From: Bacilli bacterium
GTDB lineage: Bacteria; Bacillota_I; Bacilli_A; Izemoplasmatales; Hujiaoplasmataceae
NCBI GenBank assembly: GCA_016935815.1
Contig: JAFGQH010000048.1
Span: 1-45,349 of the forward strand
DNA length: 45,349 nucleotides
Direction: 5' to 3'
The notes below the pieces were generated by a model. The model did not search any database. It had not been told where the DNA came from and was given only the letters and a program-made list of their open reading frames with translations. Below, piece after piece: positions 1 through 45,349 of the stretch (positions are counted from its first letter, which is position 1; each line of letters begins with the position of its first letter). A program made the translations under genes and the position numbers.

Positions 1-1
1 A

Positions 2-112
2 TTTGCGATGTTCGTACCTGGAATACCTGGGATTGCTTTGCAATTACTGATCGTACCACCAATCGTGTATGTATTGGAAAGGAGAATGAATCATGGAAAA
101 GCAATTGGATAA
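2..112 (+). CDS. 3' end of an integral membrane protein, possibly ECF transporter S component (partial)
   Basis: An open frame enters from the left edge and ends with TAA at 110-112. It encodes 36 residues, beginning FAMFVPGIPGIALQLLIVPP and ending in a basic tail (YVLERRMNHGKAIG). One hydrophobic helix with a Pro-Gly-rich start followed by positive charges resembles the last helix of ECF-type vitamin or cofactor S components. That family call is only a resemblance, because most of the protein lies outside the window. The frame overlaps the start of the next gene by 20 bases, which suggests translational coupling and a common transcript. Confidence 0.55.
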   Translation, partial: FAMFVPGIPGIALQLLIVPPIVYVLERRMNHGKAIG

Positions 113-518
113 ATATCTGATTTTGTTGAATCAGGAAAAAGCATCTTGTTTCATTTACTCGGAAGATAAACTTGTATTTCGTTCCAATAAAAATGGGGTC
201 GGACCGATGATTGATTTTTATAATTCCCACGGCAAACAATATCATAATCTTGTTGTGGTTGATAAGATTATGGGTAGAGCAGCGGTGTTGTTATCAATAT
301 TGATCGGCGCAACCACGATTATTACCAATACAATGAGTGATCCCGCAATCGAATTGGCCAAATTATACGAACTGGAATATCACTTTAAGAGCAACGTTCC
401 ATATATTATAAATCGAACCAAAACAGGACAATGCCCGATTGAAAGCAGTGGCATAGGTATCACTGATATCAACATAGGCTATCAAGCCATAATCAATAAA
501 TTGAACAGTCTAAAATAA
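93..518 (+). CDS. DUF1893 family protein
   Basis: The 141-residue protein matches the DUF1893 family (TM1506-like; related to the cytidine deaminase fold). It begins with the typical 'YSEDKLVFRSNKNGVGPMID' type segment. A conserved VVVDKIMGRAAVLL stretch (about residues 52-67) follows, and near the C-terminus lies the hallmark VPYIINRTKTGQCPIE (about 102-118), containing the Cys-Pro pair. Length is normal for the family. An AAGGAG site lies just upstream of ATG 93 and the start overlaps the preceding membrane-protein frame. The biochemical role of DUF1893 is unknown; the conserved Cys and Asn-Arg suggest a ligand or catalytic pocket (inference). A strong hairpin terminator follows the stop. 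Confidence 0.85.
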   Translation: MEKQLDKYLILLNQEKASCFIYSEDKLVFRSNKNGVGPMIDFYNSHGKQYHNLVVVDKIMGRAAVLLSILIGATTIITNTMSDPAIELAKLYELEYHFKSNVPYIINRTKTGQCPIESSGIGITDINIGYQAIINKLNSLK

Positions 519-548
519 AACCATTTGGAATTCCAAATGGTTTTTCTA
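517..548. terminator. Bidirectional intrinsic terminator
   Basis: A perfect inverted repeat, AACCATTTGGAATTCCAAATGG plus TT (519-542), is followed on the plus strand by TTTTTC. On the minus strand it is followed by TTTTATTTTA. It separates the convergent DUF1893 gene and the minus-strand lipoprotein gene. Confidence 0.85.
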
Positions 549-559
549 TTCTAAATCTC

Positions 560-1429
560 CTAATTCAAAATATATAAATTGTAAATCCAGCCATCAACAC
601 CAATCATAAGTCCGATTAGAATACCTGGCGTTTCACCCGTTAATACTTCTTCATTTGCTGTATTCATAATGTAGTACTTGTTGACTATAATTGTGGAGCC
701 ATCTACTTTTACGATGGATTCAGGTAGATTTGTATGTGCAGGCGTCAAACCCAGTCGCCCAGTAACATAAATGATATCCTCGCTATCAAAAGTATAGGTG
801 AAATCCGTATCAGATGTCACGTCATAATATGCAGAAACCTGTTGATACTCGAACCCGACCTGAAAATAATAGAATTCTGTCCATGCCGAGGATCCCCCGT
901 CATAATTGGCTCTGACTTTCGCCTTATATAGACCGTCTTCAAATGAAGTGATGTCAAAACTGTTTGTATCCACAGTATACTCTTCATCGTTTATCATAAG
1001 AGTATAATCTTGGAATCCATCTGAATCGCTAAAATAATGCATCCACAAAAGTTCTTCTTGCAAGTAATCGGATGTAATATATTTAGGACGATCGAATTCG
1101 CGATCAATTTTTAAATCGATAAAATCGGATTCTTTTTGTGACCCATCTTCAAAATATACGACTATTTTCAAATGGAGCTCATACTCAGTCGGAAATATTG
1201 CAAATGAATAATCGGATGAATATGCATAAAAAGGGGTATCTGTCATCAAATCGAATAATTCATCATTTTCATCATAAAAAAGCAATTCGTAATAACTCGC
1301 TCCTCTTACATCTCTCCAATCCAAGACATCATCTGAATAAGTCCATTTGATGATTCCAGCATCATTGCTGCAACCAGACATCAATAACACAACCACAAAG
1401 AATAACATTACTGTCAATACTCGTTTCAT
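560..1429 (-). CDS. Lipoprotein of unknown function with fibronectin-III-like segment
   Basis: The start is placed at ATG 1429 (MKRVLTVM), because the four codons of a longer frame (from 1441) contain the ribosome-binding site GGGAGGA itself. The product is 289 residues. It has a short basic N-terminus, a hydrophobic signal and the lipobox LLMSGC, so it should be lipid-anchored outside the cell. The mature part (DWRDVRGASYYELLFYDEN, then YELHLKIVVYFEDGS) has the alternating pattern of fibronectin type III-like beta sandwiches, probably two in tandem, then a C-terminal segment I do not recognise. An extended -10 (TGATATAAT, minus strand, 1459-1467) sits about 30 bases upstream. It is transcribed alone and ends at the shared terminator. 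Function unknown. Confidence 0.75.
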   Translation of the reverse strand: MKRVLTVMLFFVVVLLMSGCSNDAGIIKWTYSDDVLDWRDVRGASYYELLFYDENDELFDLMTDTPFYAYSSDYSFAIFPTEYELHLKIVVYFEDGSQKESDFIDLKIDREFDRPKYITSDYLQEELLWMHYFSDSDGFQDYTLMINDEEYTVDTNSFDITSFEDGLYKAKVRANYDGGSSAWTEFYYFQVGFEYQQVSAYYDVTSDTDFTYTFDSEDIIYVTGRLGLTPAHTNLPESIVKVDGSTIIVNKYYIMNTANEEVLTGETPGILIGLMIGVDGWIYNLYILN

Positions 1430-1458
1430 GCGTCCTCCCATATATCTATATATATTAA

Positions 1459-1467
1459 ATTATATCA
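1459..1467 (-). promoter_or_regulatory. Extended -10 promoter of the 1429 lipoprotein gene
   Basis: The minus strand reads TGATATAAT, a TGn-TATAAT extended -10 element, about 30 bases before the chosen ATG. No good -35 is seen. Confidence 0.5.
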
Positions 1468-1520
1468 CATATTGATTCTTTTAAAAAGGGGGTCTCATTT
1501 CTCTGAAAATTCTGATTTAC

Positions 1521-1554
1521 TTTTAACCTTTTTTTAATGTAGCCATGATATCAT
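1521..1554 (+). promoter_or_regulatory. Predicted response-regulator box and promoter of the ferric-reductase-like gene
   Basis: TTTTAAC (1521-1527), CTTT, TTTTAAT (1532-1538) is a direct repeat with an 11-base period. It is followed after ten bases by a -10-like TATCAT (1549-1554). The same arrangement occurs twice between the two-component system and the cytochrome b5-like gene (5009-5026 and 5043-5060). An 11-base direct repeat overlapping the -35 position is typical of OmpR/PhoB-family activators; assignment to the neighbouring regulator is inference. Confidence 0.6.
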
Positions 1555-1579
1555 GTGGTATAAAAGGAGTAAAGACTAT

Positions 1580-2908
1580 ATGAAAACAATCAAAAAAAAT
1601 CTCGGTGCAATCTTGTTCATTGGCACCATATTGATAATAAATACGATATTATGGGTAGGTAGAATTCAGTCCGCATATTTGACTTCAGAGGTTCTCCAGA
1701 CTTCTCTAATCGGATCTCTGCTTTTGATGGGATTTTTCCTAGTCTTCTTGTTGTCAACCAGAATGAATTGGTTGGTGAAATTGTTCGGTGGACTGGAAGG
1801 ATTATACTTTTGGCATAGAACTTTGGCAATTGTTACAACAGCGCTAATCCTGGTTCATGCCGAATTTGCCGTAAGCAACGCTTTGTCCTACAATGTATCC
1901 ATTCCACTTTTGGGTTATGCTGGTTCAGCAGGAGAATTAGCACGAAACGGATTTTTCCTGCTTGTCTTCGTGGCTCTACTGGCGAAATTCATCAAGTATG
2001 AACACTTTCGTTTCATTCATCGATTATTGATCATCCCATATTTCATATCTTTATATCACAGTTTTTACTCATCTTGGGTAAATCTATTCCAAATGGATGC
2101 ATTGTCATTATGGATGCTCCTCACATCCGCAATCGGTCTTGGTTCATCTCTTTATATGATATTGCTTTATCCTAGAACCGCCTTTTCTCACCGAGGAATC
2201 ATTGAATCCAAAACGCTTCTGACCGAAAGCATCATTGAGTTGAAAATAAAAATGGATCGCAATTATCGATTCAAACCAGGTCAATTCGCTTTTATCAAAA
2301 TCGATGCCGATGGCATCAGTGAATCCGCACATCCTTTCTCGATTTCCGGAAGCGATGGAAAGTATCTGTATTTCACGATCAAGTCTCTCGGAGACTTCAC
2401 CAATTCTTTGCTTCAAACAATGGAAACTCCGACAAGAATCCGAATCACTCGAGCATTTGGAAAAATGACATTTCGATCCAAACACACAAAACAAATCTGG
2501 ATTGCCGGTGGCATCGGGGTTACTCCTTTCCTTGGATATTTGAGAAGTGATAAAGAGTTGAAGTCTGATGTTCATCTATATTATTCTGTCAGATATGAGT
2601 CCGAGGCCGTTCACTTGGATACGTTCCAAATACTTGAAGAAGAACAAGAACATTTCAAATTCACACTGTTTGAAGCTTCAAAACAAGGCTTTCTGACAGC
2701 CAATGATCTTGATATCAATGATGATACAATCGTTTATATGTGTGGACCAAGACCAATGGCTTTGGCTCTTCACAAACAAATTAAAGAAATGTATCCTGGA
2801 GTTCGCATTGAGTTTGAAGCTTTTAGTTTCACGGGAACTTTGGTGGAAGATATTTTGAAATCCTATAAGAAGGTATTACGGAAACTAAAACCTGCTGCCA
2901 GAACATAA
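1580..2908 (+). CDS. Ferric-reductase-like transmembrane flavocytochrome (FNR-type oxidoreductase)
   Basis: Start chosen at ATG 1580 (MKTIKK), ten bases after AAGGAG; a longer frame from 1553 has no ribosome-binding site. The 442-residue product has an N-terminal ferric reductase-like domain of about five or six helices. Histidines at the expected heme positions occur in YFWHRTLAIV / LVHAEF and in RFIHRLLI / LYHSFY. A cytoplasmic FAD/NAD(P)H module follows: HPFSIS (FAD site), GGIGVTPFLG (nucleotide loop) and YMCGPRPMA near the C-terminus. The family moves electrons from NAD(P)H through FAD and heme b across the membrane to iron or other acceptors. It carries the same promoter box as the two-component genes downstream on the opposite strand and the b5-like lipoprotein, suggesting one redox regulon. 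Where heme would come from is not shown. Confidence 0.85.
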   Translation: MKTIKKNLGAILFIGTILIINTILWVGRIQSAYLTSEVLQTSLIGSLLLMGFFLVFLLSTRMNWLVKLFGGLEGLYFWHRTLAIVTTALILVHAEFAVSNALSYNVSIPLLGYAGSAGELARNGFFLLVFVALLAKFIKYEHFRFIHRLLIIPYFISLYHSFYSSWVNLFQMDALSLWMLLTSAIGLGSSLYMILLYPRTAFSHRGIIESKTLLTESIIELKIKMDRNYRFKPGQFAFIKIDADGISESAHPFSISGSDGKYLYFTIKSLGDFTNSLLQTMETPTRIRITRAFGKMTFRSKHTKQIWIAGGIGVTPFLGYLRSDKELKSDVHLYYSVRYESEAVHLDTFQILEEEQEHFKFTLFEASKQGFLTANDLDINDDTIVYMCGPRPMALALHKQIKEMYPGVRIEFEAFSFTGTLVEDILKSYKKVLRKLKPAART

Positions 2909-2940
2909 AAATAACATCCTCTAATCAGAGGATGTTATTT
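2909..2940. terminator. Bidirectional intrinsic terminator
   Basis: Perfect 14-base stem AAATAACATCCTCT / AGAGGATGTTATTT around a 4-base AATC loop, with U-rich flanks on both strands, between convergent genes. The TAA stop of the minus-strand histidine kinase overlaps the stem. Confidence 0.85.
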
Positions 2941-4297
2941 ATTTTTCGAGTGGCAGTCGGACTCTGAAAGTCGTACCTACATGTTCTTCACTAGACACAG
3001 TAATCTCACCGCCATGAATCCGAACAACCTCGCGTACCAACGATAATCCTAGCCCTAAACTATCTGTTTGGGTTCTGGATTCATCCGCCCGATAGAACGG
3101 ATCAAAAATCTTATCAATCTTTTCTTTTGAAATCCCGATTCCGGTATCTTTCACATCAATAATGAGATCATTGTTTTTGGCCTGAAATGAAATTTCAATA
3201 GATCCATTTTCAACATTATATTTGATAGCATTCGTAATCAAGTTTGAGAAAACGCGAATCATCATCGTTTGATTGCTACGGATTTTGGTCGAAAAGTTTG
3301 GTTTAATTATGTCTAAATGAATATCCTTTTTTTCAAGTTGAGGAGACAACGCATCTCCTGTCATTAAAATCAAATCGTAAACATCAATCAATTCCATATC
3401 GGATGTGGAGATTTGTTTTGTTCTAGTAATTTCCAATAATTGAGTTACAATATTCTCCATAAATGAGATTTGATTGATTATCGTATTGATTTCTTCTTTT
3501 GAACTGTTTGTTTTTGCTCGAACCAACATGTACTCTGCCTGAGCTTGCATAACTGCCAATGGGGTTCTTAATTCATGAGAGACATTGGAAGAGAATTGTT
3601 TTTCTCGGGTAATGGACTGTTCCACCTTGTCAAGCATCTGGTTAACCATCAATGCCAGTTCGTGAACCTCATCCTTCGATTCATCCAGAGGAATACGTTT
3701 TGTGAAATCTTCCTCTTCTTCAATCTGAGAAGCGGTTTGGTAAATGCGTTTGATCGGTTGGAAGGATTTTTTTATTATGAAGTACCCTCCGATTGCAGAT
3801 AGTAAAATGATGATTGGTGAAATCGCTCCTGCAATCCATATAATGTCTTGGAAAGATGTTGTGATGAAGCTCATATCATAAAGTCCTCTTAATACATATC
3901 CTCCGGGTAGACTGACATCATACACCAACCAGCTTAATCCATTAGCGGCATAGGTGTGAACCACATTCAATTGAATTGGATCTGTAGAATCAAATCCGCT
4001 GATTGCATTTCCGAATGCAACTTGATTGTTTTGATATACAAAGAAGTTGACTCCGTCATGATCGAAAGAGAATAAGCTATCGGAATCATCATCCAACCCT
4101 TCGACATAGACTGCATCATCCTCGATTTGTAGTGTAGGACTCACCTCATCCACAACAACGATAATTTGTCTTGTAGCTTGATCATTCAGGATTTTAGTGG
4201 CTGCGGTTTTCAAAAGGTAAAAATCAAGAAGGATCAATAGAGCAAAGAAAAATGTATATAATATAATAATTTTAAGTTTGATAGACCAGTGCTTCAT
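2939..4297 (-). CDS. Sensor histidine kinase of a two-component system (HAMP, HisKA, HATPase_c)
   Basis: 452 residues. A first membrane helix (about 8-30), an extracytoplasmic sensor of about 115 residues rich in Asp, and a second helix (about 153-175) precede a HAMP linker (about 176-230). The HisKA dimerisation box VSHELRTPLAVM places the phosphorylated residue at His241. The ATPase domain shows the N box NLITNAIKYN, the G1 box DTGIGIS and the G2 box GLGLSLV. This is the ordinary class I kinase layout. Its start overlaps the regulator's stop (ATGA) by four bases, so the two are co-translated. The stimulus is unknown, but promoter boxes connect the pair to a ferric-reductase-like gene and a cytochrome b5-like lipoprotein, so a redox, heme or metal cue is a reasonable guess. 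Confidence 0.92.
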   Translation of the reverse strand: MKHWSIKLKIIILYTFFFALLILLDFYLLKTAATKILNDQATRQIIVVVDEVSPTLQIEDDAVYVEGLDDDSDSLFSFDHDGVNFFVYQNNQVAFGNAISGFDSTDPIQLNVVHTYAANGLSWLVYDVSLPGGYVLRGLYDMSFITTSFQDIIWIAGAISPIIILLSAIGGYFIIKKSFQPIKRIYQTASQIEEEEDFTKRIPLDESKDEVHELALMVNQMLDKVEQSITREKQFSSNVSHELRTPLAVMQAQAEYMLVRAKTNSSKEEINTIINQISFMENIVTQLLEITRTKQISTSDMELIDVYDLILMTGDALSPQLEKKDIHLDIIKPNFSTKIRSNQTMMIRVFSNLITNAIKYNVENGSIEISFQAKNNDLIIDVKDTGIGISKEKIDKIFDPFYRADESRTQTDSLGLGLSLVREVVRIHGGEITVSSEEHVGTTFRVRLPLEK

Positions 4298-4968
4298 TCT
4301 TCCACCTTCATCACATACCCGAATCCACGAATCGTATGAATCAGTTTTTTGTCATGCCCTTCATCTATTTTTTTTCTTAAGAAACGGATATAAACATCTA
4401 TTACGTTTGAATATCCTTCATAATCGTAGTTGGAACTTACTGTTTCCAGTTTTTCACGAGATACGACAATTTCCTTATTCAGCATCAAATACTCTAAGAT
4501 CATATATTCCTTTTTGGTCAATTTGATAATCTCGTTATTCCTAGTCACTTCTTTGATTGTTCGATTCAAAATGAGATCGTCCAATTTCAATATCGTCTGT
4601 ATCTCTGAATCTCTTCTTCGAAGCATAGAACGGATTCTTGCCAGGAGTTCTTCAAATGCAAACGGTTTGACCAGATACTCATCCGCTCCAAGATCCAATC
4701 CCAACACCCGATCTTGGATGGTATCTCTTGCGGTCAATAATAATACCGGTGTCATATTGTTGTTTTGGCGCAACAACTTTAACAATTCCAAACCATTGAT
4801 TTTAGGTATCATAATGTCCAAAATAATCGCATCATACTCGGTATATTCAATCAAGTCAAGCGCGGTTTCTCCATCTGGAGCGTCATCCAAGACATATCCA
4901 GCTTCATTGAGCCTTTTTTTCAAAATTGAACGCAATTGATTTTGATCTTCTACTATTAAAAGCTTCAT
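4294..4968 (-). CDS. OmpR/PhoB-family response regulator
   Basis: 224 residues. The receiver domain (1-115) carries the acidic pocket VEDQ, the phosphorylation site Asp51 (ILDIMIP), the switch Thr79 (LLLTARD) and Lys101 (YLVKPF). A winged-helix DNA-binding domain (about 128-222) has the typical VSREKLE and IDVYIRFLRKKID segments. AAGGAG lies eight bases upstream of ATG 4968. The gene is first in the operon with the histidine kinase. Its promoter carries a direct repeat TTTTAAT-CGAA-TTTTAAT just upstream of TATAAT, predicting autoregulation. Winged-helix regulators of this family bind such head-to-tail repeats with about one-turn spacing. Confidence 0.93.
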   Translation of the reverse strand: MKLLIVEDQNQLRSILKKRLNEAGYVLDDAPDGETALDLIEYTEYDAIILDIMIPKINGLELLKLLRQNNNMTPVLLLTARDTIQDRVLGLDLGADEYLVKPFAFEELLARIRSMLRRRDSEIQTILKLDDLILNRTIKEVTRNNEIIKLTKKEYMILEYLMLNKEIVVSREKLETVSSNYDYEGYSNVIDVYIRFLRKKIDEGHDKKLIHTIRGFGYVMKVEE

Positions 4969-4993
4969 ATTATCGCTCCTTAGTTATACATAT

Positions 4994-5026
4994 ATTATAT
5001 CATTCAAAATTAAAATTCGATTAAAA
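4994..5026 (-). promoter_or_regulatory. Autoregulatory promoter of the two-component operon with direct-repeat box
   Basis: The minus strand has TTTTAAT-CGAA-TTTTAAT (5026-5009), then nine bases, then TATAAT (4999-4994). The repeat is the same as in the two plus-strand promoters at 1521-1554 and 5043-5076, in the same place relative to the -10. Confidence 0.65.
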
Positions 5027-5042
5027 TGCAATTTATTTTGGC

Positions 5043-5076
5043 TTTTAATCTTGTTTTAATATTCATTTCATACAAT
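5043..5076 (+). promoter_or_regulatory. Predicted response-regulator box and promoter of the cytochrome b5-like gene
   Basis: TTTTAAT-CTTG-TTTTAAT (5043-5060), ten bases, then -10 TACAAT (5071-5076). The box replaces a normal -35, as expected for an activator-dependent promoter. It lies back to back with the two-component operon's own box. Confidence 0.65.
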
Positions 5077-5105
5077 GTAATCAAAAGAAACTCAGGAGGT
5101 TTGTT

Positions 5106-5870
5106 ATGAAAAAAATATTCTTTCTTACTTTAGTCGCATTATTCGGATTTGCATTGATAAGCTGTGATAACGTTTCGCCATCAAGCCAGACAACGACAGC
5201 AGTAGCTGATACAACAAGAGTTTTCACTCTATCTGAATTGTCACAATATACAGGAGCAAACGGATCAACAGCATACATCGCTGTCAATGGAATCGTATAT
5301 GATGTCACAAATGTCTTCGTCAACGGAACCCATCAAGGTTTCCAATTGGGTGGTACGGACGCAACTGCCATCTTCGCCGTTAGTCCACACAGCCAAGCAC
5401 TGCTGAATACATTGCCAATGGTAGGAGTCCTTGAGACCGCAACCTCATTGGTTAATACCAATGCTGTAACAACGACCACTACCGCTTCACCTACGACGAC
5501 TACTACGACTGCGTCTGGTACCCAGCAGACTCTACCGGTATTTACTTTAACAGAACTTTCACAATATACAGGGGCAAATGGTTCCACAGCCTATATCGCA
5601 GTCAATGGTGTCATTTACGATGTTACGAGCGTATTCACCAATGGAACCCATCAAGGTCTTCAATTGGGAGGTACTGATGCTACAGCAGCATTCGCATCGA
5701 GTCCTCACAGCATGTCCCTGTTGAACACTTTACCCGTAGTAGGAACACTTGAAGGTTATGCGCCAATCACTGTTGACACAACAACCACAACGACTACAAC
5801 ACAGAGTTCAACCAGTCATTATGACGATGATGATCATGACGATGACGATGATGATGAATATGATGATTGA
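5106..5870 (+). CDS. Lipoprotein with two cytochrome b5-like heme-binding domains and an Asp/His tail
   Basis: 254 residues. The signal ends in the lipobox ALISC (Cys20). Two nearly identical cytochrome b5-like domains follow, about 38-110 and 144-216, each with FTLSELSQYTG, AYIAVNG and YDVT motifs. Axial-ligand candidates are His77/His95 in the first domain and His182/His201 in the second (THQG and SPHS). This short bacterial type is common in clostridial secreted proteins. Thr-rich linkers (about 121-138 and 225-233) separate the parts. The protein ends with an extreme acidic tail with His (about 238-254) that could bind metal. It has AGGAGG before ATG 5106. The shared promoter box suggests it is made with the ferric-reductase-like flavocytochrome and could pass electrons or hold heme or iron on the surface; that partnership is inference. 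Confidence 0.82.
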   Translation: MKKIFFLTLVALFGFALISCDNVSPSSQTTTAVADTTRVFTLSELSQYTGANGSTAYIAVNGIVYDVTNVFVNGTHQGFQLGGTDATAIFAVSPHSQALLNTLPMVGVLETATSLVNTNAVTTTTTASPTTTTTTASGTQQTLPVFTLTELSQYTGANGSTAYIAVNGVIYDVTSVFTNGTHQGLQLGGTDATAAFASSPHSMSLLNTLPVVGTLEGYAPITVDTTTTTTTTQSSTSHYDDDDHDDDDDDEYDD

Positions 5871-5904
5871 TCTCGTATAATATCTCAATCTATATCCCTT
5901 CAGA

Positions 5905-5942
5905 AACACACATTCAAACCCAATTCGAATGTGTGTTTTTTA
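5905..5942 (+). terminator. Intrinsic terminator of the b5-like lipoprotein gene
   Basis: AACACACATTC (5905-5915) pairs with GAATGTGTGTT (5927-5937) around an 11-base loop, followed by a T run. Confidence 0.8.
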
Positions 5943-5974
5943 TTTTAGACGCTATCCTTTACCGAAATAATCGT

Positions 5975-6107
5975 CTTGATAGTAGATTATCAGTGGCCAC
6001 ACCACATTTGAAAGGTTTCGACGTGAGCGAGCCTTTGCCAGATTATTATCAAACTATAAATCTAGCGGAGAAGAAAAAATAGGATTCGTGTAATCACGAA
6101 TCCTTTT
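5975..6107 (+). ncRNA. Possible small structured RNA between terminators
   Basis: This 130-base stretch lies between the b5-gene terminator and a second hairpin and has no credible gene. On the plus strand it can fold with nested helices: GATAGTAG with TTATTATC (outer, two G-U pairs), TGGC with GCCA, and AAAGG with CCTTT around a loop TTTCGACGTGAGCGAG. A terminator (6081-6107) follows. I recognise no riboswitch or known RNA family, and no clear promoter is seen. The folding is by eye, so confidence is low. Confidence 0.25.
6079..6107. terminator. Bidirectional intrinsic terminator
   Basis: AGGATTCGTG (6081-6090) pairs with CACGAATCCT (6095-6104) around TAAT. T4 follows on the plus strand and TATTTTTT on the minus strand, where it ends the four-gene membrane protein operon. 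Confidence 0.75.
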
Positions 6108-6119
6108 CAATTGATATGA

Positions 6120-6794
6120 TTATGTCCGTTCCACCTTCAACAGAAGAAAATATACTGTCATGGTCGGACTTAAAGTTAAAGTAAAGATAAAACTACCCAC
6201 GTCCACAGCTCCAAAAGATCCGTTCAACGCATAATATGCCAAATATCCAAAAATGGCTCCAATCGTTATTCCCAAAAGTTCGATTCCCAATCTTACATAA
6301 GTAATTCTCTTCGCTTTAAAAATTTTGACAAACATGAGCATCAACTCATCAAATACAAATGCTGGAAACCCGGACTTCACAACCAGAGTCAAGCCCAGAG
6401 GTAATAACAAGATTCCCACGATATAAAATAGGATCTGATACCCAAGAGTCATAGCCTCTCGTTCTTGAAAAACAACCAAATTCCAGAAATCTATCGAGAG
6501 TGCCACCAAGGCAATCGGTATCAACATGAACAGAAACTTGACATTCTTCCGATAGATCAGAACAATTGCCATGATGATTATCGATACTGTAAACGAGATC
6601 ATTCCCAATGTGACCCAGGTTTGATTCAGATTTCTCCACAAAAAGTCCCGAACATTTATTGTTACGGTATCCCATGCCCCGTTCCCCAAAGTCGAAGCTT
6701 TCATGACGTTGACTCCAAGTCCGATCACAATAAAGCCTAAAAGATAGAACAGAATATGTGTCTTATTCTTTGTTAACCAATTCAAAACGTTCAA
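6120..6794 (-). CDS. YczE/YitT-type integral membrane protein
   Basis: 224 residues with a TTG start at 6794, seven bases after AAGGAG; no ATG serves better. About five membrane helices are visible. The segment GLGVNVMKASTLGNGAWDT (about 22-40) matches the conserved 'small-Gly ... G-PWD' motif of the YczE/YyaS/YitT family (COG2364). LPLGLTLVVKSGFPAF lies in the second half. The family's transport substrate is unknown. The gene is last in a minus-strand operon after a phosphoesterase and two small membrane proteins, with a 39-base gap to the preceding stop. Confidence 0.78.
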   Translation of the reverse strand: MNVLNWLTKNKTHILFYLLGFIVIGLGVNVMKASTLGNGAWDTVTINVRDFLWRNLNQTWVTLGMISFTVSIIIMAIVLIYRKNVKFLFMLIPIALVALSIDFWNLVVFQEREAMTLGYQILFYIVGILLLPLGLTLVVKSGFPAFVFDELMLMFVKIFKAKRITYVRLGIELLGITIGAIFGYLAYYALNGSFGAVDVGSFIFTLTLSPTMTVYFLLLKVERT

Positions 6795-6833
6795 TTGTAC
6801 TCTCCTTGTATGTCATAATTCATCTTATTCATA

Positions 6834-7112
6834 TTACATGAATCTTGTATAGAACAAAATGATAAATGCCAATATCCCACAAATGAATTGAACCAAAACC
6901 AAGGTTTGATACATCTTCTTGAATTTTGTTTCCTGCGGAATCGCATAGAAATAACCGATTGAGAATGGAATCAAAAGCACAGCCAATGCTTGATTGAGCC
7001 CAGATTTTGCTTTTAAGACGACATATAAGCGCATTAAAAACAAGACGACTACCAAAAAGAGTGTAACCCACATAGCCGAAACAGAGACCAACAAAATAAT
7101 CCAATCAAACAT
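6834..7112 (-). CDS. Small three-helix membrane protein, unknown function
   Basis: 92 residues. A strong ribosome-binding site (AAAGGAGGG) stands before ATG 7112. Three hydrophobic segments (about 4-30, 38-54 and 66-88) are separated by short basic loops (RLYVVLKAKSG, QETKFKKMY). It overlaps the end of the 48-residue gene upstream by eight bases, so the two are probably coupled and may act as a pair. I recognise no family. Confidence 0.65.
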   Translation of the reverse strand: MFDWIILLVSVSAMWVTLFLVVVLFLMRLYVVLKAKSGLNQALAVLLIPFSIGYFYAIPQETKFKKMYQTLVLVQFICGILAFIILFYTRFM

Positions 7113-7251
7113 GTTGTTTCCCTCCTTTGATCAAGAAGAAAATACCGATTGACACAACTAGATAGAACCATAAGGATCCAAAATACCAATACAATAAGGT
7201 TGCTGTCGTTATTGTTGAAAACAAAACCAAAACTCTTTGCCAAGCTGTCAT
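7105..7251 (-). CDS. 48-residue two-helix membrane protein overlapping both neighbours
   Basis: ATG 7251 overlaps the TGA stop of the phosphoesterase gene (ATGA, four bases) and the stop (TGA 7105-7107) lies inside the start of the next gene. The product begins MTAWQRVLVLFSTITTATL, continues with a Tyr/Trp-rich turn and a second helix, and ends IKGGKQHV. AAAAGGA lies nine bases before the ATG, inside the upstream gene. The tight double overlap and the membrane-protein composition argue that it is real although short. It would place a membrane partner between the surface phosphoesterase and the 92-residue membrane protein. Function unknown. Confidence 0.6.
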   Translation of the reverse strand: MTAWQRVLVLFSTITTATLLYWYFGSLWFYLVVSIGIFFLIKGGKQHV

Positions 7252-8192
7252 GATATCACATCCTTTTCCAGAAGAATATAGGAGGACATGACACTACCAG
7301 AAGATATCTCAATGACTCTTCCGCCACGGTCCAAATTTCCATATGCACTATATCCTGTAATCTGTCCATATGCCAACAAAACATCATCCATCACCAAGGA
7401 AAAATCATTCAAATGATCGTGCCCAACAAATACTCCAGTAGTTCTTTCATATGTAGTAATCGCGTCAAACATTCCGGTGTTGACTCCCTGTGGGCAAACT
7501 TTCTCGAGGAAAAATCCCTCATAACCTGTAGCGTCAATGTATTCTCTTAAAGGAATGTGGAAAAACATAATGGAATCTGTAGTATCAGAGGATACATGCG
7601 AAACATACCAATCCACTTGGGACTCCTTGAGATAATCGTATTCCCCTTCTTCATCCGTATAGTTCTCACGTTCCGCGTGAGAATCGAGTAAATATATCGA
7701 ATAGAACGGGATCCCGTCCTGTGTAAACACAATCCGGAAATTCCCATATCCGCCTTGGTCCATTTCTGGACCCACCTTGAAATACAGATATTCCGTATCC
7801 TGAAGTTTCCTCAGATAATCGGTATAATCGCTGTAATCTGTCTCATGATTACCAAACACGAATGTCCAAGGTGTTTCCAACCTCTCCATGAAACGGACCA
7901 GTTTACCGAATAACGCCGGACCAAATGGAGACAAAACCATGTCTCCGGATATCACAATAAGATCGAAATCATCGCTTTGTACTAAAGTCTGGATTTCGTC
8001 TAAGGTTTTGCGATCAAAAGCGTCCACTCCATACGTGAGATGGATATCTGTCAACTGCAGTATTTTCAATGTGTCGTGTTGCATTTCCAATGTAATCGGT
8101 TCATCGTCCGTATAGACAGTAACCGAATCTTGACCACAAGAAATCAAGTTCAACATGAATATCAGCAGAAACACTAAAAGCAATTTTTTCAT
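7248..8192 (-). CDS. Secreted calcineurin-like metallophosphoesterase lipoprotein
   Basis: 314 residues. The signal ends in LISC (Cys about 19), so the enzyme should be tethered outside. All metal-ligand motifs of the calcineurin-like family are present in order: DIH (LQLTDIHLTYG), GDM (VISGDMV), GNHE (VFGNHETD), a His in MFFHIPL and GHDH (FVGHDHLND). The pattern resembles the Dcr2/purple-acid-type extracellular phosphoesterases; the substrate (phosphomonoester or phosphodiester) cannot be told. AAAGGAG lies upstream of ATG 8192. It is first in an operon with three membrane proteins and is preceded by a 240-base leader holding an upstream ORF and hairpins. Confidence 0.88.
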   Translation of the reverse strand: MKKLLLVFLLIFMLNLISCGQDSVTVYTDDEPITLEMQHDTLKILQLTDIHLTYGVDAFDRKTLDEIQTLVQSDDFDLIVISGDMVLSPFGPALFGKLVRFMERLETPWTFVFGNHETDYSDYTDYLRKLQDTEYLYFKVGPEMDQGGYGNFRIVFTQDGIPFYSIYLLDSHAERENYTDEEGEYDYLKESQVDWYVSHVSSDTTDSIMFFHIPLREYIDATGYEGFFLEKVCPQGVNTGMFDAITTYERTTGVFVGHDHLNDFSLVMDDVLLAYGQITGYSAYGNLDRGGRVIEISSGSVMSSYILLEKDVIS

Positions 8193-8327
8193 CGTTTCAC
8201 TTCTCCTTTGTAATTTTCATCAATATACTAGATTTACCAATATAAAAAGAAAATATATCTGTTTCGGTTTTCCAACCGAATCTCATCTGTCAGACCTGGC
8301 TTCCCGCACCGATTCGCTTGGCAAATG
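8193..8327 (-). promoter_or_regulatory. Structured 5' leader of the phosphoesterase operon
   Basis: On the minus strand, after the upstream ORF, three hairpins can be drawn by eye: GCTTG-8-CAAGC (8315-8332), CGAATC pairing with GATTCG around 29 bases (8277-8318 region), and CGGTT-GGAA-AACCG (8266-8279). The second loop contains GGTGCGGGAAGCCAGGTCTG, which hinted at cobalamin or SRP RNA, but the full consensus of neither is present. Only the phosphoesterase's own ribosome-binding site follows. Regulatory function is a guess. Confidence 0.3.
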
Positions 8328-8417
8328 TCAAGCTATCTCTTCTCCTTCAAAATTCCAGAACCAAGTGTGTACAAAGATGGTCAATATCAGAAAGAATATG
8401 TCCAGTGGGTTTATCAT
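8328..8417 (-). CDS. 29-residue hydrophobic upstream ORF
   Basis: An ATG at 8417 opens a 29-codon frame ending in TGA (8328-8330), about 15 bases after the predicted transcription start. It reads MINPLDIFFLILTIFVHTW and ends with an acidic tail (FEGEEIA). It would be one membrane helix with a Trp-rich edge. The ribosome-binding site is weak (AGAAG). It could be a leader peptide, a small membrane protein or chance; its stop codon lies inside the first leader hairpin. Confidence 0.35.
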   Translation of the reverse strand: MINPLDIFFLILTIFVHTWFWNFEGEEIA

Positions 8418-8438
8418 TGCAATCAACTTCTGAACAAT

Positions 8439-8447
8439 ATTATAACA
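8439..8447 (-). promoter_or_regulatory. Extended -10 promoter of the phosphoesterase operon leader
   Basis: The minus strand reads TGTTATAAT (TGn-TATAAT). The -35 region is poor. The predicted start near 8432 gives a leader of about 240 bases. Confidence 0.5.
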
Positions 8448-8482
8448 TTATCAAGAGGGGAATTCACCACCCTTGCATAAAA

Positions 8483-8507
8483 TAAAAAAAGCCGAAATCG
8501 GCTTTTT
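8483..8507 (-). terminator. Intrinsic terminator of the cold-shock gene
   Basis: Minus strand: AAAAAGCCGA-TTTC-GGCTTTTTTT, a GC-rich stem with a long T run immediately after the csp stop codon. Confidence 0.85.
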
Positions 8508-8514
8508 CGTTCGA

Positions 8515-8715
8515 TTATTGCATAGCTACAATGTTCGAAGCCTGAGGACCCTTAGGACCTTCAGTAATTTCGAAGCTTACTGCTTCTCCCTCTGTTAGAG
8601 TCTTGTATCCATCTTTTTGAATTTGAGAGAAATGTGCAAAAATGTCTTTCCCGTTTTCAGCAGTGATGAACCCATACCCTTTTTCAGAGTTGAACCATTT
8701 GACTTTACCAGTCAT
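8515..8715 (-). CDS. cspA: Cold-shock protein (CspA family)
   Basis: 66 residues, a single OB-fold cold-shock domain. It has the RNA-binding motifs KGYGFI (RNP1) and DIFAHF (RNP2), a MTGKVKWFN start and a GPQASNI end. It should act as an RNA chaperone that melts secondary structure. AAGGAGG stands before ATG 8715. The mRNA has a 100-base 5' leader in which GTTACCTC (8770-8777 on the minus strand) is an exact complement of GAGGTAAC overlapping the ribosome-binding site, so translation may be controlled by RNA folding. Single-gene transcript. Confidence 0.95.
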
Positions 8716-8719
8716 GTTC

Positions 8720-8787
8720 GTTACCTCCTTATTGATTTTTGACTTCTTACAAACTGTTTAACAATAATTGAGGTAACTCTGTTAACC
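8720..8787 (-). promoter_or_regulatory. Possible RNA switch over the csp ribosome-binding site
   Basis: In the csp mRNA, GAGGTAAC (8727-8720, covering the Shine-Dalgarno) can pair over eight bases with GTTACCTC (8777-8770). The same GTTACC can instead pair with the adjacent upstream GGTTAAC (8787-8781) in a local hairpin with one bulged base and an AGA loop. The two structures exclude one another, as in thermosensing csp leaders. Confidence 0.5.
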
Positions 8788-8821
8788 TAATTTTATTTCA
8801 CATTTATATAGCGTCACATTT

Positions 8822-8849
8822 ATAATACACTATTTCTGGCGAAATGCAA
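8822..8849 (-). promoter_or_regulatory. Promoter of the cold-shock gene
   Basis: Minus strand TTGCAT (8849-8844), 16 bases, TATTAT (8827-8822). It implies a 5' leader of about 100 bases. Confidence 0.55.
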
Positions 8850-8879
8850 GTGTTTTTGTTTTATATTATTGAAAAAACC

Positions 8880-9575
8880 TTATCGAACAAAGGTAATTGT
8901 CTCAAGATTACTTAATTCTTCATTATATTTGTAATTATCTTCATGAAAATTTTTGATTTTTTCAATTGACTCGATCTTATTTAAGATCATGTATTGTAAC
9001 ATTTTTCCTCTAGCCATTTTCGAATAAGTCGCTTGATTAATATACTTACCATTCTTATTTTCGAGGAATTGAATCGTAATCATTGGGACTGATAGCATGG
9101 AAGAAAACTCTTTACTGGCAAGATTAATTACTAATTCATCTTTAAATTCCGAATCTAATTCCCAATAGTCATATAGATTCAATTCTATATCCGATTTCAT
9201 ATCCAACCGATATGGTTTCATTAACGTCCCAGGATTCAATATGCCATGAAGAGCGTCTAAGATTCTTATATGCTTTGAGATATAATTCCATTCTTCTTGC
9301 AAGTAAGTCTTGATGGTCAGTTGCTTGTATACCAACCCGTTGAAACTCGGAAATGCATGACCAGATTCATTTGATTCATAATTATAATACATTTCATATG
9401 TTTGGTTGAGTACATTTCCTTTGATTGATAAAGCCTTTCCTAACTGACCGATCTTTAGTTTTTGCATTTTGCGTACTAATTTTAGAGTCATTTTATCATA
9501 TTTGATTGCCGTAGATTGCAAATAATCACTTCGCACGATGTTCATTGTTTTGCTAGGAGATAGAATAATCTTCAT
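8880..9575 (-). CDS. yaaA: YaaA family protein (peroxide stress, DUF328)
   Basis: 231 residues, slightly short for the family (about 240-260). Diagnostic motifs are the N-terminal IILSPSKTM, LNQTYEMYYNY with FNGLVYKQL in the middle (about 62-90), and LHGILNPGTLMKPYRLDM (about 112-130) followed by LYDYW. YaaA proteins protect against hydrogen peroxide in E. coli, apparently by lowering free iron and DNA damage, and bind DNA in vitro. The gene's own ribosome-binding site is modest. A 23-codon ORF with a better site overlaps its first codons and may couple translation. Confidence 0.85.
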   Translation of the reverse strand: MKIILSPSKTMNIVRSDYLQSTAIKYDKMTLKLVRKMQKLKIGQLGKALSIKGNVLNQTYEMYYNYESNESGHAFPSFNGLVYKQLTIKTYLQEEWNYISKHIRILDALHGILNPGTLMKPYRLDMKSDIELNLYDYWELDSEFKDELVINLASKEFSSMLSVPMITIQFLENKNGKYINQATYSKMARGKMLQYMILNKIESIEKIKNFHEDNYKYNEELSNLETITFVR

Positions 9576-9624
9576 AGGCTCTTAATTTCCTTTCATTTGA
9601 AAGCACTATCCATAATCGATTCAT
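9553..9624 (-). CDS. 23-residue upstream ORF overlapping the yaaA start
   Basis: ATG 9624 has AAGGAG six bases upstream and runs to TAG 9553-9555, about 22 bases into yaaA in another frame. The peptide starts MNRLWIVLSNERKLRAYED. Ribosomes finishing it would stop close to the yaaA start. The ATG lies in the stem and the AAGGAG in the loop of a strong hairpin (9611-9651), so access may be regulated. Confidence 0.4.
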   Translation of the reverse strand: MNRLWIVLSNERKLRAYEDYSIS

Positions 9625-9651
9625 GCCATACTCCTTGCATGTTCGATTATG
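9611..9651 (-). promoter_or_regulatory. Strong inverted repeat in the yaaA leader
   Basis: CATAATCGA / TCGATTATG (nine pairs) encloses CATGC / GCATG (five pairs) with a ten-base loop carrying AAGGAG on the minus strand. No T run follows, so it is not a terminator. It may be an RNA hairpin controlling the upstream ORF or a protein-binding palindrome. Confidence 0.5.
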
Positions 9652-9683
9652 TCACAAACTCATTAACAAAATCTCATACTGAT

Positions 9684-9712
9684 AAAAAATGCCGAATCCA
9701 AATGGAATCGAC
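9684..9712 (-). terminator. Intrinsic terminator after the 136-residue gene
   Basis: Minus strand GTCGATTCC-ATTT-GGATTCGGC with one mismatch and one G-U pair, followed by ATTTTTT. Confidence 0.65.
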
Positions 9713-9741
9713 ATCTTGTTTACATTTTCTGTTGAATCCAA

Positions 9742-10152
9742 TCAAGCTTCCAAGTCAAGTGAATTGATGTTCTTGATTTCCTTGCGGAAGAAATCCATAG
9801 CTTTTCTAAGGTTGACTTTATGATATGGATATACTTTGTCATAATTGGCGGTGATAATTTGATTGATATTTTGCCAATGCTGATATCCTGCTTTTTTCAA
9901 GTCTTTGTGTTTATTGCTAAGGATGAAATGAATAAATTCTCTACCTTTATAGCGATGATTTTTTCTTTTTTTGCGACCATAATCCTCTAGGAGCATTTTC
10001 AAATCTTTCGCAGCACCTACAAGGTCATCCATTTCATACTTTTCTTCCATGGAATATACGGTGATTCTGCCGCTATCCAAGGTTGATTTCTTTTTCTTTG
10101 GTGTTGCTGGCTCTTTTTTGAACCATCCTTTTACTGTATCAAAGAATGCCAT
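9742..10152 (-). CDS. Hypothetical basic protein
   Basis: 136 residues, very rich in Lys and aromatic residues. It starts MAFFDTVKGWFKKEPATPKK, an amphipathic helix and a Lys-rich linker. A helical core follows (MDDLVGAAKDLKMLLEDYG, HWQNINQIITANYDKVYP, LRKAMDFFRKEIKNI). No signal peptide or membrane helix. The high positive charge suggests contact with nucleic acid or membrane lipid, but I do not recognise a family. GGAAGGA lies upstream of ATG 10152 and a consensus-like promoter precedes it, so it is a single-gene unit. Confidence 0.65.
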   Translation of the reverse strand: MAFFDTVKGWFKKEPATPKKKKSTLDSGRITVYSMEEKYEMDDLVGAAKDLKMLLEDYGRKKRKNHRYKGREFIHFILSNKHKDLKKAGYQHWQNINQIITANYDKVYPYHKVNLRKAMDFFRKEIKNINSLDLEA

Positions 10153-10193
10153 TTTGATGTAATCCTTCCTAAATCAATTTTACTTCTATTACT

Positions 10194-10222
10194 ATGATAT
10201 TACTTGAGGTCATTTTTTTCAA
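10194..10222 (-). promoter_or_regulatory. Promoter of the 136-residue gene
   Basis: Minus strand TTGAAA (10222-10217), 17 bases, TATCAT (10199-10194). Confidence 0.6.
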
Positions 10223-10267
10223 GAAAAATCGGAATTTGATATAATTTTAATGGGTAAATGCAATAGA

Positions 10268-10945
10268 TCATTCTGATATGCTGATGATTTCATATGGCAT
10301 AAGGATTTTTTTAGAATGAAATCCAAGTTTATGATATCCCGATAAAATGACGAATGGAATGTATTCTTTTTGATTTTTTAGAGACAAATCCTCCGCGTAT
10401 TTTCTACATTGAATGATTGGATTCTCGAAACGTTCCAGTTTTTTATAAGTCTTGCGGCCATATTTACGAGTCTTTCTGCCTTGGATTGTCCAGTAATCGC
10501 TGTTTTCTTTTCCTTCGATTTTGCCAAACAAATCCATATAGAGGAAGCAATAGTTTTTATCTTTCCGACTCGCACTGATCGTTTGGCGATGAAAATCGAT
10601 TTCGATGTCTTTGATATCGGGAAGTTGATTGATTCTATCATATACATTGTGGATATCTAAAATACCATTGAAAAGTGCTTCAAATACATTCACTTTGTAA
10701 ACGAGATAAAATCTCGATTGAAAATATGCAATCGATTGTACAATGATATAAAGCAAGGCTCCAATCATGGCTAGGATCAAAATCGTTTTGAATACTCGAA
10801 CAACGATCATTATGGAATCAAAAATATTTGGATCGACATCTCTATATAGCAGTAAAATGCGGTTCAAAGCTCCTAAGAATAATGTTATGACAAACCAAAT
10901 GACGATTCCTTTGAGTAAAAATGCATATTTGCTTCTTGTATTCAT
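10268..10945 (-). CDS. Membrane-anchored hypothetical protein
   Basis: 225 residues. Two membrane helices (about 10-34 and 48-74) are followed by a soluble basic domain of about 140 residues. Segments include IEIDFHRQTISASRKDKNYCF, YWTIQGRKTRKYGRKTYKK and PFVILSGYHKLGF. The soluble part has an alpha/beta pattern that might recall nuclease-like domains, but no catalytic signature can be named. A GGGGTG site precedes ATG 10945 and an extended -10 (TGTTATAAT, minus, 10965-10973) lies about 20 bases further up. Function unknown. Confidence 0.65.
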   Translation of the reverse strand: MNTRSKYAFLLKGIVIWFVITLFLGALNRILLLYRDVDPNIFDSIMIVVRVFKTILILAMIGALLYIIVQSIAYFQSRFYLVYKVNVFEALFNGILDIHNVYDRINQLPDIKDIEIDFHRQTISASRKDKNYCFLYMDLFGKIEGKENSDYWTIQGRKTRKYGRKTYKKLERFENPIIQCRKYAEDLSLKNQKEYIPFVILSGYHKLGFHSKKILMPYEIISISE

Positions 10946-10964
10946 TTACTTCACCCCACCTGAT

Positions 10965-10973
10965 ATTATAACA
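10965..10973 (-). promoter_or_regulatory. Extended -10 promoter of the 225-residue membrane protein gene
   Basis: Minus strand TGTTATAAT (TGn-TATAAT), about 20 bases before the start codon. Confidence 0.5.
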
Positions 10974-11022
10974 CAATGATAATAAGAGCGGAAAAGCATT
11001 TTGGAAATTTATTTTTACCAAC

Positions 11023-11044
11023 AAAAAAGAAGGTTTTTACCTTC
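11023..11044 (-). terminator. Intrinsic terminator of the rsgA-like gene
   Basis: Minus strand GAAGG-TAAAAA-CCTTC followed by TTTTTT. The stop codon lies in the hairpin. Confidence 0.7.
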
Positions 11045-11978
11045 CTTTTCTTAGTTTTTTTTCCAACATTCGTAATCGTTGTTTTTCTCTTGATTGGTTG
11101 AATCGATTTAATCTGACAGCTTTCCGATATTGATTGTATCTTTCCTCATCCAGCGTTCCATCAATCAAACTTTTTTGAACCATACAACCCGGTTCTACCG
11201 TGTGAGTACAATCATTGAACATACATCCTTCGCTAAGTGCTTGAATGTCTTCAAAATTCTGCTCGTCTACAAAATAGGATGAGACAATTCTTATCCCCGG
11301 AGTATCAATGACGCTTCCCCCGCTCTCCAGTCGAATCAATTCTCGATTGACCGTTGTGTGTCTCCCTTGAGCATCTTTCAAACGAATTGATTTTGTTTCG
11401 AGATACTGTTCTCCTATCAATTCGTTTATGAGAGTTGACTTTCCAACACCACTACTACCGATAAATACGGTTGTTTTGTTACCAACAATTTGACGTAACC
11501 GATTGATATCAGATTCTTCAAATGCAGATATTGAAAGAATTTCGTGATCGGTTACACCTTGTACTTGCGAAATATAGTTCTCAATATCAAAGCATAAATC
11601 ACTCTTTGTTAACAGAATGATCACTTGATATTGATCGCCATAGGTAATAGACAGGAAATTTCGGAGTTTTCTAAGATTGAAATCTTCATTTAAAGACATG
11701 CAAATAAATACAATATCTATGTTAACAGCAAGGATTTGTTGTTCCATCACTGTACCGACATCTTGTCTTGACAATACGGAAGTTCTTTCCTTGATTTGCT
11801 CAATGATTCCGAAATCAACACCTGCTAGATGGAATGACACAAAATCTCCCACCTGCGGATAATCGCTTTTCAAGTAGTTGATGTACTGGAAGCGACCACT
11901 CACTTCCATAAATATCTTATCCGATTCATATTCAACCAGATATCGCTCTCTATAAACGGCAATTACCTGGCCCTCCAT
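11037..11978 (-). CDS. rsgA: RsgA/YloQ-family circularly permuted ribosome GTPase
   Basis: About 313 residues from ATG 11978 (MEGQVIAVYRER). An OB-fold domain comes first. The permuted GTPase domain follows with G4 LTKSD, G1 GSSGVGKSTL, a TTV switch segment and G3 DTPGI. The C-terminal zinc knuckle is CMFNDCTHTVEPGC. RsgA checks and matures the 30S subunit. The start is uncertain: ATG 11978 lacks a good ribosome-binding site, while AAAGGGGAG suits initiation at ATA 12002 or nearby, giving eight more residues. The further upstream frame to 12056 crosses the terminator and is not credible. Expression is probably controlled by a leader peptide and attenuator. It could be a second, inducible RsgA paralogue rather than the housekeeping copy. 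Confidence 0.88.
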   Translation of the reverse strand: MEGQVIAVYRERYLVEYESDKIFMEVSGRFQYINYLKSDYPQVGDFVSFHLAGVDFGIIEQIKERTSVLSRQDVGTVMEQQILAVNIDIVFICMSLNEDFNLRKLRNFLSITYGDQYQVIILLTKSDLCFDIENYISQVQGVTDHEILSISAFEESDINRLRQIVGNKTTVFIGSSGVGKSTLINELIGEQYLETKSIRLKDAQGRHTTVNRELIRLESGGSVIDTPGIRIVSSYFVDEQNFEDIQALSEGCMFNDCTHTVEPGCMVQKSLIDGTLDEERYNQYRKAVRLNRFNQSREKQRLRMLEKKLRKGR

Positions 11979-12025
11979 AAGAGAATTCTCTTGTTTGCTT
12001 ATTTTGGATCTCCCCTTTCTTGTTT

Positions 12026-12035
12026 GATACATCAA
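12026..12035 (-). promoter_or_regulatory. Segment complementary to the leader ORF, downstream of the rsgA attenuator
   Basis: Minus strand TTGATGTATC is exactly complementary over ten bases to GATACATCAA inside the leader ORF (12104-12095). A related TGATGTAT lies over the leader's start region (about 12142-12149). Competing pairings among these three copies could couple leader translation to access to the rsgA start region. Confidence 0.4.
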
Positions 12036-12040
12036 GCAAA

Positions 12041-12067
12041 CAAAAAGGGACCACAAACAGGTCCCTT
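12041..12067 (-). terminator. Intrinsic terminator (attenuator) between leader peptide and rsgA
   Basis: Minus strand AAGGGACC-TGTTTGT-GGTCCC-TTTTTG: an eight-pair GC-rich stem with a T run. It lies 17 bases past the leader stop and before rsgA, with no new promoter visible after it. Confidence 0.85.
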
Positions 12068-12083
12068 GAAAATGCGATAAGGC

Positions 12084-12143
12084 TTATTTGCAGATTGATG
12101 TATCGTGATATTTTGTTTTATTAAGTATTGTATTATCCAACAT
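12084..12143 (-). CDS. 19-residue leader peptide of the rsgA attenuator
   Basis: ATG 12143 follows AAAGGAG with eight-base spacing and opens a 20-codon frame ending in TAA: MLDNTILNKTKYHDTSICK. The ribosome-binding site is stronger than that of rsgA. The frame sits between a near-consensus promoter and an intrinsic terminator, the standard layout of ribosome-dependent attenuators that respond to stalled translation. The peptide itself probably has no function beyond being translated. Confidence 0.6.
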   Translation of the reverse strand: MLDNTILNKTKYHDTSICK

Positions 12144-12176
12144 ATACATCACTCCTTTGGTTTTGTTTCTAATCTA

Positions 12177-12205
12177 ATGATACTCTAAAATTATTTATTT
12201 GTCAA
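12177..12205 (-). promoter_or_regulatory. Promoter of the rsgA leader
   Basis: Minus strand TTGACA (12205-12200, perfect -35), 17 bases, TATCAT (12182-12177). The predicted start near 12170 gives about 130 bases of RNA up to the attenuator. Confidence 0.7.
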
Positions 12206-12227
12206 TTAAAAACCGCTCGGATTGGCT

Positions 12228-13010
12228 CTAATGCTTGGCGTTTGGCAATGTTCTTATCACATGTTCTTTCAAGGTTTCATCACAGCATACGATCATATGC
12301 TCATCATTCAATTTGTATGGCTTGCCAAACTGATTAATAATGACACCTCCCGCTTCTTGCACAAGCAGGATACCCGGTGCGATGTCCCAATAGTTCGTAA
12401 CGTCGGTATAAAGCATCGCAAATGAACCTTCTGCCATCGCTGCCATCTCATAGCCCATCGTGCCTAACACACGAATCTTGATATCGTTTTGATAAGCAAA
12501 ATCGATAAAATGGCGGAAGAGATATTTGTCCTTTGTCGTTTGATGGGAAAGTCCTACCATCGACATTAGACGATTTGGTTGACCTTCATCATTGAATACA
12601 GAGATGCGTTCTCCGTTTAGATAAGCTCCTTCTCCTTTAATTGCATAAAAAGTCTTGTGTACTCTTGGAGCATGAATATAGGAAAGAACAATTTCGCCTT
12701 TATCATATAAGGCAATTTGAGACACAAACATATCCAAATGATGTGCATAGTTGCTGGTTCCATCAATAGGATCAATCAACCAGGTCCGATCCCCTAATTC
12801 TGTATCGCGATTGAATTCCTCACTGTGAAAATGATCATTAGGAAACTGCTTCAAAACAGCATCAATGATACCTTTTTCCATAAACAAATCCGAGGATGTA
12901 ACAATTTCGTTTCGTTTCTTGTAGGAGATCTCTTTTTCCTGGTCTTCGGTTTTTTGAAATAAAACTGGAACGATCTCCTGTAATAATTCAAGTTCCTTTT
13001 TATAGTTCAT
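12228..13010 (-). CDS. Inositol monophosphatase family (SuhB/CysQ-like) phosphatase
   Basis: 260 residues from ATG 13010 (MNYKKELELL). The longer frame from GTG 13025 contains the AGAGG ribosome-binding site and is rejected. Metal and phosphate motifs of the family are complete: an early Glu in HSEEF, the signature WLIDPIDGTSNYAHH (about 80-94) and the C-terminal YWDIAPGILLVQEAGG (about 205-222). These Mg2+-dependent, Li+-sensitive enzymes dephosphorylate inositol phosphates, fructose bisphosphate, PAP or NADP, and the sequence alone does not decide. Cytoplasmic. Single gene, unrelated to the rsgA unit. Confidence 0.88.
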   Translation of the reverse strand: MNYKKELELLQEIVPVLFQKTEDQEKEISYKKRNEIVTSSDLFMEKGIIDAVLKQFPNDHFHSEEFNRDTELGDRTWLIDPIDGTSNYAHHLDMFVSQIALYDKGEIVLSYIHAPRVHKTFYAIKGEGAYLNGERISVFNDEGQPNRLMSMVGLSHQTTKDKYLFRHFIDFAYQNDIKIRVLGTMGYEMAAMAEGSFAMLYTDVTNYWDIAPGILLVQEAGGVIINQFGKPYKLNDEHMIVCCDETLKEHVIRTLPNAKH

Positions 13011-13072
13011 AAATTTCCTCTTCACATATTGTAATGATTATCAAACCAAGAAATAGTATGATTGATGACAAA

Positions 13073-13951
13073 TTATATCTTCCTCTTTAGGAATTCTCTT
13101 ATAGCACTGATTGTCTCTTCCTGTTGATCATAAAATGGATAATGTCCAGCGTTCTTGACAACATAGAGTTCCGAGTTATGAATCTCCTTACTCATGATCT
13201 CGGACATCTTTGGATCGCAGATATAATCTTTGTCTGAAGTAATGATCAAGACCTGGTTTTCTACCTCATGCATGCGTTCAGACAATTCATAATCACCATA
13301 ATTGTTCGAGGACATGATATGCAAAATATAACCATTGATTTTAACTTGATCGTGATATTTCTTAAACTCGATCAAAGAATCATTGGAAACAGGGAAATAC
13401 TGTGGCAATTTTGCATCCGTCAATTCCTTTATGAAGATATTAAGATTTTCTATATTTTGTTCAACTGCTCCAAATTTTTGTTGGGCTTGGTTCATATTAT
13501 TCAACATCTCATTTCGAACATCAGGACCAAAGTAACCCATGCATTCTTCCTGATATTGCTGTAATCCATTCGTTGATTTAGCACCATTTAAGAGGATGGT
13601 AATGACGGAATCATTCCCAAAATCAACTGCGTGCTGTAAGGCGACGAACGCTCCAAACGAATGGCCTAAGACAGCGTATTTCGTGTATCCCAATTGTTTA
13701 GCAAGTTCATTGATATCTTCTGCCATATTTTTGACAGTCAATGTAGATTCTTCAACCTGTTTTGACAGCCCGTGCCCACGTTGATCGACATATAACAAGC
13801 AAAAATCATCCATCAATGGATCAAACTTATATCCCAGGTCGATATGATCGAGTCCAGGTCCCCCATGTAAAATAAAGATTGGAAATCCTTTACCAACTTT
13901 CACAACATAAAGTTCGGTATCCCTAACTTTTAAAAAGATTGATTTTCTCAT
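13073..13951 (-). CDS. Alpha/beta hydrolase, proline iminopeptidase-like (S33)
   Basis: 292 residues. The oxyanion motif HGGPG (about 29-33), VDQRGHGLS (about 56-64) and the nucleophile elbow GHSFG are typical of family S33 (proline iminopeptidase and related esterases). The acid Asp lies in TSDKDYICD and the catalytic His in NAGHYPFYD near the end. A helical cap (about 130-220) sits between. No signal peptide, so it is cytoplasmic. AGGAG lies upstream of ATG 13951. The precise substrate, peptide or ester, is not clear. Confidence 0.85.
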   Translation of the reverse strand: MRKSIFLKVRDTELYVVKVGKGFPIFILHGGPGLDHIDLGYKFDPLMDDFCLLYVDQRGHGLSKQVEESTLTVKNMAEDINELAKQLGYTKYAVLGHSFGAFVALQHAVDFGNDSVITILLNGAKSTNGLQQYQEECMGYFGPDVRNEMLNNMNQAQQKFGAVEQNIENLNIFIKELTDAKLPQYFPVSNDSLIEFKKYHDQVKINGYILHIMSSNNYGDYELSERMHEVENQVLIITSDKDYICDPKMSEIMSKEIHNSELYVVKNAGHYPFYDQQEETISAIREFLKRKI

Positions 13952-14036
13952 TTTTTTCTCCTAAAGTATTTTTATATTATATTTAACCATAACTTGCATC
14001 GGTATTGATTATAAATCGTTTGTATCCAAATCAGTA

Positions 14037-14894
14037 CTATTTAAATAAGGTTTCATTAAGTTGCAATTCCAAGATGAAATCCTTGATGTCTCTGAGTTCT
14101 TCTTGATACTCCTGCAAAATAGATTCGTCAACTGTTTTGAAGGGTTTGATATCAAAATAATCGATTCTGGAATCAATAGCGATATAGAGTCTGTGATTCA
14201 GAAACGAGAAGGTAATTTTATTAAAGTATTTCCGGTCCATTTGAATCAAACGTTCCATCAACTGTGGAGTCAAGATGTAAAAGGCTTCATGATCATCTTC
14301 TGCATATACCTTCAAGCTCGAATTGAATTCAATACTCTCCATCTTAATTTTATGGAATTTGCTGAAAGGTCGGAATTGCATCGGTTGCAACAACAATAGA
14401 TTATTTCGGAATATTTTCGGAAAATCAAACTCATAGAATCTACCTTGAAAAACGGTCACAGTCGTAGTGGTTTTCCCATTGCTATGTACTTCTCTTTGTA
14501 AGACATCACTGCAACGGAAACTGACGTTTTCAAACATCCCACGTATCATATCTTCGCTATGATAACGATCGCGTTTGAATAACAGACCAGATGCGATGAC
14601 TTCATCCTCGGAAAATCCGCGATCATAATAATAACTGCTATCAGGGAATATTTTCTTCATCTCTTGAGTGACATATACCTTTTTGAAGTCATTACTGATC
14701 TTTTTGATTTTCTTAGAATAATAACCAGCATAAAAAGCGCCTCCCAAAAACGGAAACGCAATCAATACGAATGCGACAGGTCCAATTGCCATACCCAATG
14801 GAATATAGGATATGAAAGCAATACCGGTAATAACATATCCCAATATGATTTGGTGTTCGTATTTTGCTTTTTTTTCATTGATTTCTTTGTACAT
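14037..14894 (-). CDS. DUF3137 family membrane protein
   Basis: 285 residues. Two membrane helices (about 16-36 and 39-58) are followed by a cytoplasmic beta-rich domain. FSEDEVIASGLLFKRDRYHSED and TVTVFQGRFYEFDFPK fit DUF3137, a family of unknown function. Late segments LRDIKDFILELQ form a helix. GCGAGGAG precedes ATG 14894. It follows a small two-helix protein with a 28-base gap, which suggests a bicistronic unit. Confidence 0.75.
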   Translation of the reverse strand: MYKEINEKKAKYEHQIILGYVITGIAFISYIPLGMAIGPVAFVLIAFPFLGGAFYAGYYSKKIKKISNDFKKVYVTQEMKKIFPDSSYYYDRGFSEDEVIASGLLFKRDRYHSEDMIRGMFENVSFRCSDVLQREVHSNGKTTTTVTVFQGRFYEFDFPKIFRNNLLLLQPMQFRPFSKFHKIKMESIEFNSSLKVYAEDDHEAFYILTPQLMERLIQMDRKYFNKITFSFLNHRLYIAIDSRIDYFDIKPFKTVDESILQEYQEELRDIKDFILELQLNETLFK

Positions 14895-14922
14895 GTCTTA
14901 CTCCTCGCGCTAGGATAGTAGT

Positions 14923-15084
14923 TCACAGGTGGATTCCCCTATTCGGCTTGCGATTCATAGGTTTGCTTGATTTCAAAAACCAAGAGGCAATCAAAACCGT
15001 TATCCAAATAAATACAAAGAGAGGAAATTCTCTTCCAATGAAACATCCCATAAGGACTACTATCATAAATAATGACAGTATCAT
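14923..15084 (-). CDS. Small two-helix membrane protein upstream of the DUF3137 gene
   Basis: About 53 residues from ATG 15084 (MILSLFMIVVLMG). An earlier TTG at 15111 would add nine residues but overlaps a likely promoter (TTGTTT, 17 bases, TACAAT). Two helices separated by GREFP and a basic C-terminus (KSSKPMNRKPNRG) look like a real small membrane protein. The lack of a clear ribosome-binding site lowers confidence. It precedes the DUF3137 gene closely. Confidence 0.4.
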   Translation of the reverse strand: MILSLFMIVVLMGCFIGREFPLFVFIWITVLIASWFLKSSKPMNRKPNRGIHL

Positions 15085-15203
15085 TGTAACAGAAACAGGA
15101 TTTGAAAACAATCATTCAATAAAGAAAGTACTGCTGTTCTTCACAAGAAAAGCATGCACATTTCAGATGCATTACAAATGGAACGAATATTTGATATAGA
15201 CAC

Positions 15204-15232
15204 TTGCATTTTGTTTCTAAAACGATTACAAT
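15204..15232 (+). promoter_or_regulatory. Promoter of the GH3-GH144-LacI operon
   Basis: TTGCAT (15204-15209), 17 bases, TACAAT (15227-15232). The start site near 15239 falls next to the operator. Confidence 0.65.
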
Positions 15233-15242
15233 TGAATCATAG

Positions 15243-15258
15243 ATTGAAACGTTTCAAT
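15243..15258 (+). promoter_or_regulatory. LacI-family operator
   Basis: Perfect 16-base palindrome ATTGAAACGTTTCAAT with a central CG, typical of LacI-family sites. It lies just after the -10 where a bound repressor would block transcription. It shares its ten-base core with the palindrome before the GH94 gene. Confidence 0.8.
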
Positions 15259-15280
15259 AACATACATAGGTTAGGTTTAT

Positions 15281-17434
15281 ATGAATAAGAAAACAGAAGA
15301 AATCGAAATTCGAACTTTACTCAAGACTTTGACCACCAAAGAAAAGATCGGACAATTAATGCAATTGGCTCCATTTTTCTTCATACATGATTTGGAAGTT
15401 GAAGTTGCTGGTCCGTTACGCGAATTAAATTTGGATGCAGACAAAATCTATTTATCTGGCAGCATCCTGGGTGTCGGTTCTCCAGAAGAAATGATTCGAG
15501 TGCAAAAGAAGTACTTAGAACGATCCAGACATAAAATTCCTTTGTTGTTTATGGCCGATGTGATCCATGGATATAAAACTATCTTTCCAGTTCCCATCGC
15601 ACTAGGTGCCACTTTTCACCCGGAACTTGCTGAACTAACAGCCAGAATTTCTGCTCGTGAGGCTTCAACTTCTGGAATTCATGTCACTTTTTCTCCTATG
15701 GCTGACTTGGCTAGAGATCCTCGATGGGGACGTGTTGTAGAAGGGTTTGGAGAAGACCCATATCTGACGGGAACGATGGCTGCTTCCATGGTCAAGGGAT
15801 ATCAAAAAGGGGGTATCAATCAAGACGATGCCCTTGCTAGTTGTATCAAACATTTCGCCGGCTATGGAGCTTCAGAAGCTGGTCGCGATTACAATACAGT
15901 AGATTTATCGAGAATCGCTTTATTCAGCGATTACCTCGAACCGTACAAACGCGCTTTAGATGCTGGGGCAAGATTGGTCATGACGTCATTCAATACTTTG
16001 GACCGGATTCCCGCTACAATCAATCCATTTCTTCTGAGAACAGTCTTAAGAGAAAAATGGAACAGTGGTGCCGTAACCATTTCTGATTATGATTCCTTGG
16101 GGCAGGTCAAAGCTCACGGAGTTGCTCATGACGATCGCGAAATTGCAAAAAAAGGACTGACCGCTGGATTGGATATCGAAATGGCTTCCTCTTCTTATAT
16201 CAATCATTTGGAAGAATTGATTCAAACCAATGAAGTTGATGAGTCACTTTTGGATGAAGCCGTACTTCGAGTGTTACAATTAAAGAAAGATATTGGCTTA
16301 TTCGAGAATCCGTATAAAGGAGCGAATCCAAACAAACACCAGTCAATCGTGTTGTCAAAAGAACATTTGGATCTTTCCTATCGTGTCGCCAAAGAGTCCG
16401 CTGTGCTACTGGAAAATGATGGCATCCTACCTCTATCGAATGATGTTTCTATCGCCTTAGTGGGTCCGTATGCAAACAATAAATCTGTCATTGGACCGTG
16501 GTCATGGCATGGAAAAAGAGATCTTCATAATAGCCTTTATGATGTTTTGAAAGATCGCGTATCATTTACTCATACCTCTGCTGATATAGAAGATTATTCC
16601 AAAGAGGACAAAGCAAAATTACAAACGGCTAGCATCGTCGTTTTGGCTCTTGGAGAACCCGATTATTTCAGTGGTGAGGCTCATTCTAGGAGCGATATAT
16701 CCCTCCCAGATCATCAGGATGACTTCTTTCAGGCCATTCGCAGTATCAATCCGAATACTGTTGTGATACTGTTCAATGGTCGACCACTCCTATTGAATCA
16801 AGTCAAAGAGAGTCGGGCGTTGTTGGAATGCTTCTTCCTTGGCAGCATGTCTTCTGAGGTCATCAAAGATATCCTTTATGGCATTGTCAATCCTTCCGGT
16901 AAGTTACCGATTTCGTTTCCTAGAGCCGTCGGACAAATCCCACTCTACTATAATCATTTGAATACCGGGAGACCATACCATGTTGAAAACAAAAGCAACG
17001 AATATGTATCCAAATACATGGACGTTGTCAATACACCACTTTATCCATTTGGTTATGGTTTGAGTTATACTCAGTTCTTCTATGACAATTTGACTATTTC
17101 AAATGAAATCTTGTGTCCAGATGAAACACTCCATGTCTCAGTTAATTTGACCAACATTGGACAGGTCAAGGGGCAAGAGGTTGTACAACTCTACCTTAGA
17201 GATCACGTGGCAAGAGTATCCAGACCTATTCAGGAATTGAAACGATTCCAAAAAATAGAACTTCAATCAAATGAAACAAAAATGATTCATTTCTACTTAA
17301 CAATCTCCGATTTGCAGTATTCAATGGAAGATGGAGAGATGGTGTACGATCAGGGATTGTTCACTGTTATGGTAGGCTCTTCTTCCACTGATTACTTGGA
17401 GACAACTTTCACATTAAAGGAGAGCCATAAGTAA
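15281..17434 (+). CDS. GH3 family beta-glucosidase, cytoplasmic
   Basis: 717 residues, normal for GH3. The catalytic barrel carries HVTFSPMADLARDPRWGRVVE (about 130-150, a GH3 signature). The nucleophile is Asp269 in VTISDYDSLG. The alpha/beta sandwich domain begins with SAVLLENDGILPL, and a C-terminal fibronectin-like domain contains QEVVQLYLRD. No signal peptide, so it acts inside the cell on imported oligosaccharides. It shares an operon with a GH144-like enzyme and a LacI regulator. In Listeria innocua a GH3 enzyme in a comparable cluster cleaves sophorose and longer beta-1,2-gluco-oligosaccharides, and that is the best guess here. The ribosome-binding site is weak. The next gene starts one base after its stop. 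Confidence 0.93.
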   Translation: MNKKTEEIEIRTLLKTLTTKEKIGQLMQLAPFFFIHDLEVEVAGPLRELNLDADKIYLSGSILGVGSPEEMIRVQKKYLERSRHKIPLLFMADVIHGYKTIFPVPIALGATFHPELAELTARISAREASTSGIHVTFSPMADLARDPRWGRVVEGFGEDPYLTGTMAASMVKGYQKGGINQDDALASCIKHFAGYGASEAGRDYNTVDLSRIALFSDYLEPYKRALDAGARLVMTSFNTLDRIPATINPFLLRTVLREKWNSGAVTISDYDSLGQVKAHGVAHDDREIAKKGLTAGLDIEMASSSYINHLEELIQTNEVDESLLDEAVLRVLQLKKDIGLFENPYKGANPNKHQSIVLSKEHLDLSYRVAKESAVLLENDGILPLSNDVSIALVGPYANNKSVIGPWSWHGKRDLHNSLYDVLKDRVSFTHTSADIEDYSKEDKAKLQTASIVVLALGEPDYFSGEAHSRSDISLPDHQDDFFQAIRSINPNTVVILFNGRPLLLNQVKESRALLECFFLGSMSSEVIKDILYGIVNPSGKLPISFPRAVGQIPLYYNHLNTGRPYHVENKSNEYVSKYMDVVNTPLYPFGYGLSYTQFFYDNLTISNEILCPDETLHVSVNLTNIGQVKGQEVVQLYLRDHVARVSRPIQELKRFQKIELQSNETKMIHFYLTISDLQYSMEDGEMVYDQGLFTVMVGSSSTDYLETTFTLKESHK

Positions 17435-17435
17435 T

Positions 17436-18668
17436 ATGTCGATTTTTGATCAAGAACTAGTTGCTTGTTTTCGATTTTTTTACGAACAAGCCAATCATGA
17501 TATCCATTCCAAAGGATTCGGATTGATTCGAGACAACACCAAAGAAACTATCAGAGCTTCCATCGCTTCTGTCGGATTTGGATTATCCATGTATGTCATT
17601 GGAGTGGAAAATGGATACCTCTCAAAAGAGGAAGCGATATTGCTCGTCAAAGGAACATTCCACACCTTTTTGGAACATGTGGATCATTTTCACGGATTCT
17701 TTCCTCATTTTTTAGAGATGGATAGTGCGAAACGATACAAGAAATGTGAGTATTCCACCATTGATTCAGTACTCTTTTATTGTGGTGCAATCACTTGTGA
17801 CTCCTATTTCGATGATGCAGAAATCCATACTCTATTCAATCGTCTGTTCGAACGATGGGATTTTAACCCATTCATCAAGACATATCAAGGCAAGCAAGTT
17901 GTTACTATGGCATACAACCCTCTGACCGATGGGGATTATCGAGGAGAGGACAGTCCATGGATCTATCAATGGAGCACCTATGCAGAACAATTAGCTATGT
18001 ATGTTTTAGCCGCCGCAACTGACAATGTGTCTGATGATTTGGCTCAAACGCTCTACAATAATATTGACAAAACAATAGGAAGTTATGGAGATTATAAATA
18101 TATCTATTGTCCTTCCAATGCTTTGTTCACATACCAATATGCCCACGCATGGGTAGATTTCGGATCATACTTAGCTACGGACTCTCTTGATTGGTTTGAA
18201 AACTCAAGAATTGCCACCCTAGCAAACCGTCAATTCTGCATTGATCATAAAGATATCTACCCGATTTTTAATGAACATGCCTGGGGGCTCACAGCTGGAC
18301 TAACACCAAAAGGATATCGAAATCAATGCATATTGCCGAATCCGTTTAAGGACCCAGAAAATCATATTTATGGAGTGTTGACTCCATCTGGACCGATTGG
18401 TTCTTTACCATTTTCCCCTATAGAAGTTCATGACTATGTATCTTATATCATCACTCGATATCCGGATTCCTTCGGCCATTACGGCTTTGCGGATGGGATC
18501 GCAGAACAAAATGGTTCCGTGTGGATTTCAGATGATTATATTGGTATCAACAAAGGCATTAGCGGTTTGATGATTGCCAATTATCAAAGCCGTATCATCT
18601 GGGATGTTTTCATGAAACATCCGTTGATTCAAAAAGCCATTCAGAAACTCAATTTTAGAAAGAAGTGA
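17436..18668 (+). CDS. Cytoplasmic GH144-like (glycoamylase-type) beta-1,2-glucan enzyme
   Basis: 410 residues, no signal peptide. It belongs to the (alpha/alpha)6 glycoamylase-like family COG5368/GH144. Diagnostic stretches are GFGLIRDNTKETIRASIASV near the N-terminus, HGFFPHFLEMDSA (about 87-100), STIDSVLFYCGA, and at the end IGINKGISGLMIANYQS. It is clearly paralogous to the secreted lipoprotein at 34.5 kb. Characterised GH144 members are endo-beta-1,2-glucanases or release sophorose from chain ends. As the cytoplasmic copy it probably trims imported oligosaccharides. AAGGAG lies within the end of the GH3 gene. Exact mode of action is not visible. Confidence 0.82.
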   Translation: MSIFDQELVACFRFFYEQANHDIHSKGFGLIRDNTKETIRASIASVGFGLSMYVIGVENGYLSKEEAILLVKGTFHTFLEHVDHFHGFFPHFLEMDSAKRYKKCEYSTIDSVLFYCGAITCDSYFDDAEIHTLFNRLFERWDFNPFIKTYQGKQVVTMAYNPLTDGDYRGEDSPWIYQWSTYAEQLAMYVLAAATDNVSDDLAQTLYNNIDKTIGSYGDYKYIYCPSNALFTYQYAHAWVDFGSYLATDSLDWFENSRIATLANRQFCIDHKDIYPIFNEHAWGLTAGLTPKGYRNQCILPNPFKDPENHIYGVLTPSGPIGSLPFSPIEVHDYVSYIITRYPDSFGHYGFADGIAEQNGSVWISDDYIGINKGISGLMIANYQSRIIWDVFMKHPLIQKAIQKLNFRKK

Positions 18669-18672
18669 TACT

Positions 18673-19629
18673 GTGCCAACCATCAAAGACGTTGCAAGAA
18701 TAGCGAACTGTTCTATCTCTACTGTATCCTATGCATTGAACAATGATAGGAGAATACCTGAAAAAACCGCAAACCGAATCAAGAAAATCGCAGACGACCT
18801 GGGATATCTTCCTTCGGCAGCTGCAAGAAACCTGAAAAAACAGAATACCAATACCGTCTTGGTCGCCATTTCGGATTTTGGTGGGCCTGTTTACCACGAG
18901 CTACTAGACGGGATTCATCACAAGCTAGGAAAGAACAAATATACGATGATTGTATCAACCGGTTTTTCAACGGAAAACCTGCTAAAAGAGAAAACGGTTG
19001 ATGGAGCGATCATCTCCGATATCAATATTACCAATAAAACCCTCAAGCAAGTATCCAAAACATTTCGCCCAATTATCATCCTCGATCGTAGTTTGGATGA
19101 TGAGAATATTTTTGACATGACCATTGACAATCATAACGCCATGTATCGCCTGACAAATGACGTTCTTTCAAAAGGTTATCGAAAGATTGCATTTGTCCAC
19201 GGTGTTAAAAAAACGTTTGACAACGAATCCCGTTTCGCAGGATTCAATCACGCATTGAATGAACATGGATTATCCGTCTATCAAGAGTTCGTGGGCAACT
19301 TTACAAAACCATCCGGTCAGAAAATCGCCCAAGAAATTCTAAATCAGAACGAACAACCAGACATGATCGTTTGTGCAAACGATGAAATGGCATTGGGAAT
19401 CATGGAGACACTTCAAATAAACGGCAAGAACATCCCAGGGGATTATGGTGTGTCAGGGTTTGACGATATCGAGTTATCTCGCTATTTTAAGCCATCATTA
19501 ACCTCCGTAAGAATTAATCGATTCAGTTGGGGAGAGCGAATTGCAGATACATTGATTCATCTGATGAAGAGTGAATCTACTTCTGCTCAGAAAGCGCATG
19601 GAGAACTAATAATTCGAGAATCATATTGA
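18673..19629 (+). CDS. LacI-family transcriptional regulator
   Basis: 318 residues from GTG 18673, four bases after the previous stop. The N-terminal helix-turn-helix TIKDVARIANCSISTVSYAL and hinge (YLPSAAARNLKKQ) are textbook LacI. The periplasmic-binding-protein-like effector domain fills the rest, ending DIELSRYFKPSLTSVRIN. The hinge usually inserts at a central CG, matching the CG at the centre of GAAACGTTTC palindromes before its own operon and the GH94 operon. It is therefore the likely local repressor of both, released by a beta-gluco-oligosaccharide. Confidence 0.93.
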   Translation: MPTIKDVARIANCSISTVSYALNNDRRIPEKTANRIKKIADDLGYLPSAAARNLKKQNTNTVLVAISDFGGPVYHELLDGIHHKLGKNKYTMIVSTGFSTENLLKEKTVDGAIISDINITNKTLKQVSKTFRPIIILDRSLDDENIFDMTIDNHNAMYRLTNDVLSKGYRKIAFVHGVKKTFDNESRFAGFNHALNEHGLSVYQEFVGNFTKPSGQKIAQEILNQNEQPDMIVCANDEMALGIMETLQINGKNIPGDYGVSGFDDIELSRYFKPSLTSVRINRFSWGERIADTLIHLMKSESTSAQKAHGELIIRESY

Positions 19630-19690
19630 AAGAATCAGCGTAAAAAACAAGTAAAAAAAAATAAAACAACTTTTAAATTGGTAAATAGAG

Positions 19691-19704
19691 TGGAAACGCT
19701 TGCA
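19691..19704 (+). promoter_or_regulatory. cre-like site overlapping the -35 of the GH94 operon
   Basis: TGGAAACGCTTGCA fits the CcpA consensus TGWAARCGYTWNCA at 13 of 14 positions. It overlaps the -35 hexamer, suggesting catabolite repression. It may instead be a second weak site for the local LacI protein. Confidence 0.5.
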
Positions 19705-19728
19705 TATGAAATATTCTTATGCTATAAT
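19700..19728 (+). promoter_or_regulatory. Promoter of the GH94-transport operon
   Basis: TTGCAT (19700-19705), 17 bases, TATAAT (19723-19728, perfect -10). Confidence 0.75.
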
Positions 19729-19741
19729 TTAATTGATTTAG

Positions 19742-19761
19742 TTATCGAAACGTTTCGATAA
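19742..19761 (+). promoter_or_regulatory. LacI-family operator before the GH94 gene
   Basis: Perfect 20-base palindrome TTATCGAAACGTTTCGATAA, placed just downstream of the predicted start site as in the first operon. Confidence 0.82.
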
Positions 19762-19777
19762 ATGAAAGGGGACAAAC

Positions 19778-22171
19778 GTGCTTAAGAACAAATATGGTTA
19801 TTTTTCAGAAGATGGAAAGAGCTACATAATTACCAACCCTCGAACACCAAAACCTTGGGTGAATGTCATATCCAATGGCGATTACGCCTTTATGGTATCT
19901 CAAACGGGAGGGGGTTGCTCCTGGAGAGGAAACTCCGTACAAAACAGATTGACCCGTCTATACCAGGACATCATCAAAGACAATTACGGAAAATACTACT
20001 ATCTTAGAGATCTCGAAACCAACGACTTTTGGTCCCTCACCTACCAACCTGTTCAAAAAGAGTACCAATATTTTGAAGTAATACACGGAATCGGATATTC
20101 CGTATTCAAATACCAAGTATCAGACATCTATACCGAACTCAAGGTATTTGCAGTACCGGGCCACCCAATGGAACTCGCCGAAATCAAAATAGAAAACAAA
20201 GGAAAGAAATCAAGAAAACTGGATTTGACTTCCTATTTTGAATGGGAAGCAGGTATTCATCCTGGTGAACATCGAGAATTCCATAAATTATTTATGGAAA
20301 CATTCTTTGAACCGGACAGAAACGCTATCAAACTCAGTAAATACAATTGGGGTTTCAACGATAAAAACGGTTTGCATAACAATGTGGATTGGGATTTCAT
20401 CGGATTCCACGCTGTTAGCGAGCCAGTCAAATCGTATGAAACTGACAAAGAAAACTTCGTAGGAATGTATCATTCCGAACACAATCCAAATGCCATGCAT
20501 CAAGAATCATTATCCAACAGCGCTGGAAGATTTGGCGATCCTTGTGGTTCCTTGCAAGTGGAAATCCAATTGGACCCGGGAGAATCAAAAATCGTTGTGT
20601 ACTCTCTAGGTATGACGCAACTGGGTAAAAAGGAAGTACCGGGAATCGATTTGGAATTCGAAGATCCGAATCCTCTGATTGATGCCTATACCAATCCTGA
20701 AGGTTCTCTAAAAGCATTTGCGGCAGTGACAGAGTTTTGGAATGAACTAATTTTAGGAGACCAAGTGAAAACACCGGATCCCGCATTCGATATCATGACC
20801 AATGCATTTGCTAAATATCAAGCTATCAGTTGTCGTATTTGGGGAAAAACAGCTTATTATCAAACAAGTGGAGGTTATGGGTTCCGAGATCAATTACAGG
20901 ATTCTCTCGTATTCTTGGAAGCAAAACCAGAACTCACCAAAGAACAATTGTTACTACACGCCAAACACCAGTTTAAAGAAGGTGATGTACAACATTGGTT
21001 CGTTACCTATCAAGGATGGGGACCAAGAACTAACTGCAGTGATGATTTGCTATGGATGCCATTCATCTTATATTACTATTTGGAAGAGACATTGGATTTT
21101 TCGATTCTAGAAGAGAATATTTCATTTTTAGATGGAGGTCCTTCTTCTCTCTATGATCATTGTAAACGTGCAATCGACAAAGCTTTGACCCGTTTCTCGC
21201 ATCGTGATGTTCCATTGATGGGTAGTCACGATTGGAATGATGGTTTGAGCGCTGTCGGTTATCAGATGAAAGGCGAGTCTTTCTGGATGTCCACTTTCCT
21301 GTATATGGTTTTAAATCAGTTTGCATTTATCGCGAATCACCAAAAGGATCATGATTATGCAACCTTATGTTTGGACCAAGCTAAAAAAATCCAAACCACA
21401 TTCAATGAATATGGTTGGGATGGATCTTGGTATTTACAGGCAACGAATGACAATGGTTTGAAGATCGGTTCCAAAGACTCTGAAGAAGGAAAGATATTCT
21501 TGATGCCGAATTCTTGGGCTATCATCTCCGAAATCATACCCGAAAACAGAATCAAGACCGTTATCGAATCAATTCAGACACATCTTTTAAAAGAACATGG
21601 TACTCTGCTCAATTATCCCGCATTCACCCAACCTAGATCCGATATCGGTTATGTAACTAGATACGCTCCTGGATTGCGTGAAAACGGTGGTGTATATACT
21701 CATGCAGCAACTTGGGCAGTATCTGCTTTTGCAAAAGCTGGATATCCGGAATTGGCTTATCAAGCCTATCAAGGAATCTGCCCGCCGAATCGAACAAAAG
21801 ATCCGGATGACTATATGGCAGAGCCGTATGTGACTTGCGGAAACTCCGACGGACCACTATCACCAATGTTCGGACGCGGTGGTTGGAGTTGGTATACCGG
21901 TTCCGCTCAATGGTTACACCGAATCGCAGTCAATGATATCATTGGAGTGAAAGCTTCATTTGATGGATTGATCGTTGAACCGCATTTACCAAAGGATTGG
22001 AAAGAAGCGACATATTCTCGAAAATTCAGAGGATCGGAATATCATTTCACAATCCGAAAAGGTGAGCATCCACAAATTTTGGTGGATGGAAAACCTGTAA
22101 CCGGAAACACCATACCAGATTATAAGGATAATACAATACATAAAATAGAAGTTATAGTTAAAGGAGAGTAA
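19778..22171 (+). CDS. GH94 family disaccharide/oligosaccharide phosphorylase
   Basis: 797 residues from GTG 19778 with AAAGGGG upstream. An N-terminal beta-sandwich begins with WVNVISNGDYAFMVSQTGGG. The catalytic (alpha/alpha)6 domain holds GSHDWNDG, whose first Asp (485) is the family's general acid, and YVTRYAPGLRENGGVYTHAA, a GH94 signature with phosphate-site residues. GPRTNCSDDLLWMPF is also typical. GH94 enzymes use phosphate to split beta-glucosides to glucose 1-phosphate, saving ATP. The length resembles cellobiose or laminaribiose phosphorylases more than the about 1100-residue beta-1,2-oligoglucan phosphorylases. The substrate may therefore be sophorose or another disaccharide. It heads the transport operon, with four bases to the next gene. 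Confidence 0.9.
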   Translation: MLKNKYGYFSEDGKSYIITNPRTPKPWVNVISNGDYAFMVSQTGGGCSWRGNSVQNRLTRLYQDIIKDNYGKYYYLRDLETNDFWSLTYQPVQKEYQYFEVIHGIGYSVFKYQVSDIYTELKVFAVPGHPMELAEIKIENKGKKSRKLDLTSYFEWEAGIHPGEHREFHKLFMETFFEPDRNAIKLSKYNWGFNDKNGLHNNVDWDFIGFHAVSEPVKSYETDKENFVGMYHSEHNPNAMHQESLSNSAGRFGDPCGSLQVEIQLDPGESKIVVYSLGMTQLGKKEVPGIDLEFEDPNPLIDAYTNPEGSLKAFAAVTEFWNELILGDQVKTPDPAFDIMTNAFAKYQAISCRIWGKTAYYQTSGGYGFRDQLQDSLVFLEAKPELTKEQLLLHAKHQFKEGDVQHWFVTYQGWGPRTNCSDDLLWMPFILYYYLEETLDFSILEENISFLDGGPSSLYDHCKRAIDKALTRFSHRDVPLMGSHDWNDGLSAVGYQMKGESFWMSTFLYMVLNQFAFIANHQKDHDYATLCLDQAKKIQTTFNEYGWDGSWYLQATNDNGLKIGSKDSEEGKIFLMPNSWAIISEIIPENRIKTVIESIQTHLLKEHGTLLNYPAFTQPRSDIGYVTRYAPGLRENGGVYTHAATWAVSAFAKAGYPELAYQAYQGICPPNRTKDPDDYMAEPYVTCGNSDGPLSPMFGRGGWSWYTGSAQWLHRIAVNDIIGVKASFDGLIVEPHLPKDWKEATYSRKFRGSEYHFTIRKGEHPQILVDGKPVTGNTIPDYKDNTIHKIEVIVKGE

Positions 22172-22175
22172 ACAA

Positions 22176-23648
22176 ATGAAGAAATTATTGGCACTATTAA
22201 TAATATCGGTATTCGGGTTAGCACTCATATCTTGTTCTGGAACAACAATCTCAACGCTGATTACCACAGGTTCCAGTACCACTGGTACAGATAACACAGG
22301 AGAAACAACGACAATCTCCCATGATCCAGTCACGATTACTTATGCAGCCTGGAACCTGGGAACTGTGGATTCTCTTAATCTCGAACGCCTGATGATTGAA
22401 GCGTTTATGGAGGAATACCCATGGATTACTGTGGAGATCATTGAACGACCGAAAGTTACAGACCCATCAGGAACATCAGAAATCGACCAGAATTGGAATG
22501 AGTTTTTGGGAGCAAGAGCTGCTCAAGGAACATTACCTGATGTGTACTTCACCGATTCCACTGAAACTACGATTATGAACAACTGGGCAAAAGATGTTAC
22601 AACAATCGCTCATAACGATCCGGAATTCATGAACATTTCCGAAGACATCCGTGAAGCCGCGAACTATGGAGGCAAATTGATGGCCTTGCCATATGCAGTA
22701 TATTATTTCGGCTACTACATCAATAAGACCTTGTTTGATGATTACAATGCAGACTATCCTGTCTTTGAAGATACCTTTGATGAATTCATGGACAAAGTAG
22801 GCGATGTCGCCAACCAAACCGTTACCAATGGAACCGGTGTTGCTGGTATCGTTGGAATCAACAGAATGTTGGAATGGTATCCTGCACAGTTGAACCCTGA
22901 CTTGGGCTGGTATACCTATGATGGTGAGCAATTAAACCTGAATGGCAGCGAATTTGAAACCACATTGAATCTCTATCAAAGTCTGATGCAAGATAAAACC
23001 TTGATCTATGATGCGATGACTCCGGAAGAACAATTGGCAGCTTTTGGAACAACCAATACTTGGGAATCCAGCCAATTAGCAGCGTACTTCGAATATACTC
23101 CAATCATCGGATCCATGGTGAATTATGATTTCGATATCGACTTCATCGGTACTCCTGGGACCGATGCAGCACACCAAATTCCCGTAGTACTTGATTTGAT
23201 GTGTGTCGCCAGCACAACCCAACATTTGAATGAAGCCTATCTTTTAGCGAAATGGATGTCATTCGGGAAAGACGGTTATCTGAAACGAATAGAACTTTCA
23301 ACTACCGTAGAAGGAATCAACCCATTGAATATGACTCCTCTTCAACCAGATGCGGATCTATTGGATGCATTCTTCAATATTTATCCAACATTCACTGAAT
23401 TCCGTAAAGTTGTGGAATATGGAGATTACATCATCGAACCAAACAAATACGTACCTGGATATATCAAAGCTAGATGGAATGCAGATTATGATGCAGAACG
23501 CACTGTTGGTCAAATGTTCGATTTAGTCGCTTCTGGACAGGTTAATTATGCAGATGTCAAAGAACAATGGAACTCCATTGCAAATAATGCATTAGCTTTG
23601 GCTAGACAATCCGTCTTTGATAAACTAGGAGTATCAGAAACACAATAA
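22176..23648 (+). CDS. ABC transporter sugar-binding lipoprotein (family 1)
   Basis: 490 residues. The lipobox LALISC and a Thr/Ser-rich linker (about 22-50) precede a periplasmic-type binding fold: VTITYAAWNLGT at the start, LPDVYFTDST, LMALPYAVYYFGYYINKTLFDDY, and a C-terminal helical part. AAAGGAG stands before ATG 22176. It should catch gluco-oligosaccharides on the membrane surface for import. Its partner permeases could be the pair just downstream or, more interestingly, the pair at 32.7-34.5 kb. Confidence 0.9.
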   Translation: MKKLLALLIISVFGLALISCSGTTISTLITTGSSTTGTDNTGETTTISHDPVTITYAAWNLGTVDSLNLERLMIEAFMEEYPWITVEIIERPKVTDPSGTSEIDQNWNEFLGARAAQGTLPDVYFTDSTETTIMNNWAKDVTTIAHNDPEFMNISEDIREAANYGGKLMALPYAVYYFGYYINKTLFDDYNADYPVFEDTFDEFMDKVGDVANQTVTNGTGVAGIVGINRMLEWYPAQLNPDLGWYTYDGEQLNLNGSEFETTLNLYQSLMQDKTLIYDAMTPEEQLAAFGTTNTWESSQLAAYFEYTPIIGSMVNYDFDIDFIGTPGTDAAHQIPVVLDLMCVASTTQHLNEAYLLAKWMSFGKDGYLKRIELSTTVEGINPLNMTPLQPDADLLDAFFNIYPTFTEFRKVVEYGDYIIEPNKYVPGYIKARWNADYDAERTVGQMFDLVASGQVNYADVKEQWNSIANNALALARQSVFDKLGVSETQ

Positions 23649-23670
23649 ACGATAGGGGGAGAACAAACAA

Positions 23671-26604
23671 GTGACAAAACGCTTACTCGTATTCATCTCG
23701 TTGATTGCGCTGTTATTGCCTTTGATGTCGACACATGAAGTATATGCCGACATCAGCGTGAAATCCAGTGAAACATCCGTTATTGTTAGTGGAGACTACA
23801 ATGATGTTTTATCTGTGTGGGAACAAGAGACCTTTGCCAAGAATTCCGATTTTGTCACTGTTGTTGAACCTTCTTTATTCGATGCACCCGATCCATTGGT
23901 AACCAATGATAATTACTCACATGATGTCTATCAATGGACGACCGAGGACTCGATATCATTCCCGATATCGGCGCCTTCCGATGGACTTTATCAGATCTCT
24001 GTCGATTTCTACTCCTTATCCGAAGATTATATGGATATCGAACTTGGAATCCAGATCAATGGAACTGTCCAATATTCGGAAAGTTCCCAAGTCATTTTAT
24101 ACAAACTCTACAAACAAGTAGGTGATTTCAGTCTTGATCGCTACGGAAATGATTTCTATGGAGAACAGATTCAGATCTATGATTGGATTCATCAAGATAT
24201 CTTGGATCCGATGGGATTGTTCTATGAACCAATGATGTTCTATCTAGAGTCTGGAAACAATACTATCACTTTAACTAAGACAAGAGGAGACATCCTCTTA
24301 GGTGATGTTACTGTGACTGGTAGAAGCGATTTGCGGAGTTATGAAGACTACTCACAAGATGCTTCTTTGGTTTCCAATTTGGTTTTGGACACCTATGAAG
24401 CTGAAATCCCCGATTTCAAGAATTCTCCTTCCATTCAAGCCGCAGTGTCTCGGACTGTGGGTGTCACTCCATTTTCTGTTGAAGAATTGAAGTTGAACAC
24501 CTTATCCGGTGGTTCCTTCAGATCGGAACGAGAGATGGTTGGATATACAATTGATGTCGAAACGGCCGGATACTACTATTTGACTTTCAAAGTTCTACAA
24601 AGCACCATGTCCAATGCCAATGTCTACCGGACATTGCGAATCAACGGAGAGATTCCTTTCCAAGAAGCGGTTTCGTTACCGTTCTATTTTGATTCTTCCT
24701 GGCAAAACGTCACTCTTGGAGGAGACACGCCATACCTATTCTACCTACATGAGGGTAGCAATACCATTTCCTTAAGTGTAGATACCAGTGTTTACAAAGA
24801 CAGTTATTACACCATCAATACAATTTTGGATTATGTCAATGCCTTATCTTTGAACATCAAGAAATTGACCGGTAACCAGGTCGATGAAAATCGAGATTGG
24901 AATATCGAAGACTATATACCAAACATTAGTACAAGCTTGTTTTCTGCAGCGGACCAGTTGGAGGAAATTTACAACTATATTGAAGGGTTGACCGCAAAAG
25001 ACCGTTTATCAGAAGCTGGTTCCTCATTGCAAATAGCTATTCGGAACCTGCGGTTTTTGGCGGACGCTCCAAACGATATTCCAAAAAACATGACTTTGCT
25101 TTCCACATCCGAACAAAGTATTGCCTCTACTCTAGGAAATGCTTTGAGTCTGTTGACGGATAGTCCATTGGACATCGATAAATTCTATGTTCATACCGAT
25201 ACAAAGTTGGAACCAGCAACCGCTAATTTCTGGTTGCGAGCATGGGTTGGTATCAAACGTTTCGTATTGTCATTCTTTGACAAGAGATATACCGCTCAGG
25301 CAAACGATGACGAATTGATTGTCTGGGTGAACCGTAGTAAGCAATATACCGATCTGATTCAAAAAATGACGGATGATACCTTCACCGCTGAAACTGGGAT
25401 ATCCGTGCAAATATCTGTGATGGCTTCAGAAGGTAAGTTGATCCTCGCAAATTCTGCCGGAACCAATCCGGATGTTGCGCTTGGCGTATCCTCTTGGTTG
25501 CCATATGATCTTGGTATGCGTGGAGCGATTTTAGATCTATCCGAGTTTGCTGGTACACAAGAGTTCATAGATGCCATCAGCCTCTATCCAGAACAGAGTT
25601 TAATCCCGATGATGTATGACAATGGAATCTATGGTTTGCCGGATACCGAGAATTTCTATGTAATGTATTTCCGATCCGATATCATGGAGGCTTTGGATAT
25701 TCCAATTCCAAATACTTGGGATGAGGTTGCTGAAATCCTTCCGATCTTGAAGCGATATGGAATGAATTTCTATCTACCTCTTTCCAGTTCTGTGTCATTG
25801 AAGTCCTTCGATTCCACATTGCCATTCTTATTCCAGTATGGTTCTGATATCTATCAAAACAATGGTTTTTATGTCGACTTGGAAAACGAAGCATCAGTAA
25901 AAGCGTTGGAAGTCATGACAGAACTCTATACTATTTACTCAGCAGATACCACTGTCACCTCGTTCTACAATGATTTCAGACTGGGATTGTCACCAGTAGG
26001 GGTGGCGGATTTCGGAATGTATATTCTCTTGCAAAATGCCGCACCAGACATTCAAGGACTTTGGAAGATTGCTTTGCTTCCAGGTGTCGATGATGGTACT
26101 GGTCATGTCGACCGATCTGCACCAGGAGCGCAGACTGCGAATATGATTTTTGCTAATACTGATAAAAAGACCGAATCTTGGCAATTCCTACAGTGGTGGA
26201 GTTCTACAGCGACGCAGACTGATTTTGCCAATCTCTTATTATCGACTCTGGGCACAGAATACATGTGGAACAGTGCAAACACTTCTGCATTTGAAGCCTT
26301 GAATATCAACGAAAACGATCTCTCCATCATATTGAATCAATGGACTCACTTGAGAGAACTTCCAAAAGTGCCTGGATCCTATCAAGTGGAATTGGAAATA
26401 TCCAATATTTGGAACTCTGTTGTTTTGGATCGTGAAAACTTACGCGTTCTTCTGAATGACAGCATCATCCGAATGGACAAAGAAATCCAAAAAAAGATGA
26501 CCGAATTCGGTTATATGGATAAATACGGAAACATTTTAAAACCATACGTTTTAGCTTCCACCGACCAAATCATTGCTTGGAAAGAAGGTGGAACGAATGG
26601 CTAG
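23671..26604 (+). CDS. Large secreted protein: two beta-sandwich domains fused to an ABC solute-binding domain
   Basis: 977 residues from GTG 23671. The signal peptide ends VYADIS with no lipobox, unlike most exported proteins here. Residues about 60-225 and 240-395 look like carbohydrate-binding-type beta sandwiches ([14 protein letters not shown] and [13 protein letters not shown] segments). A helical spacer follows, then an amphipathic stretch [21 protein letters not shown] (about 515-535) that might sit on the membrane. A complete extracellular binding domain fills about 545-960 ([37 protein letters not shown]). It overlaps the next permease gene by eight bases. It probably presents bound glycan to those permeases. 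Proteins like this accompany DUF5696 and Yip1 genes in other Firmicutes as far as I recall. Confidence 0.8.
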
Positions 26605-27526
26605 TTTGACTTTGAGAAGCAAGAGGAAAAAACCAAGAGCAACAAACAATCGTAACAAAGTAGCGTATCTGTTTATCTTCCCTTACGCTTTGATGTTCAT
26701 GATTTTTATCGTCATACCGGTCATCATGGCAATCTTTCTGTCTTTTACGTATTTCGATACTGTACGGGCACCAGAATGGGTTGGATTCCAAAATTACATT
26801 GACCTCCTAACTGATGATCCAATCTTCATGCAAAAGGTTTTACCAAACACTTTGAAATATGCCATAATCGTTGGTCCAGGAGGATATATACTTTCCTTCT
26901 TATTGGCTTGGGTCCTAGCTCAATTGACACCAAAAATCAGAACGATTTTCGCATTGATCATCTACTCTCCTTCGCTGACAAGCGGAATAACAATGACTGT
27001 TTTATGGAGAGTCATCTTTGCCGGAGACAATGCTGGATACCTCAATAGTCTATTGATCAAACTGGGACTGATTGTGGAACCAATCGTCTTCTTGCAATCA
27101 CAAGAGTTCTTACTCAGTATTATGATTCTTGTCACTTTATGGTCATCCATGGGTGTCGGTTTCTTGGCGATATTGGCTGGCATCTTGAATGTGAATCAAG
27201 AAATGTATGAAGCCGCATATATCGATGGAATCAAAAACAAATTCCAAGAAGTCATCTATATCACGATCCCTTCCATCAAACCACAAATGTTGTTTGGTGC
27301 TGTCATGGCGATCGTTGGAACCTTTGCCTCAGCTGGGGTCGGGGTCGCGTTGTCGGGATCGAATCCGACACCGCAATATGCAGGGCAATTGATTGTAAAC
27401 CATATTGAATACTATGGTTTCAATAAATATTTGATGGGATATGCCGCTGCATTATCAGTCGTATTATTATTGGGAATCTATGGGTTGAGTCGATTCGCCT
27501 ATAAACTCTTTGGGAGCAAAGACTGA
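26597..27526 (+). CDS. ABC sugar permease, MalF/UgpA type
   Basis: 309 residues from ATG 26597, preceded by AAGGTGG and overlapping the fused binding protein's stop. A longer frame from 26573 is unsupported. A basic N-terminus ([15 protein letters not shown]) leads to six helices. The EAA loop that docks the ATPase reads [21 protein letters not shown] (about 210-230). It pairs with the next gene, whose ATG overlaps its stop by one base. Confidence 0.9.
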
Positions 27527-28407
27527 TGGCTAGACATCAGAAGTTCCTCGGTACGAAAATCAACCCATCAAGATTCAATCGTACCCAAGTCAAATACATC
27601 ATCATCTTGATTCCGGTCTTGATGTTTATGTTGTTGCCATTGATCTATATTTTCAACTATGCATTCAAACCGATTGAAGAATTGTTCTATTATCCACCGC
27701 GATTCTTTGTCGAACGATATACACTACAAAATTTTGTGAAATTGTTTGCGGTTACCGGTTCATCCGGAATTCCGATGAGCCGTTACCTCTTCAATTCCAT
27801 CATTGTTACCATATTGGTCATAGGTGCTTCTGTCGTGGTTTCCACCTTGGCAGGATACGCATTGTCCAAATTGGAATTCAAAGGCAAGAAATTTATGAAC
27901 GAAATCAATACTCTGGCTTTGATGTTTGTGGGTATAGCTGTAATGATCCCAAGATATCTCGTTATTGAAAAGCTTGGTTTGATTGATAATTTCTTCGTTC
28001 ACGTGCTTCCTTATCTGGCAATTCCTGTCGGATTGTTCTTGATCAAACAATTTATCGATCAAGTACCTGACGAATTGTTGGATGCTTCGAGAATTGATGG
28101 AGCAAGCGAATTCCAAATATATACCAAAATCATTTTACCTTTGATTAAACCAGCAATTGCGACGGTTGTCATATTGTCTTTCCAGACCGTATGGAATTCC
28201 GCGGATACTTCTACGACTTATATCAATAACGATGCGCTCAAAACGTTCGCATTCTATATGAATACTCTGACTGCAAATACCAATGGCGTGGCTGGCCAAG
28301 GTATGGCAGCGGCAGCATCGCTTGTCATGTTCATTCCAAACCTTCTGATTTTCATTTTGATGCAAAGCAAGGTCATGGACACGATGGCACATTCGGGAAT
28401 CAAGTAG
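27526..28407 (+). CDS. ABC sugar permease, MalG/carbohydrate type
   Basis: 293 residues with six predicted helices. The EAA loop DASRIDGASEFQIYTKIILPL (about 185-205) is typical of the second subunit of carbohydrate ABC importers (CUT1). Its start overlaps the preceding stop by one base (TGATG). With the 26.6-kb gene it forms the channel for the 977-residue binding protein. Confidence 0.92.
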   Translation: MARHQKFLGTKINPSRFNRTQVKYIIILIPVLMFMLLPLIYIFNYAFKPIEELFYYPPRFFVERYTLQNFVKLFAVTGSSGIPMSRYLFNSIIVTILVIGASVVVSTLAGYALSKLEFKGKKFMNEINTLALMFVGIAVMIPRYLVIEKLGLIDNFFVHVLPYLAIPVGLFLIKQFIDQVPDELLDASRIDGASEFQIYTKIILPLIKPAIATVVILSFQTVWNSADTSTTYINNDALKTFAFYMNTLTANTNGVAGQGMAAAASLVMFIPNLLIFILMQSKVMDTMAHSGIK

Positions 28408-28415
28408 GTGCTATC

Positions 28416-30449
28416 ATGAAGAAATGGATGATTGCATTCCTGCTTCTCATCGCATTGACCCTTACCAGCCAATTTGTAACGGTTTTTGCGAACAACGACT
28501 TTTATGAAAACGAATATCCGTATGAAACCTACACGGTGGACTACGAAGGAAATCTGACATTTACACAAACAGCCTATATTCCGGTCGGGGTACTGAATCG
28601 TGATGTGGCGCTGTTTAATCCGGAAGACTTGTATATCAAGGATGATCTTGTCTATATCGCAGATACCGGAAATAAGCGAGTTGCAGTATTAGATTACTCC
28701 GGTACTCTTATCCAAGAAATTGGTGTCGGTGTATTAGAAAAACCAACAGGTGTCTTTGTATCAGAAGAAAACTTCCTATACATTGCCGACCAAACCAATC
28801 AATTGGTATACAAGTATGATTTGGATGGCAATTTTATTCGCACATTCGGACATCCGGTCGAACCGCTCTTTGGTAGCGATTCTCCTTACACACCGATCAA
28901 AGTAGTTGTCGGTAGCGGCGAGAACATCTATATCATCGGGGACGGATCCACAAGTGGTGTTATTCAATTGAATTATGATGGATCCTTCTTGGGATATTTT
29001 GGTGTAAACTTGTCACAAAAATCCTTGATTGAAAAGATTGCGGATATCTTTGTAAACCCTGGTGAATACGCTAGCAATACACCTCCATCTCCGACGAATA
29101 TCGCAATCAACAGCAAGTCTTTGGTATACACGTCTACTCCAAATACAGTTACGGCTTTGAAGAAACTTGACGTGAATGGAAACAATATCTTGACAACGAT
29201 CAACTATCATCAAGAACAGAATGTCGTTGATTTATCAGTGGATAGTTTGGGATATCTGTATGCAATCTATGACGATGGATTGATTGTCGAATACGATCCG
29301 AATGGCAATTTGTTATTCGCATTCGATGTCATGTCCAGTAGTTCCAATGTGCTTGGCTTGATTCAAAACCCATCTGGAATCCAAATCGATTCCTATCACA
29401 ATATCTTCGTTTTAGATACCGGAAGATCCGAGGTAATCACATATCAACCTACCAGTTTCACGAATTTGGTTCATGATGCGATCAATCTCTACAATCAAGG
29501 TAGCTATGAAGAATCCACCCTAGTATTCGAAGCGATACTGAAACAAAATGATAATTTTGCATTGGCGCATTCAGCCTTGGGAAAATCTTATTACCAGGAT
29601 AAAAACTACCAACAAGCATTGGAAGAATACTACAAAGCAAATGATGTTGAGGGATATTCCACTACTTTTTGGAAAATTCGAGATATCTGGTTGAAGGAAA
29701 ATCTGAATTTGGTGTTTTATCTGATTTTGGCATTGATTTTAGTATCCTATGTCATCAAGCAGTTGAATCGTCGCACTTTGGTATTCCAACCAATCACCCG
29801 ACGCTTTGAAATCTTTAAGAAAAAAACTCAGGTTCGCAAGTACAGTCTGGTCTTCTCCATTTTGAAACATCCATTGGATTCCTATTATGAAATCAAACGT
29901 GAAAAACGTGCAAATGTCTTTTCTGCAAGTATCATACTAGTCATCCTATTCATAGAATACTTGTTCTACTTGCGATATACCGGATATATTTTCAACAACA
30001 GCCCCGAACAATTGCATCTTGGCATGCAAATGGCAGTCTTCTTTGGAATCATCTTATTGTTCATCTTCTCGAATTACTTGATTTCAACGTTGTTTGACGG
30101 AGAAGGATGGATGAGAGATGTGTATGTCTCTGTCATCTACTCCTTGGCACCGATTGTCGTATTCTTGCCATTTTATATCATTTTAAGCAATGTCTTGACA
30201 CTCAATGAGTTGGTCATCTTGCAAATCTATGGTTTCACGATGATTTCTTATACGATTGTATTGATTTTCTTGGCAATCAGGGAAATCCACAACTATGAAA
30301 TCGGTGAAACATTCAAGAATATCGCTCTTACCATTTTTACGATGTTGATAATCATTCTGATCGGATTCATCATTTACGTGTTTGGATCTCAATTATTCGA
30401 TTTCTTGACATCGTGGTTGAAGGAGGTGTTCTTCCGTGTTTTTGGCTAA
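28416..30449 (+). CDS. NHL-repeat/TPR exported domain fused to Yip1-type membrane domain
   Basis: 677 residues. A signal-type N-terminus (1-25) leads to a beta-propeller of NHL repeats, about 45-345. Repeats such as NPEDLYIKDDLVYIADTGN, KPTGVFVSEENFLYIADQTN and NPSGIQIDSYHNIFVLDTGR can be read. A TPR pair follows, about 350-425 (QGSYEESTLVFEAILKQNDN, ALGKSYYQDKNYQQALEEYY). A membrane helix lies near 430-448, then a Yip1-family domain with about five helices (500-670). The layout puts propeller and TPR outside and Yip1 in the membrane. It lies eight bases after the permease pair and overlaps DUF5696 by 14 bases, so it is an intimate part of this transport cassette. Role unknown; scaffold or glycan docking are possible. 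Confidence 0.8.
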   Translation: MKKWMIAFLLLIALTLTSQFVTVFANNDFYENEYPYETYTVDYEGNLTFTQTAYIPVGVLNRDVALFNPEDLYIKDDLVYIADTGNKRVAVLDYSGTLIQEIGVGVLEKPTGVFVSEENFLYIADQTNQLVYKYDLDGNFIRTFGHPVEPLFGSDSPYTPIKVVVGSGENIYIIGDGSTSGVIQLNYDGSFLGYFGVNLSQKSLIEKIADIFVNPGEYASNTPPSPTNIAINSKSLVYTSTPNTVTALKKLDVNGNNILTTINYHQEQNVVDLSVDSLGYLYAIYDDGLIVEYDPNGNLLFAFDVMSSSSNVLGLIQNPSGIQIDSYHNIFVLDTGRSEVITYQPTSFTNLVHDAINLYNQGSYEESTLVFEAILKQNDNFALAHSALGKSYYQDKNYQQALEEYYKANDVEGYSTTFWKIRDIWLKENLNLVFYLILALILVSYVIKQLNRRTLVFQPITRRFEIFKKKTQVRKYSLVFSILKHPLDSYYEIKREKRANVFSASIILVILFIEYLFYLRYTGYIFNNSPEQLHLGMQMAVFFGIILLFIFSNYLISTLFDGEGWMRDVYVSVIYSLAPIVVFLPFYIILSNVLTLNELVILQIYGFTMISYTIVLIFLAIREIHNYEIGETFKNIALTIFTMLIIILIGFIIYVFGSQLFDFLTSWLKEVFFRVFG

Positions 30450-32715
30450 ATTAGGAAAACGACTTCTGCTGGTCTTGATAATGACCACAGTAGGGTATTT
30501 GACGGTAACTGTGTTTGCGAGAACCATTCCGTTTTATACCTCTGATGCATTTCCAATCCAAGAGAATATCTTGGATAATACCTTCTTTTCGAGCAATCAG
30601 TTCACTCAAGCAGATGATTTGACTGCAGTCGACAATTTCCTGGATGTTCCATCTGGGTACCAACTAGTTGGAGAAACTGCCTCATATCAACTCTATATGG
30701 AGGAAACTTCCTACGCAATACGGGTTGTGAACAAAGAGGATGGATTCATCTATGGATCGAGTATGGGTTCTTTAGGAGAGGATTTGGACAATTTCAATAC
30801 CAAATGGGAAGGAATTGTCAACTCTGTGGTCACACTTGATTACTACTCGTATAATGATACAACCGGAGTCTATACAACCGAACAGGAAAGTCTGTTACAA
30901 GACGAAACTTCCCATTCCGATTATACTATGATTGAAAATGGATTCTCTGCGAATTTGTATTTTGGAGAATCCGGAATCTCCTTATCTATCGATGTCTATT
31001 TAGAAGGGGATTATCTCGTTGTGGATATACCAAACGAATCGATTTCGGAAGGGGATACATTCAAATTAAAAAGCGTCATGGTATATCCGTTCCTTGGTGC
31101 AGTATATGGTGACTCTGTTCCGGGATATATCATGGTTCCGGATGGATCTGGAGCATTGATTCGCTATCAGGCGATTGATGTCAACACCGATATCTATCAA
31201 TTCAAATACTATGGCTTGGATACGTCTGTTCAAATACCGATCACCAATCAACCGATTCTTGCATTTCCGGTTTCAGGTATGGTATTAGGAATCAATCAGC
31301 ATGGATTTATATCCATCGTTGAAAGTGGAGCTGAAAATGCATCCTTGGTCGTATCTCCTGCGAAACGTAATTTGAAATATTACTATACTTACAATCAATT
31401 CGTCTATCGAAGTCTCTATCAGACTCCGCTCTCAGAATCCGAGGCAGAAAATTCTTCGGGAAGACTCGTCATTGAGGATAATATCAATTCTTGTGATGTA
31501 CGGATGAAATATCAATTCTTAGCCGGAGATGAGGCAAATTATATTGGAATGGCAAATGCATATCAAGATTATCTGCTCGCATCCAATCTTGTCCAAGACC
31601 AAGTCAATTCGACGGACAACGTCCATATTTTCTTGGATGTCATCGGTTCTGAAAGCAAGAATGGGTTCATCTTTGATGAGTATATCAAGATGACTACGAT
31701 TCCAGAGTTGCAACAAATCATTGAGTCTTTGGTTTCAAAAGGTATTCAACCTATGACGGTTTACAAAGGGTATACTGGTGATGGATTCACGAGCTCCGGA
31801 ATGTCCGATACCAGCGTGTCGAATAAACTCGGTGGAGAAGCCGCATTGAATGAATTGATGGACTATCTCGATTCGGTAGGATTGGAACTCTATCTCTATA
31901 CCGATCCGATGTCGGTCTATGAGGATGGACATTTCAGTCTTTACAACGATATAGCAAGACGGGTGAATCAAAACCTCTTGATGGAGTATGGTTATACCAA
32001 ACTCATTTATTATGCGACAACCGAGAGTTTGATTCGTTCATTGGACACGAGCATCGACAAATTGTCGAAACAGAATGTCCTGCATTTCGCTGTTGGTACG
32101 GTTGGAAACACGCTTTACTCCGATTACACCGACGCTGCTAATCCACTTGACCGCAGTGAAATCCGATCCATCTTGATCGACTACTTCAATACTTTGGATC
32201 AATCTACGTTGCTCTATCAAAGCAATGATTACTTGTTGAGATATACGGACTCTTATCTGATGACTCCGATGTCCTCATCAAGATATCGCATCTATACGGA
32301 TACCGTTCCGTTTGTTCCTTATGTTCTTTCTGGTGTCTTGGAAAAATATTCTCCGTATCAAAACTTTGTATCCGCATCCAATGTGGAACTACTGAAGCTG
32401 ATTGACTACGGAGTTTATCCAACCTATCTTATCACCTATGAATCTGCATATGCACTTCAAAAAACAGAATTACAATCGATCTACTCTTCCTCATACACCA
32501 CATGGCAAACTCGCATCGAATCCGACTTTCTCTTCTTGCAAGAGGGATTGGAAAGCATAGTGGATGCTCGTGTTGTGAACCGGATAGTGGAAGATCTTGG
32601 TGTCTATACGATAACCTATGACAATGGTGTGAAAATCATCATCAACTACACAAGCAATACCGTGGCAGTTGGTTCTAATAACATTGAACCACAGTCCTAT
32701 AAGGTGGTGGTATGA
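30436..32715 (+). CDS. DUF5696 family exported protein
   Basis: 759 residues from GTG 30436, with AAGGAGGTG upstream inside the previous gene. One N-terminal helix (LLLVLIMTTVGYLTVTVFA) serves as signal or anchor. The following half is beta-rich (about 60-330), resembling the sandwich that precedes barrels in glycosidases. The second half (about 395-720) alternates strands and helices as in TIM-barrel enzymes: IQPMTVYKGYTGDG, LNELMDYLDSVGLELYLYTDP, FAVGTVGNTLYSDYT. I assign DUF5696 from these and from the gene context. A glycoside-hydrolase-like role is inference; catalytic residues cannot be named. Confidence 0.75.
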   Translation: MFLAKLGKRLLLVLIMTTVGYLTVTVFARTIPFYTSDAFPIQENILDNTFFSSNQFTQADDLTAVDNFLDVPSGYQLVGETASYQLYMEETSYAIRVVNKEDGFIYGSSMGSLGEDLDNFNTKWEGIVNSVVTLDYYSYNDTTGVYTTEQESLLQDETSHSDYTMIENGFSANLYFGESGISLSIDVYLEGDYLVVDIPNESISEGDTFKLKSVMVYPFLGAVYGDSVPGYIMVPDGSGALIRYQAIDVNTDIYQFKYYGLDTSVQIPITNQPILAFPVSGMVLGINQHGFISIVESGAENASLVVSPAKRNLKYYYTYNQFVYRSLYQTPLSESEAENSSGRLVIEDNINSCDVRMKYQFLAGDEANYIGMANAYQDYLLASNLVQDQVNSTDNVHIFLDVIGSESKNGFIFDEYIKMTTIPELQQIIESLVSKGIQPMTVYKGYTGDGFTSSGMSDTSVSNKLGGEAALNELMDYLDSVGLELYLYTDPMSVYEDGHFSLYNDIARRVNQNLLMEYGYTKLIYYATTESLIRSLDTSIDKLSKQNVLHFAVGTVGNTLYSDYTDAANPLDRSEIRSILIDYFNTLDQSTLLYQSNDYLLRYTDSYLMTPMSSSRYRIYTDTVPFVPYVLSGVLEKYSPYQNFVSASNVELLKLIDYGVYPTYLITYESAYALQKTELQSIYSSSYTTWQTRIESDFLFLQEGLESIVDARVVNRIVEDLGVYTITYDNGVKIIINYTSNTVAVGSNNIEPQSYKVVV

Positions 32716-33596
32716 TGAAGAAACCATTGAAACGTAAAACCAGAAACAACCTTGTCGGTTGGTCCTTCTTGGGAATCTGGGCAATCGGATTCTTAGTCTT
32801 CACGATGATTCCTTTGTTCACTTCTCTCTATTATTCCATGTCTCATGTGGTATTGAGTGGAGATGGTATCCAAGTGGACTTTGTCTGGTTCGAAAACTAC
32901 AAACAAGTATTCTCAACTGCGGAAGGATTCAATTTCCTACGCTCTGTAAGTGATTTTGCGATTGAACTTCTGTTCAAGGTTCCTATCATCACGGTATTCT
33001 CAATCATCATCGCCGTGATGTTGAATCAAAACATCAAAGGGAAGGGATTCTTCCGGGCTATTTACTTCTTGCCTGTCATCATCGCTTCTGGTCCTGTCAT
33101 CAGTCAATTGATTTATCAAGGAGCTGCGACCATACCTTTGGTAGAAGAAATGGGAATTATCGATTTCATCAATCAGACGTTTACGGAGAGTCTTGCAAGA
33201 CCGATCGCGAACATCTTCTCTGAATTAATTGTGATTCTTTGGTTCTCCGGTGTTCAAATCCTATTGTTTATCGCTGCTTTGCAAAAAGTCGATCGTTACA
33301 CCTATGAGGCAGCAATGATTGATGGTGCTGGACCTTGGGAGTCTTTCTGGAAAATCACAGTACCTTCATTGAAGTCGATGACACTGATTTCCATCGTATT
33401 CACGATTATCAATCTCGCGACATTCTCTGAGAATGCAGCAATACAGCATATCAAAAACAACATGTTCGCATTGGAAACCGGGTTTGGTTTTTCCTCTGCA
33501 ATCGCTTGGCTCTACTTCATCGCTTTGGCTTTGATACTGGGTATCTTCTACCTCTTGTTCCGTGGGGCAACCCGTGAAAGGAGGAGATATTCATGA
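32712..33596 (+). CDS. Second ABC sugar permease, MalF/UgpA type
   Basis: 294 residues. ATG 32712 overlaps the DUF5696 stop (ATGA). A second ATG follows directly. The basic N-terminus KKPLKRKTRNN precedes six helices. The ATPase-contact loop reads YEAAMIDGAGPWESFWKITVPSL (about 198-220). It forms a pair with the next gene and could be the original channel for the 490-residue binding lipoprotein. Confidence 0.9.
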   Translation: MMKKPLKRKTRNNLVGWSFLGIWAIGFLVFTMIPLFTSLYYSMSHVVLSGDGIQVDFVWFENYKQVFSTAEGFNFLRSVSDFAIELLFKVPIITVFSIIIAVMLNQNIKGKGFFRAIYFLPVIIASGPVISQLIYQGAATIPLVEEMGIIDFINQTFTESLARPIANIFSELIVILWFSGVQILLFIAALQKVDRYTYEAAMIDGAGPWESFWKITVPSLKSMTLISIVFTIINLATFSENAAIQHIKNNMFALETGFGFSSAIAWLYFIALALILGIFYLLFRGATRERRRYS

Positions 33597-34510
33597 ACCA
33601 GCATTTCAAACAAAAGATCAAACATAAATTGATGGGTAAGAACTTCAACGAAGGGTGGATCGGCAGAACCGCAATCTACTTGTTGTTGATCATTATCGGT
33701 TTTGTCTATCTCTACCCGATCATCAAGATGTTTGCTTATTCGATCAAAGATCTAGAAGACTTGGTGAATCCGACTGTTCAATGGATTCCGACCAAAATCT
33801 ATTTGGAAAACTACAGAACCAGTTTCATTGTTCTTAATTACTGGAAGACATTGTTGTTTAGTCTGGCGGTTACCTTGATTCCTGCCACTTTGCAAACAAT
33901 CACAACCAGTCTTGCAGGATACGCCTTGGCGAAGTTCAAGATGACAGGTAAATTTATCATCTTCGTCATCATCTTCATCACCTATCTCGTTCCAGTTCAA
34001 GTGTATATGATTCCGCGTTATGTTTTGTTCAACCAACTTGGAATCCTGGACAGTGCGTGGGCGATTATCTTCCCTGCAACTTTTGGACAAGGATTATCAT
34101 CGGCAATCTTCATCTTGATCTTCTATCAATTCTTCCGGATGCAACCAAAATCATTGGATGAATCCGCAGAAATCGATGGAGCTTCACCTTATCAAATCTT
34201 CTTCCGCATCGGTGTACCTTTGGCCGGTCCGGCATATTTAACAGCATTTCTGTTTTCATTCGTATGGTATTGGAATGAAACCTATATTTCGTCGCTGTTT
34301 ATCGGAAGTGACTTATACACCTTGCAATTAAAATTACTGAATTTCCAATCTCAATTCAGTATGACAAGCGGCTTGACACAGCAAGCAGTAAACGAAGCAA
34401 TCAAGTACAGCGCGACCATACTGATTATTCTACCGGTCCTTATCGTCTATATCATCATGCAAAAATGGTTTGTAGAAGGAATCGATCGTACGGGAATTAC
34501 AGGAGAATAG
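33593..34510 (+). CDS. Second ABC sugar permease, MalG/carbohydrate type
   Basis: 305 residues, with AAAGGAGGAG before ATG 33593 and a four-base overlap with its partner. Six helices. The EAA loop is DESAEIDGASPYQIFFRIGVPL (about 188-209). It ends nine bases before the secreted GH144-like lipoprotein. No ATPase gene is found near either permease pair. Confidence 0.92.
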   Translation: MNQHFKQKIKHKLMGKNFNEGWIGRTAIYLLLIIIGFVYLYPIIKMFAYSIKDLEDLVNPTVQWIPTKIYLENYRTSFIVLNYWKTLLFSLAVTLIPATLQTITTSLAGYALAKFKMTGKFIIFVIIFITYLVPVQVYMIPRYVLFNQLGILDSAWAIIFPATFGQGLSSAIFILIFYQFFRMQPKSLDESAEIDGASPYQIFFRIGVPLAGPAYLTAFLFSFVWYWNETYISSLFIGSDLYTLQLKLLNFQSQFSMTSGLTQQAVNEAIKYSATILIILPVLIVYIIMQKWFVEGIDRTGITGE

Positions 34511-34518
34511 GAGGAACT

Positions 34519-35958
34519 ATGCAAAGAAAATTATTGATAACATGTATTCTGATTCTGGCTGGGTTTGGTTTTTTATCCTGTGGTAATACGACAACAGTCC
34601 AAAACACGACAACGGATACAGCAAGCACAACCTTGACCAGCACAGAGAATGTAACGACTACACTCGCAACGACTTTGGGGTATGTCTATAGTCCAATTGA
34701 AGTTGCTGATTATGTTTTGGAGGAAGAACGTCTTTCCTTTAAATTCTTCTGGGAAGTAGTGAATGGCAATCCTGATTCTGCCGGTTACGGTTTGATCGCG
34801 GATCGCTACAATACAGCGACATTATCCTATGGTGCAGCATCCATTGCATCCGTTGGATTTGGTCTGGCTGCGATTCCGATCGGAATTGAAAACGATTGGG
34901 TTTCCTACAGCGAAGGATATGAACGGGTATTGGGTACCTTAGAGACCATCAACAACTTACAAAGAACCCATGGCTTCTTCTATCATTTCGTCGATATGGA
35001 AAGCGGTACAAGAATCGGTTCATCCGAAGTATCGATTATCGATACGGCAATCATGCTTTGTGGAATCATCATGGCAGGTGAGTATTTCGGAGGTGAGATC
35101 AAAACCTTGGGTAATGAGATTTATCAAGCAGTCGAATGGGATTGGTACTACAGCACGAATGCCAACAAGTTCTACATGGGATACACTCCAGAAAGCGGTT
35201 TTGCAGGCTTTTGGGATGCCTATGCAGAACAAATGATGATTTATTTGTTGGCTGCCGCATCGGATGATTATTCCGTTGGAAAGATCGCATATGATACCAT
35301 GGTCAACAATACGGAACGCAAGAAATATGGAACCAGTGACTTCTTCTACGCATCTTATCCAGGAACCTTGTTCACCTATCAGTATTCCCATGCGTTCTTC
35401 GATTTTAGAACCGCATTCGACGAAGACAATGTCAACTGGTTCAACAATTCCATCGAAGCATCCATAGCAGCATATGACTATGCGCAATTCCAATCAGCGA
35501 ATTACAAAACCTATAGCGAAACCGCATGGGGGAATACCGCTTGTGACGGACCGGATGGATATCGTGCATATGGAAATCTTCCGGCTATGGGAACCATCTA
35601 TATCGACGGCACTTTAGCCCCTTCGGGAGCAATTGGATCTCTTCCATTTGTCCCAGATTTGGCTCTTCCGGCTATGGAATACTATTCCGGATTGGAACGA
35701 CTTCAGGGCAAATATGGATATCTGGATTCCTTCAACCTGGGATTAACAGAGTCAGCTAGTGCCTACATCATCCGACCAAATCGACCGATTCCAGTTGACG
35801 GTTGGTGGGATACCGACGTCATTGGCATCGACAAGGGAGTCACCTTGCTGATGATAGAGAATTATCGTTCCGCTATGGTATGGCATTATTTCATGCAAAG
35901 CGAGATCGTGCAAAAGGGATTTGAAGAACTCAACTTCACAATCCTTAGTGAATCATAA
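34519..35958 (+). CDS. Secreted GH144-like beta-1,2-glucanase lipoprotein
   Basis: 479 residues from ATG 34519, right after AGGAGG; the longer frame from 34465 lies inside the permease gene. Lipobox GFLSC and a Thr-rich linker (about 23-55) anchor it outside. The catalytic part matches the glycoamylase/GH144 fold: GYGLIADRYNTATLSYGAAS, RTHGFFYHFVDMESG, SIIDTAIMLCG and the final VIGIDKGVTLLMIENYRSAM. It is paralogous to the cytoplasmic enzyme at 17.4 kb. It should cut polymeric or cyclic beta-1,2-glucan into pieces for the ABC importers encoded just upstream. Confidence 0.85.
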   Translation: MQRKLLITCILILAGFGFLSCGNTTTVQNTTTDTASTTLTSTENVTTTLATTLGYVYSPIEVADYVLEEERLSFKFFWEVVNGNPDSAGYGLIADRYNTATLSYGAASIASVGFGLAAIPIGIENDWVSYSEGYERVLGTLETINNLQRTHGFFYHFVDMESGTRIGSSEVSIIDTAIMLCGIIMAGEYFGGEIKTLGNEIYQAVEWDWYYSTNANKFYMGYTPESGFAGFWDAYAEQMMIYLLAAASDDYSVGKIAYDTMVNNTERKKYGTSDFFYASYPGTLFTYQYSHAFFDFRTAFDEDNVNWFNNSIEASIAAYDYAQFQSANYKTYSETAWGNTACDGPDGYRAYGNLPAMGTIYIDGTLAPSGAIGSLPFVPDLALPAMEYYSGLERLQGKYGYLDSFNLGLTESASAYIIRPNRPIPVDGWWDTDVIGIDKGVTLLMIENYRSAMVWHYFMQSEIVQKGFEELNFTILSES

Positions 35959-36017
35959 GGCTTCAAGTTTGTATAATACAAATATAAAAAATATAAAATA
36001 TTAGAAGGAGAAATGTT

Positions 36018-39000
36018 ATGAAATTCAAAAAGATTTTATTGTTTGTTGCATTGTTCTCATTTGCGTTTGTACTAGTAGCTTGTAATGAAACAACAACGGC
36101 TACAGAAACCACAACAGGAACTACTACAGCCGGTCAAACGACAACACAAGAACAGACAACGACAGAAGAAGAAACAACAACCATTGCTCAATTACAGAAT
36201 ATGAACATACTGAATGGTTGGACAGACTCAGGAGATAGCGTTTATACAATCGTTCAAAGCGATACAGAATTATCTGTAACGTATGACAAAAACAGCTTCT
36301 CATGGGCTAATATGGCTTATCCGATTGACCAAGACTTATCAGCATTCAACAAATTGGTCATTTCCATTAGCGGTAGCGGCACATTGTTAATCAAGATTCA
36401 AGGTGCTACAGAAGCGTTTGAAGTTTCTATCCAATTGACTGCCGGATCCGTTACGTATCAATTAAATCTGCGTGACTACGATGCATTCTTAGGTGGAGTG
36501 ACAGGCGTTTATCTCTTTGGTGGACCTGGTAAAGCCGATGACACTGGAAACTTCACAATTACCGAATTCGCATTCAATGAGGGAACCGCATACGGAAACG
36601 TCATGGAAAATGGCGATTCGAACATTCCTGAAAACGAAATGTTATGGGATGGTACTGGTGACACTTGGGACTTCAGTGCAGGATTCGTCGACAATGGCGA
36701 TGGTATCTATACAGTGGATGACAGTGGAACAGATCCAGTCGTCTCCTATACTAAAGCTTCCGGATTCGAATGGGCATATCTACTTGCAACAGTCGGTGGA
36801 GATTTCTCAGCATTTGATTATCTCGTACTGACCGTAACAGGAACCACTGCAGGTTCTGTGGTTTTCAAAGCAGAATTGTCAAGTTCTGTTCAAGCAGAAA
36901 TCAGTGGAACCTTTGGAGAAGGTGAAACCATCACTCTTTGCCTCGACCTCAGTTCTTGGACCAACGAACAACTCGACGCCTTGACCAAAATATTGATATT
37001 CGCAGACGGTGGAGCAGCGAGTGGATCTGGTACATTCACGATCAATGATGCATACTTCTCGAAAGAGTATGTCGGTGAAGTTGTATTGGATTATTATGAC
37101 TTCACAACTGGTTGGACTTCCAATGACGCAGGTGTTTACAGCTTCGCAGAAGGTGTAGACGGAAACGAAGTGACATTCGACAAAGCAAGTGGACAAGAAT
37201 GGTCATTTATGAGAAATGATTTCGATTCCGAAGATGTTGCCGGATATAACACTCTAACAATGGTTCTTCAAGGAACATCTGGTGAAAGCATCCTCTTGAA
37301 ACCAAATGACGCAGGTGCTTTGGAACAAAACATTACCTTTGATGGTACCGAACAAACCGTAGTTGTGACTGCAGATGCGTTCACAACCGTATTGATTTTT
37401 GCACAACCTGGTACCGCTCCATCAACAGGTAGTTTCACAATCCTTAGCGCAACTGTAAGCTATGTGGAACCTGATCCGCTTCCAGCAGACCAAGTCTATG
37501 ACATGCAAAATGACTGGGTGGACAATGATGGTGGTATCTACACCTTTACCAATACCGATGGTGTTGTCACAGTCGACTTCAGTAAGACTTCTGGTCAAGA
37601 ATGGTCATTCATCAAAAACACATTCACAGAAATTCTTTCCAACCACAACACAATCACAATCACTGTCCAAGGTACTTCTGGTCTGCAATTGATCATCAAA
37701 CCGAACGACAATGGTGCTTATGAACAAACTGTGACATTGGATGGAACAGAACAAACATTTACTTTCACATTGACAGACACACCGACCAATATCCTGATAT
37801 TTGTCGATCCGCTCAACGGAGCGTTGACTGGTTCTTTCGATATCATCTCGGCAACTGTCACAGCATCCGATCCTTCCCTAATCGACTTCACAACCGATTT
37901 CACGGAAAATGATGAAGGCACTTATGCATTCACTGAATTGTCCGATGGATCCTTACAAGTCGACTACACCAAAGGTTCCGGTCAAGAATGGGTCTATATG
38001 AGCCATACATTCAACCAAGATGCTCTTTATGGTCAAAACACATTGACTATCGTATTGCAAGGTACCTCCGGTGAAAGCATTCTATTAAAACCGAACAATG
38101 ATGGTGCTTTGGAACAAACCATTACCTTTGATGGTACCGAACAAACCTTCGTGATTCCATCAGACACCTTCACTTCCTTATTGATCTTCGCACAACCTGG
38201 TACTGCTTCTGTTTCTGGAACCTTCACCATCTTAAGTGCGCAGTTGACTTATGTGGAACCAGCATATGACTTCACCGCTGGTTGGACATCCAATGATGTC
38301 GGTGTATACACTTTCACAGAAGAAACAACTGGAACGACTGTTGATTTCGCAAAAATCGCTGGTCAAGAATGGTCATACATGGTCAATACATTTACAACCG
38401 ATTCTGAAGGATTTAACACTTTGACCATCGTATTGCAAGGTACATCTGGTGAAAGTATTCTATTGAAACCAAACAACGATGGTGGTTTAGAACAAACCGT
38501 TACCTTTGATGGAACGGAACAGACAATCGTCGTTTCCGCTTCTGCCTTTACTTCCGTATTGATCTTTGCTCAACCTGGTACAGCGCCTTCTACTAGTTCA
38601 TTCGTGATTCTTAGTGCGAGACTGACTTATGTGGAACCAGATGCTGTTCCTGCTTATCAAGAGGTTGTTCTTGGAAACGAGTGGGTTGACAACGATGGTG
38701 GTATCTATTCATTTACAGATACAGCCGGAGTCATCACCGTTGATTTTACAAAAACATCTGGTCAAGAATGGGCATACATCGTATACACCATCAGTGACAA
38801 CTTGTTATATCATGATACATTGACTATGGTATTTAACGGTACCACTGGACAACAATTAATCGTCAAACCAAATAACAATGGTGCTTATGAACAAACATTG
38901 ACATTTGATGGAACCAATCAAACTTTGACATTCACTTTGACAGATACATTGACTCAAATCATAATCTTTGTGGATCCGCTCAATGGAGGATTAACTGGTT

Positions 39001-39428
39001 CATTCGATATCGTATCGGCAGTTGTGACTTCCACAGCCGCAACCTATGACTTCGCAAGTACATTCGCAGAAAACGATTCTGGCACCTATGCATTAACAAC
39101 CAATGTCGATGAGAGTGTTACAGTGGATTATACCAAAGCAGCTGGTCAAGAATGGGTTTACATGATCGCCGATTTCTCAGGAGAAATGGTTGATGGTTTA
39201 AATACCATGACAATCGTCATTCAAGGAACTTCAGGGGAAAGCATCCTTTTGAAACCGAACAACGATGGTGGATTGGAACAAACTATAACTTTCGACGGAA
39301 CGGAACAAACGATCGTGATTTCAGCCACTAGCTTTTCAAGTTTGTTGATTTTCGCAGAACCTGGCACTGCTAGTGTATCAGGATCATTCACAATCATCAG
39401 TGCAGTATTAAGTCACGTAGAAGTATAA
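36018..39428 (+). CDS. Surface lipoprotein with eight repeated beta-sandwich-like modules
   Basis: 1136 residues. Signal, lipobox VLVAC and a Thr/Glu-rich linker (about 24-58) lead to eight modules of about 128-150 residues. Modules 3-8 are strongly alike, each with a W(T/V)xND start, a GQEW(S/V/A)(F/Y) motif and a GTSGxxxLLKPN(N/D)xG stretch. Types A (FAQPGTA) and B (FVDPLNG) alternate ABA-ABA: residues 360-749 and 750-1136 are a duplicated three-module block. The modules look like carbohydrate-binding beta sandwiches, so glycan capture on the surface is likely but unproven. It follows the GH144 gene by 60 bases and has AGAAGGAG. A weak TATAAT (35972-35977) might give a separate start. Confidence 0.75.
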   Translation: MKFKKILLFVALFSFAFVLVACNETTTATETTTGTTTAGQTTTQEQTTTEEETTTIAQLQNMNILNGWTDSGDSVYTIVQSDTELSVTYDKNSFSWANMAYPIDQDLSAFNKLVISISGSGTLLIKIQGATEAFEVSIQLTAGSVTYQLNLRDYDAFLGGVTGVYLFGGPGKADDTGNFTITEFAFNEGTAYGNVMENGDSNIPENEMLWDGTGDTWDFSAGFVDNGDGIYTVDDSGTDPVVSYTKASGFEWAYLLATVGGDFSAFDYLVLTVTGTTAGSVVFKAELSSSVQAEISGTFGEGETITLCLDLSSWTNEQLDALTKILIFADGGAASGSGTFTINDAYFSKEYVGEVVLDYYDFTTGWTSNDAGVYSFAEGVDGNEVTFDKASGQEWSFMRNDFDSEDVAGYNTLTMVLQGTSGESILLKPNDAGALEQNITFDGTEQTVVVTADAFTTVLIFAQPGTAPSTGSFTILSATVSYVEPDPLPADQVYDMQNDWVDNDGGIYTFTNTDGVVTVDFSKTSGQEWSFIKNTFTEILSNHNTITITVQGTSGLQLIIKPNDNGAYEQTVTLDGTEQTFTFTLTDTPTNILIFVDPLNGALTGSFDIISATVTASDPSLIDFTTDFTENDEGTYAFTELSDGSLQVDYTKGSGQEWVYMSHTFNQDALYGQNTLTIVLQGTSGESILLKPNNDGALEQTITFDGTEQTFVIPSDTFTSLLIFAQPGTASVSGTFTILSAQLTYVEPAYDFTAGWTSNDVGVYTFTEETTGTTVDFAKIAGQEWSYMVNTFTTDSEGFNTLTIVLQGTSGESILLKPNNDGGLEQTVTFDGTEQTIVVSASAFTSVLIFAQPGTAPSTSSFVILSARLTYVEPDAVPAYQEVVLGNEWVDNDGGIYSFTDTAGVITVDFTKTSGQEWAYIVYTISDNLLYHDTLTMVFNGTTGQQLIVKPNNNGAYEQTLTFDGTNQTLTFTLTDTLTQIIIFVDPLNGGLTGSFDIVSAVVTSTAATYDFASTFAENDSGTYALTTNVDESVTVDYTKAAGQEWVYMIADFSGEMVDGLNTMTIVIQGTSGESILLKPNNDGGLEQTITFDGTEQTIVISATSFSSLLIFAEPGTASVSGSFTIISAVLSHVEV
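37095..39425 (+). repeat. Tandem duplication of a three-module block (about 1.17 kb) within the lipoprotein gene
   Basis: Block 1 (37095-38264, 390 codons) and block 2 (38265-39425, 387 codons) both begin YDFT(T/A)GWTSND and keep the module order A-B-A'. The second module of each block has the FVDPLNG variant, and the third ends with GTASVSG. The copies have diverged at many codons, so the duplication is not recent. Confidence 0.8.
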
Positions 39429-39447
39429 TTCTTTCTCATTTTCTTAT

Positions 39448-39481
39448 AAAAACAACCCCAGATTTTTTGGGGTTGTTTTTT
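39448..39481 (+). terminator. Intrinsic terminator of the glucan locus
   Basis: AACAACCCC (39451-39459) pairs with GGGGTTGTT (39469-39477), followed by T6. Confidence 0.85.
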
Positions 39482-39506
39482 CTATATATTCCAATTCTGA
39501 TTTCGT

Positions 39507-41339
39507 TTAGAAAAGATTGATTTCGTAGTTCAACCATTCGATTCGTTCGGATAGATAATCGTAGAGAAACCACACTTGTTCATAATAGGTATCCAGCGCT
39601 AAGATTTCCGGAGTGGTATACCAATCCTCGTTCGACCCGATCACATCCCATTTCTGGAAATTTAGATAGATAGATCTTGCCATCATATCACAGATAGGGA
39701 AGACATCACCCAAGAGATTCAAAGTAATTTCTTGATACACTTCATTCCATCTTTGTTTCAGATGTTCTCTAAACTCCGGATATTCCATCAGATAATAGAA
39801 TAGGATGTTCTTATCTTGCCTGGCCGTATACCATCCTTCTGGCCCACGAAGGTCTTCCTGCAGATGCCCTGGATTACCGGTTGAGAGGTCGAAATCCCAC
39901 ACTGGACCCATTTTCAGGAGTCCACCCACATCCTTGTAGTAATAGATGCTGGAATAACCAGAATCGACGTTTTTGAAGACTTCGTTGACTAGGAACCAAT
40001 CGATGAAGGATGCTTCATCGATTAAATGGGAGTAATCTTGCTTGTTTTGCAGAGTTTGATATACCATCAGCATATAATCTTCAATGAAATACAATTGGTC
40101 TATCGAATATTCTGGGTCATCCCAGTCTGGTGTTTTGATCACAAAAGGAATTCCATAGATAAAGAAATAGTTCTCATCTGAATGGTCGATCCAAGTATCG
40201 TAGATTTTGGAATCCCATTCCAGGAGATATCCGGTATCCAAATTGGAAGAATGTTCTTCTACATCCACACGATCGTTTGTGACCTCGACTTGATCCGTCA
40301 GCATATAATTGCCTTGATAGGACCCATTGATATACAAATCAACAAACACTGCAATCGGTGAAAATTCCATCTCCAAAGCAGTGGCGTATTGAAAGGCGAG
40401 ATATGTTCGAATCAGGGTTTGATCGGCAAAATTCGCCAATAGAACCCAGTCCTTTTCTTTATAATCGGTGAACATGGATGTCTTGTTATCGAATTTGATC
40501 TTATAAGATTTCTTCGGCATGAACAAAGTCGAATTTCCTCTAAGACGAATGTTCATCGGTGCTTTATCGATATCGACTTGTGCGTTGCCAACGGAATTGA
40601 AGGTCACAAGATACAAATCTCCTCCGACGTAATCCTGGTCGGATTCGATCGGGGAGGATCCATCGGTGTTGATGTGGATTTCCGGAATTCTAGCCAGTTG
40701 ATTGAAAGGTGCCAAACGGATCGGAATCACAAACACTCTGGTTTCTCGATTATATGTAATCGAAGCGGATACACTAACAATTTCCTGCGTGTCCGGAAAA
40801 TCGAAGATCAATCGGTCGCGATAAATCAGAATATCTTCCGATGTATAACTGATTTGCATACCGACTGTTTCCAATTGCGGTAAAGTGAAATCGCTATAGA
40901 TTTCATACGGAATAGCATCTGTGATTGTTTCAAATGCGGTATCAAATGCCAAATCCTGTTGTGCTTGATTGTAGAGTTCTTCATCCCGAATCATCGTGAA
41001 TGTATATATGTATTCTTTCGCAAGACCTTGATATGTGATGGAAACCACCAACACAAGCTGGGAATCATAGGCATTGGCTTGATATGATATTATATAGTCA
41101 TCAAGCGTGACGTCGTCGATTTGATAGACAATGACAAAATCGGAACTTGTCGGTTCCGGCAAATTGGTATCCATGGTGATTTCTGTAGGAAAATCCTCCG
41201 ACAATAAGTCATACTCTGAATCGATAACATCGATTCTTGGATCCAAAGTTGTCGCAACGGTTGTTTCCGCCGGGGTACAAGCCACAAGGAATGGTATGAA
41301 GGTAATGGTCATCAGAAACATAAGAAACAATTTTTTCAT
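39507..41339 (-). CDS. CotH-like kinase family lipoprotein
   Basis: 610 residues from ATG 41339 (AGGAG upstream; the extra codons to 41366 are rejected). Lipobox LVAC and a short Thr segment are followed by about 200 residues of bacterial-Ig-like sequence. The CotH domain (about 235-600) carries IRLRGNSTLFMPKKSYKIKF, LLANFADQTLIRTYLAF, GNYMLTDQVEV, DWFLVNEVFKNVDSG and MGPVWDFDLSTGNP; the last Asp residues match the catalytic metal site of CotH protein kinases. CotH phosphorylates spore coat proteins in Bacillus. Here it is on the surface of an organism with no sign of sporulation, so its target is unknown. Last gene of the GNAT-tag-GrpB operon. Confidence 0.85.
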   Translation of the reverse strand: MKKLFLMFLMTITFIPFLVACTPAETTVATTLDPRIDVIDSEYDLLSEDFPTEITMDTNLPEPTSSDFVIVYQIDDVTLDDYIISYQANAYDSQLVLVVSITYQGLAKEYIYTFTMIRDEELYNQAQQDLAFDTAFETITDAIPYEIYSDFTLPQLETVGMQISYTSEDILIYRDRLIFDFPDTQEIVSVSASITYNRETRVFVIPIRLAPFNQLARIPEIHINTDGSSPIESDQDYVGGDLYLVTFNSVGNAQVDIDKAPMNIRLRGNSTLFMPKKSYKIKFDNKTSMFTDYKEKDWVLLANFADQTLIRTYLAFQYATALEMEFSPIAVFVDLYINGSYQGNYMLTDQVEVTNDRVDVEEHSSNLDTGYLLEWDSKIYDTWIDHSDENYFFIYGIPFVIKTPDWDDPEYSIDQLYFIEDYMLMVYQTLQNKQDYSHLIDEASFIDWFLVNEVFKNVDSGYSSIYYYKDVGGLLKMGPVWDFDLSTGNPGHLQEDLRGPEGWYTARQDKNILFYYLMEYPEFREHLKQRWNEVYQEITLNLLGDVFPICDMMARSIYLNFQKWDVIGSNEDWYTTPEILALDTYYEQVWFLYDYLSERIEWLNYEINLF

Positions 41340-41366
41340 ATGGACTCCTAAAATGTCTGAATGCAA

Positions 41367-41918
41367 TCAGATTTGATTGGCATCATAGATGCGTTTCAAT
41401 TCTTCTTCGGTAAAATCATATTGCTTCAGTATGGATAAGATCAGGTCCGTTTTTCCTCGGACATACGAATCGATGTCGTACTCATATTGTTCGGCTAACT
41501 TCTGTTTCAGATTGCCATAGGCTTCTTTGTCCTTCGGATGAGTTCTCAAGTGATCTCTTAAGGTGATTTGGTTTTTTGTGGGTAAAGCATCCGGATAGGA
41601 AACATAGAGATGATGGCGATAAAACCTGTCTGGAACAGTCGATTTGAACACTTCCCGATCTTTGATTCCCTGATCTCCATTATGAATATAACCATTCTTT
41701 TCCAAACACGATTTAATATTCTCGAAGTGGGATTTGTCCGGAATCAAAATCATCAAGTCAATGATGGGTTTTGCTTTCAATCCCTCGACACTGGTCGATC
41801 CGATATGTTCGATTTGGTAGGTGTAAGAATTCAAATGACTTTCTAAAAAAGCCTTCAGTTCCTCGAAGGCTTTTTTCCATACCTCTTGATATTCCGTTAC
41901 AACTACATGTCTTGTCAT
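41367..41918 (-). CDS. GrpB family (UPF0157) nucleotidyltransferase-like protein
   Basis: 183 residues from ATG 41918, six bases after GAGG; the frame to TTG 41930 covers that site. The family signature IEHIGSTSVEGLKAKPIIDLMI (about 38-59) contains GST and the downstream Asp of a minimal nucleotidyltransferase core. RFYRHHLYV and LRDHLRTHPKDKEAYGNLK are also characteristic. Function of the family is unclear. It lies between tag and the CotH-like gene in one operon. Confidence 0.88.
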   Translation of the reverse strand: MTRHVVVTEYQEVWKKAFEELKAFLESHLNSYTYQIEHIGSTSVEGLKAKPIIDLMILIPDKSHFENIKSCLEKNGYIHNGDQGIKDREVFKSTVPDRFYRHHLYVSYPDALPTKNQITLRDHLRTHPKDKEAYGNLKQKLAEQYEYDIDSYVRGKTDLILSILKQYDFTEEELKRIYDANQI

Positions 41919-41962
41919 AAACAACCTCAATTTTAATTCTATTATAACATTTTTCTTGGGGT

Positions 41963-42535
41963 TTACACCAATCCTTTTCTCACGATGCAGTCGTTTAGAT
42001 GGTCATCCACCAGACCGACTGCTTGCATGTAGGCATAGATGATGGTCGAACCAACAAAACTCATTCCTCGCTTCTTGAGTTCTTTGGAGATTCGGTCGGA
42101 TACTTCGGTTTTGACCGGGATGGTTTTGTAGGATTCGTGGTGATTGATGATTTGCTTATGATCGACAAAGGACCAAAGAAAGTGATCGAATGATCCGAAT
42201 TCTTCTTGGATTTTGAGAAACACTCTGGCATTTTTTCTGGCGGATCCGATTTTCAACCTGTTGCGGATGATTCTATCATCTTGGCGCAATGATTCCAATT
42301 CGTCATCGGTCATATTCGCGACCAACTGCGGATCAAAGTGATGGAATGCGCTTCTGTATCCCTCTCTTCGTTTCAATATGGTATACCAAGAGAGTCCGGC
42401 TTGCGCCCCTTCCAAAATCAAGAATTCAAATAGGATCTTATCATCATGAACAGCTCTTCCCCATTCATGATCATGGTAATCCGCATAGAGTTCTTCTCCT
42501 GGTTTGTTTCCAAAACAGCGGAATAATTCTGTCAT
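41963..42535 (-). CDS. tag: DNA-3-methyladenine glycosylase I
   Basis: 190 residues from ATG 42535 (GGAG upstream; the longer frame to 42580 runs inside the preceding gene). It has the Tag hallmarks: ELYADYHDHEWGRAVHDD with the key aromatic and acidic residues, FEFLILEGAQAGLSWYTILKRR, GSARKNARVFL and GMSFVGSTIIYAYMQAVGLVDDH. HDHEWG and the final CIV supply zinc ligands together with an N-terminal Cys. It removes 3-methyladenine from alkylated DNA. It overlaps the region of the GNAT gene's stop closely. Confidence 0.95.
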   Translation of the reverse strand: MTELFRCFGNKPGEELYADYHDHEWGRAVHDDKILFEFLILEGAQAGLSWYTILKRREGYRSAFHHFDPQLVANMTDDELESLRQDDRIIRNRLKIGSARKNARVFLKIQEEFGSFDHFLWSFVDHKQIINHHESYKTIPVKTEVSDRISKELKKRGMSFVGSTIIYAYMQAVGLVDDHLNDCIVRKGLV

Positions 42536-42536
42536 T

Positions 42537-43361
42537 TTAATTCTCCATTTCTTCCTCGATACGAAGTACCAAGGAATCACAATATGGTTTATATCCGATT
42601 TTCATATAGACGCTATTGGAAGTCGGATTGGATAAATCGGTATAAAGTGTCGCCATCGATTTTTCTTTTAATATCTCTTTGGTCACGTATTCCACCAATA
42701 TGGATGCATACCCGTGATTGCGAAGATGATCGGGTGTATAAACCAAGCCTACCGTTTCACTGTTGCTTAACGGTCTGGCTCTCCCTGCCATTGAAACCAA
42801 GACTCCTTGTTCTTCTAATACGTATACTCTTTGATTGGCAATGGATTCGTGCAAAGAAGGATCGGTAATTTCTAGCGGCATAGGCGCTTCGACCAAGCGA
42901 TTGAAATCATTGTACCAGAAGCGCAAGACTTCAAAATCATCTTCTGTAGCCAAGCGGCAGATTCCATCGGTTTGATACTGGGAGATGACCTCATCGCAAG
43001 AATAGATTCGTTGATTCATCTCAACTTCCATCTCCTTGTGAATCCATTCGGTGAATACCGATTGATAGACAAGGCAGACTTCTTTCTCTCCGATAATTCC
43101 TGGGTAGGAGATTTTTTTCATGTGGTTCACAAGATCATAATAAACATCTTGTTCCAGAGTATTGGCAGCTATAATCAATTTCTTTCCCGCAAGCAATCCA
43201 AGCAATATTCGATCCTCAATGACCGATGCCACAAAAACCATATTCGTTATATCCGCTCTCGATGAAATACCAATCATAAGATTGTGTTTGATTTCATCCG
43301 AAGTCAAAAACGCTCCATACTCGAGAAGAAATTCTTCACCTGTTTTGTATACTTTAATCAT
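42537..43361 (-). CDS. GNAT family N-acetyltransferase, two-domain
   Basis: 274 residues from ATG 43361 (MIKVYKTGEEF); an alternative ATG at 43397 has no better ribosome-binding site. The C-terminal GNAT domain (about 140-270) shows the acetyl-CoA motif LVYTPDHLRNHGYASILVEYV with R-x-x-G-x-A spacing and SNSVYMKIGYKPYCDSLVL at the end. The N-terminal half is a degenerate GNAT-like domain, as often seen in this predicted acetyltransferase group. Substrate unknown. It opens an operon with tag, the GrpB-family gene and the CotH-like gene. Confidence 0.82.
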   Translation of the reverse strand: MIKVYKTGEEFLLEYGAFLTSDEIKHNLMIGISSRADITNMVFVASVIEDRILLGLLAGKKLIIAANTLEQDVYYDLVNHMKKISYPGIIGEKEVCLVYQSVFTEWIHKEMEVEMNQRIYSCDEVISQYQTDGICRLATEDDFEVLRFWYNDFNRLVEAPMPLEITDPSLHESIANQRVYVLEEQGVLVSMAGRARPLSNSETVGLVYTPDHLRNHGYASILVEYVTKEILKEKSMATLYTDLSNPTSNSVYMKIGYKPYCDSLVLRIEEEMEN

Positions 43362-43400
43362 AAGATATCCATCACTTTCCCATTCGTATATCATCATTCT

Positions 43401-43434
43401 ATCGGATTATATCCGATTTATCAATAGATTGATA
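43401..43434 (-). promoter_or_regulatory. Promoter with adjacent inverted repeats before the GNAT operon
   Basis: ATCGGAT-TAT-ATCCGAT (43401-43417) contains TATAAT on the minus strand, a probable -10. Next to it TATCAAT-AG-ATTGATA (43419-43434) covers the spacer and -35 area. Such symmetry over a promoter suggests a repressor site. Confidence 0.45.
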
Positions 43435-43460
43435 TGATATCAGACACCATTTTCCGATAC

Positions 43461-43507
43461 AAAAAAACTGCTGTAGATGAGGGAGGTTTCCCGATTCATC
43501 GAAACAG
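43461..43507 (-). terminator. Orphan terminator/attenuator upstream of the GNAT operon
   Basis: Minus strand CTGT-GATGA-GGGA-AACC-TCCC-TCATC-ACAG with small internal loops, followed by CAG and T7. It lies after the helicase terminator, in a region with no annotated gene. It may end a short RNA or attenuate transcription into the GNAT genes. A 19-codon frame (MNRETSLIYSS...) runs through it from ATG 43497, poorly spaced from AAGGAT. Confidence 0.5.
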
Positions 43508-43569
43508 ATAGGTTATCCTTCTTGGTTTTGCTTAATCGATCTATTATTGTATTTTCACAACAAACATAG

Positions 43570-43597
43570 AAAAAAGAGTCGAATAATCGACTCTTTC
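43570..43597 (-). terminator. Intrinsic terminator of the helicase gene
   Basis: Minus strand AAAGAGTCGA-TTAT-TCGACTCTTTTTT. Confidence 0.85.
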
Positions 43598-43605
43598 AAA
43601 TTCCT

Positions 43606-45255
43606 TTATCTGGAGCGTTTGTATTTCTTACGTGATACAAACTCATTCTGATTTCTTCTTGGTTTGTTGATAGGTTTGTTATCTGCCATCTGGATGGATG
43701 TCTTTTTCCCACTTAAGGTAACATTTTTCATGCCTCTCATAACGCGTTCAAACATCTGGATATCCGTACTGAAGAAACTGGACTTGTTCGAGATGGAAAT
43801 ATCAGAGATATGAGAATTCTTAAGACCGGTTGATTTCATGATTACCGATGCCAATTCTCTGGCAGACAATCCGTCGTCGCGTCCAACATTCAAATGGTAT
43901 CTAGACTTGCCTTCCTGACTTGGTCTACGTTCCTTTTCCTGTTTCTTTGTGAAATCCTCATTGATATCTCCGGCAACAATTTCAGAATCGTCCTTCTTCT
44001 CCATCTTGTGCAACAATGCGCTGACAACATGAATCGGATCATTTCGCTGTAACAAGGTATCAGCGGTATCTAAATGAAGACTAATGTTGATGTTTTCGAT
44101 GATATCTTCGATTTCTTGAATTTGTTGTTCCTTACGGACTTCAATGACTTTTTCCGGAGTCGGGATGTTGCGCTTTTTGATGTTGGATTTAGCAAATGCG
44201 ATCACATCATCAAAGCGTCTGAGTTCGCGTTTGGAGACCAATGTGAACGAATGTCCTTTGTTTCCAATACGACCGGTTCTTCCGATTCTATGAACATAGT
44301 ATTCCGCTTTTTCTGGAACGTCGAAATTGATTACAGCTTCAACATTTTTAATGTCAAGTCCTCGAGCTGCGACATCCGTCGCAACCAAGATATCCAAGAC
44401 GCCTTCATGGAAGGAATCGAGAACATGCATTCTAGTTGTCTGTTGCAAGTCTCCATGGATCTTGTTGACATTGTATCCTTTTTTTGTGAGTTCTCTTGTT
44501 ACGTCGTCGACTTTTCGTTTGGTATTACAGAATATGAGTGTGAGTTTAGGATTGTATACTTGAAGCAGTCTTGCGACTCCTTCTACTTTGTTCTTCTCGT
44601 GAATCGTGTAATAGTATTGCGTGATGTCTTTATTGGTTTCCTCACCTGTGACGACACTAACGAGTTCCGGTTCTTTCATGTACTTCTTGGTGATGTTGAC
44701 TATGGCTTGTGGCATAGTAGCACTGAACATCACAGTTTGACGATTTGGATTGGATGCATCCAAGATGGTTTCTAGTTCTTCCTTAAATCCCATTTTGAGC
44801 ATTTCGTCGGCTTCATCCAAAACTAAGTAGTCGATATTCTCTAAACGTACCAGCTTGCGATTGATGTGGTCGATGATCCGTCCTGGTGTTCCGACCACGA
44901 CTTGTGGTTTGAATTTCAGACTTCGAATCTGTTTGGTAATGATTTCGCCACCATAAAGGGCGACTGTTTTTAAGTTGGGAAGGTATTTCCCGATATGATC
45001 AATCTCACCTTTGACCTGTACCGCAAGTTCTCTGGTCGGACAAATGATGATTGCTTGAATGTTGGAGTTGTTATAATCGAGGCGTTCCAGCATCGGCAGG
45101 GTAAACGCAGCTGTTTTCCCGGTACCGGTCTGTGAATGACCGATGATGTCTTTTCCTGCTTCAATCAAAGGGATGGTTTGTGTTTGGATTTCAGTAAATT
45201 CCTCGAATCCCATTTCAGTCAGTGATTGTTCAATTTTCTTGTTTTTGTATTGCAT
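43606..45255 (-). CDS. DEAD-box RNA helicase with DbpA-type RNA-binding domain
   Basis: 549 residues. Helicase motifs are complete and in order: Q motif FTEIQTQTIP, I SQTGTGKTAAF, Ia PTRELAVQV, II DEAD, III SAT, IV IFCNTKRKV, V ATDVAARGLD, VI HRIGRTGR. A charged linker (about 380-460) leads to a DbpA-like RNA-binding domain (about 468-530: DGLSARELASVIMKSTGL). The basic tail ends KKYKRSR. It is the CshA/DeaD type that helps ribosome assembly and mRNA decay, especially in the cold. AGGAGG stands nine bases before ATG 45255. Its leader holds a tiny ORF. Confidence 0.95.
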   Translation of the reverse strand: MQYKNKKIEQSLTEMGFEEFTEIQTQTIPLIEAGKDIIGHSQTGTGKTAAFTLPMLERLDYNNSNIQAIIICPTRELAVQVKGEIDHIGKYLPNLKTVALYGGEIITKQIRSLKFKPQVVVGTPGRIIDHINRKLVRLENIDYLVLDEADEMLKMGFKEELETILDASNPNRQTVMFSATMPQAIVNITKKYMKEPELVSVVTGEETNKDITQYYYTIHEKNKVEGVARLLQVYNPKLTLIFCNTKRKVDDVTRELTKKGYNVNKIHGDLQQTTRMHVLDSFHEGVLDILVATDVAARGLDIKNVEAVINFDVPEKAEYYVHRIGRTGRIGNKGHSFTLVSKRELRRFDDVIAFAKSNIKKRNIPTPEKVIEVRKEQQIQEIEDIIENINISLHLDTADTLLQRNDPIHVVSALLHKMEKKDDSEIVAGDINEDFTKKQEKERRPSQEGKSRYHLNVGRDDGLSARELASVIMKSTGLKNSHISDISISNKSSFFSTDIQMFERVMRGMKNVTLSGKKTSIQMADNKPINKPRRNQNEFVSRKKYKRSR

Positions 45256-45288
45256 TTATTGGTTCCTCCTAATATATATATGTAGTCC

Positions 45289-45300
45289 TCAGATATACAT
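45289..45300 (-). other. Minimal upstream ORF (Met-Tyr-Ile) in the helicase leader
   Basis: ATG TAT ATC TGA lies five bases after AAGGAG and about 34 bases before the helicase start. Such start-stop elements can hold ribosomes and tune expression, but chance cannot be excluded for a sequence this short. Confidence 0.25.
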
Positions 45301-45349
45301 TAGATCTCCTTCTTATTAGATTTTTATAAACGGACTATTTTATAATTGA

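Follow-up and report, generated by a model that had tools for sequence, protein, structure and literature searches.

Three copies of a direct repeat mark the promoters of a four-gene module in a 45,349-nucleotide stretch of DNA from a Bacilli bacterium (the window, meaning the whole stretch that was analysed). The module is best explained, with a probability of about two in three, as a self-contained and autoregulated two-component regulon that would activate an electron relay directed outward, composed of a NOX-family oxidoreductase and a cytochrome b5 lipoprotein. Because the arrangement of the boxes is kept in related bacteria, the sensor system very probably controls both its own synthesis and this small electron-transfer set.

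The four genes and their promoters

The NOX-family gene (1580-2908, forward strand) codes for a transmembrane oxidoreductase of 442 amino acids with the Pfam domains Ferric_reduct, FAD_binding_8 and NAD_binding_1, which join a membrane-spanning ferric-reductase part to FAD and NAD(P) domains. Over its whole length the protein is homologous to SpNOX, the NADPH oxidase of Streptococcus pneumoniae: the SpNOX structures 8qt6, 8qq7 and 8qta are matched full length by a profile built from 13 relatives (best E-value 1.7e-113, with 8qt6 aligned over profile positions 5-415), and four heme-type histidines forming two pairs (H79, H93, H147 and H160) are invariant in the alignment of these relatives. The original prediction spoke of a ferric-reductase-like gene, for the product of which the full-length match to SpNOX makes bacterial NOX-family protein the better name. 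Full-length homology and the four conserved heme histidines are thus shared with SpNOX, from which the window enzyme differs in being tied to a dedicated two-component system and to a b5 lipoprotein; the accessible portions of the SpNOX reports give neither a regulator nor a partner (PMC5676040, PMC11564096).

The lipoprotein gene (5106-5870, forward strand) encodes 254 amino acids comprising a signal peptide that ends in LISC, two stretches assigned by Pfam to Cyt-b5 and an Asp-rich tail. Its axial histidine pairs (H76/H95 and H182/H201) are invariant in seven proteins, each of the two domains keeping both histidines. The nearest solved structures are 6vz6, which has in common with the window lipoprotein an HQG motif instead of the usual HPGG, and 6nzx, a small heme-containing b5 domain from a Hadesarchaea archaeon (PMC7096707). 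The number of b5 domains in these lipoproteins goes from two to several, with four or more in some relatives, and one relative (L050, from genome G045) contains at least five b5-type repeats in a single open frame of 540 amino acids; no relative was found in viral contigs. In two cases, G016 (L071, 5515-6876) and L126 (7418-8593), the b5 lipoprotein carries a fused PepSY_like domain, and the PepSY_like loci also include L114 (1675-2703) and L165 (300-1352). The C-terminus of the window lipoprotein is a long tail rich in Asp and His (5791-5870, HYDDDDHDDDDDDEYDD), whose character is kept in relatives and which may bind metal cations.

The two remaining genes, on the reverse strand, encode an OmpR-type response regulator of 224 amino acids (4294-4968; Pfam domains Response_reg and Trans_reg_C), with orthologues in nine genomes of the order, and a sensor histidine kinase of 452 amino acids (2939-4297; HAMP, HisKA and HATPase_c), and they overlap by four bases. 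The kinase was characterized by alignment, hydropathy and a model of its sensor. It has two transmembrane segments and an extracytoplasmic sensor region that is strongly acidic (18 acidic against 4 basic residues among 131) and that fits no Pfam family. The predicted fold of this region (pLDDT 82) gave only weak Foldseek matches to Cache domains (best E-value 0.037, TM 0.34-0.39), so that a Cache/PAS-like fold is at best what the model suggests. The ExxE motif, known from PmrB, BqsS and other iron sensors (PMC12666569), is absent from the sensor of the window kinase and scattered among some relatives, and iron sensing through this motif was consequently ruled out for the window kinase.

A terminator-like hairpin of 14 pairs, located by a consensus scan and bidirectional (2909-2940, both strands), separates the convergent NOX and kinase genes, and the module therefore consists of three transcription units, each of them preceded by one box. 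The box of the NOX-family gene (TTTTAACCTTTTTTTAAT, 1521-1538, forward strand) reads TTTTAAC-N4-TTTTAAT and is followed after 10 bases by the -10 element TATCAT (1549-1554, forward strand). That of the regulator-kinase operon (TTTTAATCGAATTTTAAT, 5009-5026, reverse strand) lies 9 bases from TATAAT (4999-4994, reverse strand), and that of the b5 lipoprotein gene (TTTTAATCTTGTTTTAAT, 5043-5060, forward strand) lies 10 bases from TACAAT (5071-5076, forward strand), the -10 elements being assigned from the sequence and from aligned promoters. The last two boxes are divergent, with 16 bases between them. All three are exact matches to TTTTAAY-N4-TTTTAAT at the places originally claimed, and the predicted distance of 9 or 10 bases to the -10 element was confirmed (10, 9 and 10). 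The description of the boxes as identical goes a little too far, as position 7 is C in the first and T in the other two, and the N4 spacers vary among the three. A weaker third repeat was observed at 5065-5071.

Elsewhere in the window, positions 15281-35958 are occupied by a large carbohydrate-use cluster with a GH3 protein, two proteins with a Glycoamylase domain (PF10091), a LacI regulator, a GH94 phosphorylase and ABC-importer-like genes, which by its content would resemble a beta-1,2-glucan utilisation locus.

The box and its probable regulator in related genomes

A pattern scan found three exact copies of TTTTAAY-N4-TTTTAAT in the whole window, in agreement with the original reading by eye, which noticed no other, while dinucleotide shuffles of the window contained 0.01 copies on average and never reached three. 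The same three sites are the only exact copies in all 1,412,040 bases of the organism's own assembly (1.41 Mb in 79 contigs, about 80% complete, the missing part of which could hold more boxes), in which a reversed control pattern had no exact match; the outcome that had been named as a refutation, a motif common genome-wide, thus did not occur. With one mismatch allowed, 11 matches were obtained for the box and 11 for the control pattern, which corresponds to background, and a wider regulon made of such sites was rejected.

The module is found in the same four-gene layout in five of 80 relatives (G003, G004, G013, G022 and G030, the last two with the module split between contigs), whereas G016 has the regulator, the kinase and the b5 gene without a NOX gene. 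A scan of named genomes placed these relatives in Izemoplasmatales, and assemblies of Acholeplasmataceae (L121-L126 and L138) also hold the module, clipped in some of them by contig ends. The regulator promoter has the box in each of the 12 loci compared, with 12-14 of 14 positions matching, and the b5 promoter has it clearly in nine of ten; the NOX-promoter box is the least conserved of the three, being weaker (11-13 of 14 positions in most loci) and not recognisable in G003. At the b5 promoter of G003 (L064, 7757-7785), three tandem half-sites were observed, TTTTAAG-N4-TTTTAAT-N4-TTTTAAT. In all aligned loci the -10 element comes 10 bases after the b5 box, and in most of them it comes 9 bases after the regulator box. 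Between the two divergent boxes there are generally 16 or 17 bases, and 6 in G016, L122 and L138, a shift of approximately one helical turn.

Several comparisons link the box to the regulator encoded beside it. Among 90 genomes of the order, nine regulator orthologues were identified (56-100% identity, the next best match having 45%). The promoter of each of these orthologues contains the box (13-14 of 14 positions), and none of 20 paralogue promoters does (8-11 of 14). The orthologues of G058 and G048 keep the box, and there the divergent gene codes instead for a PepSY_like protein, without b5 according to Pfam in G058 and assigned by resemblance in G048. In G016, L126 and L123, both half-sites of the regulator box read TTTTCAT, and the recognition helix of the regulator has L or M where the genomes with TTTTAAT have F; this covariation, which covers about two lineages, is suggestive only. 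Taken together, the tracking of orthologues, the PepSY_like replacements and the covariation with the helix point to the encoded OmpR-type regulator as the protein that would bind the box. The proposal that this regulator is tied to the two redox genes gains support from the footprints across relatives, from the boxes following orthologues and not paralogues and from the conserved distance to the -10 element.

The box could also be the site of another regulator, a general promoter element or a chance match, given that the motif is AT-rich, as is the genome, and that binding by the regulator is itself a prediction. We regard this as very improbable, in view of the scarcity of exact copies in the genome and of the partition between orthologue and paralogue promoters. 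It is further disfavoured by the NOX-b5 pairs that lack the regulator in order-level genomes, the promoters of which carry no box. A chance AT-rich motif in particular was rejected on the expected 0.01 copies in the window, the three exact copies in the genome and the nine of nine against zero of 20 promoters.

The regulon looks strictly local, confined to one locus as judged by these scans, and not a dispersed redox regulon. Exact sites outside the module in relatives, among those inspected, lie mostly inside genes or without a suitable promoter, and one genus has a recurrent coding match within a MarR-type gene. When the box was combined with a -10 element, 90 genomes yielded 42 sites, of which those beyond the module and the regulator orthologues are mostly scattered. 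In several genomes of one genus (L157, L159 and L162), a recurring TTTTCAC-N4-TTTTCAT-N10-TATAAT element lies after tuf and ahead of a tatD-like gene, with no visible link to this two-component system. Across 81 genomes, 22 occurrences of the extended pattern TTTTAAYCN3TTTTAAT were counted, 12 of them within the six modules (the estimate of enrichment used an assumed total of 126 Mb).

Proposed mechanism and its alternatives

The regulatory mechanism is ordinary, since its box architecture is known from PmrA-type and CiaR-type regulators. CiaR recognizes TTTAAG-N5-TTTAAG, with predicted sites 10 bases before the -10 element and a final G that is essential (PMC3091779). The window system resembles the CiaR regulon of streptococci in its OmpR-type regulator, in the length and 11-bp period of the repeat and in the 10 bases to the -10 element, but the last base of the hexamer is T in all three window boxes, the recognition helix is VIDVYIRFLRKKI instead of the VVEVYVSKVRKKL of CiaR and the CiaR regulon has 15 promoters against a single local regulon here. 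The window box is then the same kind of site as that of CiaR and, because the essential final G is absent, not CiaR's own. The PmrA (BasR) box is CTTAAG-N5-xTTAAT (PMC3973317), with which the window box shares the half-site xTTAAT and the five-base spacing, and the solved full-length structures closest to the window regulator include BasR/PmrA. Differences from PmrA are the kinase lacking the ExxE iron motif and the targets, which are unrelated to lipid A modification. The locus accordingly combines features of OmpR/PhoB two-component systems with boxes of the PmrA/CiaR type, 11-bp-period repeats about ten bases from the -10 element.

In the CiaR and PmrA arrangement, a pair of regulator molecules attaches head to tail at the place otherwise taken by a -35 element. 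By analogy with these similarly placed sites, we infer activation and positive autoregulation. The position of a box alone leaves the sign of regulation undecided, and the regulator could instead repress the three promoters until a signal relieves them. Such repression is quite unlikely, as the boxes stand where activators of the PmrA and CiaR type bind, ten bases from the -10 element, and no -35 consensus is visible. In the favoured scheme of an activated electron relay, a stimulus outside the cell would act on the kinase, leading to phosphorylation of the regulator, which would bind head to tail on the 11-bp-spaced TTTTAAT-N4-TTTTAAT; the box, 9-10 bases upstream of the -10 element, would substitute for a -35 element, and the promoters of the operon itself, the NOX-family gene and the b5 lipoprotein gene would be activated. 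The NOX protein would then move electrons from cytosolic NAD(P)H across the membrane by way of FAD and two hemes. On the outer side, the membrane-anchored b5 lipoprotein would receive these electrons and hand them on to an extracellular acceptor, which might be ferric iron, an oxidant or some other redox partner. The computations establish the boxes, their confinement to this locus, their conservation alongside the regulator, the domain composition and the conserved heme ligands; regulator binding, activation, the electron path and the signal enter this best explanation as its inferred steps.

The proposed relay from the NOX protein to b5 draws on the conserved pairing of their genes, which are adjacent in seven of ten order-level loci even without the regulator, and it is therefore argued that they form a functional pair. 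Cytochrome c is reduced by SpNOX in vitro at a higher rate than oxygen, which may not be the physiological acceptor of the enzyme (PMC11564096), and this preference would fit a protein acceptor.

Searches of the seven module genomes (70-93% complete) detected neither a ferrochelatase nor subunit I of cytochrome bd, with positive results in the control searches, and incompleteness would be unlikely to hide one and the same gene by chance in all seven. Heme is probably imported, given the lack of a detectable ferrochelatase, unless a siroheme route is present, and these cells would nonetheless maintain two heme proteins under a single dedicated regulator. This probable import would also suit a role in heme acquisition or homeostasis, in which the b5 lipoprotein captures exogenous heme, the NOX protein reduces or uses it and the kinase senses heme or its lack through the same regulon, and the two to several b5 domains of the lipoprotein (four or more in relatives) could be read in the same sense. 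It is nevertheless considered unlikely, because a b5 domain that has two axial histidines typically serves as an electron carrier and is not known as a heme-uptake module, the module contains no heme transporter and the conserved partner of b5 is a redox enzyme.

The oxygen side of these data bears on another proposal, a response to oxidants or oxygen in which the NOX protein reduces oxygen (to superoxide, or so as to consume it), the two-component system senses oxygen or oxidants in the manner of HprSR-MsrPQ and b5 is an accessory donor for repair. SpNOX does reduce oxygen in vitro (PMC5676040, PMC11564096), and without cytochrome bd another way of oxygen disposal could be useful to these cells. 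The faster reaction of SpNOX with cytochrome c and the absence of an MsrP-like partner from the module make this improbable.

HprSR-MsrPQ of Escherichia coli is a two-component system controlling a membrane heme protein of the ferric-reductase superfamily and its extracytoplasmic partner. The MsrPQ system has been described (PMC9302797), and the window module is like it in placing a membrane protein of that superfamily and an extracytoplasmic partner under a two-component system. It differs in that a cytochrome b5 lipoprotein stands in the place of the molybdenum enzyme MsrP (no domain of this molybdenum methionine sulfoxide reductase type was found by Pfam among the module genes), and in that the membrane protein bears its own FAD/NAD domain. 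As a feature of flavin-based extracellular electron transfer (FLEET), each of the seven module genomes encodes one ApbE flavin transferase, on a different contig in the organism's own genome. Among the module genes themselves, no Ndh2, PplA, EetA/B or FmnA/B, the names of the FLEET gene cluster, turned up.

Significance for the family

In the literature searched, which was limited in scope, the combination of a NOX protein, a multi-b5 lipoprotein and a dedicated two-component system was not found, and the regulated module thus appears to be undescribed there. More tentatively, and at somewhat less than even odds, it may represent a previously undescribed trans-membrane electron-export module, with a NOX protein that does not produce superoxide, a b5 heme chain, scavenged heme and its own two-component switch, in small genomes with no detectable ferrochelatase or cytochrome bd.

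The in vivo role and the acceptor of the bacterial NOX class are described as unresolved (PMC11564096). The module links a bacterial NOX protein to a partner that is conserved and to a regulator dedicated to it, which makes the question of the electron recipient directly testable. For Izemoplasmatales and Acholeplasmataceae, in which few transcription factors have been characterised, the module provides a fully specified three-promoter regulon, and the variation of regulator and box from TTTTAAT to TTTTCAT suggests which residues may determine specificity.
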